DNA of 64,000 nt. Source: Taibaiella lutea (GTDB taxonomy: Bacteria > Bacteroidota > Bacteroidia > Chitinophagales > Chitinophagaceae). The stretch is taken from the NCBI RefSeq assembly GCF_008629695.1, contig NZ_VWSH01000001.1:1205990-1269989 (forward strand). The letters are read 5' to 3'. Below, piece by piece: positions 1 to 64,000 of this stretch. Both the position numbers and the translations under genes were made by a program. How positions within the stretch are numbered: position 1 is the first letter of the stretch; each line of letters starts with the position of its first letter. Below the pieces are notes generated by a model. The model ran no database searches. It had not been told where the DNA came from and worked only from the letters and a program-made list of their open reading frames with translations.

Positions 1-1002
1 AACCCATAATGCAGGAAATAAATCTCTCGCACGCATTTCTTCTTTACCATGATTTTTACGAAGATCAAGAAACTCCATAATATCTGCGTGCCATGTTTCC
101 AGATAAATAGCAAACGCACCTTTACGTTTACCGCCACCTTGATCTACATAACGGGCAGTGTCATTGAATACACGCAACATCGGAATGATACCATTGCTTA
201 CGCCGTTTGTTCCTTTGATATAGCTTCCTGTAGCACGGATGTTGTGGATGTTTAGACCAATACCGCCTGCACTTTGAGAAATCACAGCACAACGTTTCAA
301 TGTTTCAAAAATGCCGTCGATGCTATCTTCTTTCATGCTCAATAAGAAACAAGAAGACATTTGTGCTTTCGGTGTACCGGCATTAAATAAAGTTGGTGTT
401 GCATGTACGAACCATTTTTCACTCATCAGATTATAAGTCTCAATGGCTGCATCAATATCATGTTTGTGGATACCGATCGCAACGCGCATAAACATGTGTT
501 GCGGACGTTCTGTAATCTTACCATTGGTTCGCAACAAGTAAGAGCGCTCTAATGTCTTGAATCCAAAATAATCAAAATGATAGTCGCGTTCGTAAATGAT
601 AGCGGAATCAATCTTATCTGCATTTTCTTTTACTACCGCATATACTTCATCAGAATACAAAGGCGCTTTTTCCTGTGTTTTCGAATCAATATAATTATAT
701 AAAATCTCTGCAACTTCAGAGAAAGATTTTTGAGTATTCTTGTGCAGGTTACTTACAGCAATACGGGCAGCTAACACAGCAAAATCAGGATGTTGTGTAG
801 TGAACGATGCAGAAGTTTCAGCAGCAAGGTTATCCAGTTCGGTAGTGGTTACATTGTTATAAATGCCCTGAATTACCTTTTTAGATATTTCAATAATGTC
901 ATCAGAATTCACCTTAAGCCCGTAGCTGAGCTTCATAATTCTCGATGTGATTTTGTCGAAGTGTACGGCTTCCGGTTTGCCGCTGCGTTTAATTACGTAC
1001 AT
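1..1002 (-). CDS. nrdA: ribonucleoside-diphosphate reductase alpha subunit (N-terminal part, cut by window edge)
   Basis: Large catalytic subunit of class I ribonucleotide reductase, which makes dNDPs from NDPs together with the beta subunit encoded just upstream. The frame is open from the ATG at 1002 to the window edge, giving 334 codons. It begins [18 protein letters not shown], a typical ATP-cone start. Later come a segment around [17 protein letters not shown], which holds the first active-site cysteine region, then [17 protein letters not shown] and [20 protein letters not shown], all strongly diagnostic of the class I alpha subunit. It lies 44 nt downstream of nrdB on the same strand, so the order is nrdB-nrdA and cotranscription is likely. 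The C-terminal half, including the redox cysteines, lies outside the window. Confidence 0.96.
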
Positions 1003-1046
1003 ATATAGAGGGGTTAATTTTTTATTTTTAATAATAGTTTATTGCA

Positions 1047-2015
1047 CTAAAAATCTTCATCCATTGTGAACTCGCTACTTCCTTTATCCTTGTTCGCCAC
1101 ACCGCTTTTTGCATATTCACCTACACGTCTTTCGAAGAAGTTGGTCTTGCCTTGTAAAGAAATCATTTCCATAAAATCGAATGGATTGACTGCGTTCCAT
1201 ACTTTGCTGCATCCTAATGCCAATAACAATCTGTCAGCTACAAATTCAATATATTGGCACATTAAATCGGCATTCATTCCAATCAATCGTACAGGCAATG
1301 CATCACTCACAAATTCTTTCTCGATTTCAACAGCATGACGGATAATATCTTTCACTGTTTCTTCCGGCAAACGATTTACAATATGTGTGTTGTATAATAA
1401 ACAAGCAAAATCGCAATGCAAACCTTCATCACGGCTAATCAACTCATTCGAGAAGGTTAAACCCGGCATCAGGCCACGTTTTTTCAACCAGAAAATAGAG
1501 CAGAAACTACCTGAAAAGAAAATACCCTCAACTGCCGCAAATGCTATCAATCTTTCAGCAAAAGAACCTTGCCCAATCCAACGCAACGCCCATTCTGCCT
1601 TCTTCTGAACACAAGGAATAGTATCTACAGCACGTAATAAATGGTCTTTTTGAGTATTGTCTTTAATGTAAGTATCAATCAATAAAGAGTACATTTCAGA
1701 ATGGATATTCTCAATCATAATCTGAAATCCATAGAAACAACGTGCTTCGGGATATTGTACTTCCTGCAGAAAGTTAATGGCAAGGTTTTCATTTACAATA
1801 CCATCGCTTGCTGCGAAAAAAGCCAGGATATGTGAAATGAAAAAGCGTTCATCTTCATTTAGTTTATTATTCCAGTCCACCATGTCAGGCGACAAATCTA
1901 CTTCTTCAGCAGTCCAGAAACTGGCTTCTGCTTTTTTGTAAAATTGCCAGATATCGTCATGTTTAATGGGGAAAATGACGAAGCGGTCTTTATTGTCTGC
2001 AAGTATCGGTTCCAT
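1047..2015 (-). CDS. nrdB: ribonucleoside-diphosphate reductase beta subunit
   Basis: Radical-generating subunit of class I ribonucleotide reductase, 322 residues, a normal length for the short NrdB form. The di-iron ligand motifs are visible: ENIHSEMY at residues 102-109 supplies Glu102 and His105 plus the radical tyrosine Tyr109 at the expected spacing, and a second ExxH occurs in [10 protein letters not shown] near residue 200. The acidic tail ending in FTMDEDF is the usual peptide that docks on the alpha subunit. Because the tyrosine is present, a conventional class Ia tyrosyl-radical enzyme is the simplest reading. It is first in the nrdB-nrdA pair and has a long upstream region (2016-2482). 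Confidence 0.97.
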
Positions 2016-2330
2016 GTATATTTTGATCTATATTTCTTCTTTTAATTGTTTGCCTGAATTATTACAGAGTCGATATCTAATCCCGTTTTTTATTATAAAA
2101 AGATGACAGGAGCATTATTGACTCAAAAATCTGAACAAATTATTAGTTGTGCGTTAAAGCAATTTTCTTTATTGTGGTAAAAGCGTCAAACTCTTTCTGT
2201 AAGTGGTATTGTATGTTTAAAAGAGTCCTTCGCCGGATATTCCTTATTTCTTAGAACTTATTTCCTCTTTGAATTCGAAAATCTATCGCCTTAATGCTTT
2301 ACAAAGATGTAATTCTCAGAAGAAAAAACT

Positions 2331-2347
2331 TGTGCAAGATTTGCACA
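2331..2347. promoter_or_regulatory. perfect inverted repeat, candidate operator for nrdBA
   Basis: TGTGCAA-GAT-TTGCACA is a perfect 7-bp inverted repeat with a 3-bp spacer, about 315 bp upstream of nrdB. It sits just upstream of a near-consensus -7 element read on the minus strand. The shape fits a dimeric regulator site. It does not match the AT-rich core of the NrdR box, so the regulator is unknown. Confidence 0.4.
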
Positions 2348-2377
2348 GGATGTGTATAACGAGAGTGGAAAACAATA

Positions 2378-2397
2378 AAAGCCACAACTGTGGCTTT
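2378..2397 (-). terminator. rho-independent terminator after the small exported protein gene
   Basis: AAAGCCACA and TGTGGCTTT form a perfect 9-bp inverted repeat with a very short loop. Read on the minus strand it is followed by TTTATTGTTTT, a U-rich tail. It lies about 85 nt after the stop codon at 2483. Confidence 0.65.
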
Positions 2398-2416
2398 ATA
2401 GGCATAAATGGTAATT

Positions 2417-2452
2417 TTTCTTATGATAAAAAGAAAGTTTTATCATAAGAAA
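2417..2452. repeat. long AT-rich perfect stem-loop
   Basis: Arms 2417-2431 and 2438-2452 are perfect 15-bp complements around a 6-nt loop. The element lies 30 nt past the stop codon of the exported-protein gene. It could be an extra terminator or RNA-stability hairpin at the 3' end of that mRNA. Confidence 0.5.
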
Positions 2453-2482
2453 GAAGATCCATTCAGATTTATTAAAAAAAAA

Positions 2483-2872
2483 TTAATTAGAAGCAGCGGT
2501 TATCGTTTTTCTTCTCCGCCATTCGTCTAATGTAGTTCTGTCACCTTGCTCAAGGTCTTCAATATAAATCATTTTGCCGGGCAAATCAACATAGAAGTAA
2601 AAATGAGGTTGAAAACGGTTATTGCCCTGATAGCCGGCTTCAACTTTATATAAGTTTGTAACTGCATCAGGCGGGGTAATGTGTAATTGAATACGTTGCA
2701 CCCGGCTTGTAATAGAATCATATACTTTGTCTTTGGCTCGTACTTCAGGCAAAGCCATAATGATTTTCTTTACCGAATCTTCTGAACCAAAGTTAATCTG
2801 ATTATCCTCTTGACTGAAAGCAGGTGTTGCAGTGGTCAGGATTAGTAAAACAATGTTATATATCCTTTTCAT
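2483..2872 (-). CDS. small exported protein of unknown function
   Basis: A 129-residue protein with a clear N-terminal signal peptide: MKR, a hydrophobic stretch, then cleavage likely after PAFSQ near residue 21. The mature part is about 108 residues. It contains SITSRVQRIQLHITPPD and an aromatic run HFYFYVDLP, and ends in a basic RRRKTITAASN tail. No lipobox, catalytic motif or T9SS signal is visible, so a periplasmic location is the simplest guess. I do not recognise the family. It stands alone between nrdB and the secreted protease and has its own terminator region downstream. Confidence 0.75.
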   Translation of the reverse strand: MKRIYNIVLLILTTATPAFSQEDNQINFGSEDSVKKIIMALPEVRAKDKVYDSITSRVQRIQLHITPPDAVTNLYKVEAGYQGNNRFQPHFYFYVDLPGKMIYIEDLEQGDRTTLDEWRRRKTITAASN

Positions 2873-2926
2873 GACTATATAACATCTAATCTGGTTTTTT
2901 GTTTAAGATGAATTTTCAGGGCAAAA

Positions 2927-2954
2927 AAATGGTCTCCTGTAAAGAAGACCATTT
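2927..2954 (-). terminator. terminator of the secreted protease gene
   Basis: AAATGGTCT and AGACCATTT pair over 9 bp with a 10-nt loop. On the minus strand this is followed by a run of seven Ts, just past the stop codon at 2979. Confidence 0.85.
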
Positions 2955-2978
2955 CCTATTTATCTGAATAACATTATA

Positions 2979-4790
2979 TTATTTAGCTAACATTATTTTT
3001 TTCGTTGTAAAATTATCACCATTGCTAAATCTGATAAGATACACACCATTAGCATAAGCACTCAAATCAAAAGTGTAAGCTCCGTTCAATATGTTCTTTA
3101 AATGATAGGTACCTTGTTTTGCTCCTGTAACATTAAAAATATCTACATCCACATCTGAAGCGGAAGCAAAATTAATCCTTGCAGTTACAATACCTGTTGA
3201 AGTCGGGTTTGGATAGATGCTGATATTATTGTCTAATAAAGCGTTATTATTAGTAATACCTGTCGAACCAAAATCTGAACAATTTGATTTTAACGGGTCC
3301 AATGTCATAACACCTGAATTAGTTGGATCCAGCCATGGTTTCAACATTCTGTTATCAAAGTTTCCATCTTCTGAATAATCCCACGCAAGACTGAATTTTC
3401 CATACTCTACAAATCTGTAGAAGTCGGAATGATCGCCTTTTCCGCTGGTAGCGCAACTTGGGTCAGGATTACCTGCAACAGAAGCAATTCCAATAATGCG
3501 ACCGTTACCATCAAACAAAGAACTGCCGGAAGAACCACCTTCAATGCCGCCTGAATCTATATCAGAAATCAACCAATGGGTGCCTGGTCCCATAGAACCG
3601 CCTGCTTCGCCATTTGGGTTAAGTGCATTATAAGTAGTTACTTTTTTCACATCGCCTGCCGGATGATGAAATCCGATATATCTTTTAGGATAAACCAGGT
3701 TTGCAGGCATAGTTGTTGCTCTGTTCCAGCCTGATTGATAAACATCCCATGAAACAGGAATTGCATTTTTCAATTCCACTAATAGAAAGTCGCCATTGAT
3801 TTCCGGAGGGCTGGCATCTATGTAATTAGCTCTTGCTCTGAAATTAACACCTGTTAAAGTATTTACCTGAGCTGCTGCTCCAAGCCCACAGCTCTTTCTC
3901 TCAAAGTTGAATCTTACAAGCAGTTGTGAAAACGGAGCACCACTTGTATCATTATTAGGTTCACAGTGTGTTGCTGTTAATAGGTAATTTTTACAACTTG
4001 ATGCAGTATTACCTGTATTATTTACTAAAGAAGCGCTACAAAAAAATCCGTCCGGATGAATAATCTGAACAGTTGATTTACGTTGTTTCGGATAATTTAC
4101 ACCTAGAGGACAGATAGCATTTATCTGACAGGTAGAAGAACTTCCTTCTATTCCCAAAGGATCGACATCCGTTGGTTTGGATTGATTAGCATCCTCTGCT
4201 TGCTGATATTTGTTTAAATATTCATAAGAGCGGAAATACACCAACGCCTTATTCATGTGTAGTTGAATTGCATTCAGATCTACACCCGGCTCAATATTTA
4301 ATTCGATATTTACGATTTCGCCTAATACCGGTTCGTTTGCAAATAAATTATCATCAGAATTGTTTGCAGATGTAAAAGATCCTAAGATTTGATTTTCATT
4401 ATCATTTGATAAGAACATTTTTACACCTTCGGGTAATCTGAAGTTATCATAATACAGACCGATGGCGGGTGCTCCCTGAATTTGAATCTGGGCACGCCAT
4501 ACCTTTGAATTGTCTGCCTGTGTAACCATTGAGCCACTGGATGGAAAACTTAATTCAGTATTGACAGGAAGTGCAACCTGGTAAGGTCTTGCCAAACCGA
4601 TGCTCTCGTCTTTTTCTCTTTTTGCAATAAAGGTGTTCCAATCCGGAGCTACGTAACTCAGTTTAGGTACATAACCTGCATTCTTTATTGGCGACTGCAT
4701 GCTTTTGGGCAATCCGCCATTACTTAACTGAGCCTGAGCTGTTAAGCCACATGTCCCGAGGAGGAACATGCTTAAATAAAATTTCTTCAT
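2979..4790 (-). CDS. secreted trypsin-like serine protease with T9SS type A sorting domain
   Basis: A 603-residue exported protease of the lysyl-endopeptidase/trypsin-like group. Residues 1-20 are a signal peptide ending AQAQ. Residues 21-220 form a prodomain-like region. The catalytic domain spans about 221-505, with candidate triad His275 in LTATHC, Asp334 in NGDFLLVEL and Ser421 in EGGSSGSSLF. Many cysteines (221, 227, 251, 266, 276, 301) suggest disulfides as in Lys-C type enzymes. Residues from about 520 (ISIYPNPTSTG) to the end NGVYLIRFSNGDNFTTKKIML form a type A sorting domain, so export through the Bacteroidota type IX system is expected. Cleavage specificity is inferred from the family only. 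The gene is monocistronic with a strong terminator. Confidence 0.92.
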   Translation of the reverse strand: MKKFYLSMFLLGTCGLTAQAQLSNGGLPKSMQSPIKNAGYVPKLSYVAPDWNTFIAKREKDESIGLARPYQVALPVNTELSFPSSGSMVTQADNSKVWRAQIQIQGAPAIGLYYDNFRLPEGVKMFLSNDNENQILGSFTSANNSDDNLFANEPVLGEIVNIELNIEPGVDLNAIQLHMNKALVYFRSYEYLNKYQQAEDANQSKPTDVDPLGIEGSSSTCQINAICPLGVNYPKQRKSTVQIIHPDGFFCSASLVNNTGNTASSCKNYLLTATHCEPNNDTSGAPFSQLLVRFNFERKSCGLGAAAQVNTLTGVNFRARANYIDASPPEINGDFLLVELKNAIPVSWDVYQSGWNRATTMPANLVYPKRYIGFHHPAGDVKKVTTYNALNPNGEAGGSMGPGTHWLISDIDSGGIEGGSSGSSLFDGNGRIIGIASVAGNPDPSCATSGKGDHSDFYRFVEYGKFSLAWDYSEDGNFDNRMLKPWLDPTNSGVMTLDPLKSNCSDFGSTGITNNNALLDNNISIYPNPTSTGIVTARINFASASDVDVDIFNVTGAKQGTYHLKNILNGAYTFDLSAYANGVYLIRFSNGDNFTTKKIMLAK

Positions 4791-4888
4791 AAAAGAGTTA
4801 ATATATAATGAAACAATTTTTTGGGAATGTAAAATACTATGTTAAATTCAATTTAAAAGTTAACAACAAATATTTGTTTTTCCCTAAC

Positions 4889-6280
4889 TTAAAGCGCTTT
4901 CAATTCTCCTACCAGATCCTGCAATACTTTCTTTGCATCTCCAAACAACATAGAAGTCTTAGGCTTAAAGAATAAATCGTTTTCTATACCGGCATAGCCC
5001 GGCTTCATGCTACGCTTGTTAACTATAATATGTTCGGCTTGCTCCACTTCCAGAATGGGCATACCATAAATAGGGCTTGATGGATCTTCTTTTGCAGCCG
5101 GATTCACAACATCATTCGCTCCTAAGATCAGAACAACATTTGTTGTGCCAAACTCTGAATTTGCATCTTCCATTTCCATCAGTTTTTCATACGGCACATC
5201 TGCTTCTGCCAACAAAACATTCATATGCCCTGGCATACGGCCCGCCACAGGATGAATGCCATATTTCACTTCCACGCCTTTTTCCTCCAGCAATTTTTCC
5301 AATTCATGACAAGCATGTTGTGCCTGCGCTACTGCCAATCCGTAACCGGGAATGATAAATACTTTTTGAGAATAGGCTAATAACACCGCAGTATCGTTCA
5401 GGCTGATTTCTTTATAAGCACCTTGCTCTTTAGAGCTACTTCCACCGCTTGCAGCATTATTACCAAAAGAACCGATTAATACATTTTTAAGAGAGCGGTT
5501 CATGGCCTTACACATCAGCATGGTAAGAATGGTTCCTGCTGAACCTACTAAAATACCACCCGTCAACATTACGGGGTTATTATAAAGAAAGCCGCCGAAA
5601 GCTGCCGCAACACCTGTAAAGGAATTCAATAAGGAAATAACAACAGGCATGTCAGCACCGCCAATAGGCATTACAAACAAGACACCGTAAAGAGCAGCAA
5701 CTGCTAATATGCCATAAAATACAACAGGTGTTGCACAGAAGCCGGTAATGAGCATTACAGCTAATACAACTAAAGCTGCCCAAAGAATAAAGTTGATAAT
5801 TTGTGCACCAGGAATAGCTTTGTCTTTTATCTTGCCATTCAATTTGCCCCATGCAATTATACTTCCTGCAAAGGATACGGTTCCTATTATCATACCAAGC
5901 ACGATAACAATAAGCATGCCTTTGTCAGCGCTTGGATTATGATGATATTCAATCACCGAAATCAACATCGCACAAGCACCGCCCATACCATTGAAAAGGC
6001 TTACCATTTCAGGCATTGCCGTCATTTGTACTTTCTTTGCTGCCAAGGTTCCTAATACCGTCCCTATTACAAGTCCGCCAAAAATCCAGGGATAATTTCC
6101 CAGAGTATTACCTTGTTCATCATGGTATAGAAAGATGGTAGCAAAAATTGCAAGTGTCATACCTGCAGCAGCTACAAGATTTCCTTTCCTTGCAGAATCA
6201 GGATGGGACAACATTTTAAGCCCTACAATAAAAGTAATTGAACCAATAAGATAAGAAAGCGGAAGTATGATGTTTTCCAT
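4889..6280 (-). CDS. pntB: NAD(P) transhydrogenase beta subunit
   Basis: Membrane and NADP(H)-binding subunit of the proton-translocating transhydrogenase, which uses the proton gradient to transfer hydride from NADH to NADP+. At 463 residues it matches the usual length. The first about 270 residues are a series of membrane helices rich in Gly and Ala. The C-terminal domain III carries the diagnostic IIPGYGLAVAQAQHACHEL segment of the NADP-binding fold and later GANDVVNPAAKEDPSSPIYG. It is the last gene of the pntA1-pntA2-pntB group but is separated from pntA2 by a small four-helix-bundle gene and AT-rich repeats. Confidence 0.97.
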   Translation of the reverse strand: MENIILPLSYLIGSITFIVGLKMLSHPDSARKGNLVAAAGMTLAIFATIFLYHDEQGNTLGNYPWIFGGLVIGTVLGTLAAKKVQMTAMPEMVSLFNGMGGACAMLISVIEYHHNPSADKGMLIVIVLGMIIGTVSFAGSIIAWGKLNGKIKDKAIPGAQIINFILWAALVVLAVMLITGFCATPVVFYGILAVAALYGVLFVMPIGGADMPVVISLLNSFTGVAAAFGGFLYNNPVMLTGGILVGSAGTILTMLMCKAMNRSLKNVLIGSFGNNAASGGSSSKEQGAYKEISLNDTAVLLAYSQKVFIIPGYGLAVAQAQHACHELEKLLEEKGVEVKYGIHPVAGRMPGHMNVLLAEADVPYEKLMEMEDANSEFGTTNVVLILGANDVVNPAAKEDPSSPIYGMPILEVEQAEHIIVNKRSMKPGYAGIENDLFFKPKTSMLFGDAKKVLQDLVGELKAL

Positions 6281-6301
6281 AATTTATAAAATTTCAAAAA
6301 T

Positions 6302-6330
6302 CAAATCCCAAATTCCAAATATCAAATCCT
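6302..6330. repeat. AT-rich repeat, left flank of four-helix-bundle gene
   Basis: Contains CAAATCCC (6302-6309) and CAAATTCCAAAT (6309-6320), both of which recur in inverted orientation on the other side of the gene at 6787-6808. The order of the two blocks differs between the flanks. Confidence 0.6.
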
Positions 6331-6393
6331 GAGCTATCACTCTGGAACTATCAAATTAAAAAATGGATTTAAATTTTCTTAAGAAGTAATGTT

Positions 6394-6732
6394 TTAAGAT
6401 AGTTTATTTAAGATTGCAGATAATATTCGCTTTAGTTCCTCCGCTTCCTTTTCTAATATTTGTTTTTGCTTTTCATCATCAGATATTAATAGTTTTAACC
6501 AATATTGAGTTTCTTTAGCTTCCTTTCTCGAGATATTTATTTTCATCTTCATATCTTGCTTGCCAAGGCTTTCATTGGCCTCTATATAATTAGCTCCAAT
6601 CGAGGATGAAGAACGAATAATTTGTTTTATGTAAACAAGATTAATAGTATCATGCTTCAACACTTTGCAAAAATCCCTTATCGCCCTTGCAAAGACTAAA
6701 CACCTTTCCTCTAAATCGTAAATCATAATCAA
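6394..6732 (-). CDS. four-helix bundle protein (S23 / 23S-rRNA intervening-sequence family)
   Basis: A 112-residue protein of the family first found inside 23S rRNA intervening sequences and later in many Bacteroidota intergenic sites. It shows the usual layout: an N-terminal helix with LEERCLVFARAIRDFCK, a middle segment with IIRSSSSIGANYIEANE, then SRKEAKETQYWLKLL and a charged C-terminal helix. The same fold includes the Avd accessory protein of diversity-generating retroelements, but no reverse transcriptase or repeat pair is nearby. It sits between pntA2 and pntB, flanked by inverted AT-rich repeats (near 6302-6330 and 6787-6808), as if inserted into the operon. The molecular function is unknown. 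Confidence 0.9.
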   Translation of the reverse strand: MIMIYDLEERCLVFARAIRDFCKVLKHDTINLVYIKQIIRSSSSIGANYIEANESLGKQDMKMKINISRKEAKETQYWLKLLISDDEKQKQILEKEAEELKRILSAILNKLS

Positions 6733-6786
6733 AGTTTAAAATTGCGATTAATAGATTCATTGGTTCAATATTTTGCCTTGGTTGTT

Positions 6787-6808
6787 GGGATTTGCCATTT
6801 GGAATTTG
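6787..6808. repeat. AT-rich repeat, right flank of four-helix-bundle gene
   Basis: GGGATTTG (6787-6794) and ATTTGGAATTTG (6797-6808) are exact reverse complements of blocks found at 6302-6320. Together the two flanks bracket the 6394-6732 gene. Confidence 0.6.
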
Positions 6809-6813
6809 TTATT

Positions 6814-7134
6814 TTATTTCTTCTTTTTCTTCGAAAACATTTCCAGCATTCTGTCCGTAACTACAAATCCGCCTACCACATTTAATGTTCCGAGAATAAC
6901 AGCCAGGAAGCCTAAGGTCAATGCCAGATAATCATCTGAGGGAGCCTGCCCCATAACGATAATGGCCCCGATGATAACAACACCGTGAATCGCATTGGCG
7001 CCACTCATTAATGGCGTATGTAAAACGGACGGAACCCGACCTATTACTTCTATTCCTAAAAAGATACTGAGAATAACAATAGTCAGCAAACGATATGTTG
7101 CCGGATCCGAAAAGAGGTTTTGCAAAAAGTCCAT
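6814..7134 (-). CDS. pntA2: NAD(P) transhydrogenase alpha-2 subunit (membrane part)
   Basis: A 106-residue membrane subunit equal to the C-terminal membrane domain of the long PntA. Three or four hydrophobic helices are visible, with VPSVLHTPLMSGANAIHGVVI in the middle, the most conserved part of this domain. The protein ends with a basic KKKKK tail. It follows pntA1 after about 43 nt. The split into alpha-1, alpha-2 and beta is a common bacterial arrangement. It forms the proton channel together with PntB. Confidence 0.95.
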   Translation of the reverse strand: MDFLQNLFSDPATYRLLTIVILSIFLGIEVIGRVPSVLHTPLMSGANAIHGVVIIGAIIVMGQAPSDDYLALTLGFLAVILGTLNVVGGFVVTDRMLEMFSKKKKK

Positions 7135-7177
7135 TTGTATATTTTTAATATAGGTTAATCAGAATATTTCTTTACAA

Positions 7178-8311
7178 CTAAACCGCCTGCAACATTCCTG
7201 CCACACGCTCATTTACAATTTTACCTTCATGTGCTATACAAGCGCCTTTTACTAAATCATCTTCAAAGTTGAGGTTCAGCTGACCATCTTTGTCGATAAT
7301 AAGTTTAAGGAAATTCTGAATATTCTTGCTGTACATTTTACTGGCATCGGAAGGTGCAGTTGCATACAATGCAGAATCGCCTATTATGGTTACGCCATTT
7401 TCCACAATGGTTTCGTTATCTTTTGTAAAATCGGTGTTACCACCCGAAAATGCCGCCAAATCAATAATTACGGAACCGGCTTTCATATTAGCAATCATTT
7501 CTTTTGTGATAAGAATAGGTGCCTTTCTGCCCGGGATCTGAGCCGTAGTTATAATTACGTCTGCCTTAGCTGCATGTTCCGCAATTTTTGCTTTCTGCCT
7601 TTGCTGAAAATCTTCGCTTTGTTCCACAGCATAACCTCCGGCTTTGCTGGCATCAGCGGCGCCTTCTACCTCCACAAATTTTGCACCAAGGCTCATCACC
7701 TCTTCTTTAACCGCAGGACGTGTATCAAAAACATCTACCACACAACCCAGACGCCTTGCTGTTGCTACTGCCTGTAGCCCGGCCACACCTGCGCCCAATA
7801 TCAACATTTTAGCAGGAGGAATACTCCCGGCGGCAGTCATGAACATGGGAAAATAGCGTGGAAAAACATTTGCTGCAAGCAATACCGCTTTATAGCCTGC
7901 AATATTTGCCTGGGAACTCAATACATCCATTGCCTGGGCACGTGTTGTCCTCGGTAGCATATCCAGACTGAAAAGTGTAATATCTTTCTTTGCCAGTTCT
8001 TCCATTTTTGCAACATGAAACAAAGGCTGAAATACACCAATGATAACACTCCCCGGTTTCAGGTTATTTAATGTTTCGTGGTCGGGAAGATTAATGGAAA
8101 GCAGGATGTCATTTTGAGTCAGTATCTCACTGCGGTTAGCAATTTGCACTCCGGCGCCTTCATATTGCTGATTGGAATGAAAAGCTTTTGCCCCGGCATC
8201 GGCCTCCAACAAAACCTTGATGTTATTTTTCACAAAAGACGCGGCAATGTCCGGGTTCAGCGATACGCGCGTTTCTTTCCCGGGTTCTTTCAATACACCG
8301 ATTGTTAGCAT
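7178..8311 (-). CDS. pntA1: NAD(P) transhydrogenase alpha-1 subunit (NAD-binding part)
   Basis: Soluble domain I of the transhydrogenase, which binds NAD(H). The protein begins MLTIGVLKEPGKETRVSLNPD, the standard start of the family. The open frame runs 40 codons further upstream with no family resemblance, so the ATG at 8311 is preferred (377 residues). The dinucleotide-binding loop LGAGVAGLQAVATARRLG, the following VDVFDTRPAVKEEVMSLGAKF and the mobile-loop-like ATAPSDASKMYSKN segment near the C-terminus are clear. It belongs to the pntA/AlaDH family, but the adjacent pntA2 and pntB exclude alanine dehydrogenase. Confidence 0.95.
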   Translation of the reverse strand: MLTIGVLKEPGKETRVSLNPDIAASFVKNNIKVLLEADAGAKAFHSNQQYEGAGVQIANRSEILTQNDILLSINLPDHETLNNLKPGSVIIGVFQPLFHVAKMEELAKKDITLFSLDMLPRTTRAQAMDVLSSQANIAGYKAVLLAANVFPRYFPMFMTAAGSIPPAKMLILGAGVAGLQAVATARRLGCVVDVFDTRPAVKEEVMSLGAKFVEVEGAADASKAGGYAVEQSEDFQQRQKAKIAEHAAKADVIITTAQIPGRKAPILITKEMIANMKAGSVIIDLAAFSGGNTDFTKDNETIVENGVTIIGDSALYATAPSDASKMYSKNIQNFLKLIIDKDGQLNLNFEDDLVKGACIAHEGKIVNERVAGMLQAV

Positions 8312-8615
8312 GCTTGTTGTTGTTTTTTTCAATGAATGATTTGCGGAGACACAAACCACAGCTCTTTGTTTTTCAATACAATTCTTCTCACAATATATAA
8401 AAAAATCCAGTTCCTGAAAAAACAAATTCAAAAATCAAAAATCAAAAACTCAGATCCGATTCCTGGTTTCAATAATGTACGACAGGACCTTTATAAAACA
8501 TTCAAATGCATATTCCCCGAAATTCATTTATTTTGCGCAGCAATAACAAAGTCAATCTCGTGTTTGATTTTTTGTTATCCGGAGTTTTTTACTTTTTAAT
8601 TTTGAAATATTATAT
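8312..8615. other. 304-base divergent intergenic region
   Basis: Lies between pntA1 (minus) and the CoA-transferase gene (plus), so it must hold both promoters. Three near-tandem TCAAAAA units occur at 8429-8448. A Bacteroidota -7 match TAATTTTG lies at 8597-8604, close to the plus-strand start codon. No RNA gene or coding sequence with family resemblance is seen. Confidence 0.55.
8571..8604 (+). promoter_or_regulatory. candidate promoter of the CoA-transferase B gene
   Basis: TTTG at 8571-8574 and TAATTTTG at 8597-8604 match the Bacteroidota -33/-7 pattern, with a spacing of 22. The predicted start of transcription would fall only a few bases before the ATG at 8616, so the mRNA would be nearly leaderless. 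Confidence 0.4.
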
Positions 8616-9272
8616 ATGGCTTTAGATAAAACACAAATTGCTAAACGCATTTCTCAGGAATTAAAAGACGGTATGTATGTCAACCTGGGCATTGGCATTC
8701 CTACACTGGTGGCAAATTTTGTGCCGACCGATATTGAAATTGAATTGCAAAGCGAAAATGGCATGTTAGGTATCGGCCCATTCCCTACAGAAGAAAATGT
8801 GGATGCAGATTTGATTAATGCAGGCAAGCAAACCGTTACATTACGCACCGGCGGCAGTTATTTCGACAGCGCTTTAAGTTTCGGAATGATTCGCGCAGGG
8901 AAAGTCGATCTTACGGTTTTAGGTGCAATGGAAGTTGCTGATAATGGTGATATTGCCAACTGGAAGGTTCCGGGTAAAATGGTAAAAGGCATGGGCGGCG
9001 CAATGGATTTGGTTGCTTCTGCAAAAAATATCATTGTTGCCATGCAGCATACAGATAAAGCAGGCAATTCAAAACTACTGGACAAATGTTCTTTACCGAT
9101 CACGGGATTGAAATGTGTGAAAAAAGTAGTTACTGATTTAGGTGTGTTTGAAATTACATCCGATGGTTTCCTTTGTACGGAATATGCACCCGGTGTAACA
9201 ATTGAAGAGATCCGTTCAAAAACAGCCGGTCGTTTAACTATTGCTCCTGACGTAAAAGAGGTAAATGTTTAA
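8616..9272 (+). CDS. scoB: 3-oxoacid CoA-transferase subunit B
   Basis: Beta subunit of a two-subunit succinyl-CoA:3-oxoacid (or acetate/acetoacetyl) CoA-transferase, 218 residues. MYVNLGIGIPTLVANFVP near the N-terminus and LQSENGMLGIGPFP are hallmark motifs, the latter holding the catalytic glutamate. TGGSYFDSALSFGMIRAGKVDLTVLGAMEVADNGDIANWKVPGK also matches the family closely. The enzyme would move CoA between succinate and acetoacetate in ketone-body or branched-chain degradation. Subunit A is normally adjacent, but here the upstream neighbour is divergent pntA1 and no A subunit is in the window. Confidence 0.95.
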   Translation: MALDKTQIAKRISQELKDGMYVNLGIGIPTLVANFVPTDIEIELQSENGMLGIGPFPTEENVDADLINAGKQTVTLRTGGSYFDSALSFGMIRAGKVDLTVLGAMEVADNGDIANWKVPGKMVKGMGGAMDLVASAKNIIVAMQHTDKAGNSKLLDKCSLPITGLKCVKKVVTDLGVFEITSDGFLCTEYAPGVTIEEIRSKTAGRLTIAPDVKEVNV

Positions 9273-9298
9273 TTGATTTACAGAAGATATAATGGTTA

Positions 9299-9327
9299 GT
9301 AGAGACGTTGCATTGCAACGCCTCTAC
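9299..9327. repeat. REP-like hairpin after the CoA-transferase gene
   Basis: GTAGAG-A-CGTTGCA-T-TGCAACG-C-CTCTAC forms a 29-nt hairpin with one A-C mismatch. It lies 27 nt after the stop codon at 9272 and may double as terminator, although no long T-run follows. Its GTAGAGACGTTGCA half resembles dispersed hairpins known from several bacterial groups. Confidence 0.55.
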
Positions 9328-9486
9328 TTGTTTAAAGAAACTTCATTTGGCTTCCTTCATTAGTACATTATAAAAATCCCCCTTCTTGGGTGATGCCAAA
9401 AACGGCCACAGTAAAGCATTTCACCCGATTGGGGTTAATGATCAGTTATGAATCGGAATTACCTTTATGGCATAAAATCCGGGTTC

Positions 9487-11931
9487 ATGAAAAAGGCTTT
9501 ACTTACTTCCATTCTTTCTTTATTAACGTTAATGGTTTCATTCGGTCAGGATAAATTTACTGTATCAGGTTCTGTTAAAGACATCAAGCAAGAAGCTGCA
9601 ATCGGAGCTTATGTGTTGTTGATGAAGGATACCATTCTTATTAAAACTGCTTTAACAGATGCAGATGGTAAATACTTATTTGAAAACATAGCGACAGGTT
9701 CTTATTATATGAGTGCGTCATTGATGGGATATAAAACATTTAATTCCGACACTTTTCAATTGAATGCTTCAAAGCAAATGCCTGACTTTATTTTGCCTCA
9801 GGGAGATAATGCATTGAATGAAGTGGTTATTAAATCCCTTAAGCCCTTTATAGAAGTGAAACCCAATATGCTTGTGGTGAATGTTGACAATAGCATTGTA
9901 AGCGCAGGCAGTTCTGTAATGGATGTATTGCAACGTTCTCCGGGCGTTAACGTGGATAATAATGACAATATTTCATTGAAGGGGAAACAAGGTGTTGTTA
10001 TCTGGATTGACGGCAGGCCAACACCCATGCAGGGCGCTGATTTGGCGACTGTATTGAGAAGCATGCCTTCCAATTCTGTTGATAAAATTGAGATCATTTC
10101 CAATCCGGGAGCACGCTACGATGCAGCAGGAACAGCGGGAATTATTAATATCAAAACCAAGAAGGATAAACGTTTTGGTATGAATGGAACTGCAAGTGTA
10201 AATTACGGACAGGGGAAATATCCCAAATATGGTGCAGGCCTGAATTTAAACTATCGTAACAAGAAAGTGAATGTTTATGGGAATTATAATTATGCCTATC
10301 GTTATTGGTTCAATCATCTTAAGTTAGACCGCCGGTTTTTAGATACCACAACTGCACATAAGGATGAGCAACAGTTCCGGTATTTGCAAGACAATTACGC
10401 TTTATTCAACTTCAAAAACCATATAGCCAATACAGGTGTTGATTACAGCATTTCTCCCAATACATCTATTGGCGCTGCGTTCAGCTTTAGCACAAACAAT
10501 TTTGAACCTGATGTAGAAAATCATTCGGAGGCTCTGGGCAGTAATAATGCATTGCTTTATGATTTTAACACTATTGGCCATCATGACAATTATTATTACA
10601 ATTACTCCGGCAACCTGAATTTCAAACATGATTTTGATTCATCCGGAACAAATTTAAGTATTGATGCAGATTATGCAGCTTTTGGAAATTCAAGCAACCA
10701 GAATTTTGTCACGAATTACATTGCGCCCGATGGCAGCAAGTATCTGCCCGATTATTATTTAAAAAGTAATCTAAACGGTATTACTACCATTCAATCAATC
10801 AAAGCAGATTTTACCCATCCATTTAAAAGCGGGTTGAAAATGGAAGCAGGTGTTAAATCAAGCTTTGCAAAAGCTGACAACAATCCTTTGTTTTTTGAAA
10901 TGGTGGACGGAAGCTATGAGCTGGACCCTAAGCGCAGTAATCATTTCATCTATAAAGAAAATATCAATGCAGGTTATGTAACATTCAGTAAAGAAGGACA
11001 GAAAATAAGCACACAAATAGGTGCAAGAATTGAAAACACCAATGCTAATTGGGAACAACTTACCACTAATCAAAAATATGATACAAGTTACGTACAGTTA
11101 TTTCCAAGCATTGCCGCCCAATACCATCTTTCTCCCAAACATGATATAGGCCTGACATTGAGCCGACGTATAGAGCGCCCAAATTACGATCAGCTTAATC
11201 CGTTCAAATATTTCATAGACAAAACAACTTATAGAGAAGGCTATCCATATCTGAAACCTGCTTCTTTCTATTCCGTTGAATTATCGCATACTTTCAACCA
11301 AAGATTTGTAACAACCTTTACAGTCGGTGTCAATAAAGGTGTGATAGTTGAAGTAATACAACCAAGTGAAACAGAAGATTCTGTTACAGTGCAAACAAAT
11401 AAAAATCTGAATCAGATGACTTTTGTGGGATTAAGCGGCGCTTATCCTTTCCAGATAACAAAATGGTGGAACAACGTTACCAATATTAATGTCTATTATG
11501 CTTTGTATCAGGGAAATATAGCCAATACGCCTTTACGCAACGGTAAACCTACCTTTGATTTGAATACCAACAATTCTTTTATGTTACCCAACGATTTTAG
11601 TGCGGAGTGCGGTTTATACTATCAGGCCAGACAGATATATGGCTATCTTGATGTAAACGCATTATGGATGCTGAATTTAGGTGTGCAGAAACATCTATTC
11701 AACAAAAAAGCAACATTGCGATTTAACATTCAGGATGTGTTTTTTAAAGGTTATCCAAGCGCACGTTCTAATTATACCGGCTATCAGGAAGATTTTGTAG
11801 CGATAAGAGAAACGCGTGTTGCCAATCTGAGTTTTACCTACCGGTTTGGTAAAAATACGGTTGCGCCGGCAAAACGCAGAAGTGGTGGTGCAGAGGAAGA
11901 GAAGAACAGGGCGCGCAGCGGAAACAGTTAA
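9487..11931 (+). CDS. outer membrane beta-barrel protein with carboxypeptidase-regulatory-like domain
   Basis: An 814-residue outer-membrane protein of the Bacteroidota TonB-receptor-like family. The ATG at 9487 begins a proper signal peptide (MKKALLTSILSLLTLMVSFGQ); the frame extends 13 codons upstream but without support. Next come a carboxypeptidase-regulatory-like fold (KFTVSGSVKDIKQEAAIGAYVLL, to about residue 105), a plug-like domain with VMDVLQRSPGVNVDNNDNISLKGKQGV and GIINIKT, then a long aromatic beta-barrel. It ends in a basic, charged tail (PAKRRSGGAEEEKNRARSG) rather than a terminal Phe. The substrate is unknown. No SusD partner is adjacent, so a polysaccharide utilisation locus is unlikely. 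Confidence 0.88.
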   Translation: MKKALLTSILSLLTLMVSFGQDKFTVSGSVKDIKQEAAIGAYVLLMKDTILIKTALTDADGKYLFENIATGSYYMSASLMGYKTFNSDTFQLNASKQMPDFILPQGDNALNEVVIKSLKPFIEVKPNMLVVNVDNSIVSAGSSVMDVLQRSPGVNVDNNDNISLKGKQGVVIWIDGRPTPMQGADLATVLRSMPSNSVDKIEIISNPGARYDAAGTAGIINIKTKKDKRFGMNGTASVNYGQGKYPKYGAGLNLNYRNKKVNVYGNYNYAYRYWFNHLKLDRRFLDTTTAHKDEQQFRYLQDNYALFNFKNHIANTGVDYSISPNTSIGAAFSFSTNNFEPDVENHSEALGSNNALLYDFNTIGHHDNYYYNYSGNLNFKHDFDSSGTNLSIDADYAAFGNSSNQNFVTNYIAPDGSKYLPDYYLKSNLNGITTIQSIKADFTHPFKSGLKMEAGVKSSFAKADNNPLFFEMVDGSYELDPKRSNHFIYKENINAGYVTFSKEGQKISTQIGARIENTNANWEQLTTNQKYDTSYVQLFPSIAAQYHLSPKHDIGLTLSRRIERPNYDQLNPFKYFIDKTTYREGYPYLKPASFYSVELSHTFNQRFVTTFTVGVNKGVIVEVIQPSETEDSVTVQTNKNLNQMTFVGLSGAYPFQITKWWNNVTNINVYYALYQGNIANTPLRNGKPTFDLNTNNSFMLPNDFSAECGLYYQARQIYGYLDVNALWMLNLGVQKHLFNKKATLRFNIQDVFFKGYPSARSNYTGYQEDFVAIRETRVANLSFTYRFGKNTVAPAKRRSGGAEEEKNRARSGNS

Positions 11932-11966
11932 TATCAATCTTTTTCATACACAAACATTTGTTTTGG

Positions 11967-11992
11967 AAGCCGTTGTTCTCAACGGCTTTTTT
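11967..11992 (+). terminator. terminator of the beta-barrel gene
   Basis: AAGCCGTTG and CAACGGCTT form a perfect 9-bp stem with a TTCT loop followed by a T-run, about 35 nt after the stop codon. Confidence 0.9.
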
Positions 11993-12137
11993 CATTTTCA
12001 GGATTCCGGGGAGAGATTATTATCATTATTTTTTGTAAATGTTTTAGATGGATGAATATGGTATAACCAATTCTTTTTGCGAACTTCGCAGCCTCTTAAT
12101 TAATTACATTAAGTCCATTAATTGACAAATATCGCAG

Positions 12138-13118
12138 GTGCTAAATATTTTCAGGAATTATAATCCATTTTCGGTTATTGCATTGTTCGTATTGGCGCTA
12201 TTTTTGAAATTGGCCATACTGATACACCCTGAAACTGTATTTGTTGCAAACAAAAGCCAGATAATGTGGCTTAAATTAAGCTCCTTTTTACAACTCATAC
12301 TTGGTGGTTCTTCGTTTCTTATTACATTTTTTGCAGTTTGTAATATATTCGGGCAAGCTATATTTTTAAACAGTATAGCTAACCGGCATCACCTTTTCCC
12401 CAAATCTAATTATTTCCCGGCCCTGACATATGTTCTTGTAACATCTTTATTCAAAGAATGGAACTATTTATCAGCGGCTTTAATAAGCAACTGGTTGATT
12501 CTGGCAATGCTTTCATCCATTCTGAAATTATATGCGGTTTCAGACGCCAGGAAACAGATATTCAATATCGGTTGCTTCATTTCACTAACAGCGATGTTGG
12601 TATTCCCCAATATCATTTTCATTTTTTTATTATTGCTTGCGTTAGCTATTTTGAGGCCTTTCAAGGCGGCGGAATGGATGGTTGCGTTATTAGGAATTCT
12701 CACGCCGTTTTATTTTTTAGCGGGCATTCTGTATTTGAGCGATGACTTGCACCTGATGAAAAAGATGATAGCAATCGGTGTTTCGTTACCCAGCAAATTG
12801 GATAATGCTCCGGTTGAATTAGCCGCATTTTCGATGTTGGTGATAATGATTGTAACGGGAATATATTACCTGAATAATTTTATGAGCCGCATGCTGTTTC
12901 AAAATAAGAAATGGTGGTGGGTGTTATTTGCCTGTTTTTTCATAAGCCTTGTTGCGGGTGTATTCACGGTAGCAAAAGGTTTTAACCAGTGGATGGCCTT
13001 GTTGATTCCGGGAAGTTTTGTAATTGCAAATGCCTGGTTTGAAGAGAGGAAACGGTGGGTTACAAATGTTTTATTTTACTTGTTTATAGCAGTTATTATT
13101 TTTGCGCAATGGTTTTAA
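12138..13118 (+). CDS. polytopic membrane protein, DUF6427-like
   Basis: A 326-residue integral membrane protein with about nine or ten hydrophobic segments, starting MLNIFRNYNPFSVIALFVLALFLKLAILIHP from a GTG codon at 12138. A central YAVSDARKQIFNIGCFISLTAMLVFPNIIF segment and IFLLLLALAILRPFKAAEW fit a Bacteroidota-specific family of unknown function (resembling DUF6427), once loosely named beta-carotene monooxygenase. No catalytic motif is evident. It is followed by a convergent phosphopantetheinyl transferase gene. The family call is from memory of the N-terminal and central motifs. Confidence 0.75.
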   Translation: MLNIFRNYNPFSVIALFVLALFLKLAILIHPETVFVANKSQIMWLKLSSFLQLILGGSSFLITFFAVCNIFGQAIFLNSIANRHHLFPKSNYFPALTYVLVTSLFKEWNYLSAALISNWLILAMLSSILKLYAVSDARKQIFNIGCFISLTAMLVFPNIIFIFLLLLALAILRPFKAAEWMVALLGILTPFYFLAGILYLSDDLHLMKKMIAIGVSLPSKLDNAPVELAAFSMLVIMIVTGIYYLNNFMSRMLFQNKKWWWVLFACFFISLVAGVFTVAKGFNQWMALLIPGSFVIANAWFEERKRWVTNVLFYLFIAVIIFAQWF

Positions 13119-13186
13119 TCGGGATGTTGGATTTCTTCAGGCATCAGGTTGCGGGATTCTTTATTTTCAACAATCACAGTGATTTA

Positions 13187-13798
13187 TCAGACAGTAACCG
13201 ACCATGCAAAATCATTTTCTATTCCACCCAGCAAATTGATATCAAATACTGCAGCATCTTTTGAGAATGCCATTTTCAAAGTTGCAAAATCTTCACTGAA
13301 TTGCATTTCAGTTATCGGCATGTGTTGTATAAAATCTACCGAACCCAATCCATAACGCTTAAAAGCCGCTTCTTTTGCTGCCCAGGCAAGCGTAATTTTA
13401 TCGGTTTTATTTTCCGTAATCAGTTGCTCCTGTTCCGATAAGAACTTATACTGAATTCTATGGATGCGCTCCTGAATAGTTTGTACGTCTATGCCTATTT
13501 CTTTCTCAAAATCAATAGCAACGCCAATATACGGGAAGGAATGTGTGATGGAAAAATGAAAGGAATTATCTTTCATAAATGGTTTGCCAAGCTCGCTGAT
13601 GCCTATATTATTGAACTCTAACTGTGGCAATAAATATTTCAGCAAAAATCTGCCCGCAAGATGTTCCAGTCTTTTTACCTCTTTTTTTTTATTTGATATG
13701 AGTCCTGTTTGGTCGCTAAAGAAATTTTCATGCTCTTCCACCTTCCATATCGCAGTTTTTGAATGAGGAGAAAGATTTAGTTCTTTGTATATTGGCAT
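13187..13798 (-). CDS. 4'-phosphopantetheinyl transferase superfamily protein
   Basis: A 203-residue enzyme of the Sfp/AcpT superfamily that transfers the phosphopantetheine arm of CoA to a serine of acyl or peptidyl carrier proteins. The two signature regions are present: IGIDVQTIQE, with the Mg-binding Asp, and LAWAAKEAAFKRYG, with the W(A/S)xKE(A/S)xxK motif. Length is close to the Sfp type. The partner carrier protein is not in the window. In Bacteroidota such a gene can serve polyene (flexirubin) or fatty-acid carrier proteins, but nothing here points to either. It is convergent with the membrane protein gene. Confidence 0.93.
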   Translation of the reverse strand: MPIYKELNLSPHSKTAIWKVEEHENFFSDQTGLISNKKKEVKRLEHLAGRFLLKYLLPQLEFNNIGISELGKPFMKDNSFHFSITHSFPYIGVAIDFEKEIGIDVQTIQERIHRIQYKFLSEQEQLITENKTDKITLAWAAKEAAFKRYGLGSVDFIQHMPITEMQFSEDFATLKMAFSKDAAVFDINLLGGIENDFAWSVTV

Positions 13799-13931
13799 AT
13801 TGCAAAGTTCATGAATAGATTTGAGAAAACAGATTTATAAACCTCAAATTCAAAAATGGAAAGCTCTTCAATCACAACTCATATTAATATCTAACATCTA
13901 AATACTTCCATCAATAATAACTTTTATGGAT

Positions 13932-13965
13932 TTTGGTGAAACAAAAAATGCAATCCTTACCTTTG
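13932..13965 (+). promoter_or_regulatory. promoter of the nfu gene
   Basis: TACCTTTG at 13958-13965 is a full match to the -7 consensus TAnnTTTG, with TTTG at 13932-13935 as -33 (spacing 22). Transcription would start about 10-15 bases before the ATG at 13985. Confidence 0.6.
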
Positions 13966-13984
13966 CTTTTTAAATAAAAAGATT

Positions 13985-14575
13985 ATGTTGAAAACCGGAA
14001 GCACTATCGTAAGCATATACACCGAAATGACTCCCAATCCGGAAACCATGAAATTTGTTGCCAACAAATTATTGTATCCGGGCAAAAGCATTGATTTTCC
14101 TGAAGAAAAGGATGCAACTCCGTCTCCTTTGGCACAGGAATTATTTGCTTTCCCATTTGTCCGTGGCGTGTTTATAGCAAGCAATTTTGTGACCCTTACC
14201 AAAACAGCAGAAACGCTTTGGGAAGAAGTAATTCCATCTATCCGTCAATTTCTGAAACAATACCTTGAAGAGGGAAAAGCAGTGATTAATGAAGAATTAG
14301 TTCCTGTCTCTGAACCCGATTATAAAATTAGCGACAGTGATAAAGATGTGGTAGAACGCATCAAGGAAATGCTGGAAAACTATGTAAAACCTGCTGTGGA
14401 GATGGATGGCGGTGCTATCAGTTTCCGTGGTTATGACGATGGTGTTGTGAAATTGATGTTGCAGGGAAGCTGTTCAGGATGCCCTTCTTCTATGATTACC
14501 TTGAAATCAGGTATTGAAGGCATGATGAAGCGTATGATTCCGGAGGTGAAAGAAGTTGTAGCAGAAGCAGAATAA
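13985..14575 (+). CDS. Nfu-type iron-sulfur cluster scaffold protein
   Basis: A 196-residue Fe-S carrier. Residues 1-95 form the Nfu N-terminal domain (YTEMTPNPETMKFVANK, AQELFAFPFVRGVFIASNFVTLTK). Residues from about 115 form the NifU C-terminal domain, with VERIKEMLENYVKPAVEMDGGAI and the cluster-binding CSGCPSS motif (Cys-x-x-Cys). The protein would bind a [4Fe-4S] cluster between two monomers and hand it to target enzymes. It has its own promoter and shares a bidirectional terminator with the convergent plsC gene. Confidence 0.95.
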   Translation: MLKTGSTIVSIYTEMTPNPETMKFVANKLLYPGKSIDFPEEKDATPSPLAQELFAFPFVRGVFIASNFVTLTKTAETLWEEVIPSIRQFLKQYLEEGKAVINEELVPVSEPDYKISDSDKDVVERIKEMLENYVKPAVEMDGGAISFRGYDDGVVKLMLQGSCSGCPSSMITLKSGIEGMMKRMIPEVKEVVAEAE

Positions 14576-14594
14576 TTTTAATACTTTATAATAC

Positions 14595-14635
14595 AAAAAG
14601 ATGTCGGGCATTTTTAAAATGTCCGACATCTTTTT
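14595..14635. terminator. bidirectional terminator between nfu and plsC
   Basis: AAAAAGATGTCGG and CCGACATCTTTTT pair perfectly over 13 bp, with a further internal ATTTT/AAAAT pairing. It lies between convergent genes, with T-runs on both strands, and ends 2 nt before the plsC stop. Confidence 0.9.
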
Positions 14636-14637
14636 AT

Positions 14638-15360
14638 TTAACTTCTTGCCTCAATCATTTCCTCTTTCATTATATCAAAAACTTTTTGTTTCAATCCCGA
14701 CATGTTATTTTTAAATGTTTCTACTTCCACGGGAGGCAAAAAGATAGCTGTAATTTGCCCCGGGCTCCAATGAAAAATGCCTTTATAATGCCATCGGTTA
14801 ACGGCATCAGGAAAAATAACAGGAAGAATAGGCGTATTGGTTTGTAACGCCAGCCTGAAAGCACCGTCGTAAAAAGGCTTCATTGCTTCGGTTGTTTCGT
14901 TAAAAGTGCCTTCAGGAAAAATAAAAATACTGCCTTCTCTGTTCAATGCCCTCCGCAGCTTTTGTACGCTATGCGCTTTACTTTTATTATCACTCCTGTC
15001 AACCAGAATAGCTACCTGACGATATAAAAACCCAAACAAAGGGATTTTTGCCAATTCTGCTTTTGCCAGAGGCCTTACAAAAAAAGGAACGGCACGGAAA
15101 ATGAATGGAACATCAATATAAGAGGCATGATTGGCAACAACAATATAGTTTCTGCTTTTATCAAATTTACCTCCATGATATTTAATTTTCACAATCATTC
15201 CAATCATAAAAAACCAAACAAAACTCCAGCCTCTTATAACAGCCCATATTGCTTTTCGTCCGCCATTACCAAACAAACTAAGTAGCACAAATACGGGAAA
15301 CAAAGCTAAAAATGTAGTAACGAACGTGAGGATACACCAAACGGAATATAAGTAACGCAT
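14638..15360 (-). CDS. plsC: 1-acyl-sn-glycerol-3-phosphate acyltransferase
   Basis: A 240-residue membrane-bound acyltransferase of the PlsC family, which acylates lysophosphatidic acid at sn-2 to make phosphatidic acid. The N-terminus has two hydrophobic segments (residues 5-30 and 40-58). The catalytic VANHASYIDVPF motif carries the H(x4)D pair, and IFIFPEGTFNE supplies the phosphate-binding motif. PILPVIFPDAVNRWHYKG is the typical C-terminal motif. It could instead be an accessory acyltransferase for another lysolipid. It is transcribed alone, toward nfu. Confidence 0.93.
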   Translation of the reverse strand: MRYLYSVWCILTFVTTFLALFPVFVLLSLFGNGGRKAIWAVIRGWSFVWFFMIGMIVKIKYHGGKFDKSRNYIVVANHASYIDVPFIFRAVPFFVRPLAKAELAKIPLFGFLYRQVAILVDRSDNKSKAHSVQKLRRALNREGSIFIFPEGTFNETTEAMKPFYDGAFRLALQTNTPILPVIFPDAVNRWHYKGIFHWSPGQITAIFLPPVEVETFKNNMSGLKQKVFDIMKEEMIEARS

Positions 15361-15388
15361 GAAACGAAAGTGAAAATCATTTTCAAGA

Positions 15389-15421
15389 AAAACCTATGAA
15401 AGCTACAGCTTCATAGGTTTT
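15389..15421 (-). terminator. terminator after the four-helix membrane protein gene
   Basis: AAAACCTATGAA and TTCATAGGTTTT pair over 12 bp. On the minus strand the hairpin is followed by TTTTTCTTG, just past the stop codon at 15449. Confidence 0.85.
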
Positions 15422-15448
15422 CAAAATATAAATCAGCATTATTGCAGA

Positions 15449-15919
15449 TTAATGAGGCATCCAGCCACGACCCAAAGCTTCTCTGAATGGCCATGGAATA
15501 CTTGCGAGAATAACGATTAATGCAATTAAAAAACACCAGAATGCTTTATTGAATTTCTTTTGATCGGTTGCTGCATTCTTTGTAGCGGAATAACCAACGT
15601 GAACCAATACAACCGCTATCAGCATGGCAACCAAATGTTCCACAGCAAAGAAGCGTAGGATTGCTGTGCGCATGATTTCTCCAAAACTATATTCCTGGAA
15701 ACTTGCAAAACCAAGTGTTGCACTCGTAAAATATAAATAAAGTCCTACCAATAATTGTAAGTCCATAAATATAAGGAAAAATAATGCAGGCCTTTTATCG
15801 GATGTTGTAAAAGGTTTATTCCCGCTGCGACCCGCAGCCATTTTAATAATAGCCCAAAGTGCCACTAAAAGAATAATCCAGCGCAAAACGCTGTGGAGAT
15901 GTAACATTCCTGTGTGCAT
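15449..15919 (-). CDS. conserved four-helix membrane protein, cytochrome-b-like
   Basis: A 156-residue protein with four predicted membrane helices. Histidines sit in or near the helices (HLHSVLRW near the N-terminus, FFAVEHLVAMLIAVVLVHVGY in helix three). This resembles proteins annotated as cytochrome B in other Bacteroidota, and the histidines could ligate haem, but no cofactor site is proven. No redox partner is adjacent. Neighbours are gcvH and plsC, each with its own terminator, so it is likely monocistronic. Confidence 0.75.
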   Translation of the reverse strand: MHTGMLHLHSVLRWIILLVALWAIIKMAAGRSGNKPFTTSDKRPALFFLIFMDLQLLVGLYLYFTSATLGFASFQEYSFGEIMRTAILRFFAVEHLVAMLIAVVLVHVGYSATKNAATDQKKFNKAFWCFLIALIVILASIPWPFREALGRGWMPH

Positions 15920-15995
15920 AAGATAGATATTAGAAGTTAGAAATTAGATTAGAACTTAGATATTGAAATTTAAATCCTTGGTTTCCTAAAAAGAA

Positions 15996-16035
15996 ACAGC
16001 ATAAAAAGTATGTGATAACATCCTCTTTATGCTGT
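15996..16035 (-). terminator. terminator of gcvH
   Basis: ACAGCATAAA and TTTATGCTGT pair over 10 bp with a 20-nt loop. On the minus strand the arm is followed by TTTCTTTTT. Confidence 0.75.
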
Positions 16036-16055
16036 AAAAAAATATTAAAGATGAA

Positions 16056-16433
16056 TTATCCTACCAATGCTTCGTAAGCTTTTGCATCCATTAATGAATC
16101 CACATCTGCCGGATTAGCTAAAGTCATTTTAATCATCCAACCTGCACCATAAGGATCGGAATTTACAGATTCAGGATTTGCACCCAAACCCTCATTCACT
16201 TCAGTTATAGTACCGGCAACCGGTAAATACAAATCGGAAACAGTTTTAACTGCTTCTACAGAACCAAATACGTCTTCGGCATTTAGTGTCTGACCTACCG
16301 TTTCAATTTCAACATAAACGATATCGCCTAATTCGCGTTGTGCAAATTCAGTGATACCGACAGTAGCAGTATCGCCTTCTACTAAAACCCACTCGTGGTC
16401 TTTGGTGTATTTCAGATTTTCAGGAAAGTTCAT
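16056..16433 (-). CDS. gcvH: glycine cleavage system H protein
   Basis: The 125-residue lipoyl carrier of the glycine cleavage complex, shuttling the aminomethyl group from P to T protein. It starts [21 protein letters not shown]. The lipoylated lysine lies in [20 protein letters not shown], a near-perfect family motif. [13 protein letters not shown] near the C-terminus is also typical. No gcvT or gcvP is in the window, so the system is scattered in this genome. Confidence 0.98.
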
Positions 16434-16697
16434 TTGTCATTTATTTTATGGGGCGAAAATAAGAGAAAAAAATTACAAAGGCGAAAAAATGGATTGGCAA
16501 AAACAATTAAGTCTAAATGACATTCATGTTATTTTCCAAATGGGAATATAGTTGTGAATGTCTGTGATAAGGATATTGACCATTCTAACTGAATTACTTG
16601 CAGATATTATTAGCATTTCCAATATCAGTATTGTTATAATTCGATATCCATATTATTTATTCTTTGTAGCTTTGCGGCGCAAAACATTTGAATGCCT

Positions 16698-17042
16698 ATG
16701 CAAATCCAGGTAATGAAATCCAAGCTTCACCGCGTGACGGTAACGGAAGCCGATCTTAACTATATCGGCAGTGTTACTATTGACGAAGATCTGATGGAAG
16801 CTGCGAATTTTATAGAACACGAAAAAGTTCAGATCGTAAACCTCAATAACGGCGAGCGTTTGGAAACTTATATCATTAAAGGAGTAAGAGGTAGCGGCAG
16901 TATTTGTTTAAACGGTCCTGCTGCACGTAAAGTCAGCCCCGGCGATATGGTAATAATTATTTCCTACGCTTTAATGGATTTTGAAGAAGCCAAGACACAT
17001 AAGCCAACGGTTATTTTTCCGAAAGAAGGGAATAAGTTATAG
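16698..17042 (+). CDS. panD: aspartate 1-decarboxylase
   Basis: Pyruvoyl-dependent enzyme converting L-aspartate to beta-alanine for pantothenate synthesis. The proenzyme self-cleaves at the Gly-Ser bond in [10 protein letters not shown] to form the pyruvoyl group. The ATG at 16698 ([15 protein letters not shown]) fits family N-termini better than the ATG two codons upstream at 16692, giving 114 residues. [29 protein letters not shown] is the usual C-terminal core. A -7 match TAGCTTTG lies at 16667-16674. Upstream of a flippase-like gene. Confidence 0.97.
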
Positions 17043-17137
17043 TTTATACGAGCTTAAAAGAATTGGAAATTAGAAGTTGAAAATTATTTTTGATTTCTGT
17101 TTCCTTTTTTATTTTACTGAAATCGAAAATTCGCTTA

Positions 17138-18139
17138 ATGACTAAAAAAAATAAATCTACCATACTTCAACTTATTATTTTTTTGGGCCTTGCTGTGGCC
17201 TTAATTGTATGGAGATATAATGAAATGTCTGCCGATGATAAAGTTGCGATGTTCAATGCTTTCAGACATGTACGCTGGATTTATTTGTTGCCCATTTTTG
17301 CGATCACCTTCTTCTCTCATTATTTCAGAGCCTTAAGATGGAAACAGCTACTGACCCCGCTTTCTATCTTCCCCACAACAGCCAATACCGTATTTTCCGT
17401 TTTGATAGGTTATCTGGTAAATACATTGGTGCCACGCCTGGGCGAAGTTGCCAAATGTACTGTTCTGGCAAAATATGAAAAAGTACCCGCTGATAAATTG
17501 ATTGGAACGATTATTGCGGAAAGGGCTTTTGATACTGTTTGTTTGTTAATCATTATTTTACTGACCCTTGCGTTGCAATATGATATTATTTATCCGATTG
17601 CAAACGAAATATATCATAAAATGTTTTTTGATGCAACCGGCGCTTTCATCTGGACGCGCATCTTACTTGCATTAGGCATTGTAATTGTAGGAATCGTTGC
17701 ACTGATTTTACTATACAAAAAGATAAAAGATTCTAAAATAGGCCATATTATAAAAGGCATTGGGGATGGACTAAAAGCTATTGCTTTGGTAAAAAATAAA
17801 TGGAAGTTTTTTCTAAATACAATTCTGATATGGGGTTGTTATACAGCTTCTGTAATCGTAAGTTTTCATGCGCTTCCCGAAACGGAAAACTTACCGATGC
17901 TTGCAGGGCTTTCTATTATTTCCTTTGGCAGCATCGGCATGATTTTAACACCCGGTGGCGTTGGGGCTTATCCTATTATTGTTGCTAAGGTTTTAGTACT
18001 TTATGGATTGGCAGAAGGGCTGGGACTGGCTTACGGATCTGTAAGCTGGGTGGCACAAACTTTGATTATCATTCTTCTTGGCCTGATTGCATTGATTTTA
18101 TTACCGCTTAATAACCGAACCAAACATGCAAAAATCTAA
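17138..18139 (+). CDS. flippase-like membrane protein, lysylphosphatidylglycerol synthase TM-domain family (UPF0104)
   Basis: A 333-residue polytopic protein of the UPF0104/AglD-like family, with about eight membrane helices. ALRWKQLLTPLSIFPTTANTVFSVLIGYLVNTLVPRLGEVAKCTVLAKYE is the family core (Pro-Arg-Leu-Gly-Glu motif). IISFGSIGMILTPGGVGAYP is the second signature. The ATG at 17138 is preferred over the upstream frame start because MTKKNKSTILQLIIFLG is a proper positive-inside start. The substrate is unknown, but the next gene, overlapping by 14 bp, is for ADP-heptose synthesis, which hints at an envelope role. Confidence 0.88.
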   Translation: MTKKNKSTILQLIIFLGLAVALIVWRYNEMSADDKVAMFNAFRHVRWIYLLPIFAITFFSHYFRALRWKQLLTPLSIFPTTANTVFSVLIGYLVNTLVPRLGEVAKCTVLAKYEKVPADKLIGTIIAERAFDTVCLLIIILLTLALQYDIIYPIANEIYHKMFFDATGAFIWTRILLALGIVIVGIVALILLYKKIKDSKIGHIIKGIGDGLKAIALVKNKWKFFLNTILIWGCYTASVIVSFHALPETENLPMLAGLSIISFGSIGMILTPGGVGAYPIIVAKVLVLYGLAEGLGLAYGSVSWVAQTLIIILLGLIALILLPLNNRTKHAKI

Positions 18140-18617
18140 ATTGGAAAGCGTACAAAGCAAAATTGTTGACAGCGAGACATTAGCGAGGATATGCGCAGGA
18201 TGGAAAGTGAATGACCACAAAATAATCTTTACTAATGGCTGTTTCGACATTTTGCATCAGGGACATATCAAACTTTTATTAAGTGCGGCTGAATTGGGAA
18301 ACAAACTGATTTTAGGCCTGAATACAGATGCTTCGGTAAAGAAGTTAAAAGGTGAAAACCGTCCGGTAAATGATGAATATTCAAGAGCTTTGGTTATGGC
18401 TTCCCAATTATTTGTAGATGCAGTTTGTTTGTTTGAGGAGGACACGCCTTTAGAGTTAATACAAATCATTAAGCCTGATGTGATTGTAAAAGGTGGTGAT
18501 TATACTCCGGAAACTGTTGTCGGGAATGATTTTGTACAATCTTATGGTGGGAAAACAGTAATTATTCCTACTGTGGAAGGTTTTAGCACTACAAATATTA
18601 TCAGTAAAATGAAATAA
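18126..18617 (+). CDS. rfaE2: D-glycero-beta-D-manno-heptose 1-phosphate adenylyltransferase
   Basis: A 163-residue nucleotidyltransferase equal to the C-terminal domain of the bifunctional E. coli HldE. It makes ADP-heptose for the LPS core. The HxGH-type motif is in TNGCFDILHQGHIKLL, followed by LNTDASVKKLKGENRPVNDEYSRA and DVIVKGGDYTPETVVG, all diagnostic. The kinase domain is absent and must be encoded elsewhere. Its start lies inside the end of the flippase-like gene (14 bp overlap), indicating coupling. The next step, the epimerase hldD, is encoded at 44437-45417. Confidence 0.95.
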   Translation: MQKSKLESVQSKIVDSETLARICAGWKVNDHKIIFTNGCFDILHQGHIKLLLSAAELGNKLILGLNTDASVKKLKGENRPVNDEYSRALVMASQLFVDAVCLFEEDTPLELIQIIKPDVIVKGGDYTPETVVGNDFVQSYGGKTVIIPTVEGFSTTNIISKMK

Positions 18618-18639
18618 TATTTCCGGTAAGGAATGTTTT

Positions 18640-18676
18640 ACAGAGACGCAAAAAAACTTTGCGTCTCTGTTTTTTT
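18640..18676 (+). terminator. terminator of rfaE2
   Basis: ACAGAGACGCAAA (18640-18652) and TTTGCGTCTCTGT (18658-18670) form a perfect 13-bp stem followed by a run of Ts. Confidence 0.95.
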
Positions 18677-18752
18677 CGGGCGTTCAAACCAGTTTTCCAC
18701 ATCAATTGTCACTTTTCTCTGAACCCGATTTTACTACGTAACTTCGCAAACT

Positions 18753-21101
18753 ATGCACGATTACTTAAAAGAATTGAACGATAATCAGCGGGAAGCTGCT
18801 TCGCACATGGAAGGGCCATTGATGATTGTAGCCGGTGCCGGAAGCGGAAAAACAAAAGTATTGACTACCCGCATTGCACACTTATTGAAACAAGGTGTAG
18901 ATGCATTTAATATTTTGGCGTTAACTTTTACCAATAAGGCTGCTGCCGAAATGAAAGAACGTATCGAAAAGATATTGGGTAACAGCGAGGCACGTAATCT
19001 TTATATTGGTACTTTCCACTCTGTTTTTGCACGCATCCTGCGAGCAGAAGCACATAAAATCGGTTATCCTAACAGCTTTACCATATACGATTCCGATGAT
19101 GCAAAAAGCTTGCTGAAAACAATTATCAAGGATAACAACTTAGACGATAAACTTTATAAGCCTCAATATATTTATGGTCGCATATCTGCTGCTAAAAATA
19201 ACCTGATGGGTCCTATTGAATATTTGCAGGACAAAAGCATTGCCCAGGAAGATGCAAGAAGCGGACGGCCATTGACAGGACAATTATATGCACAATATGC
19301 CGCACGTTGTTTTAAGAACGGCGCCATGGATTTCGACGATTTGCTTTTCAAAATGTATGAATTACTGGTTAAGCATCCGGATGTATTGGCAAAGTACCAG
19401 CATAAGTTTCGTTTTGTATTGATTGATGAGTATCAGGATACCAATATTGCCCAATATCAAATCATTAAGATGTTGGCAGCAGTGCATGAAAACATTTGTG
19501 TGGTAGGCGACGATGCACAAAGCATTTATTCTTTCCGTGGTGCAACAATTGAAAACATCCTGAAATTCCAGAAAGATTACGAAGGAGCAAAAGTGATTAA
19601 ACTGGAACAAAATTATCGCAGTACACAGAATATCCTCAATGTTGCGAATAAAGTCATAGGGCTCAATAAAAACCAGATTCAAAAAAACCTCTGGACTCAA
19701 AATGATACCGGCGAAAAATTAAAACTGGTCAGGACTCTTACTGATAATGATGAAGGCCGTTTTGTAGCCGATGCGATTATGGAACAAAAATTGCGCTATC
19801 ATTATAACAATAAAGATTTCGCCATTTTATACCGTACCAATGCCCAGAGCCGTTCTTTCGAGGAAAGTCTGCGCAGACTGAATATTCCATACCGTATTTT
19901 CGGAGGTCTATCTTTTTATCAAAGAAAGGAGATTAAAGATTTCATAGCCTATCTGCGTGTCATTGCCAATCCTCAGGATGAAGAAGCACTAAAACGAATT
20001 ATCAACTATCCGGTACGTGGCATTGGTAAAACAAGTATTGAGCGCATCATCATTATAGCCAACGAAACGGACAAAACTTTTTGGGAAGTATTACAAACAC
20101 CGCATCTGGCTGGCTTGAAAGGGGCCGCAGCAGCGGCAATTGACAATTTTGTACTGATGATGAAAAGTTTTCAGGCATTAATGAAAACCAAAGATGCGTA
20201 TGAAGTGGCATTTGAAGTCGGTAAGCATACCAACCTTGTAAAAGAATTATACAACGACAAATCAGTAGAAGGCCTTGCTCGTTATGAAAACGTACAGGAG
20301 CTCTTAAATGCCATCAAAGAATATACGGAAACACCGGACGAAGAAGGCGAATTAACAGATAAAAGCTTAGGAACTTATTTGCAGAATATTACCTTGCTGA
20401 CGGATGCCGATAAAGATGGCGATGAAAATCAGGATGTTGTAAAGCTTATGACCATTCATGCTGCGAAAGGCCTGGAATTTCCATGCGTATTTGCTGTCGG
20501 CCTGGAAGAAAATATTTTCCCATCTGCTATGAGCCTGTATGACAGAGATGATTTGGAAGAAGAGCGTCGTTTATTTTACGTTGTTATTACACGTGCCAAA
20601 CACAAGCTTTGGATAAGCTTTGCAAACAGCCGCTATCGTTTTGGTTCTTTGGTACAAAATGAACCAAGCCGCTTTGTTGATGAGGTACCACCTGAATACA
20701 TGGATAAGAGTTTTGCCGGGCTTGCTGGCGCGCGCACCGGTGCTATTGCCCGTAATACTTCTGCTCAGCAGCAGCAAAGAAGTTTTACTCCAAAGGAAAA
20801 GACAGAAAAGGTCTATGTACGACCGGGTTCAAAAGCGGAAGAGACAACAACAGCAAGAGAGGCTGCTATTCAAAAAGTAAAGGCACAGGTTAATACGCAT
20901 ATACCATCAGCAAATTTCACGGCAAGTGATCCTGAAGATATGGAAGCAGGAATGAAGGTAGAACATCAGAAATTCGGTATCGGAACGATTATGAAAATGG
21001 ATGGTGGCGCGCATAACCGGATTGCTACTATCCAGTTTCCAAACGGTGGTGGTGAGAAGAAGATTATGCTGGCTTATGCCAAGTTAATGATTATAAAATA
21101 A
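18753..21101 (+). CDS. UvrD/PcrA-type ATP-dependent 3'-5' DNA helicase
   Basis: A 782-residue superfamily 1A helicase. Walker A is VAGAGSGKTKV (about 26-36), followed by NILALTFTNKAAAEMKERI (motif Ia), FVLIDEYQDTN (motif II), VVGDDAQSIYSFRGA (motif III), KLEQNYRSTQNIL (motif IV), KLMTIHAAKGLEFPCVFAVGLEE (motif V) and EERRLFYVVITRAK (motif VI). The C-terminal about 50 residues (GMKVEHQKFGIGTIMKMDG) form the Tudor-like domain that contacts RNA polymerase in PcrA. Repair and displacement of stalled polymerase or RecA are the expected roles. A -7-like TAACTTCG lies about 10 nt before the start codon, suggesting a very short leader. Confidence 0.96.
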   Translation: MHDYLKELNDNQREAASHMEGPLMIVAGAGSGKTKVLTTRIAHLLKQGVDAFNILALTFTNKAAAEMKERIEKILGNSEARNLYIGTFHSVFARILRAEAHKIGYPNSFTIYDSDDAKSLLKTIIKDNNLDDKLYKPQYIYGRISAAKNNLMGPIEYLQDKSIAQEDARSGRPLTGQLYAQYAARCFKNGAMDFDDLLFKMYELLVKHPDVLAKYQHKFRFVLIDEYQDTNIAQYQIIKMLAAVHENICVVGDDAQSIYSFRGATIENILKFQKDYEGAKVIKLEQNYRSTQNILNVANKVIGLNKNQIQKNLWTQNDTGEKLKLVRTLTDNDEGRFVADAIMEQKLRYHYNNKDFAILYRTNAQSRSFEESLRRLNIPYRIFGGLSFYQRKEIKDFIAYLRVIANPQDEEALKRIINYPVRGIGKTSIERIIIIANETDKTFWEVLQTPHLAGLKGAAAAAIDNFVLMMKSFQALMKTKDAYEVAFEVGKHTNLVKELYNDKSVEGLARYENVQELLNAIKEYTETPDEEGELTDKSLGTYLQNITLLTDADKDGDENQDVVKLMTIHAAKGLEFPCVFAVGLEENIFPSAMSLYDRDDLEEERRLFYVVITRAKHKLWISFANSRYRFGSLVQNEPSRFVDEVPPEYMDKSFAGLAGARTGAIARNTSAQQQQRSFTPKEKTEKVYVRPGSKAEETTTAREAAIQKVKAQVNTHIPSANFTASDPEDMEAGMKVEHQKFGIGTIMKMDGGAHNRIATIQFPNGGGEKKIMLAYAKLMIIK

Positions 21102-21116
21102 CATGAGAATATTAGT

Positions 21117-21158
21117 AAGAGTTGGCAACTTTGAAAAGCTGCCAACTCTTTTTTTTAC
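21117..21158 (+). terminator. terminator of the helicase gene
   Basis: AAGAGTTGGCA and TGCCAACTCTT form an 11-bp stem followed by eight Ts. The convergent hydrolase gene stops at 21162. Confidence 0.92.
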
Positions 21159-21161
21159 AAA

Positions 21162-21851
21162 TTATATCTTCCAGAAATCCTTCATCAGTCCAATCAATAG
21201 TTCAGGACGAGCCATTTCAATCGGATGTTTTGTATCAGGCAATACTGCAAAGTTTGCGTTTGGAATATTCTTTGTGGCAAATAAGGTTTCGTCAATACTG
21301 ACCATTGCATCTTTATCTCCCACCATCATCTGAACAGGCAGGTTTAACGATTCATATTGCGTTTGCGTCAATAAAGGCTTTACAGCAAGTCTGGTCATTA
21401 ATGTTGCAATGGCCGGTAACAATTGCTTCCAGTGGTTTTCGCCATGTAAAGTCATTAATTGAGCGGCATACCTGGGCACTTTTGATTCAATTAATTCCGG
21501 CTCTAACATCTTAACTTCTTTTGCAGCGCCTTCAATAGTCCAATTTAGTTTTGTGGCTAAAGTCAATATGGACGTTATCTTGCCGGGATATTGCAACGCA
21601 TGGCACATTGCAACATACCCACCCATACTGTAACCAAAAACATAAATATCATTCAATTCTTGCTGTTCAAGATACTGTTGCAATTGTTCTACATAAAGTT
21701 CAATACTCAAACCGGCTGCAGGAATTTCACTTCCGCCATGTCCATGAAATAAAACTTTATGAACGTTGAAATGTTGTGACAAAAAGGATTCATAAGGCTC
21801 AAAATTGCTGCTGTGGCCTAATGCGCCATGTAATAATATCAGATTTTTCAT
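21162..21851 (-). CDS. alpha/beta hydrolase
   Basis: A 229-residue alpha/beta-fold hydrolase. The oxyanion-hole region LLHGALGHSSNFEP, the nucleophile elbow VFGYSMGGYVAM (Gly-Tyr-Ser-Met-Gly), an acid in MVGDKDAMVSI and the histidine in LPDTKHPIEMARP give a complete triad. Substrate unknown. It is last in a likely three-gene operon (aminotransferase, photolyase, hydrolase), 12 nt after the photolyase gene. Confidence 0.9.
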   Translation of the reverse strand: MKNLILLHGALGHSSNFEPYESFLSQHFNVHKVLFHGHGGSEIPAAGLSIELYVEQLQQYLEQQELNDIYVFGYSMGGYVAMCHALQYPGKITSILTLATKLNWTIEGAAKEVKMLEPELIESKVPRYAAQLMTLHGENHWKQLLPAIATLMTRLAVKPLLTQTQYESLNLPVQMMVGDKDAMVSIDETLFATKNIPNANFAVLPDTKHPIEMARPELLIGLMKDFWKI

Positions 21852-21863
21852 GTTCGGAGTTAT

Positions 21864-23162
21864 TTATCGCTGTAATGATTTTTTATAAACTGCCAGACAT
21901 CTTTCTCTGGCAAATGTATGTTCAACAATCGGTTGCGGATAATCGAATGTTTCTAATTCAGGTACCCATTTCCGGATATAAACCAAATCGGGGTCAAATT
22001 TTTTAGTTTGGGTTTCAGGGTTAAAAATTCTGAAATACGGTGCAGCATCACAGCCGCAACCTGCGGCCCATTGCCAGTTTCCATTATTAGCCGCTAAATC
22101 GTAATCCAGCAATTTTTTTGCAAAATACGCCTCTCCCCATCGCCAATCGATTAATAAATGCTTGCAAAGAAAGCTTGCCGTTATCATTCGTACCCGATTA
22201 TGCATAAAGCCTGTAGCATTCAGCTGCCGCATTCCTGCATCCACAATAGGGTAACCGGTTTTACCTGCACACCATGCTTCAAATTCATGTTCATTATTGC
22301 GCCATTGTATATTTTCATATTCCGGCCTGAAAGATTGATGTACCACCTTCGGATAATGCCACAATATTGTCATAAAGAACTCCCGCCAAATCAATTCATT
22401 CAAAAACGTCTCGTTAAGCTTCAATGCTTTTTGTACCAGATGCCGGGTACTGATTGTACCAAACCGGAGATGCAATCCTAACTTGCTTGTGCCTTCAATA
22501 CCGGGTATATCGCGGGTTTCGTTATAATGCGAGATTATGGATTTATCCATTTCTATTGATGGAAAAGAAGTATGAACATCTTCAAAACCCAAATCAGCAA
22601 TAGTCGGAACCGGGAAAGGTTTGGTTTTATAAAAATTATCTTTATATCGAAGAGTAGGATAAGCCTTTAAATAAAAATCATTCAGGTTGTTTTTCCATTT
22701 TCGGCTATAAGGTGTAAAGATTGCATAAGGTTCTTTATCATCTTTTACAATCTCCTTTTTATCAAAAATGACCTGATCTTTATATGATTTAAATGCAACT
22801 TTATGCTCTTTCAGAAAATTTTCAATTTCGTTGTCACGCTGCATTGCATAAGGTTCATAATCTCTGTTGGCAATAACCTGCCCGACAGAATAATTTGATA
22901 AAAGCTCTTCAAAAGCTTTCAACGGAGTACTGTTAAAACATTTCAGCGTACTGCCAAATTCTGTAAACTGTTTTTGCAGGTATTCTATTTGACGATGGAT
23001 AAATACTAAACGCTTATCTTTTTTATCGGATAAATCATCCAGAATATTGGTGTCAAAAATAAATACAGGCAATACCGGATTCGGACCTTTCAATGCATGA
23101 TAAAGACCGGCATTATCTTCCAGTCTTAAATCTCTCCTGAACCAAAATATAGTAAGCTTCAT
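21864..23162 (-). CDS. phrB: deoxyribodipyrimidine photolyase (class I cryptochrome/photolyase family)
   Basis: A 432-residue light-driven repair enzyme that reverses pyrimidine dimers using FADH- and an antenna cofactor. The N-terminal Rossmann-like domain starts KLTIFWFRRDLRLEDNAGLYHAL. The FAD-binding domain contains SKLGLHLRFGTISTR, ELIWREFFMTI, the block TGYPIVDAGMRQLNATGFMH, then MITASFLCKHLLIDWRWGE, and finally LDYDLAANNGNWQWAAGCG, all class I hallmarks. A cryptochrome without repair activity is possible but less likely, given the full set of DNA-contact residues. Its start codon directly abuts the stop of the aminotransferase gene. Confidence 0.96.
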   Translation of the reverse strand: MKLTIFWFRRDLRLEDNAGLYHALKGPNPVLPVFIFDTNILDDLSDKKDKRLVFIHRQIEYLQKQFTEFGSTLKCFNSTPLKAFEELLSNYSVGQVIANRDYEPYAMQRDNEIENFLKEHKVAFKSYKDQVIFDKKEIVKDDKEPYAIFTPYSRKWKNNLNDFYLKAYPTLRYKDNFYKTKPFPVPTIADLGFEDVHTSFPSIEMDKSIISHYNETRDIPGIEGTSKLGLHLRFGTISTRHLVQKALKLNETFLNELIWREFFMTILWHYPKVVHQSFRPEYENIQWRNNEHEFEAWCAGKTGYPIVDAGMRQLNATGFMHNRVRMITASFLCKHLLIDWRWGEAYFAKKLLDYDLAANNGNWQWAAGCGCDAAPYFRIFNPETQTKKFDPDLVYIRKWVPELETFDYPQPIVEHTFARERCLAVYKKSLQR

Positions 23163-23969
23163 TTATCTCCCCGCAATTAAATCAAAAATATAGCGGGTGG
23201 CATTGGTTGAGTAAACCCTGCCATTTATTGAATCAACAGGCTGAATGCCTCTCACTGCATTTGTTAAAAATACTTCATCTGCATCAGCCAACATCTCTTT
23301 AGAAATAACTTTTTCGCTGATAGTTATCCCTTCTATTTCTTTTTTTTCAAGCAGGAATTTGCGCATTACACCACTTACACATCCTTCTGAAAGCGGTGGT
23401 GTATATATTTTTTGCTCTTTTATGATAAAGATATTTGAGTGTGTGCTTTCTACAATATTCCCTTTGGGATTGCAGATAAGAATATCATCCAGCTTATTTT
23501 GAATAGCCTCTTGTCTGGCAATAACGTATAGAAGTCTTGAGCAGCTTTTTATATGTGAAATACTATCGGGGCTTTTAACTACTTTATTCGAAATATCTAA
23601 GGCAAGCCCTCTGGAGCGCCATTCACCGTAATCTTCCTTTACGTGAATAAATTCAATCCAAAACTGCAATTCAAATACCGATTCATTCAGGAAAAACTCA
23701 GCACGCAGAATGCCTTTCTGAGGATTTTGGTTTGCTATAATGGTTTTTGCAAGTTCTTTTTCAAAAGCATACTTCTCGAAAGATGGAAAATGAAGCTCTT
23801 CCAGACTATGGTTGAGTCGTTGATAATGAAGGTCGAAATGCCTTAATGTTCTCCCTTCAAAAAACATTGTTTCAATCAAGCCTTCTCCGTATCTCAAAGC
23901 CCGGCTTTGGATATGAATTATTGCTTCATCCTGCAGATGAATAAGGCCATTATGATTTACAAAGGGCAT
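23163..23969 (-). CDS. aminotransferase class IV (PabC/IlvE/D-amino-acid transaminase family)
   Basis: A PLP-dependent enzyme of fold type IV, 268 residues from the ATG at 23969 (MPFVNHNGLIHLQDE). The frame is open further upstream, but the extension lacks family character. RALRYGEGLIETMFFEGRTLRHFDLHYQRL is the N-terminal signature. The PLP lysine is in ISHIKSCSRLLYVIARQEA, and GNIVESTHSNIFI plus PPLSEGCVSGVMR complete the motifs. These features suit aminodeoxychorismate lyase or a related transaminase; the exact reaction cannot be told from sequence. It is coupled to the photolyase gene with no gap. Confidence 0.9.
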   Translation of the reverse strand: MPFVNHNGLIHLQDEAIIHIQSRALRYGEGLIETMFFEGRTLRHFDLHYQRLNHSLEELHFPSFEKYAFEKELAKTIIANQNPQKGILRAEFFLNESVFELQFWIEFIHVKEDYGEWRSRGLALDISNKVVKSPDSISHIKSCSRLLYVIARQEAIQNKLDDILICNPKGNIVESTHSNIFIIKEQKIYTPPLSEGCVSGVMRKFLLEKKEIEGITISEKVISKEMLADADEVFLTNAVRGIQPVDSINGRVYSTNATRYIFDLIAGR

Positions 23970-24091
23970 GACAAATAACTTGAGAACACCTAAATTAGAA
24001 AATAGTTCAATGAAATCACACAAGGTACATAAACTATTATACTAAATATATTAATCTTTCATCTATTGATTTACAAATTGTTGCATAGCAA

Positions 24092-24119
24092 AAGGCCATC
24101 ACATATAAAAGATGGCCTT
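24092..24119 (-). terminator. terminator of asnS
   Basis: AAGGCCATC and GATGGCCTT pair over 9 bp with a 10-nt loop. On the minus strand it is followed by TTTTGC, 27 nt after the asnS stop. Confidence 0.85.
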
Positions 24120-24145
24120 ATTGATAAATTAATATGTTTGAAAGA

Positions 24146-25576
24146 TTAAAATTCTGCGTTTTTAGGTGTTCTTGGAAATGGAATAACGTCGCGAATATTG
24201 CCCATACCTGTTACGAATAATACTAACCTTTCAAAGCCCAATCCGAATCCGGCATGCGGCGCTGTTCCAAACTTGCGGCTGTCAATGTACCAATACATCT
24301 CCTCTTTAGGAATGTGCATTTCTTCCATTCTTTTAGTCAACATATCCAGGCGTTCTTCTCTTTGTGAGCCACCGACAATTTCTCCGATACCCGGAGCCAG
24401 AATATCCATTGCCGCAACCGTCTTTCTATCATCATTCTGACGCATATAGAACGACTTGATATCTTTTGGATAATCAGTTACAATCACAGGTTTTTTGAAA
24501 TGCTTTTCAACCAGGTAACGCTCGTGTTCACTCTGCAAATCAGTACCCCATTGCAGCTCATACTGGAACTGCTTTTTCTTATAAGGTTTTGACTGCAACA
24601 AAATTTCGATTGCTTCGGTATAAGTGATTCTTTCAAATTGATTGTTCAGTACAAACTCCAATTTTTCAATCAGTCCCATCTCGCTTCTTTCAGCTTGTGG
24701 TTTTGATTTTTCTTCTTCTATCAAGCGTTGCGCAAGGAATTCCAGATCATCGCGATTATTATCCAAAGCATAACGGATTACGTATTGAATGAACGCTTCG
24801 GCCAGATCCATATTGTCTTTCAAATCGTTGAAAGCAACCTCCGGTTCAATCATCCAGAATTCGGCCAGATGTCTTGCAGTGTTTGAATTTTCAGCTCTGA
24901 ATGTTGGTCCGAAAGTATAAACCTCGCCTAAAGCCATAGCGCCCAACTCTGCTTCCAACTGACCGCTAACGGTAAGATTGGTAGCACGACCGAAGAAGTC
25001 TTCTTTAAAGTCAACGGAACCATCTTCATTACGTGGTGTATTTTCAAATGGTAAAGTAGTTACTTTAAACATTTCACCTGCTCCTTCCGCATCGGAAGCA
25101 GTTACAATTGGTGTATGCAGATACACAAATCCTTTTTCGTTAAAGAACTTATGAATGGCAAATGCCAATGAATGACGCAGCCTGAAAATGGCACTGAAAG
25201 TATTGGTGCGGAAACGCAGATGTGCAATTTCTCGAAGGTATTCCAACGAAGGTTTATTCTTTAATTGCAATGGAAATTCTTCAGCATTACAATCGCCCAG
25301 AATAGTCAGTTGAGAAGCCTTTACTTCCACGCGCTGACCTTTACCCTGAGAAGCAATAACCATACCGTCCACCTGAATGGCGGCACCGGTTGTGATGCTT
25401 TTTATAATTGCTTCACCCGTATTTTCAAAATCAATAACGACTTGCAGATTATTAATAGTAGAGCCATCATTCAATGCAATGAATTGGTTGTTGCGGAAGC
25501 TACGCACCCAGCCTTTAATGGTTACTTCATAATCTGTTTGTTCGTTTAGCAGTATTGCTTTGATTTTTGTACGCAT
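24146..25576 (-). CDS. asnS: asparaginyl-tRNA synthetase
   Basis: A 476-residue class IIb aminoacyl-tRNA synthetase that charges tRNA-Asn. The N-terminal OB-fold anticodon-binding domain (about 15-105) includes [20 protein letters not shown]. The catalytic domain shows motif 2 in [25 protein letters not shown] and motif 3 in [19 protein letters not shown] near the C-terminus. [15 protein letters not shown] distinguishes AsnRS from AspRS. It has its own -7 element upstream (25617-25624). Confidence 0.98.
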
Positions 25577-25616
25577 TGTATTTTATTTGAGAAATATATT
25601 TTTCTTTTCAGGATTG

Positions 25617-25624
25617 CAAAAATA
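25617..25624 (-). promoter_or_regulatory. candidate -7 element of asnS
   Basis: Read on the minus strand this is TATTTTTG, a full match to TAnnTTTG, about 40 nt before the asnS start. No clear -33 TTTG was found. Confidence 0.45.
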
Positions 25625-25664
25625 AGGGTTCCATTTTATCTATTGTATGGAAATTTTAGCGGTT

Positions 25665-27083
25665 TCAAAAACGCCTGATGCTCAGTTTTTCAGCTACTTC
25701 TATCATATAATTCCTTGCCGCTTCGTATTCATTCGGAATAATACCGTCTAAAATTGCTTCACGAATAGCAGTTTTTATATTGCCCACTTCGCGGGATGGA
25801 GATAAGCCAAAAGTTTCCATTATTTCTTCACCGCTGATGGGAGGTTGCCAGTTACGTATCCTGTCTTTTTCTTCCACTTCTTTCAGCCGCTCGCGTACCA
25901 TCTCAAAATTTTCCAGATAACGAACCACTTTCTCCTTATTCTTCGATGTGATATCTGCTTCGCAAAGTGTCATCAAATCGTCGATATCATCGCCCGCATC
26001 AAACAATAAACGCCTGATAGCAGAATCTGTAATATTTTCCTTTGTCAATGAAACAGGACGATGGTGTAATTCAATAATTTTCTTTACATACTGCATCGGG
26101 TCATGTAATGGCAGCTTCAATTGTGCAAAAACTTTAGGCACCAATCTGCCACTGATGACTTCATGTCCATGAAAGGTCCATCCATGTCCGGGTTCAAACT
26201 TTTTTGTCGGTGCTTTTCCAATATCGTGCAATAACGCAGCCCAGCGCAACCAAAGGTTATTGGTATGCGGAGCAATATTATCAACCACCTGTATGGTATG
26301 GTAAAAATTATCTTTATGGCCTTTATTGTCCACATATTCTGTTCCGGCCAATGCAGTCAATTGCGGTAAAAATTTAGCTAACAAACCAGAACGAAACAAC
26401 AAGTCCAATCCTACAGATGGCTTCGGCGCCATCATAATTTTATTCAATTCATCAGCAATTCTTTCTTTTGAAATGATATTGATCCTGTCTGCCTGCGCCT
26501 TAATGCTTTCAAAACAAGAAACCTCGATATGAAATTGCAATTGCGTAGCAAACCTTATAGCGCGCATCATCCGCAAAGGATCGTCGCTGAATGTCTGAGC
26601 GGGTGCCAAAGGCGTTCTGATGATTTTATCTTTAATATCAAGCAAACCGTCAAAAGGATCTAACAATGCGCCAAAGTCTTGCTGATTGAGACTTATAGCC
26701 ATTGCATTAATAGTAAAATCCCTTCTGTTCTGATCATCTTCCAGCGTACCTGTCTCTACATTCGGATTACGTGAACCACGCTCATAAGATTCTTTTCTTG
26801 CACCTACAAACTCCAGTTCTATTTCGGGCAATTTAATTTGCGCAGTACCATAATTTTTAAAAAAATTGACCTTAGGTTTTGGTTTGAATAAAGAAGCTAC
26901 CTCATGTGCCAAAGCAATGCCATCGCCCACGCAAACGATATCTATATCCTTTGTTTTTCTGCTTAAGATTTTATCGCGCACAAACCCGCCAATGGCATAG
27001 GCAGGCACCTCAAGTTTTTCTGCGGCAGATGCAATTTTCCTGAATAATGTTTCTTCAAATGCTGTAAGTACTATCTGAGTCAA
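25665..27083 (-). CDS. cca: CCA tRNA nucleotidyltransferase with HD domain
   Basis: A polymerase-beta-type nucleotidyltransferase that adds or repairs the CCA end of tRNAs. [29 protein letters not shown] holds the GG and DxD metal motifs. [13 protein letters not shown] and [15 protein letters not shown] are further family motifs. An HD phosphohydrolase domain follows ([19 protein letters not shown], then [11 protein letters not shown]). I place the start at TTG 27083, because family members begin about 30 residues before the GGFVRD motif and a -7-like TACCTTCG lies inside the longer frame. An ATG at 27146 would add 21 residues. A poly(A) polymerase relative is a less likely alternative. Confidence 0.9.
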
Positions 27084-27239
27084 GGTAATTGTATAAATAT
27101 TGGGAATGCGAAGGTAAATTAATTTGATGATTAGCAGATTTGGCAATATGACCCGGCCAATGAAAAATACATTCGGCCTGTAACATCAAACTTTAATCAT
27201 TAAACATGATAATTTTATTACATCATCAAATCAAATTCC

Positions 27240-27247
27240 TATCTTTG
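27240..27247 (+). promoter_or_regulatory. -7 element driving the fluoride riboswitch and exporter
   Basis: TATCTTTG is a full match to TAnnTTTG and lies just upstream of the riboswitch. Transcription would start at about 27252-27255, at the first bases of the aptamer. Confidence 0.6.
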
Positions 27248-27254
27248 TGTCTCA

Positions 27255-27308
27255 AGGTGATGGTGTTCCACCTATTTGAACCGCTCTCCGAGCTGATGAC
27301 GCCTGCAA
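27255..27308 (+). ncRNA. fluoride riboswitch (crcB RNA motif)
   Basis: The sequence has the conserved blocks of the fluoride aptamer. GGTGATGG at 27256 is followed by TGTTCCACC; then come ACCGCTC, a TCC loop, GAGCTGATG, and ACGCCTGC ending at 27306. The expected pairings are all present: GGTG with CACC (pseudoknot), GGTGT with ACGCC (P1) and GCTC with GAGC (P2). It precedes a CLC-type fluoride transporter gene, one of its classic targets. The segment CCTGCAAA at its 3' end is the exact complement of TTTGCAGG just before the start codon, giving an evident translation switch. Confidence 0.95.
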
Positions 27309-27349
27309 AATCTTTTAAACATTGGGATAGCAATATTCCATCATTTTAA

Positions 27350-27357
27350 TTTGCAGG
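27350..27357 (+). promoter_or_regulatory. translation-initiation segment complementary to the riboswitch 3' end
   Basis: TTTGCAGG ends one base before the ATG at 27359 and is the perfect reverse complement of CCTGCAAA at 27302-27309. CC of that partner also belongs to P1. Fluoride binding should therefore free this segment, an on-switch for translation. Confidence 0.7.
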
Positions 27358-27358
27358 T

Positions 27359-28708
27359 ATGTTTTCAAAAAAATCTACAACCAATTATTTTTCCATCCTT
27401 ATTCATTTACTTAAATGGACTTTAATCGCTTTTCCTGTAGCGGCTTTAGTGGGTTCTGTCGTAGCATTGTTTTTATGGCTGCTGGATGTTGTTACCAACT
27501 TTCGGTTTACGCACGGATGGCTTTTGTATCTTTTACCCTTAGCAGGTTTGCTAATCTGGTGGCTTTATAAAACAGCAGGCAAGAATGCAGAATCCGGCAA
27601 TAATATGATTCTGGATGAAATACACCAACCTGGTGGCGGCATCCCGTTAAGAATGGCTCCATTGGTTTTAATTACAACCATTATTACACATTTATTTGGC
27701 GGCTCTGCAGGGCGTGAAGGTACAGCAGTACAGATAGGCGGTAGCCTTTCCAGTCTGATTGGCAAAAGATTAAAACTAAGTACCGATGAAACCAAACTGC
27801 TGCTAATGATGGGCGTAGCAGCGGGTTTTGGCGCCGTATTCGGCACACCATTAACCGGCGCTATCTTCGCGTTGGAAGTAGTCTATATCGGCCGTATGAA
27901 CTATAAGGCGCTGCTACCCTGCCTTATTGCTTCCTTTCTTGCAGATATGATTTGCAGCATGTGGCATATACATCATACCCAATACCATATTCAGATAGTT
28001 GAATCCCTAAAAAGCAGCACATCTATTTTTCATTTTGACCTGCTTCTGATTGGAGAAGTAATTATCGGAGGTGCTTTATTTGGCATTACAAGTTTGCTCT
28101 TTTCAGAATTTACACATACTGTGAAAAGCTATTCTAAGGAATGGATAAAAGTGCCGTGGCTGATTCCGGTTATAGGTGGCGGCATAGTTATTCTTCTGGC
28201 TTTTTTATTAGGTACAAATGATTATTTGGGCCTGGGTGTCAGCAATCCTGATCCTAATGCTGTTTCCATTTTAAATTGTTTTAAAGCCGGAGGAGCTGAT
28301 ACATGGAGTTGGCTATGGAAATTGATCTTTACCGGAATTACGCTGGGCATGGGTTTCAAAGGAGGAGAAGTTACGCCTTTGTTTTTCATCGGAGCAGCTT
28401 TGGGGAATACGTTAGGAACCTTATGCGGCGCTCCCGTTGATCTTATGGCAGGGTTAGGATTTATTGCCGTTTTCGCCGGGGCAACTAATACACCCATTGC
28501 CTGTACATTAATGGGCATAGAATTATTCGGTGGCGAATATGCCCTTTATTATGCTATTGCTTGCTTTACAGCTTATTACTTTAGCGGACATACCGGCATT
28601 TACACTGCCCAAAGAGTTATCAATAAAAAAGGAGGAATGCAGGATGAGGCTGAAATTCAGACTTTAGGAGATATCAGATCGAGGAGAATAAATAACCGGA
28701 AGAAATAA
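27359..28708 (+). CDS. eriC: CLC-F type fluoride/proton antiporter
   Basis: A 449-residue CLC-family transporter. The signature region is PGGGIPLRMAP followed by HLFGGSAGREGTAVQIGG. Having GREGT (residues 118-122) in place of the chloride-type GREGP fits the fluoride-specific CLC-F clade; Glu120 is the gating glutamate. GVAAGFGAVFGTPLTGAIFALEV, LGMGFKGGEVTPLFFIGAALGN and GLGFIAVFAGATNTPIAC are the further CLC helices. It exports fluoride with proton exchange to protect enolase and pyrophosphatase. A fluoride riboswitch precedes it, which independently supports the substrate. Confidence 0.95.
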   Translation: MFSKKSTTNYFSILIHLLKWTLIAFPVAALVGSVVALFLWLLDVVTNFRFTHGWLLYLLPLAGLLIWWLYKTAGKNAESGNNMILDEIHQPGGGIPLRMAPLVLITTIITHLFGGSAGREGTAVQIGGSLSSLIGKRLKLSTDETKLLLMMGVAAGFGAVFGTPLTGAIFALEVVYIGRMNYKALLPCLIASFLADMICSMWHIHHTQYHIQIVESLKSSTSIFHFDLLLIGEVIIGGALFGITSLLFSEFTHTVKSYSKEWIKVPWLIPVIGGGIVILLAFLLGTNDYLGLGVSNPDPNAVSILNCFKAGGADTWSWLWKLIFTGITLGMGFKGGEVTPLFFIGAALGNTLGTLCGAPVDLMAGLGFIAVFAGATNTPIACTLMGIELFGGEYALYYAIACFTAYYFSGHTGIYTAQRVINKKGGMQDEAEIQTLGDIRSRRINNRKK

Positions 28709-28720
28709 TTATTGCAGAGC

Positions 28721-29140
28721 TCAATTTTTACTGAACATTTTTTTAATCCACTCCATTTTCAAATATCTTTCATAAACATAGACTCCGTCATTTTCTTCTA
28801 AATATTTATACAGTAAAAGGCTTTGTTGTAAGGTGTCTGCATATTGTCTCCCATCTTCACTTTCAAAATAAAGCTGCGCTATCTTAAAATGAATATCCGC
28901 CACCTGACCTAAATGTTCTATTGTAAAATCATTACTCAACTTTGTAATCCAATAAGAAGCAGGCAAACGCAATAATTCTTCGAAAGTAACGCCCAATACT
29001 TCTTTCAATGTAGTTTCAGAAGCATCAAATTGATTTTGCAAATCGCCAAAATCCTTAAACCCGAGAAAGTTTGTCAGCACTTTACCAAGTAATTGCCCTA
29101 ATTGGTCTATAACCTTCTGAACATAATCTTTACGAAACAT
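28721..29140 (-). CDS. hypothetical protein, DUF6483-like
   Basis: A 139-residue soluble, mostly helical protein beginning MFRKDYVQKVIDQLGQLLGKVLTNFLG. It continues with alternating charged helices (ADIHFKIAQLYFESEDGRQYADTLQQSLLLYKYLEE) that resemble a tetratricopeptide-like pair. The N-terminal DYVQKVIDQLGQ segment recalls DUF6483 proteins, but I am not certain. No catalytic motif or signal peptide is seen. It is convergent with the fluoride exporter gene and follows a GlxA-type regulator by 27 nt on the same strand, so it may be cotranscribed with that gene. Confidence 0.7.
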   Translation of the reverse strand: MFRKDYVQKVIDQLGQLLGKVLTNFLGFKDFGDLQNQFDASETTLKEVLGVTFEELLRLPASYWITKLSNDFTIEHLGQVADIHFKIAQLYFESEDGRQYADTLQQSLLLYKYLEENDGVYVYERYLKMEWIKKMFSKN

Positions 29141-29167
29141 CTGTTTTCTTATTTGGAATAATTTTTA

Positions 29168-30145
29168 CTATGCCATTGCCATTTTATTATAACGATTCCG
29201 GTATTCTACAGGCGTTAAACCGGTTATCTTTTTAAATATAGTCCTAAAAGCCTTGGTATCAGTGTATCCTACATCATACATCACTTCATTTATATTTTTC
29301 CTGCTGCTTTCAAACTGTCTTTTTGCGCCTTCAATTTTTACACGTTGTATGTAAGCCAATACCGAGTTATTGGTAGCTTGCTTAAACCTCCTTTCAAAGG
29401 TCCTGCGGCCAACTGCCACTTTATCTGCCAGGGTTTCCACTGTTATCTTTTCATCAATGTTTTGTTCAATGTATTCCTGCGCTTCTTTAACAGCTTCGTC
29501 CAGATGTGTCTTCTGGCCTTTGAACATTGCAAATGCAGACTGGCTCTGCCTGTTGATATCAATGGCAAAATATTTGGAAACGGAAATAGCAGTTTCCCTA
29601 TCGGTATATTTTTCTACAAGGTGCAATAAAAGATTCCAGTAAGAAGTAGCGCCGCCACTTGAATAAATCCGGTTTTCTTCTGTAACAATCGTGCCGTCCT
29701 GAATGTCAATTTCGGGAAACATTTGCCGGAAGGCTGTGCTGAAATGCCAGTGCGTAGAACATTTGCGGCCATTCAATAAGCCTGTAGCAGCCAAAAGGAA
29801 AGCCCCCACACATAAAGAGGCCACTTCTGCACCTTTGCTATGTTGCTGTACAATCCATGGAACGAATGCTCTATTCAATTCTATACATTGTTGCATATCA
29901 CCAAAGATAGCCGGAATGATAATGAGGTCTGTTTTTTCGACTTCATTTAATTGCTTATCAGGATGAACTGAAAAACGGTTCCGGTTCATCTTTATTAAAT
30001 CCTTGAAACTCACCAGATTCACATCAAACAATGGCTCTTTACCATTTTCAATCAGGAATTGATTGACGGTATTAAAACAATATTCAGGATCTGCAATTGC
30101 CTGCACCACTGCATTTTCGGGAATAAGAATGCTCACATGTTTCAT
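29168..30145 (-). CDS. GlxA-family transcriptional regulator (DJ-1/PfpI domain plus AraC HTH)
   Basis: A 325-residue regulator. Residues 1-200 form a DJ-1/PfpI-like domain, with the nucleophile-elbow-like segment AEVASLCVGAFLLAATGLLNGRKCSTHW and Cys at the usual position. Residues 215-320 form an AraC-type DNA-binding domain with two helix-turn-helix units, including VETLADKVAVGRRTFERRFKQATNNSVLAYIQRVKIEGAKR and VMYDVGYTDTKAFRTIFKKITGLTPVEYRNRY. It diverges from a run of SRPBCC and VOC genes and is a plausible regulator of them. A -7 match (CAAAGATA on the plus strand at 30191-30198) lies upstream. Confidence 0.93.
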   Translation of the reverse strand: MKHVSILIPENAVVQAIADPEYCFNTVNQFLIENGKEPLFDVNLVSFKDLIKMNRNRFSVHPDKQLNEVEKTDLIIIPAIFGDMQQCIELNRAFVPWIVQQHSKGAEVASLCVGAFLLAATGLLNGRKCSTHWHFSTAFRQMFPEIDIQDGTIVTEENRIYSSGGATSYWNLLLHLVEKYTDRETAISVSKYFAIDINRQSQSAFAMFKGQKTHLDEAVKEAQEYIEQNIDEKITVETLADKVAVGRRTFERRFKQATNNSVLAYIQRVKIEGAKRQFESSRKNINEVMYDVGYTDTKAFRTIFKKITGLTPVEYRNRYNKMAMA

Positions 30146-30190
30146 TTCATGAAAGATTTTCAGATTGAAGAAGAATAGTTAATTTCATTT

Positions 30191-30198
30191 CAAAGATA
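30191..30198 (-). promoter_or_regulatory. candidate -7 element of the GlxA-type regulator
   Basis: Minus-strand TATCTTTG is a full match to TAnnTTTG, about 46 nt before the start codon at 30145. The nearest TTTG lies at spacing 15, shorter than usual. Confidence 0.4.
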
Positions 30199-30267
30199 TA
30201 GAATGATTTGTCGCAAATAACCCTTTTATATTCGCTTTCACACATCTTCGATTATTGAATATCACTC

Positions 30268-30275
30268 TAAGTTTG
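30268..30275 (+). promoter_or_regulatory. candidate -7 element of the SRPBCC/VOC gene group
   Basis: TAAGTTTG is a full match to TAnnTTTG, 70 nt before the ATG at 30346. A -33 element is not convincing. Confidence 0.4.
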
Positions 30276-30345
30276 CATAAGAAATCGAAACAAAAATGAT
30301 TTCAAAACGCAACACGATATTATTCAATATTAAAAACTAATAACA

Positions 30346-30762
30346 ATGGAAAAAACAGTTTTAACTATTAATGCAGCAATCAATGCGCCTGTAAAAAAAG
30401 TATGGGAAATGTTCAACGATCCGCAACATGTTACAAAATGGAACAACCCATCACCCGACTGGCATACTCCAAAGGCAGAAAATGATCTTCGCGAAGGAGG
30501 CAACTTTATTTATCGCATGGAGGCAAAAGATGGCAGTTTCGGTTTTGATTTCGGTGGCACTTATGATGAAGTAAAGCCGCATGAACGTATAGCTTATACC
30601 ATGGGAGACGGTCGTAAAGTGCATGCTACATTCAGAGAAGAAGGCGGAGTAACACATATTATAGAAAACTTCGAGGCAGAAACACAGAATACATTGGAGG
30701 TGCAACAAACAGGCTGGCAGGGTATTCTGGATAATTTTAAATCTTATGTCGAATCAAACTAA
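30346..30762 (+). CDS. SRPBCC domain protein (AHSA1-like)
   Basis: A 138-residue START/Bet v1-fold protein: LTINAAINAPVKKVWEMFNDPQHVTKWNNPSPDWHTPKAENDLREGGNF is the typical AHSA1/polyketide-cyclase N-terminus. The fold binds hydrophobic ligands in a central cavity; in this subfamily it is often found with small stress or resistance gene sets. Its stop codon is followed 10 nt later by a second SRPBCC gene with a good Shine-Dalgarno sequence, so the two are cotranscribed. Confidence 0.92.
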   Translation: MEKTVLTINAAINAPVKKVWEMFNDPQHVTKWNNPSPDWHTPKAENDLREGGNFIYRMEAKDGSFGFDFGGTYDEVKPHERIAYTMGDGRKVHATFREEGGVTHIIENFEAETQNTLEVQQTGWQGILDNFKSYVESN

Positions 30763-30772
30763 AAAGAGGAAT

Positions 30773-31222
30773 ATGGGAAATTTACATTTTGAAATTGCAA
30801 TACAGGCGCCTGTAGAAAAGGTGTACAATACCATGCTGGCTGACGAAAGTTATCGCAAATGGACAAATCCTTTTTTCCCGGGCTCTTATTATAAAGGTTC
30901 CTGGGACAAAGGAGCCAAGATTTTATTCCTTGCTCCCGGAGAACAGGGTGAAGGAGGAATGGTGAGCCGGATTAAAGAGAACATTCCGGAACAATTTGTT
31001 TCCATCGAACATTTAGGTATGCTAAAAGATGGCAAAGAAATTACAAGCGGCCCGGAAGTAGATTCATGGGCGGGAGCTTTGGAAAACTATACGTTTGAAT
31101 CTGTAGATGGCGGCACCTTATTGAAGATAGATATGCACGGCGGAGAAGATCCGAATATGACACAATATTTTAACGACACCTGGCCTAAAGCTTTGGAGAT
31201 ACTTAAAAAGCTTTGTGAATAG
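30773..31222 (+). CDS. SRPBCC domain protein
   Basis: A second START/Bet v1-fold protein, 149 residues from the ATG at 30773, which has AGAGGA seven nt upstream; an in-frame extension overlapping the previous gene is less likely. MGNLHFEIAIQAPVEKVYNTMLADESYRKWTNPFFPGSYYKG is the family signature, and WPKALEILKKLCE is the closing helix. The ligand is unknown. It is the middle member of a run of four same-strand genes. Confidence 0.92.
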   Translation: MGNLHFEIAIQAPVEKVYNTMLADESYRKWTNPFFPGSYYKGSWDKGAKILFLAPGEQGEGGMVSRIKENIPEQFVSIEHLGMLKDGKEITSGPEVDSWAGALENYTFESVDGGTLLKIDMHGGEDPNMTQYFNDTWPKALEILKKLCE

Positions 31223-31269
31223 TATTTTAAGAAACTGTTATTCCTTTAATTCAACAAAAACTAATTTAC

Positions 31270-31677
31270 ATGAAACCAAAAATTTTCATCAATCTGCCGG
31301 TGGCGGATTTGAAAAAGTCTATGGACTTTTATACACAAATCGGATTCAGCGTGAATCCACAATTTACAGATGAAACTGCCGCTGCTATGGTTTTCAGCGA
31401 TGAGATATTTGTAATGTTACTGACACATGAAAAGTTTAGTATGTTCACCACAAAGCCTATTTCAAATGCAGGCCAACATGCCTCTGCCATTTTTGCTTTG
31501 GAAGTGGAAAGCCCGGAAAAAATGAACAAGATGGTAGACAGCGCTCTCGCAGCGGGTGGCAGGGAGCCTTTGGAAGGAAAAGATTATGGCTTCATGCAAC
31601 AACGAAGCATGGAAGATCCGGACGGACATTTATGGGAAGTATTATTTATGGACATGAGCAAATTTCCTCAACAATAA
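31270..31677 (+). CDS. VOC family protein (glyoxalase/bleomycin-resistance fold)
   Basis: A 135-residue vicinal-oxygen-chelate fold protein. The start KIFINLPVADLKKSMDFYTQIGFSVNPQF and the end YGFMQQRSMEDPDGHLWEVLFMD, with the conserved DPDGHxWE motif, are diagnostic. The residues that would bind a metal are only partly clear, so lactoylglutathione lyase activity should not be assumed. Likely cotranscribed with its neighbours. Confidence 0.92.
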   Translation: MKPKIFINLPVADLKKSMDFYTQIGFSVNPQFTDETAAAMVFSDEIFVMLLTHEKFSMFTTKPISNAGQHASAIFALEVESPEKMNKMVDSALAAGGREPLEGKDYGFMQQRSMEDPDGHLWEVLFMDMSKFPQQ

Positions 31678-31689
31678 AAACTAACAATC

Positions 31690-32532
31690 ATGACACAGCC
31701 AATTTATCCTTGTCTTTGGTTTGATGGCAAATCCAAACAAGCAGCAGAATTCTATTGTACCGTCTTCGAAAATACTTCTATAAAGGATGAGAATCCAATG
31801 GTTGTTACTTTTGATCTGGACGGACAACGTTTTATGTGCCTTAATGGCGGGCCCATGTTTAAACCCAATCCTTCCATTTCCTTTTTTGTGACATATCAGA
31901 ATGAAGCAGAACTGGATGTAGTATGGAATAAGCTTGCCGAAGGCGGCAAAGTTATGATGGCATTGGATAAATATCCATGGAGCAGCCGCTACGGCTGGCT
32001 TACCGATAAGTTCGGTATCAGCTGGCAATTATATCTGGGCGACGTATCTGATGTGCCGCAAAAAGTTTGTTCCTGCTTTATGTTTACTAAAAATGTAGCC
32101 GGCAAAGCGAAAGAGGCCATCAATTTTTATACTTCTTTATTCGAAAATTCTTCCGTTGGCGGTATTATGAAATATGGGCCCGACGGACAGGATAATCCTG
32201 AATATGTTGCACACGCGCAATTCTTATTGAACGGCGAAACTTTCATGTCGATGGATAGCTCCATGTCACATGATTTCACTTTTGATGAAGGCATATCGTT
32301 AGTGGTTACATGTAAAGACCAGGAAGAAATTGATTATTTCTGGAACAAAATGACTGCAGATGGCGGACAGGAAAGCCAGTGCGGTTGGCTCAAAGATAAG
32401 TATGGGGTAAGCTGGCAGATAGTTCCGGCTGTATTGCAGCAATTAATGAGCGACCCTGAAAGGTCTAAGCGCGTGGTACCGGCATTTATGAAAATGAAAA
32501 AATTCATTATTCAGGATTTATTGGATGCCTGA
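31690..32532 (+). CDS. two-domain VOC family protein, PhnB-like
   Basis: A 280-residue protein made of two PhnB-type VOC domains. Domain 1 (about 1-128) has QPIYPCLWFDGKSKQAAEFYCTVFENTSI and SSRYGWLTDKFGISWQLYLG. Domain 2 (about 135-270) repeats the pattern with CFMFTKNVAGKAKEAINFYTSLFENSSV and QCGWLKDKYGVSWQIVP. Such proteins have been called 3-demethylubiquinone methyltransferase-like, but there is no methyltransferase fold. It starts 12 nt after the previous VOC gene and ends just before a strong terminator. Confidence 0.93.
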   Translation: MTQPIYPCLWFDGKSKQAAEFYCTVFENTSIKDENPMVVTFDLDGQRFMCLNGGPMFKPNPSISFFVTYQNEAELDVVWNKLAEGGKVMMALDKYPWSSRYGWLTDKFGISWQLYLGDVSDVPQKVCSCFMFTKNVAGKAKEAINFYTSLFENSSVGGIMKYGPDGQDNPEYVAHAQFLLNGETFMSMDSSMSHDFTFDEGISLVVTCKDQEEIDYFWNKMTADGGQESQCGWLKDKYGVSWQIVPAVLQQLMSDPERSKRVVPAFMKMKKFIIQDLLDA

Positions 32533-32552
32533 TAAGACGCTGCTTTCAGTAC

Positions 32553-32587
32553 AAAGGGCCCTTGCTGTAGCAAGGGCCCTTTGCTTT
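32553..32587 (+). terminator. terminator of the SRPBCC/VOC gene group
   Basis: AAAGGGCCCTTGCT (32553-32566) and AGCAAGGGCCCTTT (32569-32582) form a perfect 14-bp stem. It lies 20 nt past the two-domain VOC stop codon. Confidence 0.92.
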
Positions 32588-32612
32588 ATATCCATTTTCA
32601 TCAGTAAATTTG
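32580..32612 (+). promoter_or_regulatory. promoter of the GNAT acetyltransferase gene
   Basis: TTTG (32580-32583) and TAAATTTG (32605-32612) match the Bacteroidota consensus with 21-bp spacing. The -33 overlaps the base of the preceding terminator. Transcription would start about 20 nt before the ATG at 32639. Confidence 0.7.
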
Positions 32613-32638
32613 AAATCATCTTTAAAGCAGCATTAGCA

Positions 32639-33181
32639 ATGTATAACCATTACATTTTTACATCACAAAGATTAGGTTTCAGAAATTGGGCAAATAATGA
32701 TGTGCCGCTTATGACTGTTATAAATGCCGATATCGATGTAATGGAATTTTTTCCTGCAACTGTTACGCGGGTGCAAACAGAGCAATTTATAGAACGTATG
32801 CAAGATATGTTTGCAACAAAAGGCTATTGTTACTTTGCTGTTGACAGATTGGAAGATGGAGCTTTCATAGGATTTATAGGATTAGGCTATCAGGATTATG
32901 ACGCGCCCTTCACGCCATGTACTGACATTGGCTGGAGACTGGATAAAAATTTCTGGAATCAGGGTTATGCCACCGAAGGCGCGGAAAGATGTCTGGAATA
33001 TGCTTTTGAAGATTTGAAGCTGCAAAATATCAAAGCTATTGCTCCTGAAATCAATACGCGATCGATTAATATAATGCAGAAAATCGGCATGAAAAAACAA
33101 TCTGATTTCCTTCATCCAAAACTGGCGGATGACGAAAGATTGAAACATTGTGTTTGCTATGAAATAGGTGCTTCGCGATAA
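32639..33181 (+). CDS. GNAT family N-acetyltransferase (RimJ/RimL type)
   Basis: A 180-residue acetyltransferase starting MYNHYIFTSQRLGFRNWAND. The frame is open for 38 codons further upstream, but that stretch contains the terminator and promoter, so the ATG at 32639 is chosen. DIGWRLDKNFWNQGYATEGAERCLEYAF holds the acetyl-CoA-binding region, with the usual (Q/R)xxG(Y/K)A pattern. IKAIAPEINTRSINIMQKIGM is the closing motif. The acceptor (protein N-terminus or small amine) is unknown. Confidence 0.9.
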   Translation: MYNHYIFTSQRLGFRNWANNDVPLMTVINADIDVMEFFPATVTRVQTEQFIERMQDMFATKGYCYFAVDRLEDGAFIGFIGLGYQDYDAPFTPCTDIGWRLDKNFWNQGYATEGAERCLEYAFEDLKLQNIKAIAPEINTRSINIMQKIGMKKQSDFLHPKLADDERLKHCVCYEIGASR

Positions 33182-33280
33182 AATTGTAATCTTATTGTAG
33201 CTATGGACAATAAGTCATTTTGAATATCGTTCTATTTCACGTATCCTGAAATCTGAAGGGGTATGATGTAATAGATTACC

Positions 33281-34120
33281 ATGAAACGAAGTACATTTAT
33301 CAAAGGCTTGCTCGGCTTTGCAGGCGCAGGACTGCTTACGGGTTTATATTCCTGGCAAATAGAACCATACTGGCTGGAATTTGTAGAAAAGGATATGCCT
33401 GTAAAAAATCTCCCGGAATCTTTAGAGGGGCTTACATTAATGCAAATCAGCGATATTCATATCGGCAACAGATTTGACTGGCATTACATTATCGAATCTT
33501 TCCAAAAAGCACAAAAACTGGCTCCTGACTTTGTAGTTTACACAGGCGATTATGTCACTTATAAAGACAGGGAACAATTAAGTCAGTTAAAAGAAGTGCT
33601 GAAATATACGGTGCATGGAAAGTTAGGCACGTCAGGTATTTTAGGCAATCATGATTATGGTCATGGCTGGAAAGAAAGTACATTGGCAAATGAAATTCAA
33701 GGTATGCTTGAAAAGCATGGCATTACTATGCTGCGTAATGCACAGCAAGATTTTAACGGATTAAATATCATCGGGTTTGATGATTATTGGGCTACCAATT
33801 TTCATCCGGAAAATGTGATGAAGGATTATGATGCATCGAAAGCGAATTTATTGCTGTGCCACAATCCTGACGTTTGCGATTTGGGTGTATGGAATAGTTA
33901 TCAGGGCTGGATTCTGGCGGGTCATACACATGGCGGACAAGTAAAACCACCTTTTCTGAATGCACCTATGTTACCGGTTAAGAACAAAAAATATGCTGCC
34001 GGAGAAATTGACTTAGGCGATGGCAGAACTTTGTATATCAACAGGGCATTAGGTTGTTTATGGCAGGTCAGACTGAATGTAAGGCCTGAGATTACGGTAT
34101 TCAGGTTGAAGGTGGGATAA
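33281..34120 (+). CDS. metallophosphoesterase (YaeI-like)
   Basis: A 279-residue calcineurin-like phosphoesterase with an N-terminal membrane anchor or signal sequence (residues 5-24). The five metal motifs are visible: QISDIHIGN, YTGDYVTY, LGNHDYGHG, LLCHNPD and LAGHTHGGQ. This combination matches YaeI-type phosphodiesterases, some of which act on lipid substrates such as UDP-2,3-diacylglucosamine. The substrate here is not known. It sits alone between two acetyltransferase genes. Confidence 0.93.
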   Translation: MKRSTFIKGLLGFAGAGLLTGLYSWQIEPYWLEFVEKDMPVKNLPESLEGLTLMQISDIHIGNRFDWHYIIESFQKAQKLAPDFVVYTGDYVTYKDREQLSQLKEVLKYTVHGKLGTSGILGNHDYGHGWKESTLANEIQGMLEKHGITMLRNAQQDFNGLNIIGFDDYWATNFHPENVMKDYDASKANLLLCHNPDVCDLGVWNSYQGWILAGHTHGGQVKPPFLNAPMLPVKNKKYAAGEIDLGDGRTLYINRALGCLWQVRLNVRPEITVFRLKVG

Positions 34121-34177
34121 GGTATGATTTTGTTAGATTTGTATTCTATTAAAACCAAAATAGAAAACCAAGAATAA

Positions 34178-34687
34178 ATGGAAATACTATTGAGTCAAAT
34201 GACGGATATAGATACTATTTTTGAACTGTATGATGATGCAATCGCTTTTCAAAAACAAGTATCGACAAAGCAATGGCGTGGTTTTGAGCGGGCGCTTGTC
34301 GAAACAGAAATACAGAAAGGATTGCAGTATAAGATTATAATAAATGGAGCAGTTGCCTGCATTTTTGCCATTGCATATAATGATGAAATTTTTTGGGGTG
34401 CAAAAGATTTACAACCTTCTATTTATCTTCACAGGATAGTTACCAATCCTACATTCAGAGGGCATTCGTTTGTAAAAGTAATTATTGAATGGGCGAAAGA
34501 ATATTGTAAGGAGAATAACAGACAATTCATTAGAATGGATACATGGGGCGATAACCAACGACTGATTGATTACTATATTACGTGTGGTTTTGAGCATACT
34601 GAAACCATTCTGCTCTCGAATACGGAAGGTTTACCAGCACATTATACTGCTATGGAATTGGCGTTGTTTGAAATTGAAGTAATTTAA
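34178..34687 (+). CDS. GNAT family N-acetyltransferase
   Basis: A 169-residue acetyltransferase. SIYLHRIVTNPTFRGHSFVKVIIEWAKEYCKEN is the acetyl-CoA-binding core, and FIRMDTWGDNQRLIDYYITCGFEHTETI is the C-terminal signature, with the typical N-x-(R/K)-L-x-x-Y-Y pattern. Substrate unknown. It ends before a strong bidirectional terminator shared with glnN. Confidence 0.9.
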   Translation: MEILLSQMTDIDTIFELYDDAIAFQKQVSTKQWRGFERALVETEIQKGLQYKIIINGAVACIFAIAYNDEIFWGAKDLQPSIYLHRIVTNPTFRGHSFVKVIIEWAKEYCKENNRQFIRMDTWGDNQRLIDYYITCGFEHTETILLSNTEGLPAHYTAMELALFEIEVI

Positions 34688-34703
34688 TTGAAAGATAAAA
34701 ATG

Positions 34704-34734
34704 AAATAGCCGCACGATTTTCGTGCGGCTATTT
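34704..34734. terminator. bidirectional terminator between acetyltransferase and glnN
   Basis: AAATAGCCGCACGA and TCGTGCGGCTATTT form a perfect 14-bp stem with a TTT loop, between convergent genes. Confidence 0.9.
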
Positions 34735-34753
34735 GTCTTTATAATGAAAATGC

Positions 34754-36949
34754 TTATCTGATAAACAACAGCTCTCTGTACTTAGGCATTGGCCAGATTT
34801 TATCTTCAATGATCAATTCCAATTTGTCAGCATGGTAACGAATTTCGTCGAATTTCACTTTTACGTTATTACAATATGCAAAGGCGCGATCACGTGCATC
34901 TTCGATTTTGTTGGCCTTCTTGCGTTCGTCAATCATAGTTTCTACCATATCATTGATGTTTTGGATATGGTTTGAAACTACCTCCAACAAATTCATCTGA
35001 GCTTTATAAGATGCAGGTTTCAAGCCTACTTCTTTCAAACCGCGAACATTTTCTATCAAGGTATTTTGATAATGAATGGCAGCAGGCAATACGTGATTGG
35101 TACATAGGTAACCTAAAATACGTGCTTCGATTTGTACTTTCTTCACATACTCTTCCATTACAATTTCGTAACGGGCATGAAGTTCACGCTCAGAATAGAT
35201 ACCTAATTCTGTAAATAATTTTACGGTTTCCGGTTTTACCAGCACTTCCAATGCTTCAGGCGTGGTTTTGAAATTGCTTAAGCCGCGTTTCTCCGCTTCT
35301 TTAGCCCAGGCTTCGCTGTAGTTATCTCCTTCAAACAAAATGTTGCGGGATTCGTGAATATAATCACGCAATACTTGAAGGATAGCAATTTCTTTCTTTT
35401 CGCCTTTATCAATCTTCGCATCAACCGTAACTTTGAATTGTTTCAAAGTATTAGCCATGATACTGTTCAAAGTTGACATGGAAGATGCGCAGTTTGCCGA
35501 AGAACCTACCGCGCGGAATTCAAATTTATTGCCTGTGAATGCAAACGGACTGGTGCGGTTACGATCCGTATTGTCCATCATCAATTCAGGAATATGTTTG
35601 TGCAAATCCAATTTAAGTATTTGCTCATCTTGCTCCGTGAATTTACCTTTTACTCTTTCTTCAATTTCATTTAAAACAGAAGTAAGATAAGTACCGATAA
35701 ATACAGACATGATAGCCGGTGGCGCTTCGTTTGCACCTAAGCGGTGATCATTGCTTGCAGATGCAATCGCAGCTCTTAACAAATCAGCATTATCGTGGAA
35801 AGCTTTGATGGTATTAACGAAGAATGTTAAGAACAATAAGTTGGTACGTGGCGTTTTGCCTGGTCCTAAAAGATTTACACCTGTATCAGTTGCAAGGCTC
35901 CAGTTATTGTGCTTACCGCTACCATTTACGCCTGCAAATGGTTTTTCGTGGAATAACACTTTTAATTTATGACGTTTCGCCACTTTATTCATCACATCCA
36001 TCAACAAGGTGTTGTGATCAACAGCAATGTTACATTCTTCGAAAATAGGAGCACACTCAAACTGAGCCGGTGCAACCTCGTTATGACGTGTACGTAATGG
36101 AATACCTAATTTATAAGCTTCTTGTTCGTAGTCTTGCATGAAAGCAAAAACACGTTCAGGAATAGAACCGAAATAATGATCTTCTAATTGTTGTCCTTTT
36201 GCAGGTGTATGGCCAATCAATGTTCTGCCGCACATCAGAATATCCGGACGGGCATTCGCCATAGATTCATCAATCACGAAATACTCTTGCTCCCAACCTA
36301 AAGTCGCCGTTACTTTGGTTACGTTCTTATCGAAGTAATGACAAACATCCACCGCTGCTTTATCCAATACTTCAATTGATTTCAACAAAGGCGCTTTATA
36401 ATCCAGAGATTCACCGTTGTAAGCTACGAAGATAGTAGGAATGCAAAGTGTTTTACCTTGTGCTGTTTCGATAATGAAAGCAGGAGAGTTCGGGTCCCAT
36501 GCAGTATATCCACGCGCTTCGAAAGTAGCACGGATACCACCATTCGGAAAACTGGAAGCGTCCGGTTCTTGTTGGATCAATGCATCACCGTCAAAAGTTT
36601 CGATAGCTGTACCGTCTGCTTTTAGAGTAAAAAAGGAATCATGTTTTTCAGCAGTGGTTCCGGTCAATGGTTGGAACCAGTGTGAAAAGTGGGATGCACC
36701 ACGCTCTTCAGCCCAGGTCTTCATGCCGGCAGCAATTTGCTCCGCCATTTTGCGTTCGATCTTTGTGCCGTTCTGGATAGATTTAGTCAGGCTTTTGTAA
36801 GCCTCGTCGGTTAAATACTGGCGCAATGCAGCCCCTGTAAAAACGTTGGTTCCAAAAATGGCAGTTATCTTTTTGCCATTATAGCTGTTGATCTGCATCT
36901 TGCTGTGCGCATCAACACTTTCAATCGACTCAAAACGAAATGAAGACAT
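34754..36949 (-). CDS. glnN: glutamine synthetase type III
   Basis: A 731-residue GSIII enzyme (about 730 is normal for the class) that assimilates ammonium into glutamine. Recognisable blocks are FGTNVFTGAALRQYL near the N-terminus, GGIRATFEARGYTAWDPNSPAF, TLGWEQEYFVID, RTRHNEVAPAQFECAPIFEE, the GSGKHNNWSLA loop and NRTSPFAFTGNKFEFRAVGSSANCA, which forms the glutamate-binding part. GSIII is common in Bacteroidota. No PII or amt gene is nearby. A candidate promoter lies at 37009-37040. Confidence 0.98.
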   Translation of the reverse strand: MSSFRFESIESVDAHSKMQINSYNGKKITAIFGTNVFTGAALRQYLTDEAYKSLTKSIQNGTKIERKMAEQIAAGMKTWAEERGASHFSHWFQPLTGTTAEKHDSFFTLKADGTAIETFDGDALIQQEPDASSFPNGGIRATFEARGYTAWDPNSPAFIIETAQGKTLCIPTIFVAYNGESLDYKAPLLKSIEVLDKAAVDVCHYFDKNVTKVTATLGWEQEYFVIDESMANARPDILMCGRTLIGHTPAKGQQLEDHYFGSIPERVFAFMQDYEQEAYKLGIPLRTRHNEVAPAQFECAPIFEECNIAVDHNTLLMDVMNKVAKRHKLKVLFHEKPFAGVNGSGKHNNWSLATDTGVNLLGPGKTPRTNLLFLTFFVNTIKAFHDNADLLRAAIASASNDHRLGANEAPPAIMSVFIGTYLTSVLNEIEERVKGKFTEQDEQILKLDLHKHIPELMMDNTDRNRTSPFAFTGNKFEFRAVGSSANCASSMSTLNSIMANTLKQFKVTVDAKIDKGEKKEIAILQVLRDYIHESRNILFEGDNYSEAWAKEAEKRGLSNFKTTPEALEVLVKPETVKLFTELGIYSERELHARYEIVMEEYVKKVQIEARILGYLCTNHVLPAAIHYQNTLIENVRGLKEVGLKPASYKAQMNLLEVVSNHIQNINDMVETMIDERKKANKIEDARDRAFAYCNNVKVKFDEIRYHADKLELIIEDKIWPMPKYRELLFIR

Positions 36950-37008
36950 TGTGGTTTGAATTTTATATTAAAAATTAAATAATGTAGACTTATTTTTTAA
37001 TTACAGTG

Positions 37009-37040
37009 CAAAAATGAGAATAATTTTCTGAATAATGCAA
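37009..37040 (-). promoter_or_regulatory. candidate promoter of glnN
   Basis: On the minus strand a TTG (37040-37038) and CATTTTTG (37016-37009) lie 21 bases apart. The -7 differs from TAnnTTTG at the first position only. The leader would be about 50 nt. Confidence 0.45.
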
Positions 37041-37125
37041 CATTAAAAAATAAAAAATTCATTTTTGTTTACCAAATTACAAACCATCTTTCTCCGTCTT
37101 TGACTATAATAATCCTATATATTAC

Positions 37126-37479
37126 ATGAAAATATTTTTCAAAACTACTTTCGCCATAATATCAGCATTGATTTTTTCTTCCTGCGATCCTCAAACCTGT
37201 GGCACGGCTTATATAGAAAATCAAAGCTCAGGAGATATTTATTTAGAAGTAGACTCCAACAGGGTTGATACATTAAGCGCAGGACAAGTGAAAACAATCG
37301 GCCCCGTTTGTGGATTGGCTCAGGGTCAAACACCTTCTGCCATGGTATTATACAATTCAGTAAAAAATGATGACACTTTCTGCCGTAAAGATATCAGGTG
37401 GGACAGCAATTGGTCGACTATACAGGTAGAGAAATACAAATGGGAACATCGCTTCACGATTAATGATTCGGATTTTTAA
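37126..37479 (+). CDS. small lipoprotein of unknown function
   Basis: A 117-residue protein with a lipoprotein signal: a hydrophobic N-terminus and lipobox IFSSC with the lipidated Cys at residue 20. The mature part has further cysteines (25, 92 region and others) and a GTAYIENQSSGDIYLEVDSN segment, suggesting a small disulfide-bonded beta fold. I do not recognise the family. It is transcribed alone, divergent from glnN, and ends near a long bidirectional terminator. Confidence 0.75.
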   Translation: MKIFFKTTFAIISALIFSSCDPQTCGTAYIENQSSGDIYLEVDSNRVDTLSAGQVKTIGPVCGLAQGQTPSAMVLYNSVKNDDTFCRKDIRWDSNWSTIQVEKYKWEHRFTINDSDF

Positions 37480-37552
37480 ATGAAAATGCCCAGGCAAAAT
37501 TAATCATGTCAAAATCATTCGGTATGAAAATTTACCGCATTAATATCTTAAT

Positions 37553-37592
37553 AAAATAAGGGCTGTCCGGAATTCCGGACAGCCCTTATTTT
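37553..37592. terminator. 40-base perfect palindrome, bidirectional terminator
   Basis: Arms 37553-37570 and 37575-37592 are perfect 18-bp complements with AATT between, so the whole 40 bases are palindromic. It lies between the convergent lipoprotein and flavin reductase genes, with T-rich sequence on both sides. Confidence 0.92.
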
Positions 37593-37604
37593 ATTGAAAA
37601 GATT

Positions 37605-38486
37605 TTATATTTCTGCCAATAAAATCTGCCAGGCATGTTCTACTTCGTGTCGTTGCAACAATTCTTTAGCGTATTGATGCAAGGCATTATTCAATAAAGA
37701 GGGCTCATTATTATAGTCCTGCAAAATCTGTCTTAAACGTTCATCTTCTGAAATGCTTGTAATTACAGGTATTTCTGTGCTGTTAGCTAATAACCCCAGA
37801 TCATTGCCGCTTAATATAGAACTGTTTCGAACGTTTTCGGGAAGGTTATCAAAGCCAATGCCAAGATTCAGATTGGGCTTGGGTACTTCAAATACGGCAT
37901 CGCCGGAGGCGCGGCAATAATAGTCGCCACCCATGCGGGCTACCAAATCTATTTTATGTGGGTCAATTTGCAAATCATCTCCCAGTACATTGTCGTTGAT
38001 GTGCATCCTTAAAATTTCGCAGATAATAAGATTGGCTGCGCCGCCTTCATTACCTGTTTCAATAACCTGCATCAGCTTGCATTCCAATGCTACCGGCGAC
38101 TCTTTTACTCTGAAAGGCCTTACCAATTCAGACGCAACGGGTGTAAAGCCGGATTTGACAAACTCGTTGGTGCCTTTAGGATATTCACAACTGGCAAGGC
38201 TCATTTGCTGCACCATGTCATAATTCACTACATTGATCACTACTTCTTTGGTTTCATAGATATTTTCCAAAGTATGTTTAATGGTATTGTCTCTCACACG
38301 ACGTGCGGGTGAAAAGATAGCAATGGGAGGCTTACTGCCAAAGACATTGAAAAAGCTGAACGGGGAAAGGTTCATATTGCCTTCGTTGTCGATAGTACTT
38401 GCAAAACAAATGGGGCGAGGTGCAACGCTCCCCAAAAGATAAGCATGTAATTGTTTGGTACTGATTTCTCCGGGTGTAACAATCAT
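37605..38486 (-). CDS. flavin reductase family protein
   Basis: A 293-residue FMN-binding split-barrel protein. GSVAPRPICFASTIDNEGNMNLSPFSFFNVFGSKPPIAIFSP is the defining N-terminal motif. The C-terminal about 90 residues are an extra region of unknown role, making it longer than the basic NADH:FMN reductases (about 170-200 residues). The partner oxygenase is not visible. A promoter with minus-strand TATCTTTG lies at 38542-38549. Confidence 0.92.
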   Translation of the reverse strand: MIVTPGEISTKQLHAYLLGSVAPRPICFASTIDNEGNMNLSPFSFFNVFGSKPPIAIFSPARRVRDNTIKHTLENIYETKEVVINVVNYDMVQQMSLASCEYPKGTNEFVKSGFTPVASELVRPFRVKESPVALECKLMQVIETGNEGGAANLIICEILRMHINDNVLGDDLQIDPHKIDLVARMGGDYYCRASGDAVFEVPKPNLNLGIGFDNLPENVRNSSILSGNDLGLLANSTEIPVITSISEDERLRQILQDYNNEPSLLNNALHQYAKELLQRHEVEHAWQILLAEI

Positions 38487-38541
38487 AATCTATATTTTAT
38501 AGCGGCTTTACAGACCGTTTAATTGTAAAAATTTAGGGTTG

Positions 38542-38569
38542 CAAAGATAGGCGAACTCTTTTGTACAAA
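38542..38569 (-). promoter_or_regulatory. candidate promoter of the flavin reductase gene
   Basis: Minus-strand TTTG (38569-38566) and TATCTTTG (38549-38542) with spacing 16. The -7 is a full consensus match; the spacing is slightly short. Confidence 0.5.
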
Positions 38570-38661
38570 AAATTATCAGCATACTATTGAAAGTGCTGTG
38601 CGTGCGGCAAAACACGACATTTTTTTTAAATCTAAATGAGGTTTATAGCATTTCAGTAATT

Positions 38662-40020
38662 CTAACCGGGAATAAGTTTATTTTTCCCTGAAATCCTTAA
38701 AAAACGGATGCTTAAAAATAAAGATGAAAGAGTCAACCCTATTATGAAACCAAGCCAGATGCCTACTGCACCTAAATGAAACTGCTTAGCCATAATATAC
38801 CCGAAAGGAATGCCCACTACCCAATAGGCGACTGCTATAAGTATTGTTGGCGTTTTTACATCTTTGATACCACGCAACAATCCGGCACTGACGGCCTGCG
38901 TACTGTCGGAAATCTGGAATATGGCGGCAAACAACAATAAATATCCTGCTAAAGATGCTACTTCTTTAGCGCCTGTTTCATTTTCTTTTGTGAAAAAAGC
39001 AGGCAGGTAATTGCGTAGCGAGGTGAACAAAACCGCACAAAATATACCATACATCAGGGCCATAATCAAAGTGCTCCTGCCAATGGCATTAATTTTTGTC
39101 CAGTCTTTGCGGCCAAAGGCATTGCTGGTACGTATAGAGCCGCCTTGTGCCAATCCCATAGAAACCATAAAAGTAAAGGATGCACAAACCAGTGCAATCT
39201 GGTGTGCTGCCTGAGCTACAGGGCTTATGGTGCCGATAATGATACCTGAAATACAGAATGCACCGGCTTCCATGCCAATCTGCAAACTGCTCGGAACGCC
39301 TATCTGCAATAATCTTTGCATGGTAGCGCGGTTTATTTTCCATTGATTGCTGCGGACAGCAACATATTTCCTGAATGTTTTGTGAGATAAAATCACCAGA
39401 CCCAAAACAATAAAAACGAGGCTGCGTGTAATAAGGGTACCGAAACCTGCGCCTACTAATTCCAATCGTGGAAATCCCCAGTTACCGAAAATCAACAGCC
39501 AGTTAATAAACACATTAATAGGTAAGGCCAATATGGAAAGTAACATGGCTGTCCTGGTAAATTCAAGTCCGTCGGTAAATTGCTTTAAAGCCATAAACAG
39601 AATCATGGGAATGATAGACCATCCCATTAACTGAAGAAAAGGAACAGCGAGCCTTGCCACTTCCGCATCCTGACCTAAATGGAAAAGAATGTTTTTTCCT
39701 AACTCCAAGCCTCCTGAAATAATTAATGCCGCTATGGCACACAACCAGAAACCATTATAAAAGTAATGGGATACCAATTGCCCGTCGCGACGGCCATGCG
39801 CCATAGATACCATTTGAGAAACAGCAAAGGTTATACCAATGCCAAATACAAAAGGGATATTGATTACGCTCATTACCAATGCCGCTGCCGCCAATTGTTT
39901 GTAATTGCCGATATTGCCAATCATAGCCGTATCAATAATATGCAAGGCCATTTGCGCCAGTTCGCCAAAAATAATAGGCAAAGCTAATTTCATGGTGCTT
40001 TTCGCCTCATTCACCAACAT
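38662..40020 (-). CDS. MATE family efflux transporter
   Basis: A 452-residue multidrug and toxin extrusion transporter, close to NorM length, with twelve predicted membrane helices. LALPIIFGELAQMALHIIDTAMIGNIGNYKQLAAAALVMS is the N-terminal signature. GVPSSLQIGMEAGAFCISGIIIGTISPVAQAAHQIA begins the second half. The second domain repeats the first. Substrates cannot be told from sequence; Na+ or H+ coupling is typical of the family. It is monocistronic and divergent from the large beta-barrel gene. Confidence 0.95.
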   Translation of the reverse strand: MLVNEAKSTMKLALPIIFGELAQMALHIIDTAMIGNIGNYKQLAAAALVMSVINIPFVFGIGITFAVSQMVSMAHGRRDGQLVSHYFYNGFWLCAIAALIISGGLELGKNILFHLGQDAEVARLAVPFLQLMGWSIIPMILFMALKQFTDGLEFTRTAMLLSILALPINVFINWLLIFGNWGFPRLELVGAGFGTLITRSLVFIVLGLVILSHKTFRKYVAVRSNQWKINRATMQRLLQIGVPSSLQIGMEAGAFCISGIIIGTISPVAQAAHQIALVCASFTFMVSMGLAQGGSIRTSNAFGRKDWTKINAIGRSTLIMALMYGIFCAVLFTSLRNYLPAFFTKENETGAKEVASLAGYLLLFAAIFQISDSTQAVSAGLLRGIKDVKTPTILIAVAYWVVGIPFGYIMAKQFHLGAVGIWLGFIIGLTLSSLFLSIRFLRISGKNKLIPG

Positions 40021-40345
40021 AATTCCAAATATTTAAATCTTTTGCCGATGCAACATTTAAACAAAAAATATTGTTTCCTTCTTGTTGCAGTTTTAAGGTG
40101 GCGAAGTTAACTAAGTTTTATGGCAGATAAATTGAAAATGATTCAAGGCAAAAAGTACGTTGCTATTTGTGAAAAAAATATTAATTCATTGTGAACTTTA
40201 TTATTCTGATGCGGCCAAAAGAAAGAATGTGCCGGTCAACTATTCATTTTGAAAAAACCTTTGGTTAATTAGTGTAAATGAGCTCTCAACTAAATAAACT
40301 ATCAGATATTTGCGCAGTCAAAAGCCACGCTTTCAAAACAAAAAA
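40021..40345. other. 325-base divergent intergenic region
   Basis: Lies between the MATE gene (minus) and a beta-barrel gene (plus). The sequence is AT-rich. I see no full -33/-7 pair and no RNA gene. The nearest -7-like string for the plus strand is GATATTTG at about 40308-40315. Confidence 0.4.
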
Positions 40346-43288
40346 ATGAACCAAATATTTAAAACCTTTCTTTTTCTGCTATTATTAAGCACCTGCTCCA
40401 TTGCTGCTTTTTCTCAAAATGGTTCTAAAATTTATGGTATCATTAAAGATAATGTGAATGAACCATTGACAGGCGCAACCGTTGCTTTAAGGAATAATGC
40501 AGATTCTTTCGTAGCAGGAACTGCTGCCGATATCGACGGTAATTTCATTATCAATGATGTTCCTGACGGTTCTTATAAGATGACTATCTCTTATCTGGGT
40601 TATGAAGATTATAAAAAAACTATTGATATTGCAGGAAGTGAACTGAATCTTGGTATTCTTAAATTGGACCCTTCAAAAGGCACAACGCTGGACGAAGTGA
40701 AGATTGTAGAGAAAGCGCCGCCTGTTCAGCAAAAAGAAGACACTACGCAATTCAATGCAGGTTCGTATAAAGTAAATCCTGATGCCACTGCAGAAGATTT
40801 GATCAGAAAGATGCCGGGCATGGATTTAAGCACAGGTAAACCACAGGCACAAGGTGAATCAGTTACAAAGGTATTGGTAGATGGAAAGCCTTTCTTTGGC
40901 GATGATCCCAGCTCCTCTTTAAAGAATTTACCCGCAGAAGTAATTGATAAGATTCAGGTGTATGATGAGAAAAGCGACCAGAGCCAGTTTACTGGTTTTG
41001 ATGATGGCAATACTTCCAAAACAATCAATATTATAACGAAGCCTAACAGAAAACAAGGTGTGTTCGGAAAGCTATATGCAGGCGGAGGTACAGACGGAAC
41101 GAAGGACGCAAGCGACAACTATGATGCCAAGTATAATGCAGGCGGCAATATAAACTATTTTGAAGGAGACAGAAGAATCAGTTTGATTGGCCAATCCAAC
41201 AATATCAATATTCAAAACTTCTCCTCTCAGGATTTAGTGGGTATTTCAGGAACAAGCGGTGGTCGTGGCGGCGGAAGCCGTGGTGGTGGTCCCGGCGGTG
41301 GTGGCGCAAGCAGCAGTTTTACTACTAATCAGTCAAGCGGTATCAACAAAACAAATGCAGTCGGGTTTAACTATTCCGATAAATGGGGCAAAAAAGTGGA
41401 TGTAACTGCAAGTTACTTTTTCAATAATTCGGATAATACTACGACACAAACAACAGAAAGAGATTTTGTATTACCATCTGATGCAGGTAAAATATATAAT
41501 GATACCACCTTGTCAAATGCCGTAAATAACAATCATCGTTTCAATATGCGCTTCAACTATACTATTGATTCGTTCAATAGTTTATTGATTGTGCCTTCGC
41601 TTTCATTCCAGAATAACAACAGCACATCTTTATTAAATGGTTCAACCATGTTGAATCATACTGATTTGCTTAATTCAACCATCAACAGATATTCCAGTGA
41701 TAAAAGCGGCAATAATCTATCAACTATGTTGTTGTACCGTCATAAATTCAGAAAACAGGGAAGGACATTATCGTTAATGGCGAATGGCGGTTATAATAAA
41801 AATGATGGCAATTCAAGTCTTTTTGCTCCTGTCGTAAGTGAAGACGGCATTGATACAACAGACCAGCAAGCCGTAAGCAAACAACATGGCTGGAATATTA
41901 ATTCCAATGTAAACTATACCGAGCCATTGTCTAAAAAGAGTTTCCTTCAGGTTCAATATGGCTTGAATTATCAGCAAAGTTCTTCGGACAAAAGAACCAA
42001 TGATTTTTCTTACATAACCAATGATTATACGGACCTGAATACTGCTTTGAGTAATAAATTTACTACAAACTATATTACCAACAAAGGAGGTCTGACTTAT
42101 CGTTATAATGACACTAATTTTAATTTCAATATCGGAGTAGATTTCCAGAACGCAAACCTGGATAATCAACGTGAATTGCCGCAAAACAACGCTATTCAGA
42201 GGAGCTTCAATACTGTTTTGCCCAATGCAAGGTTCCAGTATAATTTCAGCAAAAAGAAAACATTAAGATTGTTTTACCGCAGCTCAACATCAGCTCCATC
42301 TGTTTCGCAATTACAGGATGTGGTAGATAATTCTAATCCATTGCAGATTTCGACCGGTAACCCTAATCTGGTACAGACTTATAATAATAGTTTGTTCATG
42401 CGGTATAATGCTACGAATACGAAGAATAACAGTACATTCTTTGCTATGTTATCTGCCCAGAATACAAGAGATTATATTGCAAACAGTACCATAATCGTAA
42501 ATGACTCCACCAATTTAAACGGTGTCGTAGTTCCGGCAGGCGGCCAATACACCAGACCCGAAAATATGAACGGTTATTGGAACTTCAGAGGCTTTGCAAC
42601 TTATGGTGTACCTATCAATGCATTGAAAAGCAATATCAATGGTAATGCTACTTTAGGCTACGTAAGGACACCGGGTATGGTGAATCTGCAAAAGAACTAT
42701 GCCAACAATACTTCTATGGGATTGGGTTTGGTGCTGAGCAGTAATATCAGCGATAAAATTGATTTCACCTTATCAACCAATGCCAATTATAATATTATAA
42801 GGAATACATTGAACACCAATTCCAACACGCAATATTACAATCAGTCAAGCAGGCTTTCGCTGAACTATATTTTCTGGAAAGGCATTGCATTTAATACAGA
42901 GTTGAATCATCAGTTATATCGCGGTCTTTCTGCTGCATACAATCAAAATTATCTTTTGTGGAACATGAGCCTTGGCAAAAAACTTTTCAAAAAGCAACAA
43001 GGTGAAATCAAGTTCTCTGTTTATGATTTGTTGAAGCAGAACAACAGCATTGCTACGACTGTAACAGAATCTTATATCCAATACACGCAAACAAATGTAT
43101 TGCAGCGCTATTTTATGCTGACCTTTACTTATAACCTGAGATTTTTCAAAGGCGGTGCCAGTATGAAAGATACAGAGAATAATGAAAGGAACGGTGGTGA
43201 ACAAAGAATGTTCGGTCCTCCTCCGGGAGCGCCACCGGGCGGCGGACCAGGTGGGCCTTCTCCGGGAATGATGCCTCCGATGGATTAA
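40346..43288 (+). CDS. outer membrane beta-barrel protein with carboxypeptidase-regulatory-like domain and Gly-rich insert
   Basis: A 980-residue outer-membrane protein from the ATG at 40346 (signal peptide MNQIFKTFLFLLLLSTCSIAAFSQ); the frame extends 12 codons upstream without support. A carboxypeptidase-regulatory-like domain (YGIIKDNVNEPLTGATVALRN) is followed by a plug-like region (DLIRKMPGMDLSTGKPQAQ, VLVDGKPFFGDDPSSSLKNLP) and a long beta-barrel. A glycine run around residues 308-326 (GGRGGGSRGGGPGGGGAS) interrupts the plug/barrel junction. The C-terminus is a Pro/Gly/Met tail (PPPGAPPGGGPGGPSPGMM). Both are common in this family. Substrate unknown; no SusD gene nearby. Confidence 0.88.
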   Translation: MNQIFKTFLFLLLLSTCSIAAFSQNGSKIYGIIKDNVNEPLTGATVALRNNADSFVAGTAADIDGNFIINDVPDGSYKMTISYLGYEDYKKTIDIAGSELNLGILKLDPSKGTTLDEVKIVEKAPPVQQKEDTTQFNAGSYKVNPDATAEDLIRKMPGMDLSTGKPQAQGESVTKVLVDGKPFFGDDPSSSLKNLPAEVIDKIQVYDEKSDQSQFTGFDDGNTSKTINIITKPNRKQGVFGKLYAGGGTDGTKDASDNYDAKYNAGGNINYFEGDRRISLIGQSNNINIQNFSSQDLVGISGTSGGRGGGSRGGGPGGGGASSSFTTNQSSGINKTNAVGFNYSDKWGKKVDVTASYFFNNSDNTTTQTTERDFVLPSDAGKIYNDTTLSNAVNNNHRFNMRFNYTIDSFNSLLIVPSLSFQNNNSTSLLNGSTMLNHTDLLNSTINRYSSDKSGNNLSTMLLYRHKFRKQGRTLSLMANGGYNKNDGNSSLFAPVVSEDGIDTTDQQAVSKQHGWNINSNVNYTEPLSKKSFLQVQYGLNYQQSSSDKRTNDFSYITNDYTDLNTALSNKFTTNYITNKGGLTYRYNDTNFNFNIGVDFQNANLDNQRELPQNNAIQRSFNTVLPNARFQYNFSKKKTLRLFYRSSTSAPSVSQLQDVVDNSNPLQISTGNPNLVQTYNNSLFMRYNATNTKNNSTFFAMLSAQNTRDYIANSTIIVNDSTNLNGVVVPAGGQYTRPENMNGYWNFRGFATYGVPINALKSNINGNATLGYVRTPGMVNLQKNYANNTSMGLGLVLSSNISDKIDFTLSTNANYNIIRNTLNTNSNTQYYNQSSRLSLNYIFWKGIAFNTELNHQLYRGLSAAYNQNYLLWNMSLGKKLFKKQQGEIKFSVYDLLKQNNSIATTVTESYIQYTQTNVLQRYFMLTFTYNLRFFKGGASMKDTENNERNGGEQRMFGPPPGAPPGGGPGGPSPGMMPPMD

Positions 43289-43299
43289 ATATTTTAAGC

Positions 43300-43335
43300 A
43301 AAAAGATTCAAGCTAAAGGCTTGAATCTTTTTTTT
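43300..43335 (+). terminator. terminator of the large beta-barrel gene
   Basis: AAAAAGATTCAAGC and GCTTGAATCTTTTT form a 14-bp stem followed by more Ts, just past the stop codon at 43288. Confidence 0.92.
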
Positions 43336-43379
43336 ATTTTGCTCATTTTTATTCAGCTTGTGTATATTTCACAACGTGT

Positions 43380-43456
43380 AAAAGTTCAAGATTTGATAAC
43401 TTTTTAAAAGTTACAAGTTTGGCAATGTTTAAAAGTTACAAGATTTGACAACTTTC
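43380..43456. repeat. three imperfect tandem copies of an AT-rich 25-26-base unit
   Basis: Units begin AAAAGTT at 43380, 43406 and 43431 and share AAAAGTTaCAAGaTTTGacAA with small changes. The third copy continues into a hairpin at 43442-43472. They fill the gap between two convergent genes. Confidence 0.7.
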
Positions 43457-43472
43457 AAAAAGTTGTCAAATC
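43442..43472 (-). terminator. hairpin at the end of the tonB gene
   Basis: GATTTGACAACTTT and AAAGTTGTCAAATC form a perfect 14-bp stem with a CAA loop, 19 nt past the tonB stop. The following U-run is weak. Confidence 0.65.
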
Positions 43473-43490
43473 TATAGAATACAAACATTA

Positions 43491-44333
43491 TTAATCCAGC
43501 CTGAATGTTATGGGCAAGGTATAATATGCCTTAACTGCTTTGCCTTTCACTTGGCCGGGCTTCCAGGTTTTCATAGCGTTGACTACCCTCAGTGCTTCTT
43601 TATCGCAACCATAACCAATACCCTTTTGAACTTCCGCACCTTCAATTTTCCCTTCTTTGTTTACAACAAATCTTACAACAACTCTTCCTTGTATCTGATT
43701 TTCTCTGGCCTCGTTTGGATAGCGTATATTTCTTTGCAGATATTCGAGTAAAGCCGCCATTCCGCCGGGGTATTCAGGTGGAACATCTGTGCCGATAGCA
43801 ATAACTTCTTTTGTATCTGTTCCTCCTATCTTGCCATTGGGATCGCCTCCGCCATCTCCGGCAGGGCCACTTGGTGGTGTTGGGTCTTTTGCAACGTTAA
43901 GCCCATCATTGCCCGGATTAGTTACAGGGCCAGCAATTGCACCTTTTAAATCATCCGGCTTCGGCGGATCCGGTTTGATGACATTATTATCTTTGGCTAT
44001 AACGGGCTCAGGGTTTTGAAATGTCTTTGCAACAGATGCATTGTGTGTTTTTGCGGGCTGAGCAGGAGGCGGTATTATTTTCTCAGGAAGTGTAACTTCA
44101 GTCATAACAGCATCAATGATTGTTTTCGGATTAAAAGCCACGGTGCTTTTCTCATGATTATCCATCAGGCAAGGGATGCTGCCGGCAAGAACAAGCAACG
44201 AAAGCATTAGTCCTAATGCCTTGGCAGCACGCCTTTCATAATGCTTACGCAATTCGTAACCGCCATAATTTTTATTTCTGTTATCATAGATTAAATCCAG
44301 ATAATCGGCCTGAAGAATTTTGTTGATTTCCAT
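43491..44333 (-). CDS. tonB: energy transducer TonB
   Basis: An inner-membrane protein that spans the periplasm and passes proton-motive force to outer-membrane receptors, 280 residues. I choose the ATG at 44333 (MEINKILQADYLDLIYDNRNKNYGGYELRKHYERR), because the open frame upstream runs through the hldD terminator hairpin. One membrane helix lies around residues 38-60, followed by a Pro-rich periplasmic linker with many PPP and KPDPPKP segments. The TonB C-terminal domain has YPNEARENQIQGRVVVRFVVNKEGKI and WKPGQVKGKAVKAYYTLPITFRL. ExbB/ExbD are not in the window. Confidence 0.93.
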   Translation of the reverse strand: MEINKILQADYLDLIYDNRNKNYGGYELRKHYERRAAKALGLMLSLLVLAGSIPCLMDNHEKSTVAFNPKTIIDAVMTEVTLPEKIIPPPAQPAKTHNASVAKTFQNPEPVIAKDNNVIKPDPPKPDDLKGAIAGPVTNPGNDGLNVAKDPTPPSGPAGDGGGDPNGKIGGTDTKEVIAIGTDVPPEYPGGMAALLEYLQRNIRYPNEARENQIQGRVVVRFVVNKEGKIEGAEVQKGIGYGCDKEALRVVNAMKTWKPGQVKGKAVKAYYTLPITFRLD

Positions 44334-44380
44334 AACGAAGAATTTATTATACAGAAACCAGTATTGATTTTTTCCATAAA

Positions 44381-44417
44381 AAAATCTCCGGCAACAGATT
44401 TTGTCGCCGGAGATTTT
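44381..44417 (-). terminator. terminator of hldD
   Basis: AAAATCTCCGGC and GCCGGAGATTTT form a 12-bp stem. On the minus strand it is followed by a run of Ts, 20 nt after the hldD stop. Confidence 0.9.
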
Positions 44418-44436
44418 CAACTTGATAATTTCTTTA

Positions 44437-45417
44437 TTAATAGTTGGAAGCCTGTTCCAGATAATATTTGAGGTAATCGGCAATGCCTTCTTCCAGCGTA
44501 AAAAAAGATTTGTCATATCCTGCCATCTTTAGCTTGCTCATGTCTGCCTCAGTGAAATATTGATACTTTTCCCGAATATCTTCGGGTGTGTCAATATATT
44601 CAATCTTACCCGCAAGGTTTAATTTGCTGAAAATGGCATTAGCAAGGTCATTGAAGCTTCTTGCTTTTCCTGTGCCGAGATTGTATATGCCGCTTTCAGG
44701 TCTGTTTTCCATAAGCCAGATACATACCTGTAATACATCCATTACATACACAAAGTCTCGCAACTGTTCTCCGTCTTTATATCGGGGATTGTGGGAACGG
44801 AACAATTTTATATAGCCCCTGTCTTTTATTTGCTGGTAAGCATGAAAAATAACAGAAGCCATCCTGCCTTTATGATATTCATTAGGGCCATAAACATTAA
44901 AGAATTTCAGCCCGGCCCAGAAAGGCGGCTGCCTTTTTTGTTCCAATGCCCAGATGTCAAATTCGTTTTTGGAAACACCGTAAGGATTCAGGGGATGTAA
45001 TTGCGGAATGACTTGCTCATCATCCTTATAGCCATGCTCACCGTTGCCATAAGTAGCAGCAGATGAAGCATAGACGAGTGGGATATTATTTTCGATACAA
45101 TACTCCCATATACCTTTGGAATAATCGAGATTCAGTTTCCTGAATATTTCATAATCAGGTTCGGTAGTATCGGTGCGGGCCCCTAAATGGAAAATATATT
45201 GTATGGTGTCAGGGTGGTTCTTAAGCCAGTCGGCAAATTGCTCGCGGTGCACTTTGTGCAGATATTTCTTACCCGTCAGGTTATACACCTTTTTGCTGTC
45301 AGAGAAATCATCTACCAATACCAGATTATCGTAACCTGATTGATTCAGATAACTGGTCAGGCAACTGCCAATAAAACCGGCAGCACCGGTCACGACAATC
45401 ACATCGTCCTTTCCCAT
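44437..45417 (-). CDS. hldD: ADP-L-glycero-D-manno-heptose 6-epimerase
   Basis: A 326-residue short-chain dehydrogenase-type epimerase that makes ADP-L-glycero-beta-D-manno-heptose for the LPS core. It starts IVVTGAAGFIGSCLTSYLNQSGYDNLVLVDDFSDS (GxxGxxG NAD loop), with YASSAATYGNGEHGY and NPYGVSKNEFD (the YxxxK catalytic pair), KFFNVYGPNEYHKGRMASV and GEQLRDFVYVMDV as HldD markers. Together with rfaE2 at 18126 it covers two steps of the heptose pathway, at separate loci. Followed 19 nt upstream by a small His-rich membrane protein gene. Confidence 0.96.
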   Translation of the reverse strand: MGKDDVIVVTGAAGFIGSCLTSYLNQSGYDNLVLVDDFSDSKKVYNLTGKKYLHKVHREQFADWLKNHPDTIQYIFHLGARTDTTEPDYEIFRKLNLDYSKGIWEYCIENNIPLVYASSAATYGNGEHGYKDDEQVIPQLHPLNPYGVSKNEFDIWALEQKRQPPFWAGLKFFNVYGPNEYHKGRMASVIFHAYQQIKDRGYIKLFRSHNPRYKDGEQLRDFVYVMDVLQVCIWLMENRPESGIYNLGTGKARSFNDLANAIFSKLNLAGKIEYIDTPEDIREKYQYFTEADMSKLKMAGYDKSFFTLEEGIADYLKYYLEQASNY

Positions 45418-45436
45418 AAATACGTTTTACTGAATA

Positions 45437-45730
45437 TTAATGATGCGCTTCCTCAGCAGCAGGTTGCGCTTCATGATGTGCGGTATCGGTCGCAGCATGC
45501 TCTTCCGTAGCAGGAGCAGCAGTTGTATGCGCTTCGCTTGCGGCAGCTTCATGATTAGCAACACCTTCTACATGTTCCGTTGCAGCACCGTGTTCTCCGT
45601 GTCCTTCGCCTTTGTTTTCAGCTTGTACGAAATTGATAGCTGCAATAATAAGGCCTACAAATATGATAACAGCCCATAATGCAGATGAACTTGGAATATT
45701 GGTTTTTTCAGTTGGTACGGAATGCGACAT
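45437..45730 (-). CDS. small membrane protein with His/Ala/Glu-rich tail
   Basis: A 97-residue protein with one membrane helix at about 17-37 (ALWAVIIFVGLIIAAINFV). The following about 60 residues are mostly His, Ala, Glu and Thr (GHGEHGAATEHVEG, HTTAAPATEEHAATDTAHHE). The tail has about a dozen histidines, which could bind metal but have no recognised motif. The family is unknown to me. It lies between the LptF/G gene and hldD on the same strand, 19 nt before hldD, so it may be part of an envelope operon. Confidence 0.7.
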   Translation of the reverse strand: MSHSVPTEKTNIPSSSALWAVIIFVGLIIAAINFVQAENKGEGHGEHGAATEHVEGVANHEAAASEAHTTAAPATEEHAATDTAHHEAQPAAEEAHH

Positions 45731-45793
45731 AAATTTTAAATTCTTTAGATGGCAAAAGTAATTTTTTTTGACAAAATTAAAATGCCTGAGATT

Positions 45794-46882
45794 TTATTTT
45801 ATTTGTTTCCTGTAAAAGTAAATAGCTACCAAGGCAAAAATCAGGTTAGGTATCCACACTGCTATCAGGGGATCAAGGCCCGCATTAGTAGAAAAAGTCT
45901 GCGAAAATTGCAGAAACATCATATACAAGGCACTCATTACAATTCCTACAGCCAGATGAAGCCCGCCGCCACCGCGCACCTTGCGGGAGGCAATGCAGGC
46001 ACCGATGATAGTGAGTATAAAACCCGCAAAAGGCTGCGCAGTACGCTTATGCAATTCTATCAGGTAAAAATTAACACTTTCCTTGCCTCTTTGTTTTTCC
46101 TGAGCAGTATATCTTATCAGTTCGGGAGTGGTCATGGCTTCCTTGTTCCGGTTATCCTCATTCAGATCTGTAGGCGTGAATGCATATTTCTGCTTCAGGG
46201 AATCCTTCAAGGTCAATGTTTCCTTTATGCCGTCATTCTTTCTGATAACTACATTCACCAATTTCCATTCTTTCTTCAATGAGTCATAATAAGCCTTTTC
46301 GGCCATTATTTTCTGCGTCAGCAGGGTTCCGTTCATTTGTTCAAATGTAAAACGGCGGCCATAGCCATCATTGAAATTATAGCCTTCCATATAAATATAG
46401 GAATGCGGGCTTAATCTCAAATGTGCATTATGACTTGTAGATACTTTTTTAGACCAGATATATTTAATGGAAAAATCCCTGATGTTCTTATTGGCAATCG
46501 GTACAATCCAGTGGTTAGCCAACAACGAAAGCATGCCCAGAATAATACTGCCATAAACATAAGGCCTCAGAAACCGTTGAAAAGAAACACCCGCAGCCAG
46601 CGTTGCAATAACTTCCGTTTTATAAGCCATCTTGGAGGTGAAGAAGATGGTGGAAATAAATATGAATAAAGGAAAAAGTAATGCCGTTATGGACGGAATG
46701 AAATTGATAAAATAGAAAAACACAGCGCCCGCCGGAGCTTTGTTCGATACAAGGTCATCTATCTTTTGCGAATAATCAATTACACAGGCAATCACCGCCA
46801 ATATCATAATGGCGAAGAAGAAAGTCGTAAGGAATTTCTTCAGGATGAAAAGGTCGATTATTTTAAAAAAACGATGGAACAA
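45794..46882 (-). CDS. LptF/LptG family permease
   Basis: A 362-residue permease of the YjgP/YjgQ family, which forms the inner-membrane part of the LPS export ABC transporter with LptB. IIDLFILKKFLTTFFFAIMILAVIACVIDYSQKID is the N-terminal signature, and membrane helices 2-3 follow. A periplasmic domain (about 120-270) separates them from the C-terminal helices (QPFAGFILTIIGACIASRKVRGGGGLHLAVGIVMS). Bacteroidota often carry such a permease near tgt, as here. Confidence 0.94.
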   Translation of the reverse strand: MFHRFFKIIDLFILKKFLTTFFFAIMILAVIACVIDYSQKIDDLVSNKAPAGAVFFYFINFIPSITALLFPLFIFISTIFFTSKMAYKTEVIATLAAGVSFQRFLRPYVYGSIILGMLSLLANHWIVPIANKNIRDFSIKYIWSKKVSTSHNAHLRLSPHSYIYMEGYNFNDGYGRRFTFEQMNGTLLTQKIMAEKAYYDSLKKEWKLVNVVIRKNDGIKETLTLKDSLKQKYAFTPTDLNEDNRNKEAMTTPELIRYTAQEKQRGKESVNFYLIELHKRTAQPFAGFILTIIGACIASRKVRGGGGLHLAVGIVMSALYMMFLQFSQTFSTNAGLDPLIAVWIPNLIFALVAIYFYRKQIK

Positions 46883-46952
46883 TCTTAGGTTTTAATATTT
46901 AGGTTCTTCAAGCTTTATTTACACTTCGGTCGAGATGACGCATTCACTCTTC

Positions 46953-48083
46953 TTATAATCTGCGTTTTACAATCTCCATTTGTTCACGTCTCCACTTGCC
47001 ATAATCGCCTGCAATAATATGTTTGCGTGCTTCTTTTACCAGATGCAGGTAAAAAGAAAGGTTCTGCAAGCTTGCCAGTTGTAAACCCAAAATCTCCTGC
47101 GCGGCAAATAAATGCCTCAGATATGCTTTGGTATAAGTATTGCTTGAACCGCCATCCAGACCCGCATCTATCGGACTGAAATCATCTGCCCAACGCTTAT
47201 TCTTAATATTAATAACACCTTCCGTTGTGAATAGCATACCATTACGTCCGTTACGGGTAGGCATCACACAGTCAAACATATCTACACCCAGGCCGATGCA
47301 CTCCAATATATTCCAGGGAGTGCCTACACCCATCAGATAACGCGGTTTTGTCTTCGGAAGTATGCCGGTCACCAATTCGCACATCTCATACATATCCTGT
47401 TCCGGCTCTCCAACTGATAATCCACCAATGGCATTGCCGTCTGCTTCCATGGAAGCTGCAAATTCAGCCGATTGTATCCTTAAATCTTTATAAGTGCTGC
47501 CCTGCACAATGGGAAATAAGCTCTGCTCATAACCATATTTGGGCTCCGTTTCATTAAATCGCTGAAAACAACGTGCCAGCCAGCGATGCGTCATTTCCAT
47601 CGATTTCTTTGCATCATTATATTCGCAGGGATAAGGCGTGCATTCGTCAAAAGCCATTACAATATCTGCGCCGATGCTGCGCTGGATGTCCATTACACTT
47701 TCAGGCGTGAACAAATGCCTTGAACCGTCGATATGCGATTGGAACAATGCCCCTTCTTCTTTCAGTTTACGGTTGGCAGAAAGCGAAAATACCTGATAGC
47801 CGCCGCTATCGGTTAGGATGGGCTTATCCCAACCATTAAATTTATGTAAACCACCTGCCTTTTCCAGAATTTCGGTACCCGGACGAAGGTAGAGATGATA
47901 AGTATTTCCCAGAATAATCTGAGCCTTTACATCCTGCTTTAATTGCTCCTGCATAACGGCTTTAACACTGCCCACTGTGCCGACAGGCATAAAAATAGGT
48001 GTTTCGATAGTGCCGTGAGCGGTATGCAGCAGTCCGGCGCGGGCACCTGTTTCAGGATCGGTGGCTATTAATTCAAATTCCAT
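46953..48083 (-). CDS. tgt: queuine tRNA-ribosyltransferase
   Basis: A 376-residue TIM-barrel enzyme that swaps guanine 34 for preQ1 in tRNAs with GUN anticodons. Diagnostic segments are IETPIFMPVGTVGSVKAVMQEQL, IILGNTYHLYLRPG, LTDSGGYQVFSLS with the catalytic Asp, the MAFDECTPYPC region and YLMGVGTPWNILECIGLGVDMFDCVMPTRNGRNG with the second Asp. The C-terminal zinc-binding cysteine cluster is weakly visible; Bacteroidota forms often lack it. Likely first gene of an operon with the LptF/G permease. Confidence 0.97.
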   Translation of the reverse strand: MEFELIATDPETGARAGLLHTAHGTIETPIFMPVGTVGSVKAVMQEQLKQDVKAQIILGNTYHLYLRPGTEILEKAGGLHKFNGWDKPILTDSGGYQVFSLSANRKLKEEGALFQSHIDGSRHLFTPESVMDIQRSIGADIVMAFDECTPYPCEYNDAKKSMEMTHRWLARCFQRFNETEPKYGYEQSLFPIVQGSTYKDLRIQSAEFAASMEADGNAIGGLSVGEPEQDMYEMCELVTGILPKTKPRYLMGVGTPWNILECIGLGVDMFDCVMPTRNGRNGMLFTTEGVINIKNKRWADDFSPIDAGLDGGSSNTYTKAYLRHLFAAQEILGLQLASLQNLSFYLHLVKEARKHIIAGDYGKWRREQMEIVKRRL

Positions 48084-48246
48084 GCGGCTGCGAAATTAAG
48101 CATTTTGATGAAGTGAAAATGATTTAAAGTTGTTCTTAAACAGGAGGTCATGTTATTATATAGATGCAATCCTGTCGCTCCGGAATTTGATTTTAATGAC
48201 ATTTCTCATTGGTAATTTTCTAAAACAGCCTATTTTGCAAATAACC

Positions 48247-48277
48247 TTTGTTAAATGAACTGTGTTTCCTAATTTAG
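48247..48277 (+). promoter_or_regulatory. promoter of odhB
   Basis: TTTG at 48247-48250 and TAATTTAG at 48270-48277 lie 19 bases apart, matching the Bacteroidota consensus except for one base in the -7. The leader would be about 60 nt. Confidence 0.6.
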
Positions 48278-48289
48278 CAGCCCAATAGC

Positions 48290-48333
48290 AAAATGCGCAT
48301 TTTTTTGCTGTTTTTCAATAATTAGCTAATTAT
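48290..48333 (+). repeat. two short palindromes in the odhB leader
   Basis: AAAATGCGCATTTT (48290-48303, followed by more Ts) and ATAATTAGCTAATTAT (48318-48333) are both perfect palindromes. They lie between the promoter and the ATG at 48346. The first with its T-run looks like a weak terminator, the second like an operator or leader hairpin. Confidence 0.5.
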
Positions 48334-48345
48334 ATTATTCTTTCC

Positions 48346-49578
48346 ATGATTGAGATAAAAGTTCCCCCGGTTGGAGAATCCATTAGTGAAGTGACACTTG
48401 TAAAGTGGATCAAGAAAGATGGTGACTGGGTTGATCGCGATGAAGTTATTTGCGAATTGGAATCTGAAAAAGCGACCTTTGAATTGAACGCCGAACAGGC
48501 GGGTATCCTTCATACCGTTGCTAAAGAGGATGACACCCTCAACATAGGTGATATTGCCTGCAAGATTGATGAAACAGCAGAAAGGCCTGCCAATGCCGCT
48601 CCTGCAAAAGCTGCAGAAGCGCCTAAAGCAGAGACTAAGGCCGAAGCTCCGAAAGCTGCTGCTCCCGCAGACGCGCCTGCAAAACCTGCTGCCGATGTAA
48701 AAGCTACTCCGGTTGCAAATGCCATCATGGCTGACAAGCAGGTGAGCCCTACTACCGTAAAAGGTACAGGTTCCAACGGCCGCATCATGAAAGGCGATGT
48801 ATTGGCGGCATTGGAAAATCCGGGTAGAACGCCGGGCAAACCAATGAACAGCCGCGAAGACCGCCCTGAAAAGATGAGCAATTTGCGTAAGACTATTTCG
48901 CGCAGACTGGTAGAGGCGAAAAACTCAACAGCAATGCTTACGACTTTCAATGAAGTGGACATGGACCGCATCATGGAAATACGTACCAAGTATAAAGATA
49001 AGTTCAAAGAAACACATGGCGTAAACCTGGGCTTTATGTCCTTCTTTACCAAAGCATGTACCATTGCATTGCAGGAGTGGCCTGCAGTAAATGCGTATAT
49101 TGATGGCGACCATGTTATTTACCATGAATATTGCGATGTCTCTATTGCAGTTTCCGCTCCGAAAGGATTGGTTGTTCCTGTAATCCGTAACGCGGAAAGC
49201 ATGAGCATGTTTGAAATAGAGAAAGAAGTGGTGGTTCTGGCAGGTAAGGCGAGAGAAAACAAATTGAGTGTGGAAGAAATGACAGGTGGTACTTTCACTA
49301 TCACAAACGGTGGGGTATTCGGTTCATTGATGAGCACACCTATTATCAATATTCCGCAATCTGCCATTCTTGGTATGCACAAAATACAAGACCGTCCGAT
49401 GGCTATCAATGGTAAAGTAGAGATTCGTCCGATGATGTATCTTGCTTTAAGTTACGACCACCGCATCATCGACGGCCGTGAGTCAGTAGGCTTCCTGGTA
49501 AGAGTAAAAGAATTACTGGAAAATCCTGAATTGCTGTTAATAGGTAAAGATCCTGTAAAAGCTTTATTGGAACTATAA
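48346..49578 (+). CDS. odhB: dihydrolipoyllysine-residue succinyltransferase (2-oxoglutarate dehydrogenase E2)
   Basis: A 410-residue E2 of the 2-oxoglutarate dehydrogenase complex. The lipoyl domain (1-78) has the lipoylated Lys42 in [11 protein letters not shown]. An Ala/Pro/Lys-rich linker (about 79-130) follows, then the E3/E1-binding domain ([24 protein letters not shown]), then the catalytic domain from about 180. The catalytic histidine lies in [19 protein letters not shown] near residue 380, and the ending [14 protein letters not shown] is typical of succinyl-type E2. odhA and lpd are not adjacent. A preceding promoter and leader palindromes suggest it is regulated on its own. Confidence 0.96.
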
Positions 49579-49622
49579 ACGTTTAGTTATCCCACACCTT
49601 GAGGTGTACGACAACTAAACGT
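49579..49622. repeat. branched hairpin element after odhB
   Basis: ACGTTTAGTT and AACTAAACGT pair around an inner ACACC-TTGA-GGTGT hairpin, giving a two-level hairpin that begins right after the stop codon. It differs from the adjacent simple terminator and could be a dispersed repeat. Confidence 0.5.
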
Positions 49623-49630
49623 CTTCACAT

Positions 49631-49663
49631 AAATAAAGGCAACCAATTAGGTTGCCTTTATTC
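49631..49663 (+). terminator. terminator of odhB
   Basis: AATAAAGGCAACC and GGTTGCCTTTATT form a 13-bp stem with a 5-nt loop, about 55 nt after the odhB stop. Confidence 0.85.
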
Positions 49664-49690
49664 GTTTATGAACATTGGTCAATGTTATTT

Positions 49691-52000
49691 TTATCTCAAT
49701 ACCTCAAATTTCTTTACTACAAAGCCTTTATCGGTCATAATCCTTACGGAATAAATACCTGCAACAAAACGGCTTACGTCCAGCCTTTGTAAAGAGGCAT
49801 TGTTTGTTACCTCCTGCTTGTAAACCATTGCACCTAAAATATTGAATACTGTAATCTGAGTCATTTTCACATCTGTGCTCTGGTTCTGAATGCTTACATA
49901 GTTATTGGAAGGATTGGGGAAGAGCATAATATTAGCCTGCTCCGGTTTTAAAGTTACGGTGCCTGTTGGCAAGTCAACATTAATCACCTGACGGGCTTCA
50001 TAATCACCGCATCCGTTAAAGACTTTCAGCGTTACTTCATAATCGCCTCCGGCAGCGTAAACATGCGAAGGATTGACAGATGTGCTTACAGGTGTATTGT
50101 CTCCAAAATCCCATTCGAAACTATTCACATTGGTAGGGTTTAGCGGAGAAAAATGAACTTTTCCCAGCTCATCGTAAAACTCAGGAATAAAATTGAATCC
50201 TTCTACTTTTGGAGAAGGCAGGAAAGCTACTGCTTTATCTTCCGTAAGTGTACAATTATATGGCGTTGTTATAGTAACTGTGTAAGTCCCGGAATCAGAT
50301 ATATTTATCATTTGGGTATTGGCTCCCGTATTCCATGCATAGTTATAACCGGGGTTTCCGGCATCCAATACAATCACCGAGCCCTCGCAGATGCTGGTAT
50401 CATTGCCTAAGTTAGCCACAGGCAATGGCCTTATGATAAGTTGCGTAGTGCTTGTGATTTTACAGCCCGTATTGCTTTTAATAACTACGCTGTAATTATC
50501 TGCCGCAGATGCGGTAATGGTTTGGGTAGTAGCGCCGCCGGGAGTCCATACATAACTATAGCCCGTGTTTCCCGCATTCAATGTCGCAACATCGCCATCA
50601 CACAGATTGGTAGTGGCCGGCAATACATTTACAGGCACTGTGCCCGGCGTAATAATAATGGAATCCGATTTCTGGCAGCTATTTGTCGCTGTTACTCTCA
50701 CCCAGTAATTGCCCACTGCATTTACATTGATAGTTTGTGTAGTTGCATTGGTGCTCCATAAATAAGCAGCGCCGGGGTTTCCTGCATTGAAAGTATAAGC
50801 CACACCGGGGCAGATAGTGGTATCGTTTCCGAGATTAACAACCGGATAAGGCTTAATAGTTGCCGTCACGGCCTGCCGGGCGCTTTCGCAGGTAGCACTT
50901 GCATAGGCCGCAACATAATAAGTAGTGGTGCTTGCAAGTCCGGTAATGGTATAAGGCGATCCGGTAAATAAAGCAGTACCTCCGGTCGAAGCCGCATACC
51001 ATTTAATGGAAGCGCCTGCAACGGCTGTAGCCTCCAGCGTAACATCGCCGGGGCCGCATCTCGCTGTGTCTTTCTTTGTCAGTAATGCAGGCGGGTTACA
51101 AAGTGTGGTGAAATTTTTCACAAGCGACCAGTTACTGGTATCGCCTGCACCGCAAATGGCTCTTACATAAACATCGTAAGAAGTAGCATTTGCCAAAGGC
51201 GGGTTTAAAGTATAAGGATTGCTATTAGTGAAAATAGATGTTCCTGCAGTGGCGGGAGCAAAGCCCGGCGCGCCGTATTTTATCTGCCAGTTAGTAGCAG
51301 AACCCGTTTGCGTCCAGCTGAGCGAAGCAGAAGTGCTTGTAATCGATGTTGCATTCAAAGCGGTAGGCGTAGGGCAGCTGCTTGCTGTACCAACAGTAAA
51401 GTTTATAGTTCCCACAAACCCCCTGGGTGTAAATGTAGCGCTTGCCCCTTCTGAAGTAGCCGCATAGCTGATGTTTGCGCCAGTAAGGATATTGCAGCCA
51501 CTGCCCGAAATGGTGACATTAGCCGGTGTGGCAGGTATGTTATAATATCCCAAAGCTCCGCCTATAGTTACAGTCGGAATAAAACCTGATACCGCCATGG
51601 CATACGTAGTATTTGCCGGAATAACAATGGAAAGAGTTGGTAATACAGGTTCCTGTGTCTGCCCGTTTACAACGCCAATGCTGGATGTGTAAGGGTTTGA
51701 GCCACCGAGTGTCCAGCCGTTTGATGCATCTACAATTCCCGGAGGTCCCGATATAGGAGTAGTTTTGTACCATACTTTAAAAACAGCAGGCGACTGTGAG
51801 TAAACTGGTGTTGCAATGGAAGTAATTGTTACAGGCGAGGCATTTGTATTCTGGAAATTGAAAGTAACGAGACCGGAACCGTTGTTGACCACAAAGCCGG
51901 AGGTTGCGGTATTAATCATTTGCGCTGATGCGGGCAATCTGCAGATAAGGAGTAAAAAAACAGCTACGGATTGCCATTTAATGTTGTAAGAATGCTTCAT
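49691..52000 (-). CDS. secreted multidomain protein with Fn3, Ig-like, PKD and T9SS sorting domains
   Basis: A 769-residue exported protein. A signal peptide (residues 1-26, ending SAQ) is followed by an N-terminal beta-rich domain and a fibronectin type III domain (about 210-300, PTALNATSITSTSASLSWTQ). A short Ig-like domain comes next (CNPPALLTKKDTARCGPGDVTLEA), then three tandem units of about 75 residues, each with (N)LGNDTxIC-type openings and a paired NTG/NPG-x-Y-x-W turn. A PKD domain (FEWDFGDNTPVST) and a type A sorting domain (IMLFPNPSNNYVSI to the end) close the protein. It is a surface or adhesin-like protein with no enzymatic domain seen. Transcribed alone. Confidence 0.9.
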   Translation of the reverse strand: MKHSYNIKWQSVAVFLLLICRLPASAQMINTATSGFVVNNGSGLVTFNFQNTNASPVTITSIATPVYSQSPAVFKVWYKTTPISGPPGIVDASNGWTLGGSNPYTSSIGVVNGQTQEPVLPTLSIVIPANTTYAMAVSGFIPTVTIGGALGYYNIPATPANVTISGSGCNILTGANISYAATSEGASATFTPRGFVGTINFTVGTASSCPTPTALNATSITSTSASLSWTQTGSATNWQIKYGAPGFAPATAGTSIFTNSNPYTLNPPLANATSYDVYVRAICGAGDTSNWSLVKNFTTLCNPPALLTKKDTARCGPGDVTLEATAVAGASIKWYAASTGGTALFTGSPYTITGLASTTTYYVAAYASATCESARQAVTATIKPYPVVNLGNDTTICPGVAYTFNAGNPGAAYLWSTNATTQTINVNAVGNYWVRVTATNSCQKSDSIIITPGTVPVNVLPATTNLCDGDVATLNAGNTGYSYVWTPGGATTQTITASAADNYSVVIKSNTGCKITSTTQLIIRPLPVANLGNDTSICEGSVIVLDAGNPGYNYAWNTGANTQMINISDSGTYTVTITTPYNCTLTEDKAVAFLPSPKVEGFNFIPEFYDELGKVHFSPLNPTNVNSFEWDFGDNTPVSTSVNPSHVYAAGGDYEVTLKVFNGCGDYEARQVINVDLPTGTVTLKPEQANIMLFPNPSNNYVSIQNQSTDVKMTQITVFNILGAMVYKQEVTNNASLQRLDVSRFVAGIYSVRIMTDKGFVVKKFEVLR

Positions 52001-52131
52001 GAAATACTAAATTTTAAGAAAGAAGTCAATGTCAATCCATTAAATTTAATTATAGTATTTCAGAAAAAAGAGGGATTATATTAATTATAACATTTTTGAA
52101 TGGGTTAACATCATAACTGCCTCATTAGCAA

Positions 52132-53505
52132 TTAAAGCGTTACTACAGTAAGGTCAAGTTTATTTAAAATATTCTCTATTTCCTTTTCTTTTTTTACCAG
52201 TTTCCAACGCATCGGTGTCAATATCCAGCGGGAACGGATGCGCTTCAATCTGTCATTGGGTGGCAAAATGAAGACACGTTTCAGCCAGGTTAATGGCGCA
52301 ATGGTTCTGAAAGTGTTGGATAGCTTTACATAATACACCACCACTTCATTATTGCATTGCTCCAAAACTTCTTTAATCTCCTCTATGCTGTTCATGGATG
52401 AAATACATAAAACCGAACCGTATTTTAATTCAAAATAATCGGCCAGGCTCCGGCTCTCCTGCCAATGGCTGTTGCTTATAAGTTTTTGGACAAAAAGATC
52501 TTTGTTGGTCTGTTCCGGCAAATGTAATTCCTGGTCAGGAACAAAACGTACTTCAAACTCCTTCCTGCTCAATGTTTCATAAACAGTCCATATGCGGGTT
52601 TTGTAATAATTGAGCATCTCTGCCGTAAAATCATTCTCTGCAAAATCATTCGTTTTATGAAAACTGGCATAACAATATATATGAGAGGCGTAAGGGTCGA
52701 AAATTTCAGGAACACGCACCATCAGTTCTCTGTTCTTGGCATAAACCTTCCAGACAACTCTTCTTACATCATCGCCGCTTTCAAAATCTTTATAGTTCAG
52801 GTATTCACCGTCCACTCTTCGCAATTGCTCGATGCGTGTGTCGGTATCTTCCGTTTTACGGGGAATGGCGGGATTATCTTTTAAAGTAATGCTTTCAGGG
52901 GCATTATGAAAATGGCTTTTCAAATCCTGTTTCACGGGCAGGGAAAACAACTGCAGCATGTCTTCGAAAAACACAAAACCACCTTGAAGCTTATATTCTT
53001 TAATGTCGGGTAGTTGCATTTTACTTTTTCCGGAAACTCCCTGTCGCCAGAACCGATGCTTTATCCTTTGGTTGGAGGCAAGCGTGAATTTATCAGTTAT
53101 CTTAAAATCATCGTAGAATAATCTTGCCTTGATAAATCCCAGAAAGGGGCGGCGTGCTTTCTGCAATAAAGTTTGCATCCATAAGCCCATACCTTTTTTG
53201 GCGGGTTGAAATTCAATATCCAGCTTATAGCCTTTTCCGGAAAGGAACAGAAAATGAATCCAGCAAACAAATGTACTCAAAACAGAAAAGGAAATCAGCC
53301 CGGTTACAAACCACAAAGTTATTTTACCTATAAGTAAAATAACAGGAACAAAAGAAGCTGTTGCATCGTCTTCGGCAGTTGCGCTGCCTGGTTTAAGCCA
53401 TTGAAAACATAACCACAGTGCAACGCCGAGTATAAATGCATTCAACGTAAAAGGAAAATACTGCAGATAATAGCTGACGCGTTTTTTAATGCTGTTCCAC
53501 TTCAT
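52132..53505 (-). CDS. DUF58 domain protein
   Basis: A membrane protein of about 457 residues from the ATG at 53505 (MKWNSIKKRVSYYLQYF); the open frame starts 17 codons earlier without support. Two membrane helices lie in the first 100 residues. A DUF58 core is marked by YLNYKDFESGDDVRRVVWKVYAKNRELMVR, as in MoxR-linked von-Willebrand-like proteins. Most DUF58 genes sit next to a MoxR ATPase; none is here. The C-terminal part (about 330-457) looks vWA-like. Function unknown; envelope or chaperone-type role possible. It is divergent from the lipid gene cluster. Confidence 0.85.
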   Translation of the reverse strand: MKWNSIKKRVSYYLQYFPFTLNAFILGVALWLCFQWLKPGSATAEDDATASFVPVILLIGKITLWFVTGLISFSVLSTFVCWIHFLFLSGKGYKLDIEFQPAKKGMGLWMQTLLQKARRPFLGFIKARLFYDDFKITDKFTLASNQRIKHRFWRQGVSGKSKMQLPDIKEYKLQGGFVFFEDMLQLFSLPVKQDLKSHFHNAPESITLKDNPAIPRKTEDTDTRIEQLRRVDGEYLNYKDFESGDDVRRVVWKVYAKNRELMVRVPEIFDPYASHIYCYASFHKTNDFAENDFTAEMLNYYKTRIWTVYETLSRKEFEVRFVPDQELHLPEQTNKDLFVQKLISNSHWQESRSLADYFELKYGSVLCISSMNSIEEIKEVLEQCNNEVVVYYVKLSNTFRTIAPLTWLKRVFILPPNDRLKRIRSRWILTPMRWKLVKKEKEIENILNKLDLTVVTL

Positions 53506-53835
53506 ATTCAAGCCGAATTTACGGGTTATAATTAAACCATGAAGCATAAATTTCATCTTTAAATAACGATAAATGTTTTGAGGCGGAATAATATCTGCAA
53601 GGATTTTCAGTTTATTAAATCCTGTATAAACAAAATATTAAAGATTAATAAAATTTTGGCTACGGTTTTTCATAAAACATTCCGAACTTTGCCGCCGTTA
53701 AGGCAATCAAAGAATATATTTTTTGAATACGAAAAGCCCTGATTGGTTTTTTCTATCGGGCAATTAATTAAACGTTTGTTTAATTTAGGGAATTGCCTAA
53801 TTTTGCGGCGATAAATAAGCAATAATTTTTGGTGT
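53506..53835. other. 330-base divergent intergenic region
   Basis: Separates the DUF58 gene (minus) from the lipid gene cluster (plus). It contains a full-consensus promoter for the plus strand at 53775-53805. No RNA gene is seen. A repeated TTTT-rich stretch precedes the promoter. Confidence 0.6.
53775..53805 (+). promoter_or_regulatory. promoter of the lipid gene cluster
   Basis: TTTG (53775-53778) and TAATTTTG (53798-53805) are 19 bases apart, a full match to the Bacteroidota -33/-7 consensus. Transcription would start around 53812, giving a leader of about 25 nt before the ATG at 53836. Confidence 0.8.
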
Positions 53836-55164
53836 ATGAGTGAAGTTTCTTTCAGGGATAAAGCACAGCAGGGGATTTATAAAGTTATAAATCCTTTTGT
53901 TCGTTTCCTGATAAAATTGGGCCTTACGCCTAATGCCGTAACAACGATTGGTTTAATATTAAATATTGGTGTTGCGGTTATTTTTATCATTGGCGCCGAA
54001 AAAGGTAACAGAGGCGATTATAGCTATGTGGGTTGGGCCGGCGGCCTTATTTTATTTGCCGGTCTTTTTGATATGCTGGACGGACAGGTGGCGCGTTTAG
54101 GAAAAATGTCTTCTACTTTCGGTGCATTATATGATTCTGTTCTGGACCGTTACAGCGAACTGGTATTATTTCTGGGTATTTGCTATTATTTAATATCACA
54201 TCATTACTTTTTGAGCTCTCTTTTAGCTTTTGTTGCAATGATTGGTTCTATGATGGTAAGTTATACCAGAGCAAGAAGTGAAGGGCTTGGTATTGAAAAT
54301 AAAGGCGGATTGATGCAGCGGCCTGAAAGGGTTATTCTGATAGCGTTATCAGCCATAGCAACCGGTGTAGCTTCGGCATTTGTAGAAGGAGACGGCAAGG
54401 TTTATATTAAAGGTATCAGTTTCCATGTGTTTGAACTGATGAGCATTTTCACTATTCCTATTGCAGTATTGGCAGTCCTGACAAATATTACAGCATTTAA
54501 ACGTTTGATTAATGCAAAGAAAGCATTAGATAAAATAGACCAGGAAGATAAAATGAAAAATAAGAGCAACAGCAATATCGCTGCTATTATAATGTTTGCC
54601 CTGATATTGGCAAGCGGCTTTTCTGCAAAGGCGGATGGCCTGATTGATGACGGGAAGACTTTTAAGGAAGCAGTAGATACTTTTCCGGTTCCAAAGCTGA
54701 ATGCGCGTTCTTTATTTTATGTGCAACGTACACCCAATACCAATACCATCATGTATGAATTGAACATGAAGAACGGGGTATTGGATGAAGATAACCCGGT
54801 GCATGTATATTGGATCAGATATACGGAAGGCGGCAAGACGGCAGAATTATCATTTATTCAGCGTAAATTTGCCTACGGCGTTAAAGTCAGTAAATTAGCG
54901 GGAGAAAAATACAAATTGCTTTTTGCAGCTTATGATAAAATTCCTTTTTACCTGATGAAGTCAACAGCTGGTATTTATCATACTTATGTAGAGCTGGATG
55001 GTAAAATGGTTGTGTTAAACAGGCTTTATATACGTATTGACCCGGGTGGTACTTTTTGGGCACCTAATGTCAAATATGTTGAGTTTAAAGGCATAGAAGT
55101 TGCGACGGGCAAGGAAATCATTAAAAAGATAAATCCTAAATGGACGCCGCCTAAGCAATCCTGA
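53836..55164 (+). CDS. CDP-alcohol phosphatidyltransferase fused to a DUF4833-like exported domain
   Basis: A 442-residue two-part protein. Residues 1-235 are a CDP-alcohol phosphatidyltransferase with about six membrane helices and the full catalytic motif: D-x2-DG-x2-AR in DMLDGQVARLGK, then G-x3-D-x3-D in FGALYDSVLDRY. It would transfer a phosphatidyl group from CDP-diacylglycerol to an alcohol such as inositol phosphate. Residue 240 is a Met (codon 54553-54555) with CAGGAAG about 6 nt upstream, starting a second signal-peptide-like stretch (NIAAIIMFALILASGFSAKA). After it comes a beta-rich DUF4833-like domain to the end (VHVYWIRYTEGGKTAELSF). Either it is a true fusion or the second part is also translated alone. 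First gene of a lipid cluster. Confidence 0.88.
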   Translation: MSEVSFRDKAQQGIYKVINPFVRFLIKLGLTPNAVTTIGLILNIGVAVIFIIGAEKGNRGDYSYVGWAGGLILFAGLFDMLDGQVARLGKMSSTFGALYDSVLDRYSELVLFLGICYYLISHHYFLSSLLAFVAMIGSMMVSYTRARSEGLGIENKGGLMQRPERVILIALSAIATGVASAFVEGDGKVYIKGISFHVFELMSIFTIPIAVLAVLTNITAFKRLINAKKALDKIDQEDKMKNKSNSNIAAIIMFALILASGFSAKADGLIDDGKTFKEAVDTFPVPKLNARSLFYVQRTPNTNTIMYELNMKNGVLDEDNPVHVYWIRYTEGGKTAELSFIQRKFAYGVKVSKLAGEKYKLLFAAYDKIPFYLMKSTAGIYHTYVELDGKMVVLNRLYIRIDPGGTFWAPNVKYVEFKGIEVATGKEIIKKINPKWTPPKQS

Positions 55165-55195
55165 TTATCTTGAAATTTGAATTTAATAATATACA

Positions 55196-55819
55196 ATGGC
55201 TAAGAATTTTGTTTCCAATTCTACCGAATCTGTAAGGATGTTCAAAAGTGACTTTATGGAGTTCTTTTCCAGGGTGCATTGGACTGTTCCGATGATTACT
55301 TATATTCCGGTGGTTTTGTTTTTTATTTACCGTTCTTTCTTTGTAGCACACATTTCCGGTCTGTTATTTACAGGAATGTTTGTTGCGGGGCTTTTAAGCT
55401 GGACTTTATTTGAGTATATCATGCACCGCTGGATTTTCCATTTTGTACCAAAATCAAAATGGGGCCTGAGATTGCATTTTATTTTTCATGGCGTGCATCA
55501 TGATTATCCGAATGACATGAAACGATTGGTATTGCCTCTTTCTGTAAGTGTTCCGTTGGCGTTTGGTGTATATTTTGCTTTACGTGCTTTCATGCCGCCG
55601 GTTTATTTGTATCCATTCTTTTCGGCCTTCGTATTGGGTTATATCTTTTACGATACCGTTCACTATGCATTGCATCATTTTAATTTTAAAGGTGAATTCT
55701 GGAAGAAGATAAAAAAGCATCACATGCTGCATCATTATCAGGATTCATCTAAAGGGTTTGGCGTTAGTTCCGAATTATGGGACAAGGTTTTGAATTCAGG
55801 ATTCCCGAAGAAAAAGTAA
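55196..55819 (+). CDS. sterol desaturase / fatty acid hydroxylase family protein
   Basis: A 207-residue membrane-bound di-iron enzyme. The histidine boxes are clear: EYIMHRWIFHF, HFIFHGVHHDYP, HYALHHF and KKHHMLHHYQ. Three or four membrane helices surround them. The spacing matches fatty acid 2-hydroxylase (Scs7/FA2H) type enzymes, which hydroxylate the acyl chain of ceramides. The neighbours, a CDP-alcohol phosphatidyltransferase and an Aur1-like PAP2 protein, point to sphingolipid tailoring. Its TAA stop overlaps the next ATG (TAATG), so the two are translationally coupled. Confidence 0.9.
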   Translation: MAKNFVSNSTESVRMFKSDFMEFFSRVHWTVPMITYIPVVLFFIYRSFFVAHISGLLFTGMFVAGLLSWTLFEYIMHRWIFHFVPKSKWGLRLHFIFHGVHHDYPNDMKRLVLPLSVSVPLAFGVYFALRAFMPPVYLYPFFSAFVLGYIFYDTVHYALHHFNFKGEFWKKIKKHHMLHHYQDSSKGFGVSSELWDKVLNSGFPKKK

Positions 55820-56784
55820 TGAACCACCACAGTACAACAAAAGTTTCAAAAATGCACAGCGGTATGATGATACCGTTGTATAAGAGAATTATAATTGCCG
55901 CAGCAATTGCTATAGGCTATCTGGGCCTCTCTTCTGTCGTTGTCGGCTTCAGGCCTGACGAAGTATTTATTGCGGGCTTATTCTTTATTCTATACATCGC
56001 ATCAAAGAAGACAAGGAATTTTGTCCTGACACTTGCACCTTTTCTTGTGTTTTGGGTCATCTTTGACTATATGAAGGCGCTTCCGAACTACAAATTCAAT
56101 ACAGTGCACATTGGTGACTTGTACGAATTTGATAAGAAATATTTTGGTATTCACGTTAATGGTGTCTTGCTTTCGTTGAATGAGTATTGGGAATTGCACA
56201 GAACTGTATTTCTCGATGTCATTAACGGATTCTTTTATCTGTGCTGGATGCCTGTTCCTATAAGCTTTGCGGCATATTTATATACCAAAAACAGAAGAGG
56301 CGCTTTGGAGTTTTGCCTTACCTTTCTATTGACAAATTTTGTAGGCTTTATCGGTTATTATGGTTTTCCCGCTGCCCCACCCTGGTATGTTTATTATCAT
56401 GGTACTGCGTTTAATGCTGCTACACCGGGTAATGTTGCAGGACTTGCAGGGTTTGATAACTTTTTAGGCGTAAATATCTTTCATAGCCTTTATGCCAAGA
56501 GCTCCAATGTATTTGCGGCAATGCCTTCCCTGCATTCAGCTTATGTAGTGGTTTCGGTATTTTATGCCTTTAAGAAAAACGTTTCAACAGGCTGGAAGAT
56601 ATTCCTTACAACTGTAATGGTGGGCACATGGTTTGCCGCAATATATACGCACCATCATTATATTTCAGATGTGTTGATCGGAATTCTTTGTGCCCTAATC
56701 GGAATAGCAATTTTTCAGAGAATATTATTGCGCAACAAAGGATTTAATAAATTTATGAACGCCTATTACGGACAGGTAATTTAG
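55819..56784 (+). CDS. PAP2-superfamily protein, Aur1/inositol-phosphoceramide-synthase-like
   Basis: A 321-residue membrane protein from the ATG overlapping the previous stop codon; an in-frame earlier ATG at 55777 lies inside the hydroxylase gene and is rejected. It has about six helices. FPAAPPWY at 183-190 is an Aur1-type motif, PSLHS at 236-240 and HHHYISD at 278-284 are the PAP2 catalytic motifs with two His and one Asp. The combination suits the Aur1-type PAP2 branch that moves a phospho-alcohol head group from a phospholipid to ceramide. A simple lipid phosphatase is the alternative. It ends before a clear terminator. Confidence 0.88.
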   Translation: MNHHSTTKVSKMHSGMMIPLYKRIIIAAAIAIGYLGLSSVVVGFRPDEVFIAGLFFILYIASKKTRNFVLTLAPFLVFWVIFDYMKALPNYKFNTVHIGDLYEFDKKYFGIHVNGVLLSLNEYWELHRTVFLDVINGFFYLCWMPVPISFAAYLYTKNRRGALEFCLTFLLTNFVGFIGYYGFPAAPPWYVYYHGTAFNAATPGNVAGLAGFDNFLGVNIFHSLYAKSSNVFAAMPSLHSAYVVVSVFYAFKKNVSTGWKIFLTTVMVGTWFAAIYTHHHYISDVLIGILCALIGIAIFQRILLRNKGFNKFMNAYYGQVI

Positions 56785-56806
56785 CTGATAAAGATTATTA
56801 TAATGT

Positions 56807-56838
56807 AAATGGTGACCTATTCGGTCACCATTTTTTCA
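56807..56838 (+). terminator. terminator of the lipid gene cluster
   Basis: AAATGGTGACC and GGTCACCATTT form an 11-bp stem with a TATTC loop, followed by TTT, 22 nt past the PAP2 stop. It also lies downstream of the convergent VanZ-like gene. Confidence 0.9.
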
Positions 56839-56880
56839 TGGCGTATCGGAAGAAATGATTGCAGCAATTTGTTTCGTTGC

Positions 56881-57381
56881 TTATATACTTACGTGCGATA
56901 AAAATACAATCGCATAAATATAAATGAAGAAAAAAGTGCGGTAATTAAATTTCCCCAATAGCTGTTGGGTTTGTAAGGGGCATTTTATGAAATAGACTGC
57001 GCATAATGTAAAAGCAAACGAAGGCAATATATCCAGCCAATCGAAACTTCCCGGCATCCAATGAAGCAACTGTAGAAACTCTAATAAAACAGCATAACAT
57101 AAAGGTGTCCATGCAAGATGAATATTCTTTCTTCCGAGTTTTATAAATAAATGTTTAGAAACCAGTGTCGCCGCAAAAACCCATAAGGCTTCAGGTAAAT
57201 TGTATATTACAAATTCCGGCAGTAAGAAGTGTTTCCGGATATAAAGAATGGCGGCTAATGCATTTCCGTAACTTAATTTGTCCAGCATAATATTTACGAC
57301 AGTATGTTGCGTTCTGTAAAATAAATATATAAACAGGCCGGCGAACAAGGCAAGGCTGATGATGGTACAGTACCTTTTCAT
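56881..57381 (-). CDS. membrane protein, VanZ-like
   Basis: A 166-residue polytopic protein with four or five membrane helices. YAVLLEFLQLLHWMPGSFDWLDILPSFAFTL resembles the E-x2-Q ... R/S-x-D-x2-D pattern of the VanZ family, whose members protect against glycopeptides or act on surface lipids. Similarity is only partial. Its ATG overlaps the methyltransferase stop as ATGA, so it is translated with that gene. Convergent with the lipid cluster. Confidence 0.65.
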   Translation of the reverse strand: MKRYCTIISLALFAGLFIYLFYRTQHTVVNIMLDKLSYGNALAAILYIRKHFLLPEFVIYNLPEALWVFAATLVSKHLFIKLGRKNIHLAWTPLCYAVLLEFLQLLHWMPGSFDWLDILPSFAFTLCAVYFIKCPLQTQQLLGKFNYRTFFFIYIYAIVFLSHVSI

Positions 57382-57968
57382 TTTCTGAAAGCAAGTATTT
57401 TGTAATAACCGAATGGCTTTGACGGAATCATATATTGTAACCTGAATAAGTCAAGGGATTTTAAATCATTTATCAAAAAGTAAGAACGGAATTGAATCAG
57501 GTGTGCAAACGGGTGAAATATTATATTTATAAATCTTAAAGCATTGCCGGGTGTAAAGTGATTGAGAATAAACAGCTGTCCATCAGGTTTCAATACTCTG
57601 AAAGCCTCCTGCAGCATCGTTTCAGGGTGAGTAGTTACTGAAAGTACATGATTGATAATCACATAATCGAAGCTTTCCTTCTGAAATTTCATATCCTCAC
57701 CATCGGCCATAAACAGATGCACTCTTACTTGTGTTTCCCTCCTTTTAGCTCTGGCAAGCATTTTTGTTGAAAGGTCCACACCTGTAACAATATGCTTTTG
57801 ATAAAGCGGCAACATGGAACCATTGCCGACACCTATCTCCAATACATTCCCGGAAGGAAGGTTATTAATGATATTGGCCAGTTGTTTCTTCTGCTTTTTA
57901 AAAAATCTGTCCACAATGGGGTATAAAGGATACATGTAATTATAGAAATTGCCGGAATTATTTTTCAT
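57378..57968 (-). CDS. class I SAM-dependent methyltransferase
   Basis: A 196-residue methyltransferase from the ATG at 57968, whose first bases overlap the diacylglycerol kinase stop (ATGA). Motif I is NVLEIGVGNGSMLPLYQ; acidic loop 2 is VTGVDLSTKMLARAKRR; post-motif is FDYVIINHVLSVTTHPETMLQEAFRVLKPDGQLFI. Its resemblance to phospholipid N-methyltransferases (PmtA/UbiE side) suggests a lipid substrate but does not prove it. It sits between diacylglycerol kinase and a VanZ-like gene, all translationally coupled. Confidence 0.88.
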   Translation of the reverse strand: MKNNSGNFYNYMYPLYPIVDRFFKKQKKQLANIINNLPSGNVLEIGVGNGSMLPLYQKHIVTGVDLSTKMLARAKRRETQVRVHLFMADGEDMKFQKESFDYVIINHVLSVTTHPETMLQEAFRVLKPDGQLFILNHFTPGNALRFINIIFHPFAHLIQFRSYFLINDLKSLDLFRLQYMIPSKPFGYYKILAFRK

Positions 57969-58330
57969 GATGGCGAAAAGAAAAGAATGATGCCGATGAT
58001 AACGGCTGCAATTGCACATATAAGCACAGCAGCAGAGCTGATATCTTTTACCTGCTTGATAACAGGATGGTACTCTGTCTGAACTTTGTTACAAAGCCGC
58101 TCAATGGCTGTGTTAAAAGCTTCTGCCATCCACACCATTGCAATAATGCCAATCAGTATGCACCATTTTATAGTATTGAATCCACGGTACCAACCGGATG
58201 CAATGGCAATTATGGTTGCCATTAAATGAATCAGCATATTATGTTCTGTTGCGAATAATGTTTTAATACCTGTGAAAGCATATCCGAAACTTTTGAAATG
58301 ATATTTAAATAACTTTTTCATTTTTGTCAT
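57965..58330 (-). CDS. dgkA: diacylglycerol kinase family protein
   Basis: A 121-residue integral membrane kinase of the DgkA/undecaprenol-kinase type. It has a short amphipathic N-terminus (FKYHFKSFGYAFTGIKTLFATEHNMLIHL), then three helices. VWMAEAFNTAIERLCNKVQTEYHPVIKQVKDISSAAVLI holds the catalytic E-x2-NTAIE and the K-D-x2-SAAV segment. It phosphorylates diacylglycerol or undecaprenol. A second Met at 58321 is an alternative start. It leads a coupled three-gene operon. If the facing PAP2 enzyme releases diacylglycerol, this kinase could recycle it. Confidence 0.93.
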   Translation of the reverse strand: MTKMKKLFKYHFKSFGYAFTGIKTLFATEHNMLIHLMATIIAIASGWYRGFNTIKWCILIGIIAMVWMAEAFNTAIERLCNKVQTEYHPVIKQVKDISSAAVLICAIAAVIIGIILFFSPS

Positions 58331-58370
58331 TCCTTATCCGTTTTAATTGCGTCAACAATGTTTAATAACA

Positions 58371-58406
58371 GATTGATAGTGCAGTATTATAGTTGCACTA
58401 TCAATC
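58371..58406 (-). terminator. hairpin after the small membrane protein gene
   Basis: GATTGATAGTGCA and TGCACTATCAATC form a perfect 13-bp stem with a 10-nt loop, 15 nt past the 58422 stop on the minus strand and about 40 nt before dgkA. The T-run after it is weak, so partial read-through into dgkA is possible. Confidence 0.55.
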
Positions 58407-58421
58407 GTTTCTAAGTTTTAC

Positions 58422-58733
58422 TTAACTGCCGGCAAAAGGCGAACCAAAAATACCGACGGCAAGCTCAGCCCAGATAAGGAAAAATATTATAATGAGAATA
58501 GCACAAAACATCAGCCTTAATTTTATAGCTCTTGTTCTTCTTAAGATAAATTCACACCCTAAGCCCAAACTCATTAATAGCGTGCCGCCTACAGCAAAAT
58601 CTGCTGCCGACCATTTTACTTCATTGGTAAACTGCATAGCAATTAATGGAATGATTAACAGAAGCGGCACAGCAAGTACAATGGCTGTAAGGCGTAGGTT
58701 CTTTCCTAATGTGATTTTTTGATTGTTTTCCAT
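58422..58733 (-). CDS. small membrane protein of unknown function
   Basis: A 103-residue protein with three predicted membrane helices: about 14-32 (TAIVLAVPLLLIIPLIAM), 43-62 and 72-96 (LMFCAILIIIFFLIWAELAVGIFG). No catalytic motif is seen. It follows the creD gene by about 37 nt on the same strand, so it is probably part of that transcript. Family not recognised. Confidence 0.7.
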   Translation of the reverse strand: MENNQKITLGKNLRLTAIVLAVPLLLIIPLIAMQFTNEVKWSAADFAVGGTLLMSLGLGCEFILRRTRAIKLRLMFCAILIIIFFLIWAELAVGIFGSPFAGS

Positions 58734-58770
58734 TTTATTTGATTTTAAGTTTTAGTGTAAATAAATTGAT

Positions 58771-60153
58771 TTATGCTCTGTTTAAATTCAGCTCTTTTTT
58801 GCCTATCTGATACCAATCTACTTTTCTGGAACTATACATCACCAGAGCAACTACGAAAAACAGGCCGATGCTGCCAAACAGTAAGGCATAATCCTGCAAT
58901 TGAATCAGGAAGAAAATGTATCCGTACAATGCGCTTAACGCTAAAGTGAAGCCCAATGCGATTTTTCCGGTTTTGAAAATATTCCATACATATAACCCAA
59001 TCAGTGAAACCGTTGCCAACACTGCAATTGCATAAGCAATATTGAAACCTGTATACTCGGAAAGAGAAAGTAAAAGCGTATAGAATACGGTTAGCGCAAT
59101 GCCTACAAGAAAATATTGCAAAGGATGTATCTGATGCTTCTGTAAAATTTCAATAAAGAAAAATATTGTGAAACTTAGGCCAATAAAGAGCAAAGCATAT
59201 TTAACGGCCCTGTCTGTTTTTGCATAAGTGTCTATTGGTTGAATCAGTCTCACACCAAATGCATACGAGGCTAAGTTTGTGCGGTCCTCTATCCATGATT
59301 GAGATATGACTCTTGCTGTTTGCGGAATTTTCCATTGGCTGTTGAATCCGCCATTTGCAGTTTTGGTATTGTTGGCGGCTAAATATTTTCCATCGAATTT
59401 TGGATTCTCCCAGGGAGATTGAATATTAACTGAAGTTGTTTTTCCGGCGGGAGTAAAGTACAAATATTCAGAGCCTTTAAACTTAAGATGAATATTGAAA
59501 TTGAAGTTTTCCGTTGGATTGCAAGCAATATTAGTTACCAGGCCATTCCCGATAATGTTATTCTCAGTTACAGTTGATTCAATTGTTTTATCAATATTAT
59601 TCCAATTAAGCATTGCTTCGTCTTCTAATCCACTTGGGTCGTTCAAGCCAATAAGTAACTGTGCTTCGGACCATTGTACATTTTCCGGCATGATGTTTAA
59701 CGAAGCTAAATTCAACTTATTAAATGTGCCTGACAAAGACAAATCCGAAGTATATAATGTGACAGCGTAAATGCTTCTTTTCCGTTCCTGTGGTTGAATA
59801 TTTCCGTTAATATTCAGTCTGTCAGGTAAAAAGTAAGCCTTCTTTTTAATTGCAGTTTTATTGCCGTTATTATCGGTTTCAATATAAGGCAGGATCAGGA
59901 TGGGTCCGTTAATGACTTGAGGTAAGGCCCATTTGCTACTCACATCTTTCATAACTTCATCTTGCCGTTCTGCACGTTCTTTTACAAGACTTGAAATAAA
60001 AGAAGAGGGGATTAACATAAGGAAAATAAGCACAGCAATAATGGCAGCTTTGATAAGTACTTTGTTTGATTCTGTAAACTTAGGTGGCTTAGGTCTTACA
60101 TTATTGTAATGCTGTTGCGGTTGCTGCGGATTTTCTTCAGAAAAACTGTCCAT
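58771..60153 (-). CDS. creD: CreD-family inner membrane protein
   Basis: A 460-residue membrane protein of the CreD family, which in enterobacteria is controlled by CreBC and affects envelope integrity and beta-lactam or colicin sensitivity. The first helix (KAAIIAVLIFLMLIPSSFISSLVKERAERQDEVMKDVSSKWALPQVINGPILILPY) is the family signature. A periplasmic domain spans about 90-310, and five or six C-terminal helices follow (AVKYALLFIGLSFTIFFFIEIL onward). It belongs to a minus-strand run with a Coq4 gene, two paralogous membrane proteins and a winged-helix regulator; no CreBC-type two-component system is present. Confidence 0.93.
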   Translation of the reverse strand: MDSFSEENPQQPQQHYNNVRPKPPKFTESNKVLIKAAIIAVLIFLMLIPSSFISSLVKERAERQDEVMKDVSSKWALPQVINGPILILPYIETDNNGNKTAIKKKAYFLPDRLNINGNIQPQERKRSIYAVTLYTSDLSLSGTFNKLNLASLNIMPENVQWSEAQLLIGLNDPSGLEDEAMLNWNNIDKTIESTVTENNIIGNGLVTNIACNPTENFNFNIHLKFKGSEYLYFTPAGKTTSVNIQSPWENPKFDGKYLAANNTKTANGGFNSQWKIPQTARVISQSWIEDRTNLASYAFGVRLIQPIDTYAKTDRAVKYALLFIGLSFTIFFFIEILQKHQIHPLQYFLVGIALTVFYTLLLSLSEYTGFNIAYAIAVLATVSLIGLYVWNIFKTGKIALGFTLALSALYGYIFFLIQLQDYALLFGSIGLFFVVALVMYSSRKVDWYQIGKKELNLNRA

Positions 60154-60166
60154 GTTGTTATATCTT

Positions 60167-60631
60167 TTATGGTTGAAAAATTTTGTTAGTAACGATGTTA
60201 AGCTGTTGCGGCACTAATCCGAACCAATCCAGGTTTTTCAGTGAATGTGTTGTCCGCCCGCGTTTCCAGGCTTTGCTGAAAACGTTCCATTTGTCAGGCA
60301 TGATAATCAATCCCACCATAACACTGAAAAGAACCGGAAATGTAATGCGGCCGTTTGCCAGCATGAAACATTGCAAGGACACCTCTCCTTCTTCTGTTGG
60401 CGGGTAGCCAAGCACAACATGTTTAATGTCATGTTTTTCATAATAGGGAAGCATATCCAGTTTGTTATTCATGAAAAAATGGAATAGCTCCTTTCCTACT
60501 GTCCCATCCGGGAAACGTTGTAATTGTTTGACTGTATATGGGAATTTATAGCCTTTGCGCATAAGCCTGAAATAAGGCAACGCTATTTCATGCGCGAGGT
60601 AGGTCATTATTCTTTTACGTATGTTTTTCAT
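60167..60631 (-). CDS. Coq4 family protein
   Basis: A 154-residue soluble protein. The zinc-binding motif of Coq4 is intact: H67-D68-x2-H71 in EKHDIKHVVLG, then x11 and Glu83 in EEGEVSLQ (HDxxH-x11-E). Flanking helical segments (GTVGKELFHFFMNN and VLFSVMVGLIIMPDKWNVFSKAWKRG) also fit. In eukaryotes Coq4 acts in ubiquinone biosynthesis. Bacteroidota use menaquinone, so the role here is unknown. It lies 13 nt upstream of creD, probably in the same transcript. Confidence 0.85.
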   Translation of the reverse strand: MKNIRKRIMTYLAHEIALPYFRLMRKGYKFPYTVKQLQRFPDGTVGKELFHFFMNNKLDMLPYYEKHDIKHVVLGYPPTEEGEVSLQCFMLANGRITFPVLFSVMVGLIIMPDKWNVFSKAWKRGRTTHSLKNLDWFGLVPQQLNIVTNKIFQP

Positions 60632-60667
60632 AAAATGATTCTTGAAATTTTAATAATAAATCTGGTA

Positions 60668-61069
60668 TTAATACTCATAATATGAATCGCTGTCTTTGCT
60701 GTCATCATTCACCAGGAAAGCTGTCTTTGCTTTTTTATGACTAAATGCGACAGCCCCCAAAGCCGCTATCGTCGCAGGGATAGAAAACAATAATGCTTCA
60801 TTATCAGAGGCGCCAATGTCCATATTTTCGCATTTTAGAAATAAGTAGCTGCTAAGAAATCCAAGTGCGCCTGCTGAAATAAATAATGTCAGATATTTTG
60901 TTGAAAAAGGTATATCTGATTTTAGAAGTATCTGGACTATTATCCCGAAAATGATAATGCCGGGAATACTTCCTACAAGCTCTATTGGAATGATAATAGG
61001 TGCCAATGGGCCAAAACAAATTGGCTGGATAACGAGCGATATTGCCCAGATGCGAAGTGTGAGATTCAT
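60668..61069 (-). CDS. membrane protein, paralog of the next gene
   Basis: A 133-residue protein with four hydrophobic segments. LAPIIIPIELVGSIPGIIIFGIIVQ matches the equivalent block of the 61121-61552 protein (IPIELIGGLPGLFLFGVIVN), so the two arose by tandem duplication. The C-terminus is cytoplasmic and acidic (NDDSKDSDSYYEY). No known family recognised. Part of the creD-region run. Confidence 0.7.
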   Translation of the reverse strand: MNLTLRIWAISLVIQPICFGPLAPIIIPIELVGSIPGIIIFGIIVQILLKSDIPFSTKYLTLFISAGALGFLSSYLFLKCENMDIGASDNEALLFSIPATIAALGAVAFSHKKAKTAFLVNDDSKDSDSYYEY

Positions 61070-61120
61070 AATAATATAATTGTGTATTTAAACAGATTTA
61101 TTCATCAAATGCTTATTAAA

Positions 61121-61552
61121 TCAGTCATGTGATTCAGGCAATTCAGCGATATCATCCATCTGTATTAGATTTTCTTTCAGCATTTTATGTACCGGAACAG
61201 CAAATGTGAGAAGCGATAATAATGCAGCAATAGGTGCAGGAGCTATAAGTCTCGCCCCTTCACCAAACGGGCTTGAAAAAGGAATGCCAAGAACCAAACC
61301 CGTTAATGATGTTGTGAACCATGCCGTTGCAAATGACCCGATAATTAAATAAATCCATTTAGATTGCAAGCTGTTATAGCTTTTAGTCTGGTGATTAACA
61401 ATAACACCAAACAGGAAAAGCCCGGGGAGCCCGCCAATAAGCTCTATTGGAATCAGAATAATAATAACTTCTCTTATTTCATCTAATAGAATAAAGAAAA
61501 TGATTGTTTGATATACTATAGCAAGGAGCCATATCTTCAATGCTTCTTTCAT
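61121..61552 (-). CDS. membrane protein, paralog of the preceding gene, under an operator-like palindrome
   Basis: A 143-residue protein with four hydrophobic segments and an acidic tail (MDDIAELPESHD). It shares the IPIELIGGLPGLFLFGVIV block with the 60668-61069 protein. An ACTTTG-AATTA-CAAAGT palindrome lies 10 nt before its start codon, the same type as before the 62533 gene. Function unknown. Confidence 0.7.
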   Translation of the reverse strand: MKEALKIWLLAIVYQTIIFFILLDEIREVIIILIPIELIGGLPGLFLFGVIVNHQTKSYNSLQSKWIYLIIGSFATAWFTTSLTGLVLGIPFSSPFGEGARLIAPAPIAALLSLLTFAVPVHKMLKENLIQMDDIAELPESHD

Positions 61553-61561
61553 GATTAAAAG

Positions 61562-61580
61562 TACTTTGAATTACAAAGTA
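61562..61580 (-). promoter_or_regulatory. operator-like palindrome upstream of the 61121-61552 gene
   Basis: TACTTTG-AATTA-CAAAGTA is a perfect 7-bp inverted repeat. On the minus strand its first half reads TTACTTTG, similar to the Bacteroidota -7 element, so a bound protein would block transcription. It matches the element at 62542-62558 in both arms and spacer length. Confidence 0.6.
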
Positions 61581-61595
61581 ATTAGGCAAAAAAAT

Positions 61596-61895
61596 TTAGT
61601 TAACCGATTTGATAATTTTTTCAAGGGCATCAAGGTGGCTGCGAAAAGCTTTTTCACCGGCCTTGGTAACGGAATACAACGTATTCGTTTTTCGTCCGAT
61701 AAACCCTTTCTCAACCTTGATATATTTATGCTCCTCCAAAGTTTTCAGATGCGTGGCAAGGTTTCCGTCGGTTGCGTCTATCAATGCTTTCAGGTCATTG
61801 AAGTTAATATCTTCATTTACCATCAAAGCACTCATAATTCCGATTCTTATTCTGCTGTCAAAAACTTTGTTGAGCTGCTCTATTTCTTTCCTCAT
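61596..61895 (-). CDS. winged-helix transcriptional regulator
   Basis: A 99-residue single-domain DNA-binding protein. RIRIGIMSALMVNEDINFNDLKALIDATDGNLATHLKTLEEHKYIKVEKGFIGRKTNTLYSVTKAGEKAF shows the helix-turn-helix (NDLKALIDATDGNLATHL) and the wing (KGFIGRKTNTLYS). It matches winged-helix families such as HTH_27/DUF-type regulators found next to membrane-protein partners. Its ATG overlaps the stop of the upstream membrane protein gene by one base (TAATG). It is the best candidate to bind the two palindromes at 61562 and 62542. Confidence 0.9.
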   Translation of the reverse strand: MRKEIEQLNKVFDSRIRIGIMSALMVNEDINFNDLKALIDATDGNLATHLKTLEEHKYIKVEKGFIGRKTNTLYSVTKAGEKAFRSHLDALEKIIKSVN

Positions 61896-62533
61896 TATAA
61901 TTCATATTTACGCCACATGATAATACCATACACAATGTGTAACACACCAAATCCAAAAGCCCAAAGATACAAACCATAACCCGGCGAAATAAATAATCCT
62001 ATGCAACCTAATACCACCTCCAGCAATCCCAGATATTTAATGTCGGAAACAGTGTATTTGCTGCCGTTTATTAATGATAAACCATAGAAAATAAGGCAAC
62101 CTGAGGAAACGTATTGCCAATCACCATTGTTAATAAGTGCCAGTACGAAAACTGCCCCTGCAGCAAACGGAATGCCAAGGTTTACAATCATTTTCTTTGA
62201 AGCGCTGTTCCAGATACTTACACCTGCTTTTTTATTCTTTCTGTAGGTGAAGTAATAACCGCCTAAAAGTGCAATAACGAAAACTATTATTGCTAATGGA
62301 AGTAATTCAAGGGTTAAAGCCTGAATATCGTTTCTTGAACGTTGATGGCCTTCAATCAAATTTTGTTCGTACTCCTTTAATTGAAAATACGCAATACCGG
62401 CACCAATTAATCCAACACTGCCCGCCCAGATACCGCTCCATCCGCTCAATGACAAAAACCTTGCAGAACGTTCCATCATAGAACGTATTTCTTTCAATGT
62501 TTCAAGAGATGATTCTGTTGTATGCTCGCTCAT
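61895..62533 (-). CDS. membrane protein paired with the winged-helix regulator
   Basis: A 212-residue protein from the ATG at 62533 (MSEHTTESSLETLKEIRSMMERSARF); the long upstream frame runs through the promoter and is rejected. About five membrane helices follow, from SLSGWSGIWAGSVGLIGAGIAYF. FGYGLYLWAFGFGVLHIVYGIIMW is the C-terminal helix pair. Such proteins often precede winged-helix regulators in Bacteroidota and may act as sensor or anti-regulator, but this is inference. Coupled to the regulator gene by TAATG. Confidence 0.8.
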   Translation of the reverse strand: MSEHTTESSLETLKEIRSMMERSARFLSLSGWSGIWAGSVGLIGAGIAYFQLKEYEQNLIEGHQRSRNDIQALTLELLPLAIIVFVIALLGGYYFTYRKNKKAGVSIWNSASKKMIVNLGIPFAAGAVFVLALINNGDWQYVSSGCLIFYGLSLINGSKYTVSDIKYLGLLEVVLGCIGLFISPGYGLYLWAFGFGVLHIVYGIIMWRKYEL

Positions 62534-62541
62534 AAAAAAGG

Positions 62542-62583
62542 ACTTTGAAATACAAAGTAAATGAATGCTTTTTAAATATCCAA
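62542..62583 (-). promoter_or_regulatory. promoter with overlapping operator upstream of the membrane-protein/regulator pair
   Basis: ACTTTG-AAATA-CAAAGT at 62542-62558 is the same palindrome as at 61563-61579. On the minus strand it includes TTACTTTG as -7, with TTTG 21 bases upstream (near 62580) as -33. The operator covers the -7 and the start region, 8 nt from the start codon. Confidence 0.6.
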
Positions 62584-62618
62584 ATGTTTTTACAGAAAAT
62601 ATTATAAGACAAAAAACA

Positions 62619-64000
62619 TTAGCTGATCTTATTCCATTGCTGTACCTGCTTATTGCGGCTATGATGAATTTGTATTTGTAATGCTCTGTGCATTGGCTGC
62701 TCCAACATAGGATCATTATTCAGGATGGTTTGAGCCGCTACTTTTGTTTCTTCCATTATTTCCACATCATGTATGATGTCTGCTATCTTAAAGTCCAGTG
62801 CACCGCTTTGCCTTGTACCATAAATATCACCGGGTCCGCGCATTTTCAGATCTTCTTCTGCAATAACAAAGCCATCCGAAGTCTGCGTCATTATAGACAT
62901 ACGTTGACGGCTTTCTTTCGATATCTCAAAACCGGTCAGTAAAATACAATAACTCTTTTCACTACCACGACCAACACGTCCGCGTAGCTGATGCAATTGC
63001 GACAAACCAAAACGTTCCGAACTTTCAATAACCATAACCGAAGCATTCGGAACATTAACACCCACTTCTATGACGGTCGTAGCCACCAGAATATGCGCAT
63101 CGCCGCTTACAAAACGATGCATATTGCGTTCTTTCTCGTCTAAAGGCTGTTTGCCATGCACCATTGCTACTCTGTATTTCGGGTCAGGAAACCAGGCCTT
63201 TACTTGTTCATAACCTGCTTTCAGGCTTTCATAATCCAGCTTTTCGGATTCTTCAATAAGAGGGTAAACGATATAGATTTGCCTTCCCTTTTCAATTTCA
63301 TTTTTCAGGAATTGCATCACTTTCGGCCTGAAATTTTCACTCCTGTGAATGGTTTCAATCGGCTTTCTTCCCGGAGGCAATTCATCAATCACCGATACAT
63401 CCAGATCACCGTAAACAGTCATCGCTAAGGTACGCGGAATGGGCGTTGCAGTCATGACAAGCACATGGGGCGGATGGTCGTTTTTTGTCCAGAGTTTCGC
63501 TCTCTGCGTCACACCAAAACGATGTTGTTCATCAATAATAGCCAGACCAAGATTTTGGAATTTGACGGTATCTTCTACCAATGCATGGGTGCCGATAACA
63601 ATAGGTATAACGCCTTTTGCCAGTCCTTCCAATACTTGTTTGCGCTCTTTTCCTTTAACAGTTCCGGTAAGTATAGCAACCGGAATATGCAGCGGGGCAA
63701 GTAATTCTTTAATTCCCTGATAGTGTTGTTGGGCAAGAATTTCGGTAGGTGCCATTAAGAGCGACTGAAACCCGTTATCCCATGCCAGAAGCATAGACAT
63801 CAATGCTACCATGGTTTTCCCGCTTCCTACATCGCCCTGCACCAAGCGGTTCATCTGCTTACCGCTGAAAGTGTCCTGCCTTATTTCCTTGATGACACGC
63901 TTTTGTGCATTCGTAAGGCTGAATGGTAAATGATTATTAAAGAATTCGTTGAAATGCGCCCCCACATTAGGAAATATAAAACCAGCCTGTTGGTGATGGT
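62619..64000 (-). CDS. recG: ATP-dependent DNA helicase RecG (C-terminal part, cut by window edge)
   Basis: The C-terminal 460 codons of RecG, which regresses stalled forks and resolves branched DNA. The frame stays open to the window edge (residues HHQQAGFIFPNV precede the track-like GTG), so the wedge and N-terminal domains lie outside. Walker A is VQGDVGSGKTMVAL, then TEILAQQHYQGI, the DEQHRFGVTQR box, TATPIPRTLAMTVYGDLDVS, and HQLRGRVGRG in motif VI. The ending matches RecG length expectations. No promoter is visible in the window. Confidence 0.96.
   Translation of the reverse strand, partial: HHQQAGFIFPNVGAHFNEFFNNHLPFSLTNAQKRVIKEIRQDTFSGKQMNRLVQGDVGSGKTMVALMSMLLAWDNGFQSLLMAPTEILAQQHYQGIKELLAPLHIPVAILTGTVKGKERKQVLEGLAKGVIPIVIGTHALVEDTVKFQNLGLAIIDEQHRFGVTQRAKLWTKNDHPPHVLVMTATPIPRTLAMTVYGDLDVSVIDELPPGRKPIETIHRSENFRPKVMQFLKNEIEKGRQIYIVYPLIEESEKLDYESLKAGYEQVKAWFPDPKYRVAMVHGKQPLDEKERNMHRFVSGDAHILVATTVIEVGVNVPNASVMVIESSERFGLSQLHQLRGRVGRGSEKSYCILLTGFEISKESRQRMSIMTQTSDGFVIAEEDLKMRGPGDIYGTRQSGALDFKIADIIHDVEIMEETKVAAQTILNNDPMLEQPMHRALQIQIHHSRNKQVQQWNKIS

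Follow-up and report, generated by a model that had tools for sequence, protein, structure and literature searches.

A candidate operon for head-group attachment and hydroxylation in phosphoinositol dihydroceramide synthesis in Taibaiella lutea

The window, by which we mean the whole 64,000-nucleotide stretch of Taibaiella lutea DNA analysed here, contains a three-gene operon whose open reading frames are called by Pfam and NCBIfam as CDP-OH_P_transf with DUF4833, FA_hydroxylase and PAP2_3. An earlier, sequence-only reading had placed these three genes here, and each was found at that place with the family given by the domain models. The features of the locus are as follows.

53766–53785, + strand: palindrome AATTAAAC-GTTT-GTTTAATT lying over the -33 element, candidate operator (window scan)
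53775–53805, + strand: Bacteroidota-type promoter TTTG-N19-TAATTTTG, pattern TTTG-N19-TANNTTTG (pattern scan; conserved in loci L121–L123)
53836–56784, + strand: operon of PIPS-DUF4833, hydroxylase and PAP2 (open reading frames, Pfam and NCBIfam)
53836–55164, + strand: PIPS-DUF4833 fusion protein, 442 aa (NF052561, PF16117, PIPS structures, hydropathy)
54715–55128, + strand: DUF4833 domain, predicted to be beta-rich, probably periplasmic (PF16117, 155 bits)
55196–55819, + strand: Scs7/FA2H-type membrane hydroxylase (FAH), 207 aa (PF04116)
55819–56784, + strand: AUR1-like PAP2 protein, candidate phosphoinositol (dihydro)ceramide synthase, 321 aa (NF052609, PDB sequence and fold matches, tree)
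56807–56833, + strand: terminator-like stem-loop after the operon, 11-pair stem
57965–58330, - strand: prokaryotic diacylglycerol kinase (DgkA), convergent neighbour (PF01219)

The promoter that had been proposed ahead of the three genes is present, and its pattern ends 30 bases before the PIPS ATG. A chance occurrence was considered: the count is a weak argument, with two patterns in the window against 0.7 expected and at least two in 13 of 100 shuffles. What makes the promoter credible is where it lies and that three Taibaiella species (L121–L123) conserve it, rather than its rarity. Promoters of this type fall outside the coverage of the sigma-70 scan of the window. At the other end of the operon, the 66-base stretch with the terminator-like stem-loop folds at -20.2 kcal/mol (z -3.5), and the stem-loop is absent from the output of the terminator scan. 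A diacylglycerol kinase gene is likewise found downstream in L121–L123.

The first gene had been read as a CDP-alcohol phosphatidyltransferase, and its product can now be assigned more closely, as a phosphatidylinositol-phosphate synthase (PIPS): it passes the NCBIfam equivalog model NF052561 (PIPSynBT1523; 395.8 bits against a cut-off of 350) and matches PIPS structures (E 5e-21). The stretch DMLDGQVARLGKMSSTFGALYDSVLD in its translation fits the CDP-alcohol phosphotransferase motif D-x2-DG-x2-AR-x8-G-x3-D-x3-D. The fusion mentioned in the sequence-only reading proves to be the joining of PIPS (residues 6–238) to DUF4833 (residues 294–431) across a hydrophobic segment (residues 248–266), as placed by Pfam and hydropathy. 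The window gene may instead use an internal start at the in-frame ATG at 54553; against this, the junction contains no Met at all in 7 of 30 fused relatives. Because the hydrophobic segment preceding DUF4833 is signal-like, the domain is probably periplasmic, and a role as the missing PIP phosphatase is therefore not favoured; PIPPh and DUF4833 also coexist in 54 of 80 relative loci. A Foldseek search gave no fold assignment (best E 0.036, low TM-scores), a sequence search of the PDB gave no match, and none of the papers in the library searched names the domain. A CDP-alcohol phosphotransferase lies within 5 kb of 13 of 20 DUF4833 copies, against 0.08 expected, an association that looks new and gives DUF4833 a testable context. 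We propose for it an accessory role linked to PIPS, probably in the periplasm, in which it might pass the lipid on.

The operon is one half of a conserved gene cluster that occurs in many non-gut relatives among the Bacteroidota. The cluster was seen in Chitinophaga, Mucilaginibacter, Pedobacter, Pontibacter, Rufibacter, Taibaiella and other genera, generally known as free-living. In all 80 relative loci fetched, the detected genes are collinear in strand and order; all 11 genes occur in 28 of these loci, and the gene for inositol-phosphate synthase (MIPS) lies inside the cluster in 65. The proposal that the fusion and the hydroxylase set the Taibaiella layout apart does not hold, as both are common in relatives: PIPS and DUF4833 are fused in 29 of 64 DUF4833-bearing loci, and the hydroxylase is present in 62 of the 80 loci, directly between PIPS/DUF4833 and PAP2. 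Two Spirosoma loci have the cluster core with no detected hydroxylase, and one genome (G249) has part of the cluster and no MIPS match. Within a 296-genome sample, MIPS was found in 8 of the 9 genomes with an AUR1-like PAP2 protein, as against 49 of 296 overall. A CerR-like reductase occurs in 55 of the 80 loci, and in 52 of the 80 the genes for serine palmitoyltransferase (SPT), the presumed ceramide synthase (bCerS) and the CerR-like protein lie within 3.5 kb of each other, although these genes are described as not close together in sphingolipid-producing Bacteroidota (PMC11334938).

Between 15 and 21 kb downstream of the operon in the same genome (L042) are genes for SPT, a GNAT protein, MIPS, a PgpA-type phosphatase and GtrA. 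Inositol-1-phosphate synthase and serine palmitoyltransferase, for which the sequence-only reading advised a search of the rest of the genome, are thus both encoded: the best PDB match of MIPS is 7nwr (E 2e-169), and SPT scores 732 bits with NF047600 (cut-off 640). The GNAT protein, encoded at L042:10590–11729, is presumably bCerS, a placement based on gene order; its Pfam match to GNAT is weak, and searching the PDB yielded nothing useful. For ceramide reductase, the third member of the bacterial de novo sphingolipid set, a search of the genome found no close CerR-like counterpart (best 30% identity). The genome holds a single PgpA match, and the one CDP-alcohol phosphotransferase match other than PIPS is PssA-like, which together make PGP an unlikely substrate.

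The translation of the third gene contains FPAAPPWY, PSLHS and HHHYISD, all as first reported. The hydroxylase stop codon overlaps an in-frame ATG at 55819 (TAATG), as had been noted, and because of this overlap 55819 is a more likely PAP2 start than 55777, the first ATG of the open frame. The protein shares with yeast AUR1 inositol phosphorylceramide synthase the PAP2 fold, the PAAPPWY and GLAR-D blocks and the His/His/Asp pattern, whereas identity in the structural alignment is 21% and the Taibaiella gene sits in a bacterial operon. A plain lipid phosphatase, with the operon ending at phosphatidylinositol, would accord with membership of the PAP2 superfamily and with a score below the curated cut-off of NF052609 (PhinosDhcerSyn, BT1522 type; 339 against 480 bits). 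Five of six relatives scanned also fall below that cut-off (315–343), and L103, which has a BT-ordered cluster, passes at 544. The fold search argues against a phosphatase, in that the PDB yields just two matches at E up to 0.001, both of them yeast AUR1; AUR1 is matched by sequence as well, and PgpB, LpxE and acid phosphatases reach only E 0.07 or worse. Of the five PAP2 matches in the genome, only the operon protein matches PhinosDhcerSyn strongly. In a tree of the window protein and 21 relatives (24 of 30 loci were retrieved, 3 of these were too short, and the omitted ones include the Taibaiella relatives), it falls with yeast AUR1, and a branch with 100/97 support separates it from the four other PAP2 proteins encoded in the genome; the placement carries a long-branch caveat. 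On these sequence and fold matches and the tree we reject the phosphatase reading, which is very improbable; the fold and motifs are those of the wider AUR1 family, not of plain PAP2 phosphatases.

The second gene is, as claimed, a fatty acid hydroxylase (PF04116); up to an E of 0.1 it matches nothing in the PDB but Scs7 (E 1e-30). It retains 12 of the 13 Scs7 histidines in the aligned stretch as well as the GFGVxS...WD end, and it shares a histidine-rich metal-binding core with yeast Scs7 and mammalian FA2H ceramide 2-hydroxylase; unlike these, it is a 207-aa protein in which Pfam found no cytochrome b5 domain. It is predicted to hydroxylate ceramide with the use of oxygen, the inferred position being most likely acyl C2. 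The PF04116 superfamily also includes enzymes acting on sphingoid bases, free fatty acids or other lipids. A Sur2-like C4 hydroxylation giving phytoceramide, or another such substrate, is rather unlikely here: the PDB matches include no Sur2 structure, so the Scs7 match does not itself speak against Sur2-like activity, and the family is widespread beyond such clusters (it occurs in 88 of the 296 sampled genomes; 15 of 17 other contexts fetched have no neighbour from the inositol-sphingolipid pathway, and the remaining two have weak matches only), but the conserved histidines, the Scs7-like end and the adjacency to the head-group transferase in 62 loci favour ceramide. As to the head group, a phosphoceramide bearing another sugar or polyol phosphate is improbable. 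Seven loci, six of PhyH type and L043, combine DUF4833 with CDP-alcohol phosphotransferases in genomes with no MIPS match, which indicates that a DUF4833 neighbourhood of this kind is not in itself specific to inositol; on the other side stand the 65 loci with MIPS in the cluster and the PIPS match to the BT1523 equivalog. Because of that match, inositol is the better founded of the head groups first suggested, and the 'other phospho-alcohol' is less so.

We propose that the operon very probably encodes the enzymes that add the head group to phosphoinositol dihydroceramides and hydroxylate them. The proposal draws on gene identities from curated models and folds, on gene order, on the finding that the genome encodes most of the pathway and on the transferase phylogeny; the hydroxylated phosphoinositol ceramide module suggested earlier is likewise supported by MIPS, SPT, the PIPS equivalog match and the AUR1-like fold and placement of PAP2. 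PIPS would convert CDP-diacylglycerol to phosphatidylinositol phosphate, which the PgpA-type phosphatase would dephosphorylate to phosphatidylinositol, and SPT and the presumed bCerS would build the ceramide backbone. The Scs7/FA2H-type enzyme may act before or after the AUR1-like PAP2 protein, which would transfer phosphoinositol from phosphatidylinositol to ceramide with release of diacylglycerol; the convergent DgkA could recycle the latter. Yeast also makes this kind of lipid, a hydroxylated ceramide headed by inositol phosphate. A literature search on bacterial FA2H in Bacteroidetes listed nothing on target by title except a general review (PMC10002949).

The cluster is a hydroxylase-bearing relative of Bacteroides thetaiotaomicron BT1522–BT1526. 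By the account of that system in PMC9246714 and PMC8791184, from which the functions of BT1522, BT1523, BT1525 and BT1526 are taken, both have PIPS, PIP phosphatase, GtrA, MIPS and an AUR1-like transferase, and a BT1527-like gene is nearby in both. In contrast, the cluster of Taibaiella and its relatives adds the FA2H-type hydroxylase and DUF4833 and contains SPT and the presumed bCerS; in Taibaiella itself PIPS is fused, the pathway lies in two places, and PAP2 is of a subfamily further removed, with a score under the curated cut-off. With the 'alternative' inositol lipid cluster of Prevotella and B. vulgatus (PMC9246714), one relative locus, L043, shows a likeness in having DUF4833 beside similar genes (NTP transferase, CDP-alcohol phosphotransferase, HAD and LPG_synthase_TM); its genome (G190) has no MIPS match, whereas the Taibaiella window has the PIPS route. 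The inositol sphingolipid clusters in these two papers come from gut or host-associated Bacteroidetes, and ceramide phosphoinositol outside the gut is reported for Sphingobacterium spiritivorum, as cited in PMC9246714. Among the matches listed in our literature searches, none on inositol ceramide in free-living genera had lipid terms and none named Taibaiella. For hydroxylated inositol ceramides in non-gut bacteria the cluster provides candidate genes, and cultured strains exist.

The palindrome over the -33 element suggests how these genes might be controlled. A literature search on TetR control of inositol sphingolipids listed nothing on target by title, and the shared operator looks new. 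The PIPS and MIPS operons may be under a TetR repressor, since elsewhere in the genome the 17-base core of the palindrome also lies at the promoters of MIPS, of the TetR-efflux operon and of a second efflux operon, and a shared regulon is predicted. The TetR protein is encoded at L226:2674–3318. We tentatively extend this to a joint reading, possible although somewhat doubtful, in which one TetR regulon takes in both the inositol-sphingolipid pathway and two efflux systems of the drug type (TetR-TolC-HlyD and a second TolC/membrane-fusion operon), and DUF4833 is the periplasmic partner that passes newly made lipid to the enzyme transferring the head group. On this reading the cell would produce hydroxylated inositol ceramides alongside efflux, as a defence of the envelope that can be induced; the operator common to these promoters makes such a link between membrane lipid and efflux testable. 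In other genera, the 77 remaining named loci (1.47 Mb) contain no copy of the core. With up to two mismatches allowed, the palindrome has its sole match in the window at this promoter (0.27 expected), and it is identical upstream of PIPS in L121–L123.

The three-gene group that the sequence-only reading had taken for a phosphoinositol-ceramide module is a real operon, at 53836-56784 of the window, with a promoter upstream and a terminator-like stem-loop downstream. Judged from sequence, the phosphoinositol-ceramide interpretation holds, and we propose the following gene products:

ORF 1, 442 aa: CDP-alcohol phosphotransferase domain and C-terminal DUF4833 domain
ORF 2, 207 aa: fatty acid hydroxylase (FAH)
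ORF 3, 321 aa counted from the coupled ATG at 55819: PAP2 protein

The phosphotransferase domain of ORF 1 passes the curated model of the B. thetaiotaomicron phosphatidylinositol-phosphate synthase (PIPS) BT1523 (395.8 bits, cut-off 350). Yeast Scs7 provides the only PDB matches of ORF 2 with E up to 0.1 (E 1e-30); of the 13 histidines that Scs7 has in the aligned stretch, ORF 2 keeps 12. A diacylglycerol kinase gene convergent with the operon (window 57965-58330) lies at the same place in Taibaiella helva, T. koreensis and T. chishuiensis.

ORF 3 scores 339 bits against the phosphoinositol dihydroceramide synthase model, under the cut-off of 480; among the five PAP2 matches of the genome it alone scores strongly, one other reaching 10.9 bits. 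By sequence profile, nothing in the PDB other than AUR1 (E 3e-20 and 5e-20) matches it with E up to 0.01, and the AUR1 blocks PAAPPWY, GLAR-D and PSLHS align with it. A predicted structure (mean pLDDT 83.9) searched against the PDB with Foldseek likewise suggests an AUR1-like fold: both matches of the model with E up to 0.001 are AUR1 (E 5e-8 and 9e-8), and Bacillus PGP phosphatase, LpxE, acid phosphatases and PgpB rank after it, at E of 0.07 or more. The phylogeny that the sequence-only reading had named as a check agrees, as a PAP2 tree of 27 rows places AUR1 and 22 operon proteins apart from the genome's four other PAP2 proteins (branch support 100/97); with very long branches for AUR1 and the paralogs, the tree alone is not decisive.

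The window occupies C1:1205990-1269989 of a genome of 4.27 Mb (99.6% complete), C1 being its contig. A search of this genome for inositol-phosphate synthase (MIPS) and serine palmitoyltransferase (SPT), also suggested earlier, recovered both in a second gene group that starts at C1:1278218, 15.4 kb past the PAP2 gene and outside the window end. From C1:1278218 this group includes:

SPT (NF047600, 732 bits against 640)
GNAT-like protein, candidate ceramide synthase (bCerS)
MIPS (PDB 7nwr, E 2e-169)
PgpA protein
GtrA
DUF5686/CarboxypepD_reg protein, BT1527-like

The GNAT-like protein we take to be bCerS from gene order. PgpA is a single match genome-wide, and besides PIPS the genome has one further match to CDP-alcohol phosphotransferases, a PssA-like one (105 bits, cut-off 107), which favours for PgpA the role of phosphatidylinositol-phosphate phosphatase (PIPPh). 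That role is assigned to BT1525 in passages of PMC9246714. The ceramide reductase (CerR)-like protein of relatives has no close counterpart in the window's genome, where the best match has 30% identity.

Scanning named genomes with the PAP2 alignment yielded at least 574 relatives. The best 80 were retained, a selection that favours loci similar to the query. Nearest among the relatives listed are T. helva, T. koreensis and T. chishuiensis (PAP2 identity 63-68%), and the window's PIPS clusters with theirs in the PIPS tree, so that Taibaiella or a neighbouring lineage is the most likely origin of the window. Strand and order of the detected genes, taking the best hit per gene, are kept in all of these best 80 loci: SPT-bCerS-CerR-MIPS-PIPPh-GtrA-BT1527-PIPS-DUF4833-FAH-PAP2, where the names bCerS and CerR are presumed from position. 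Among the same best 80 of at least 574, the complete set of eleven genes is present in 28, and FAH lies immediately between PIPS/DUF4833 and PAP2 in 62. Because many of the contigs, or the flanks fetched, stop short, the gene counts in the 80 are lower bounds: at least 54 for SPT, 56 for bCerS, 55 for CerR, 65 for MIPS, 62 for PIPPh, 53 for GtrA, 71 for the BT1527-like gene, 79 for PIPS, 64 for DUF4833 and 62 for FAH. PIPS and DUF4833 share a single reading frame in 29 of the 64 loci with DUF4833; on the PIPS tree the fused state needs eight changes, two of them forced by well-supported branches. Around the short operon of T. helva, T. koreensis and T. chishuiensis, the ~10 kb fetched on either side of PAP2 contains none of the other seven genes, and T. 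soli has the contiguous cluster; the split of the pathway thus appears to be a rearrangement inside Taibaiella or close to it.

Nine of the 80 named loci (L130, L132, L133, L140, L147, L175, L190, L194 and L199) have MIPS and PIPS but no detected PgpA-type PIPPh in the cluster, and the same holds for two further clusters (L046 and L055). Two metagenome bins, titled Williamsia (Actinomycetota; L181) and Bacteroides (L135), carry the cluster in its environmental Bacteroidota form and may be mislabelled.

The kind of system is itself already known; the added interest lies in the hydroxylase, in DUF4833, in a predicted regulon and in a supercluster that is conserved outside the gut. Some of the ceramide phosphoinositol lipids of Sphingobacterium spiritivorum reportedly carry a 2-hydroxy acyl chain. 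Ceramide phosphoinositol in that species is cited in PMC9246714, according to which Sphingobacterium has few or no homologues of either known inositol lipid cluster. In B. thetaiotaomicron, BT1522-1526 have an established role in inositol lipids (PMC9246714, PMC8791184). The FA2H review PMC10002949 describes 2-hydroxylated sphingolipids in species of Flavobacterium and Sphingomonas. The enzymes it names are FA2H-like in myxobacteria and P450 in Sphingomonas, and its examined part names no FA2H-like enzyme of Bacteroidota. SPT and bCerS are cytoplasmic and CerR periplasmic according to PMC11087976. Unlike the sphingolipid-producing Bacteroidota of PMC11334938, described there as not having SPT, bCerS and CerR close together, 52 of the best 80 loci (of at least 574) have the three close, if the bCerS and CerR naming is right.

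In a phylum sample of 296 genomes (E up to 1e-15 for AUR1-like PAP2, 1e-10 for the hydroxylase family), DUF4833 occurs in 19, AUR1-like PAP2 in 9, the hydroxylase family in 88 and MIPS in 49. MIPS is found in eight of the nine AUR1-like-PAP2 genomes, the exception being G249. The G249 locus (L049) combines a PIPS-DUF4833 fusion with AUR1-like PAP2, PIPPh and GtrA; G249 gave no match to MIPS, and the strain may take up inositol. The hydroxylase sits inside the cluster in six of the nine. Elsewhere, 15 of the 17 other hydroxylase contexts fetched have no pathway neighbour, and the remaining two have a weak BT1527-like (L115) or CerR-like (L116) match; the family is thus widely used and was probably recruited into the cluster.

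Of the 20 DUF4833 copies in the 19 genomes, thirteen have a CDP-alcohol phosphotransferase no more than 5 kb away, where density predicts 0.08, and seven do not. Six of the thirteen belong to the present cluster, one to locus L043, and six to a set ordered SDR-PhyH-phosphotransferase-GtrA-DUF4833 with a divergent CDP-alcohol phosphotransferase (L045, L047, L048, L052, L053 and L057; Pfam was run on L047 only, the other five being joined via BLAST clustering). This PhyH set may build another phospho-head-group lipid. At L043:9521-15523, DUF4833 stands beside a PfkB kinase, HAD, LPG_synthase_TM, CDP-alcohol phosphotransferase and NTP transferase, a make-up that resembles the alternative inositol lipid pathway. 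Neither the genome of L043 (G190) nor any of the six with the PhyH set gave a MIPS match, which argues that DUF4833 is not tied to inositol. Five of seven stand-alone copies examined start with a stretch above the hydropathy threshold, and in fused copies the junction looks, by eye, hydrophobic and signal-like; the confidently modelled domain gave no fold match. We infer that DUF4833 acts in the periplasm as an accessory to the products of CDP-alcohol phosphotransferases.

A palindrome, AATTAAACGTTTGTTTAATT, at window 53766-53785 overlaps the -33 element of the operon promoter. With up to two mismatches it occurs at 12 places in the whole genome, against seven for a reversed control pattern whose mismatches were not itemised. 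Three places are perfect or have one mismatch: at the PIPS operon, at MIPS, and at a TetR-family gene that precedes TolC-like and HlyD-like genes. A fourth, with two mismatches and the same 17-base core, lies upstream of a second TolC-like/membrane-fusion pair. The core, for which 0.004-0.006 chance occurrences are expected in the genome, is found at:

window 53766-53785: PIPS operon
L042:11888-11907: MIPS
L226 near 3372: TetR-TolC-HlyD genes
L227 near 3508: second TolC/membrane-fusion pair

The SPT promoter (L042:9042) also has a shorter core, TAAAC-N4-GTTTA, in a site that differs from the full palindrome by three mismatches; this core is found nowhere else in the window or L042. The 17-mer stands upstream of PIPS in T. 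helva, T. koreensis and T. chishuiensis and is absent from the 77 other named loci, T. soli included, so it is a feature at the level of Taibaiella rather than of the wider cluster. Several TetR models, Bacillus FadR among them (65 bits, cut-off 200), show a resemblance to this TetR protein below their cut-offs. We propose that the protein would bind the palindrome sites, giving a predicted TetR regulon that joins inositol lipids and efflux.
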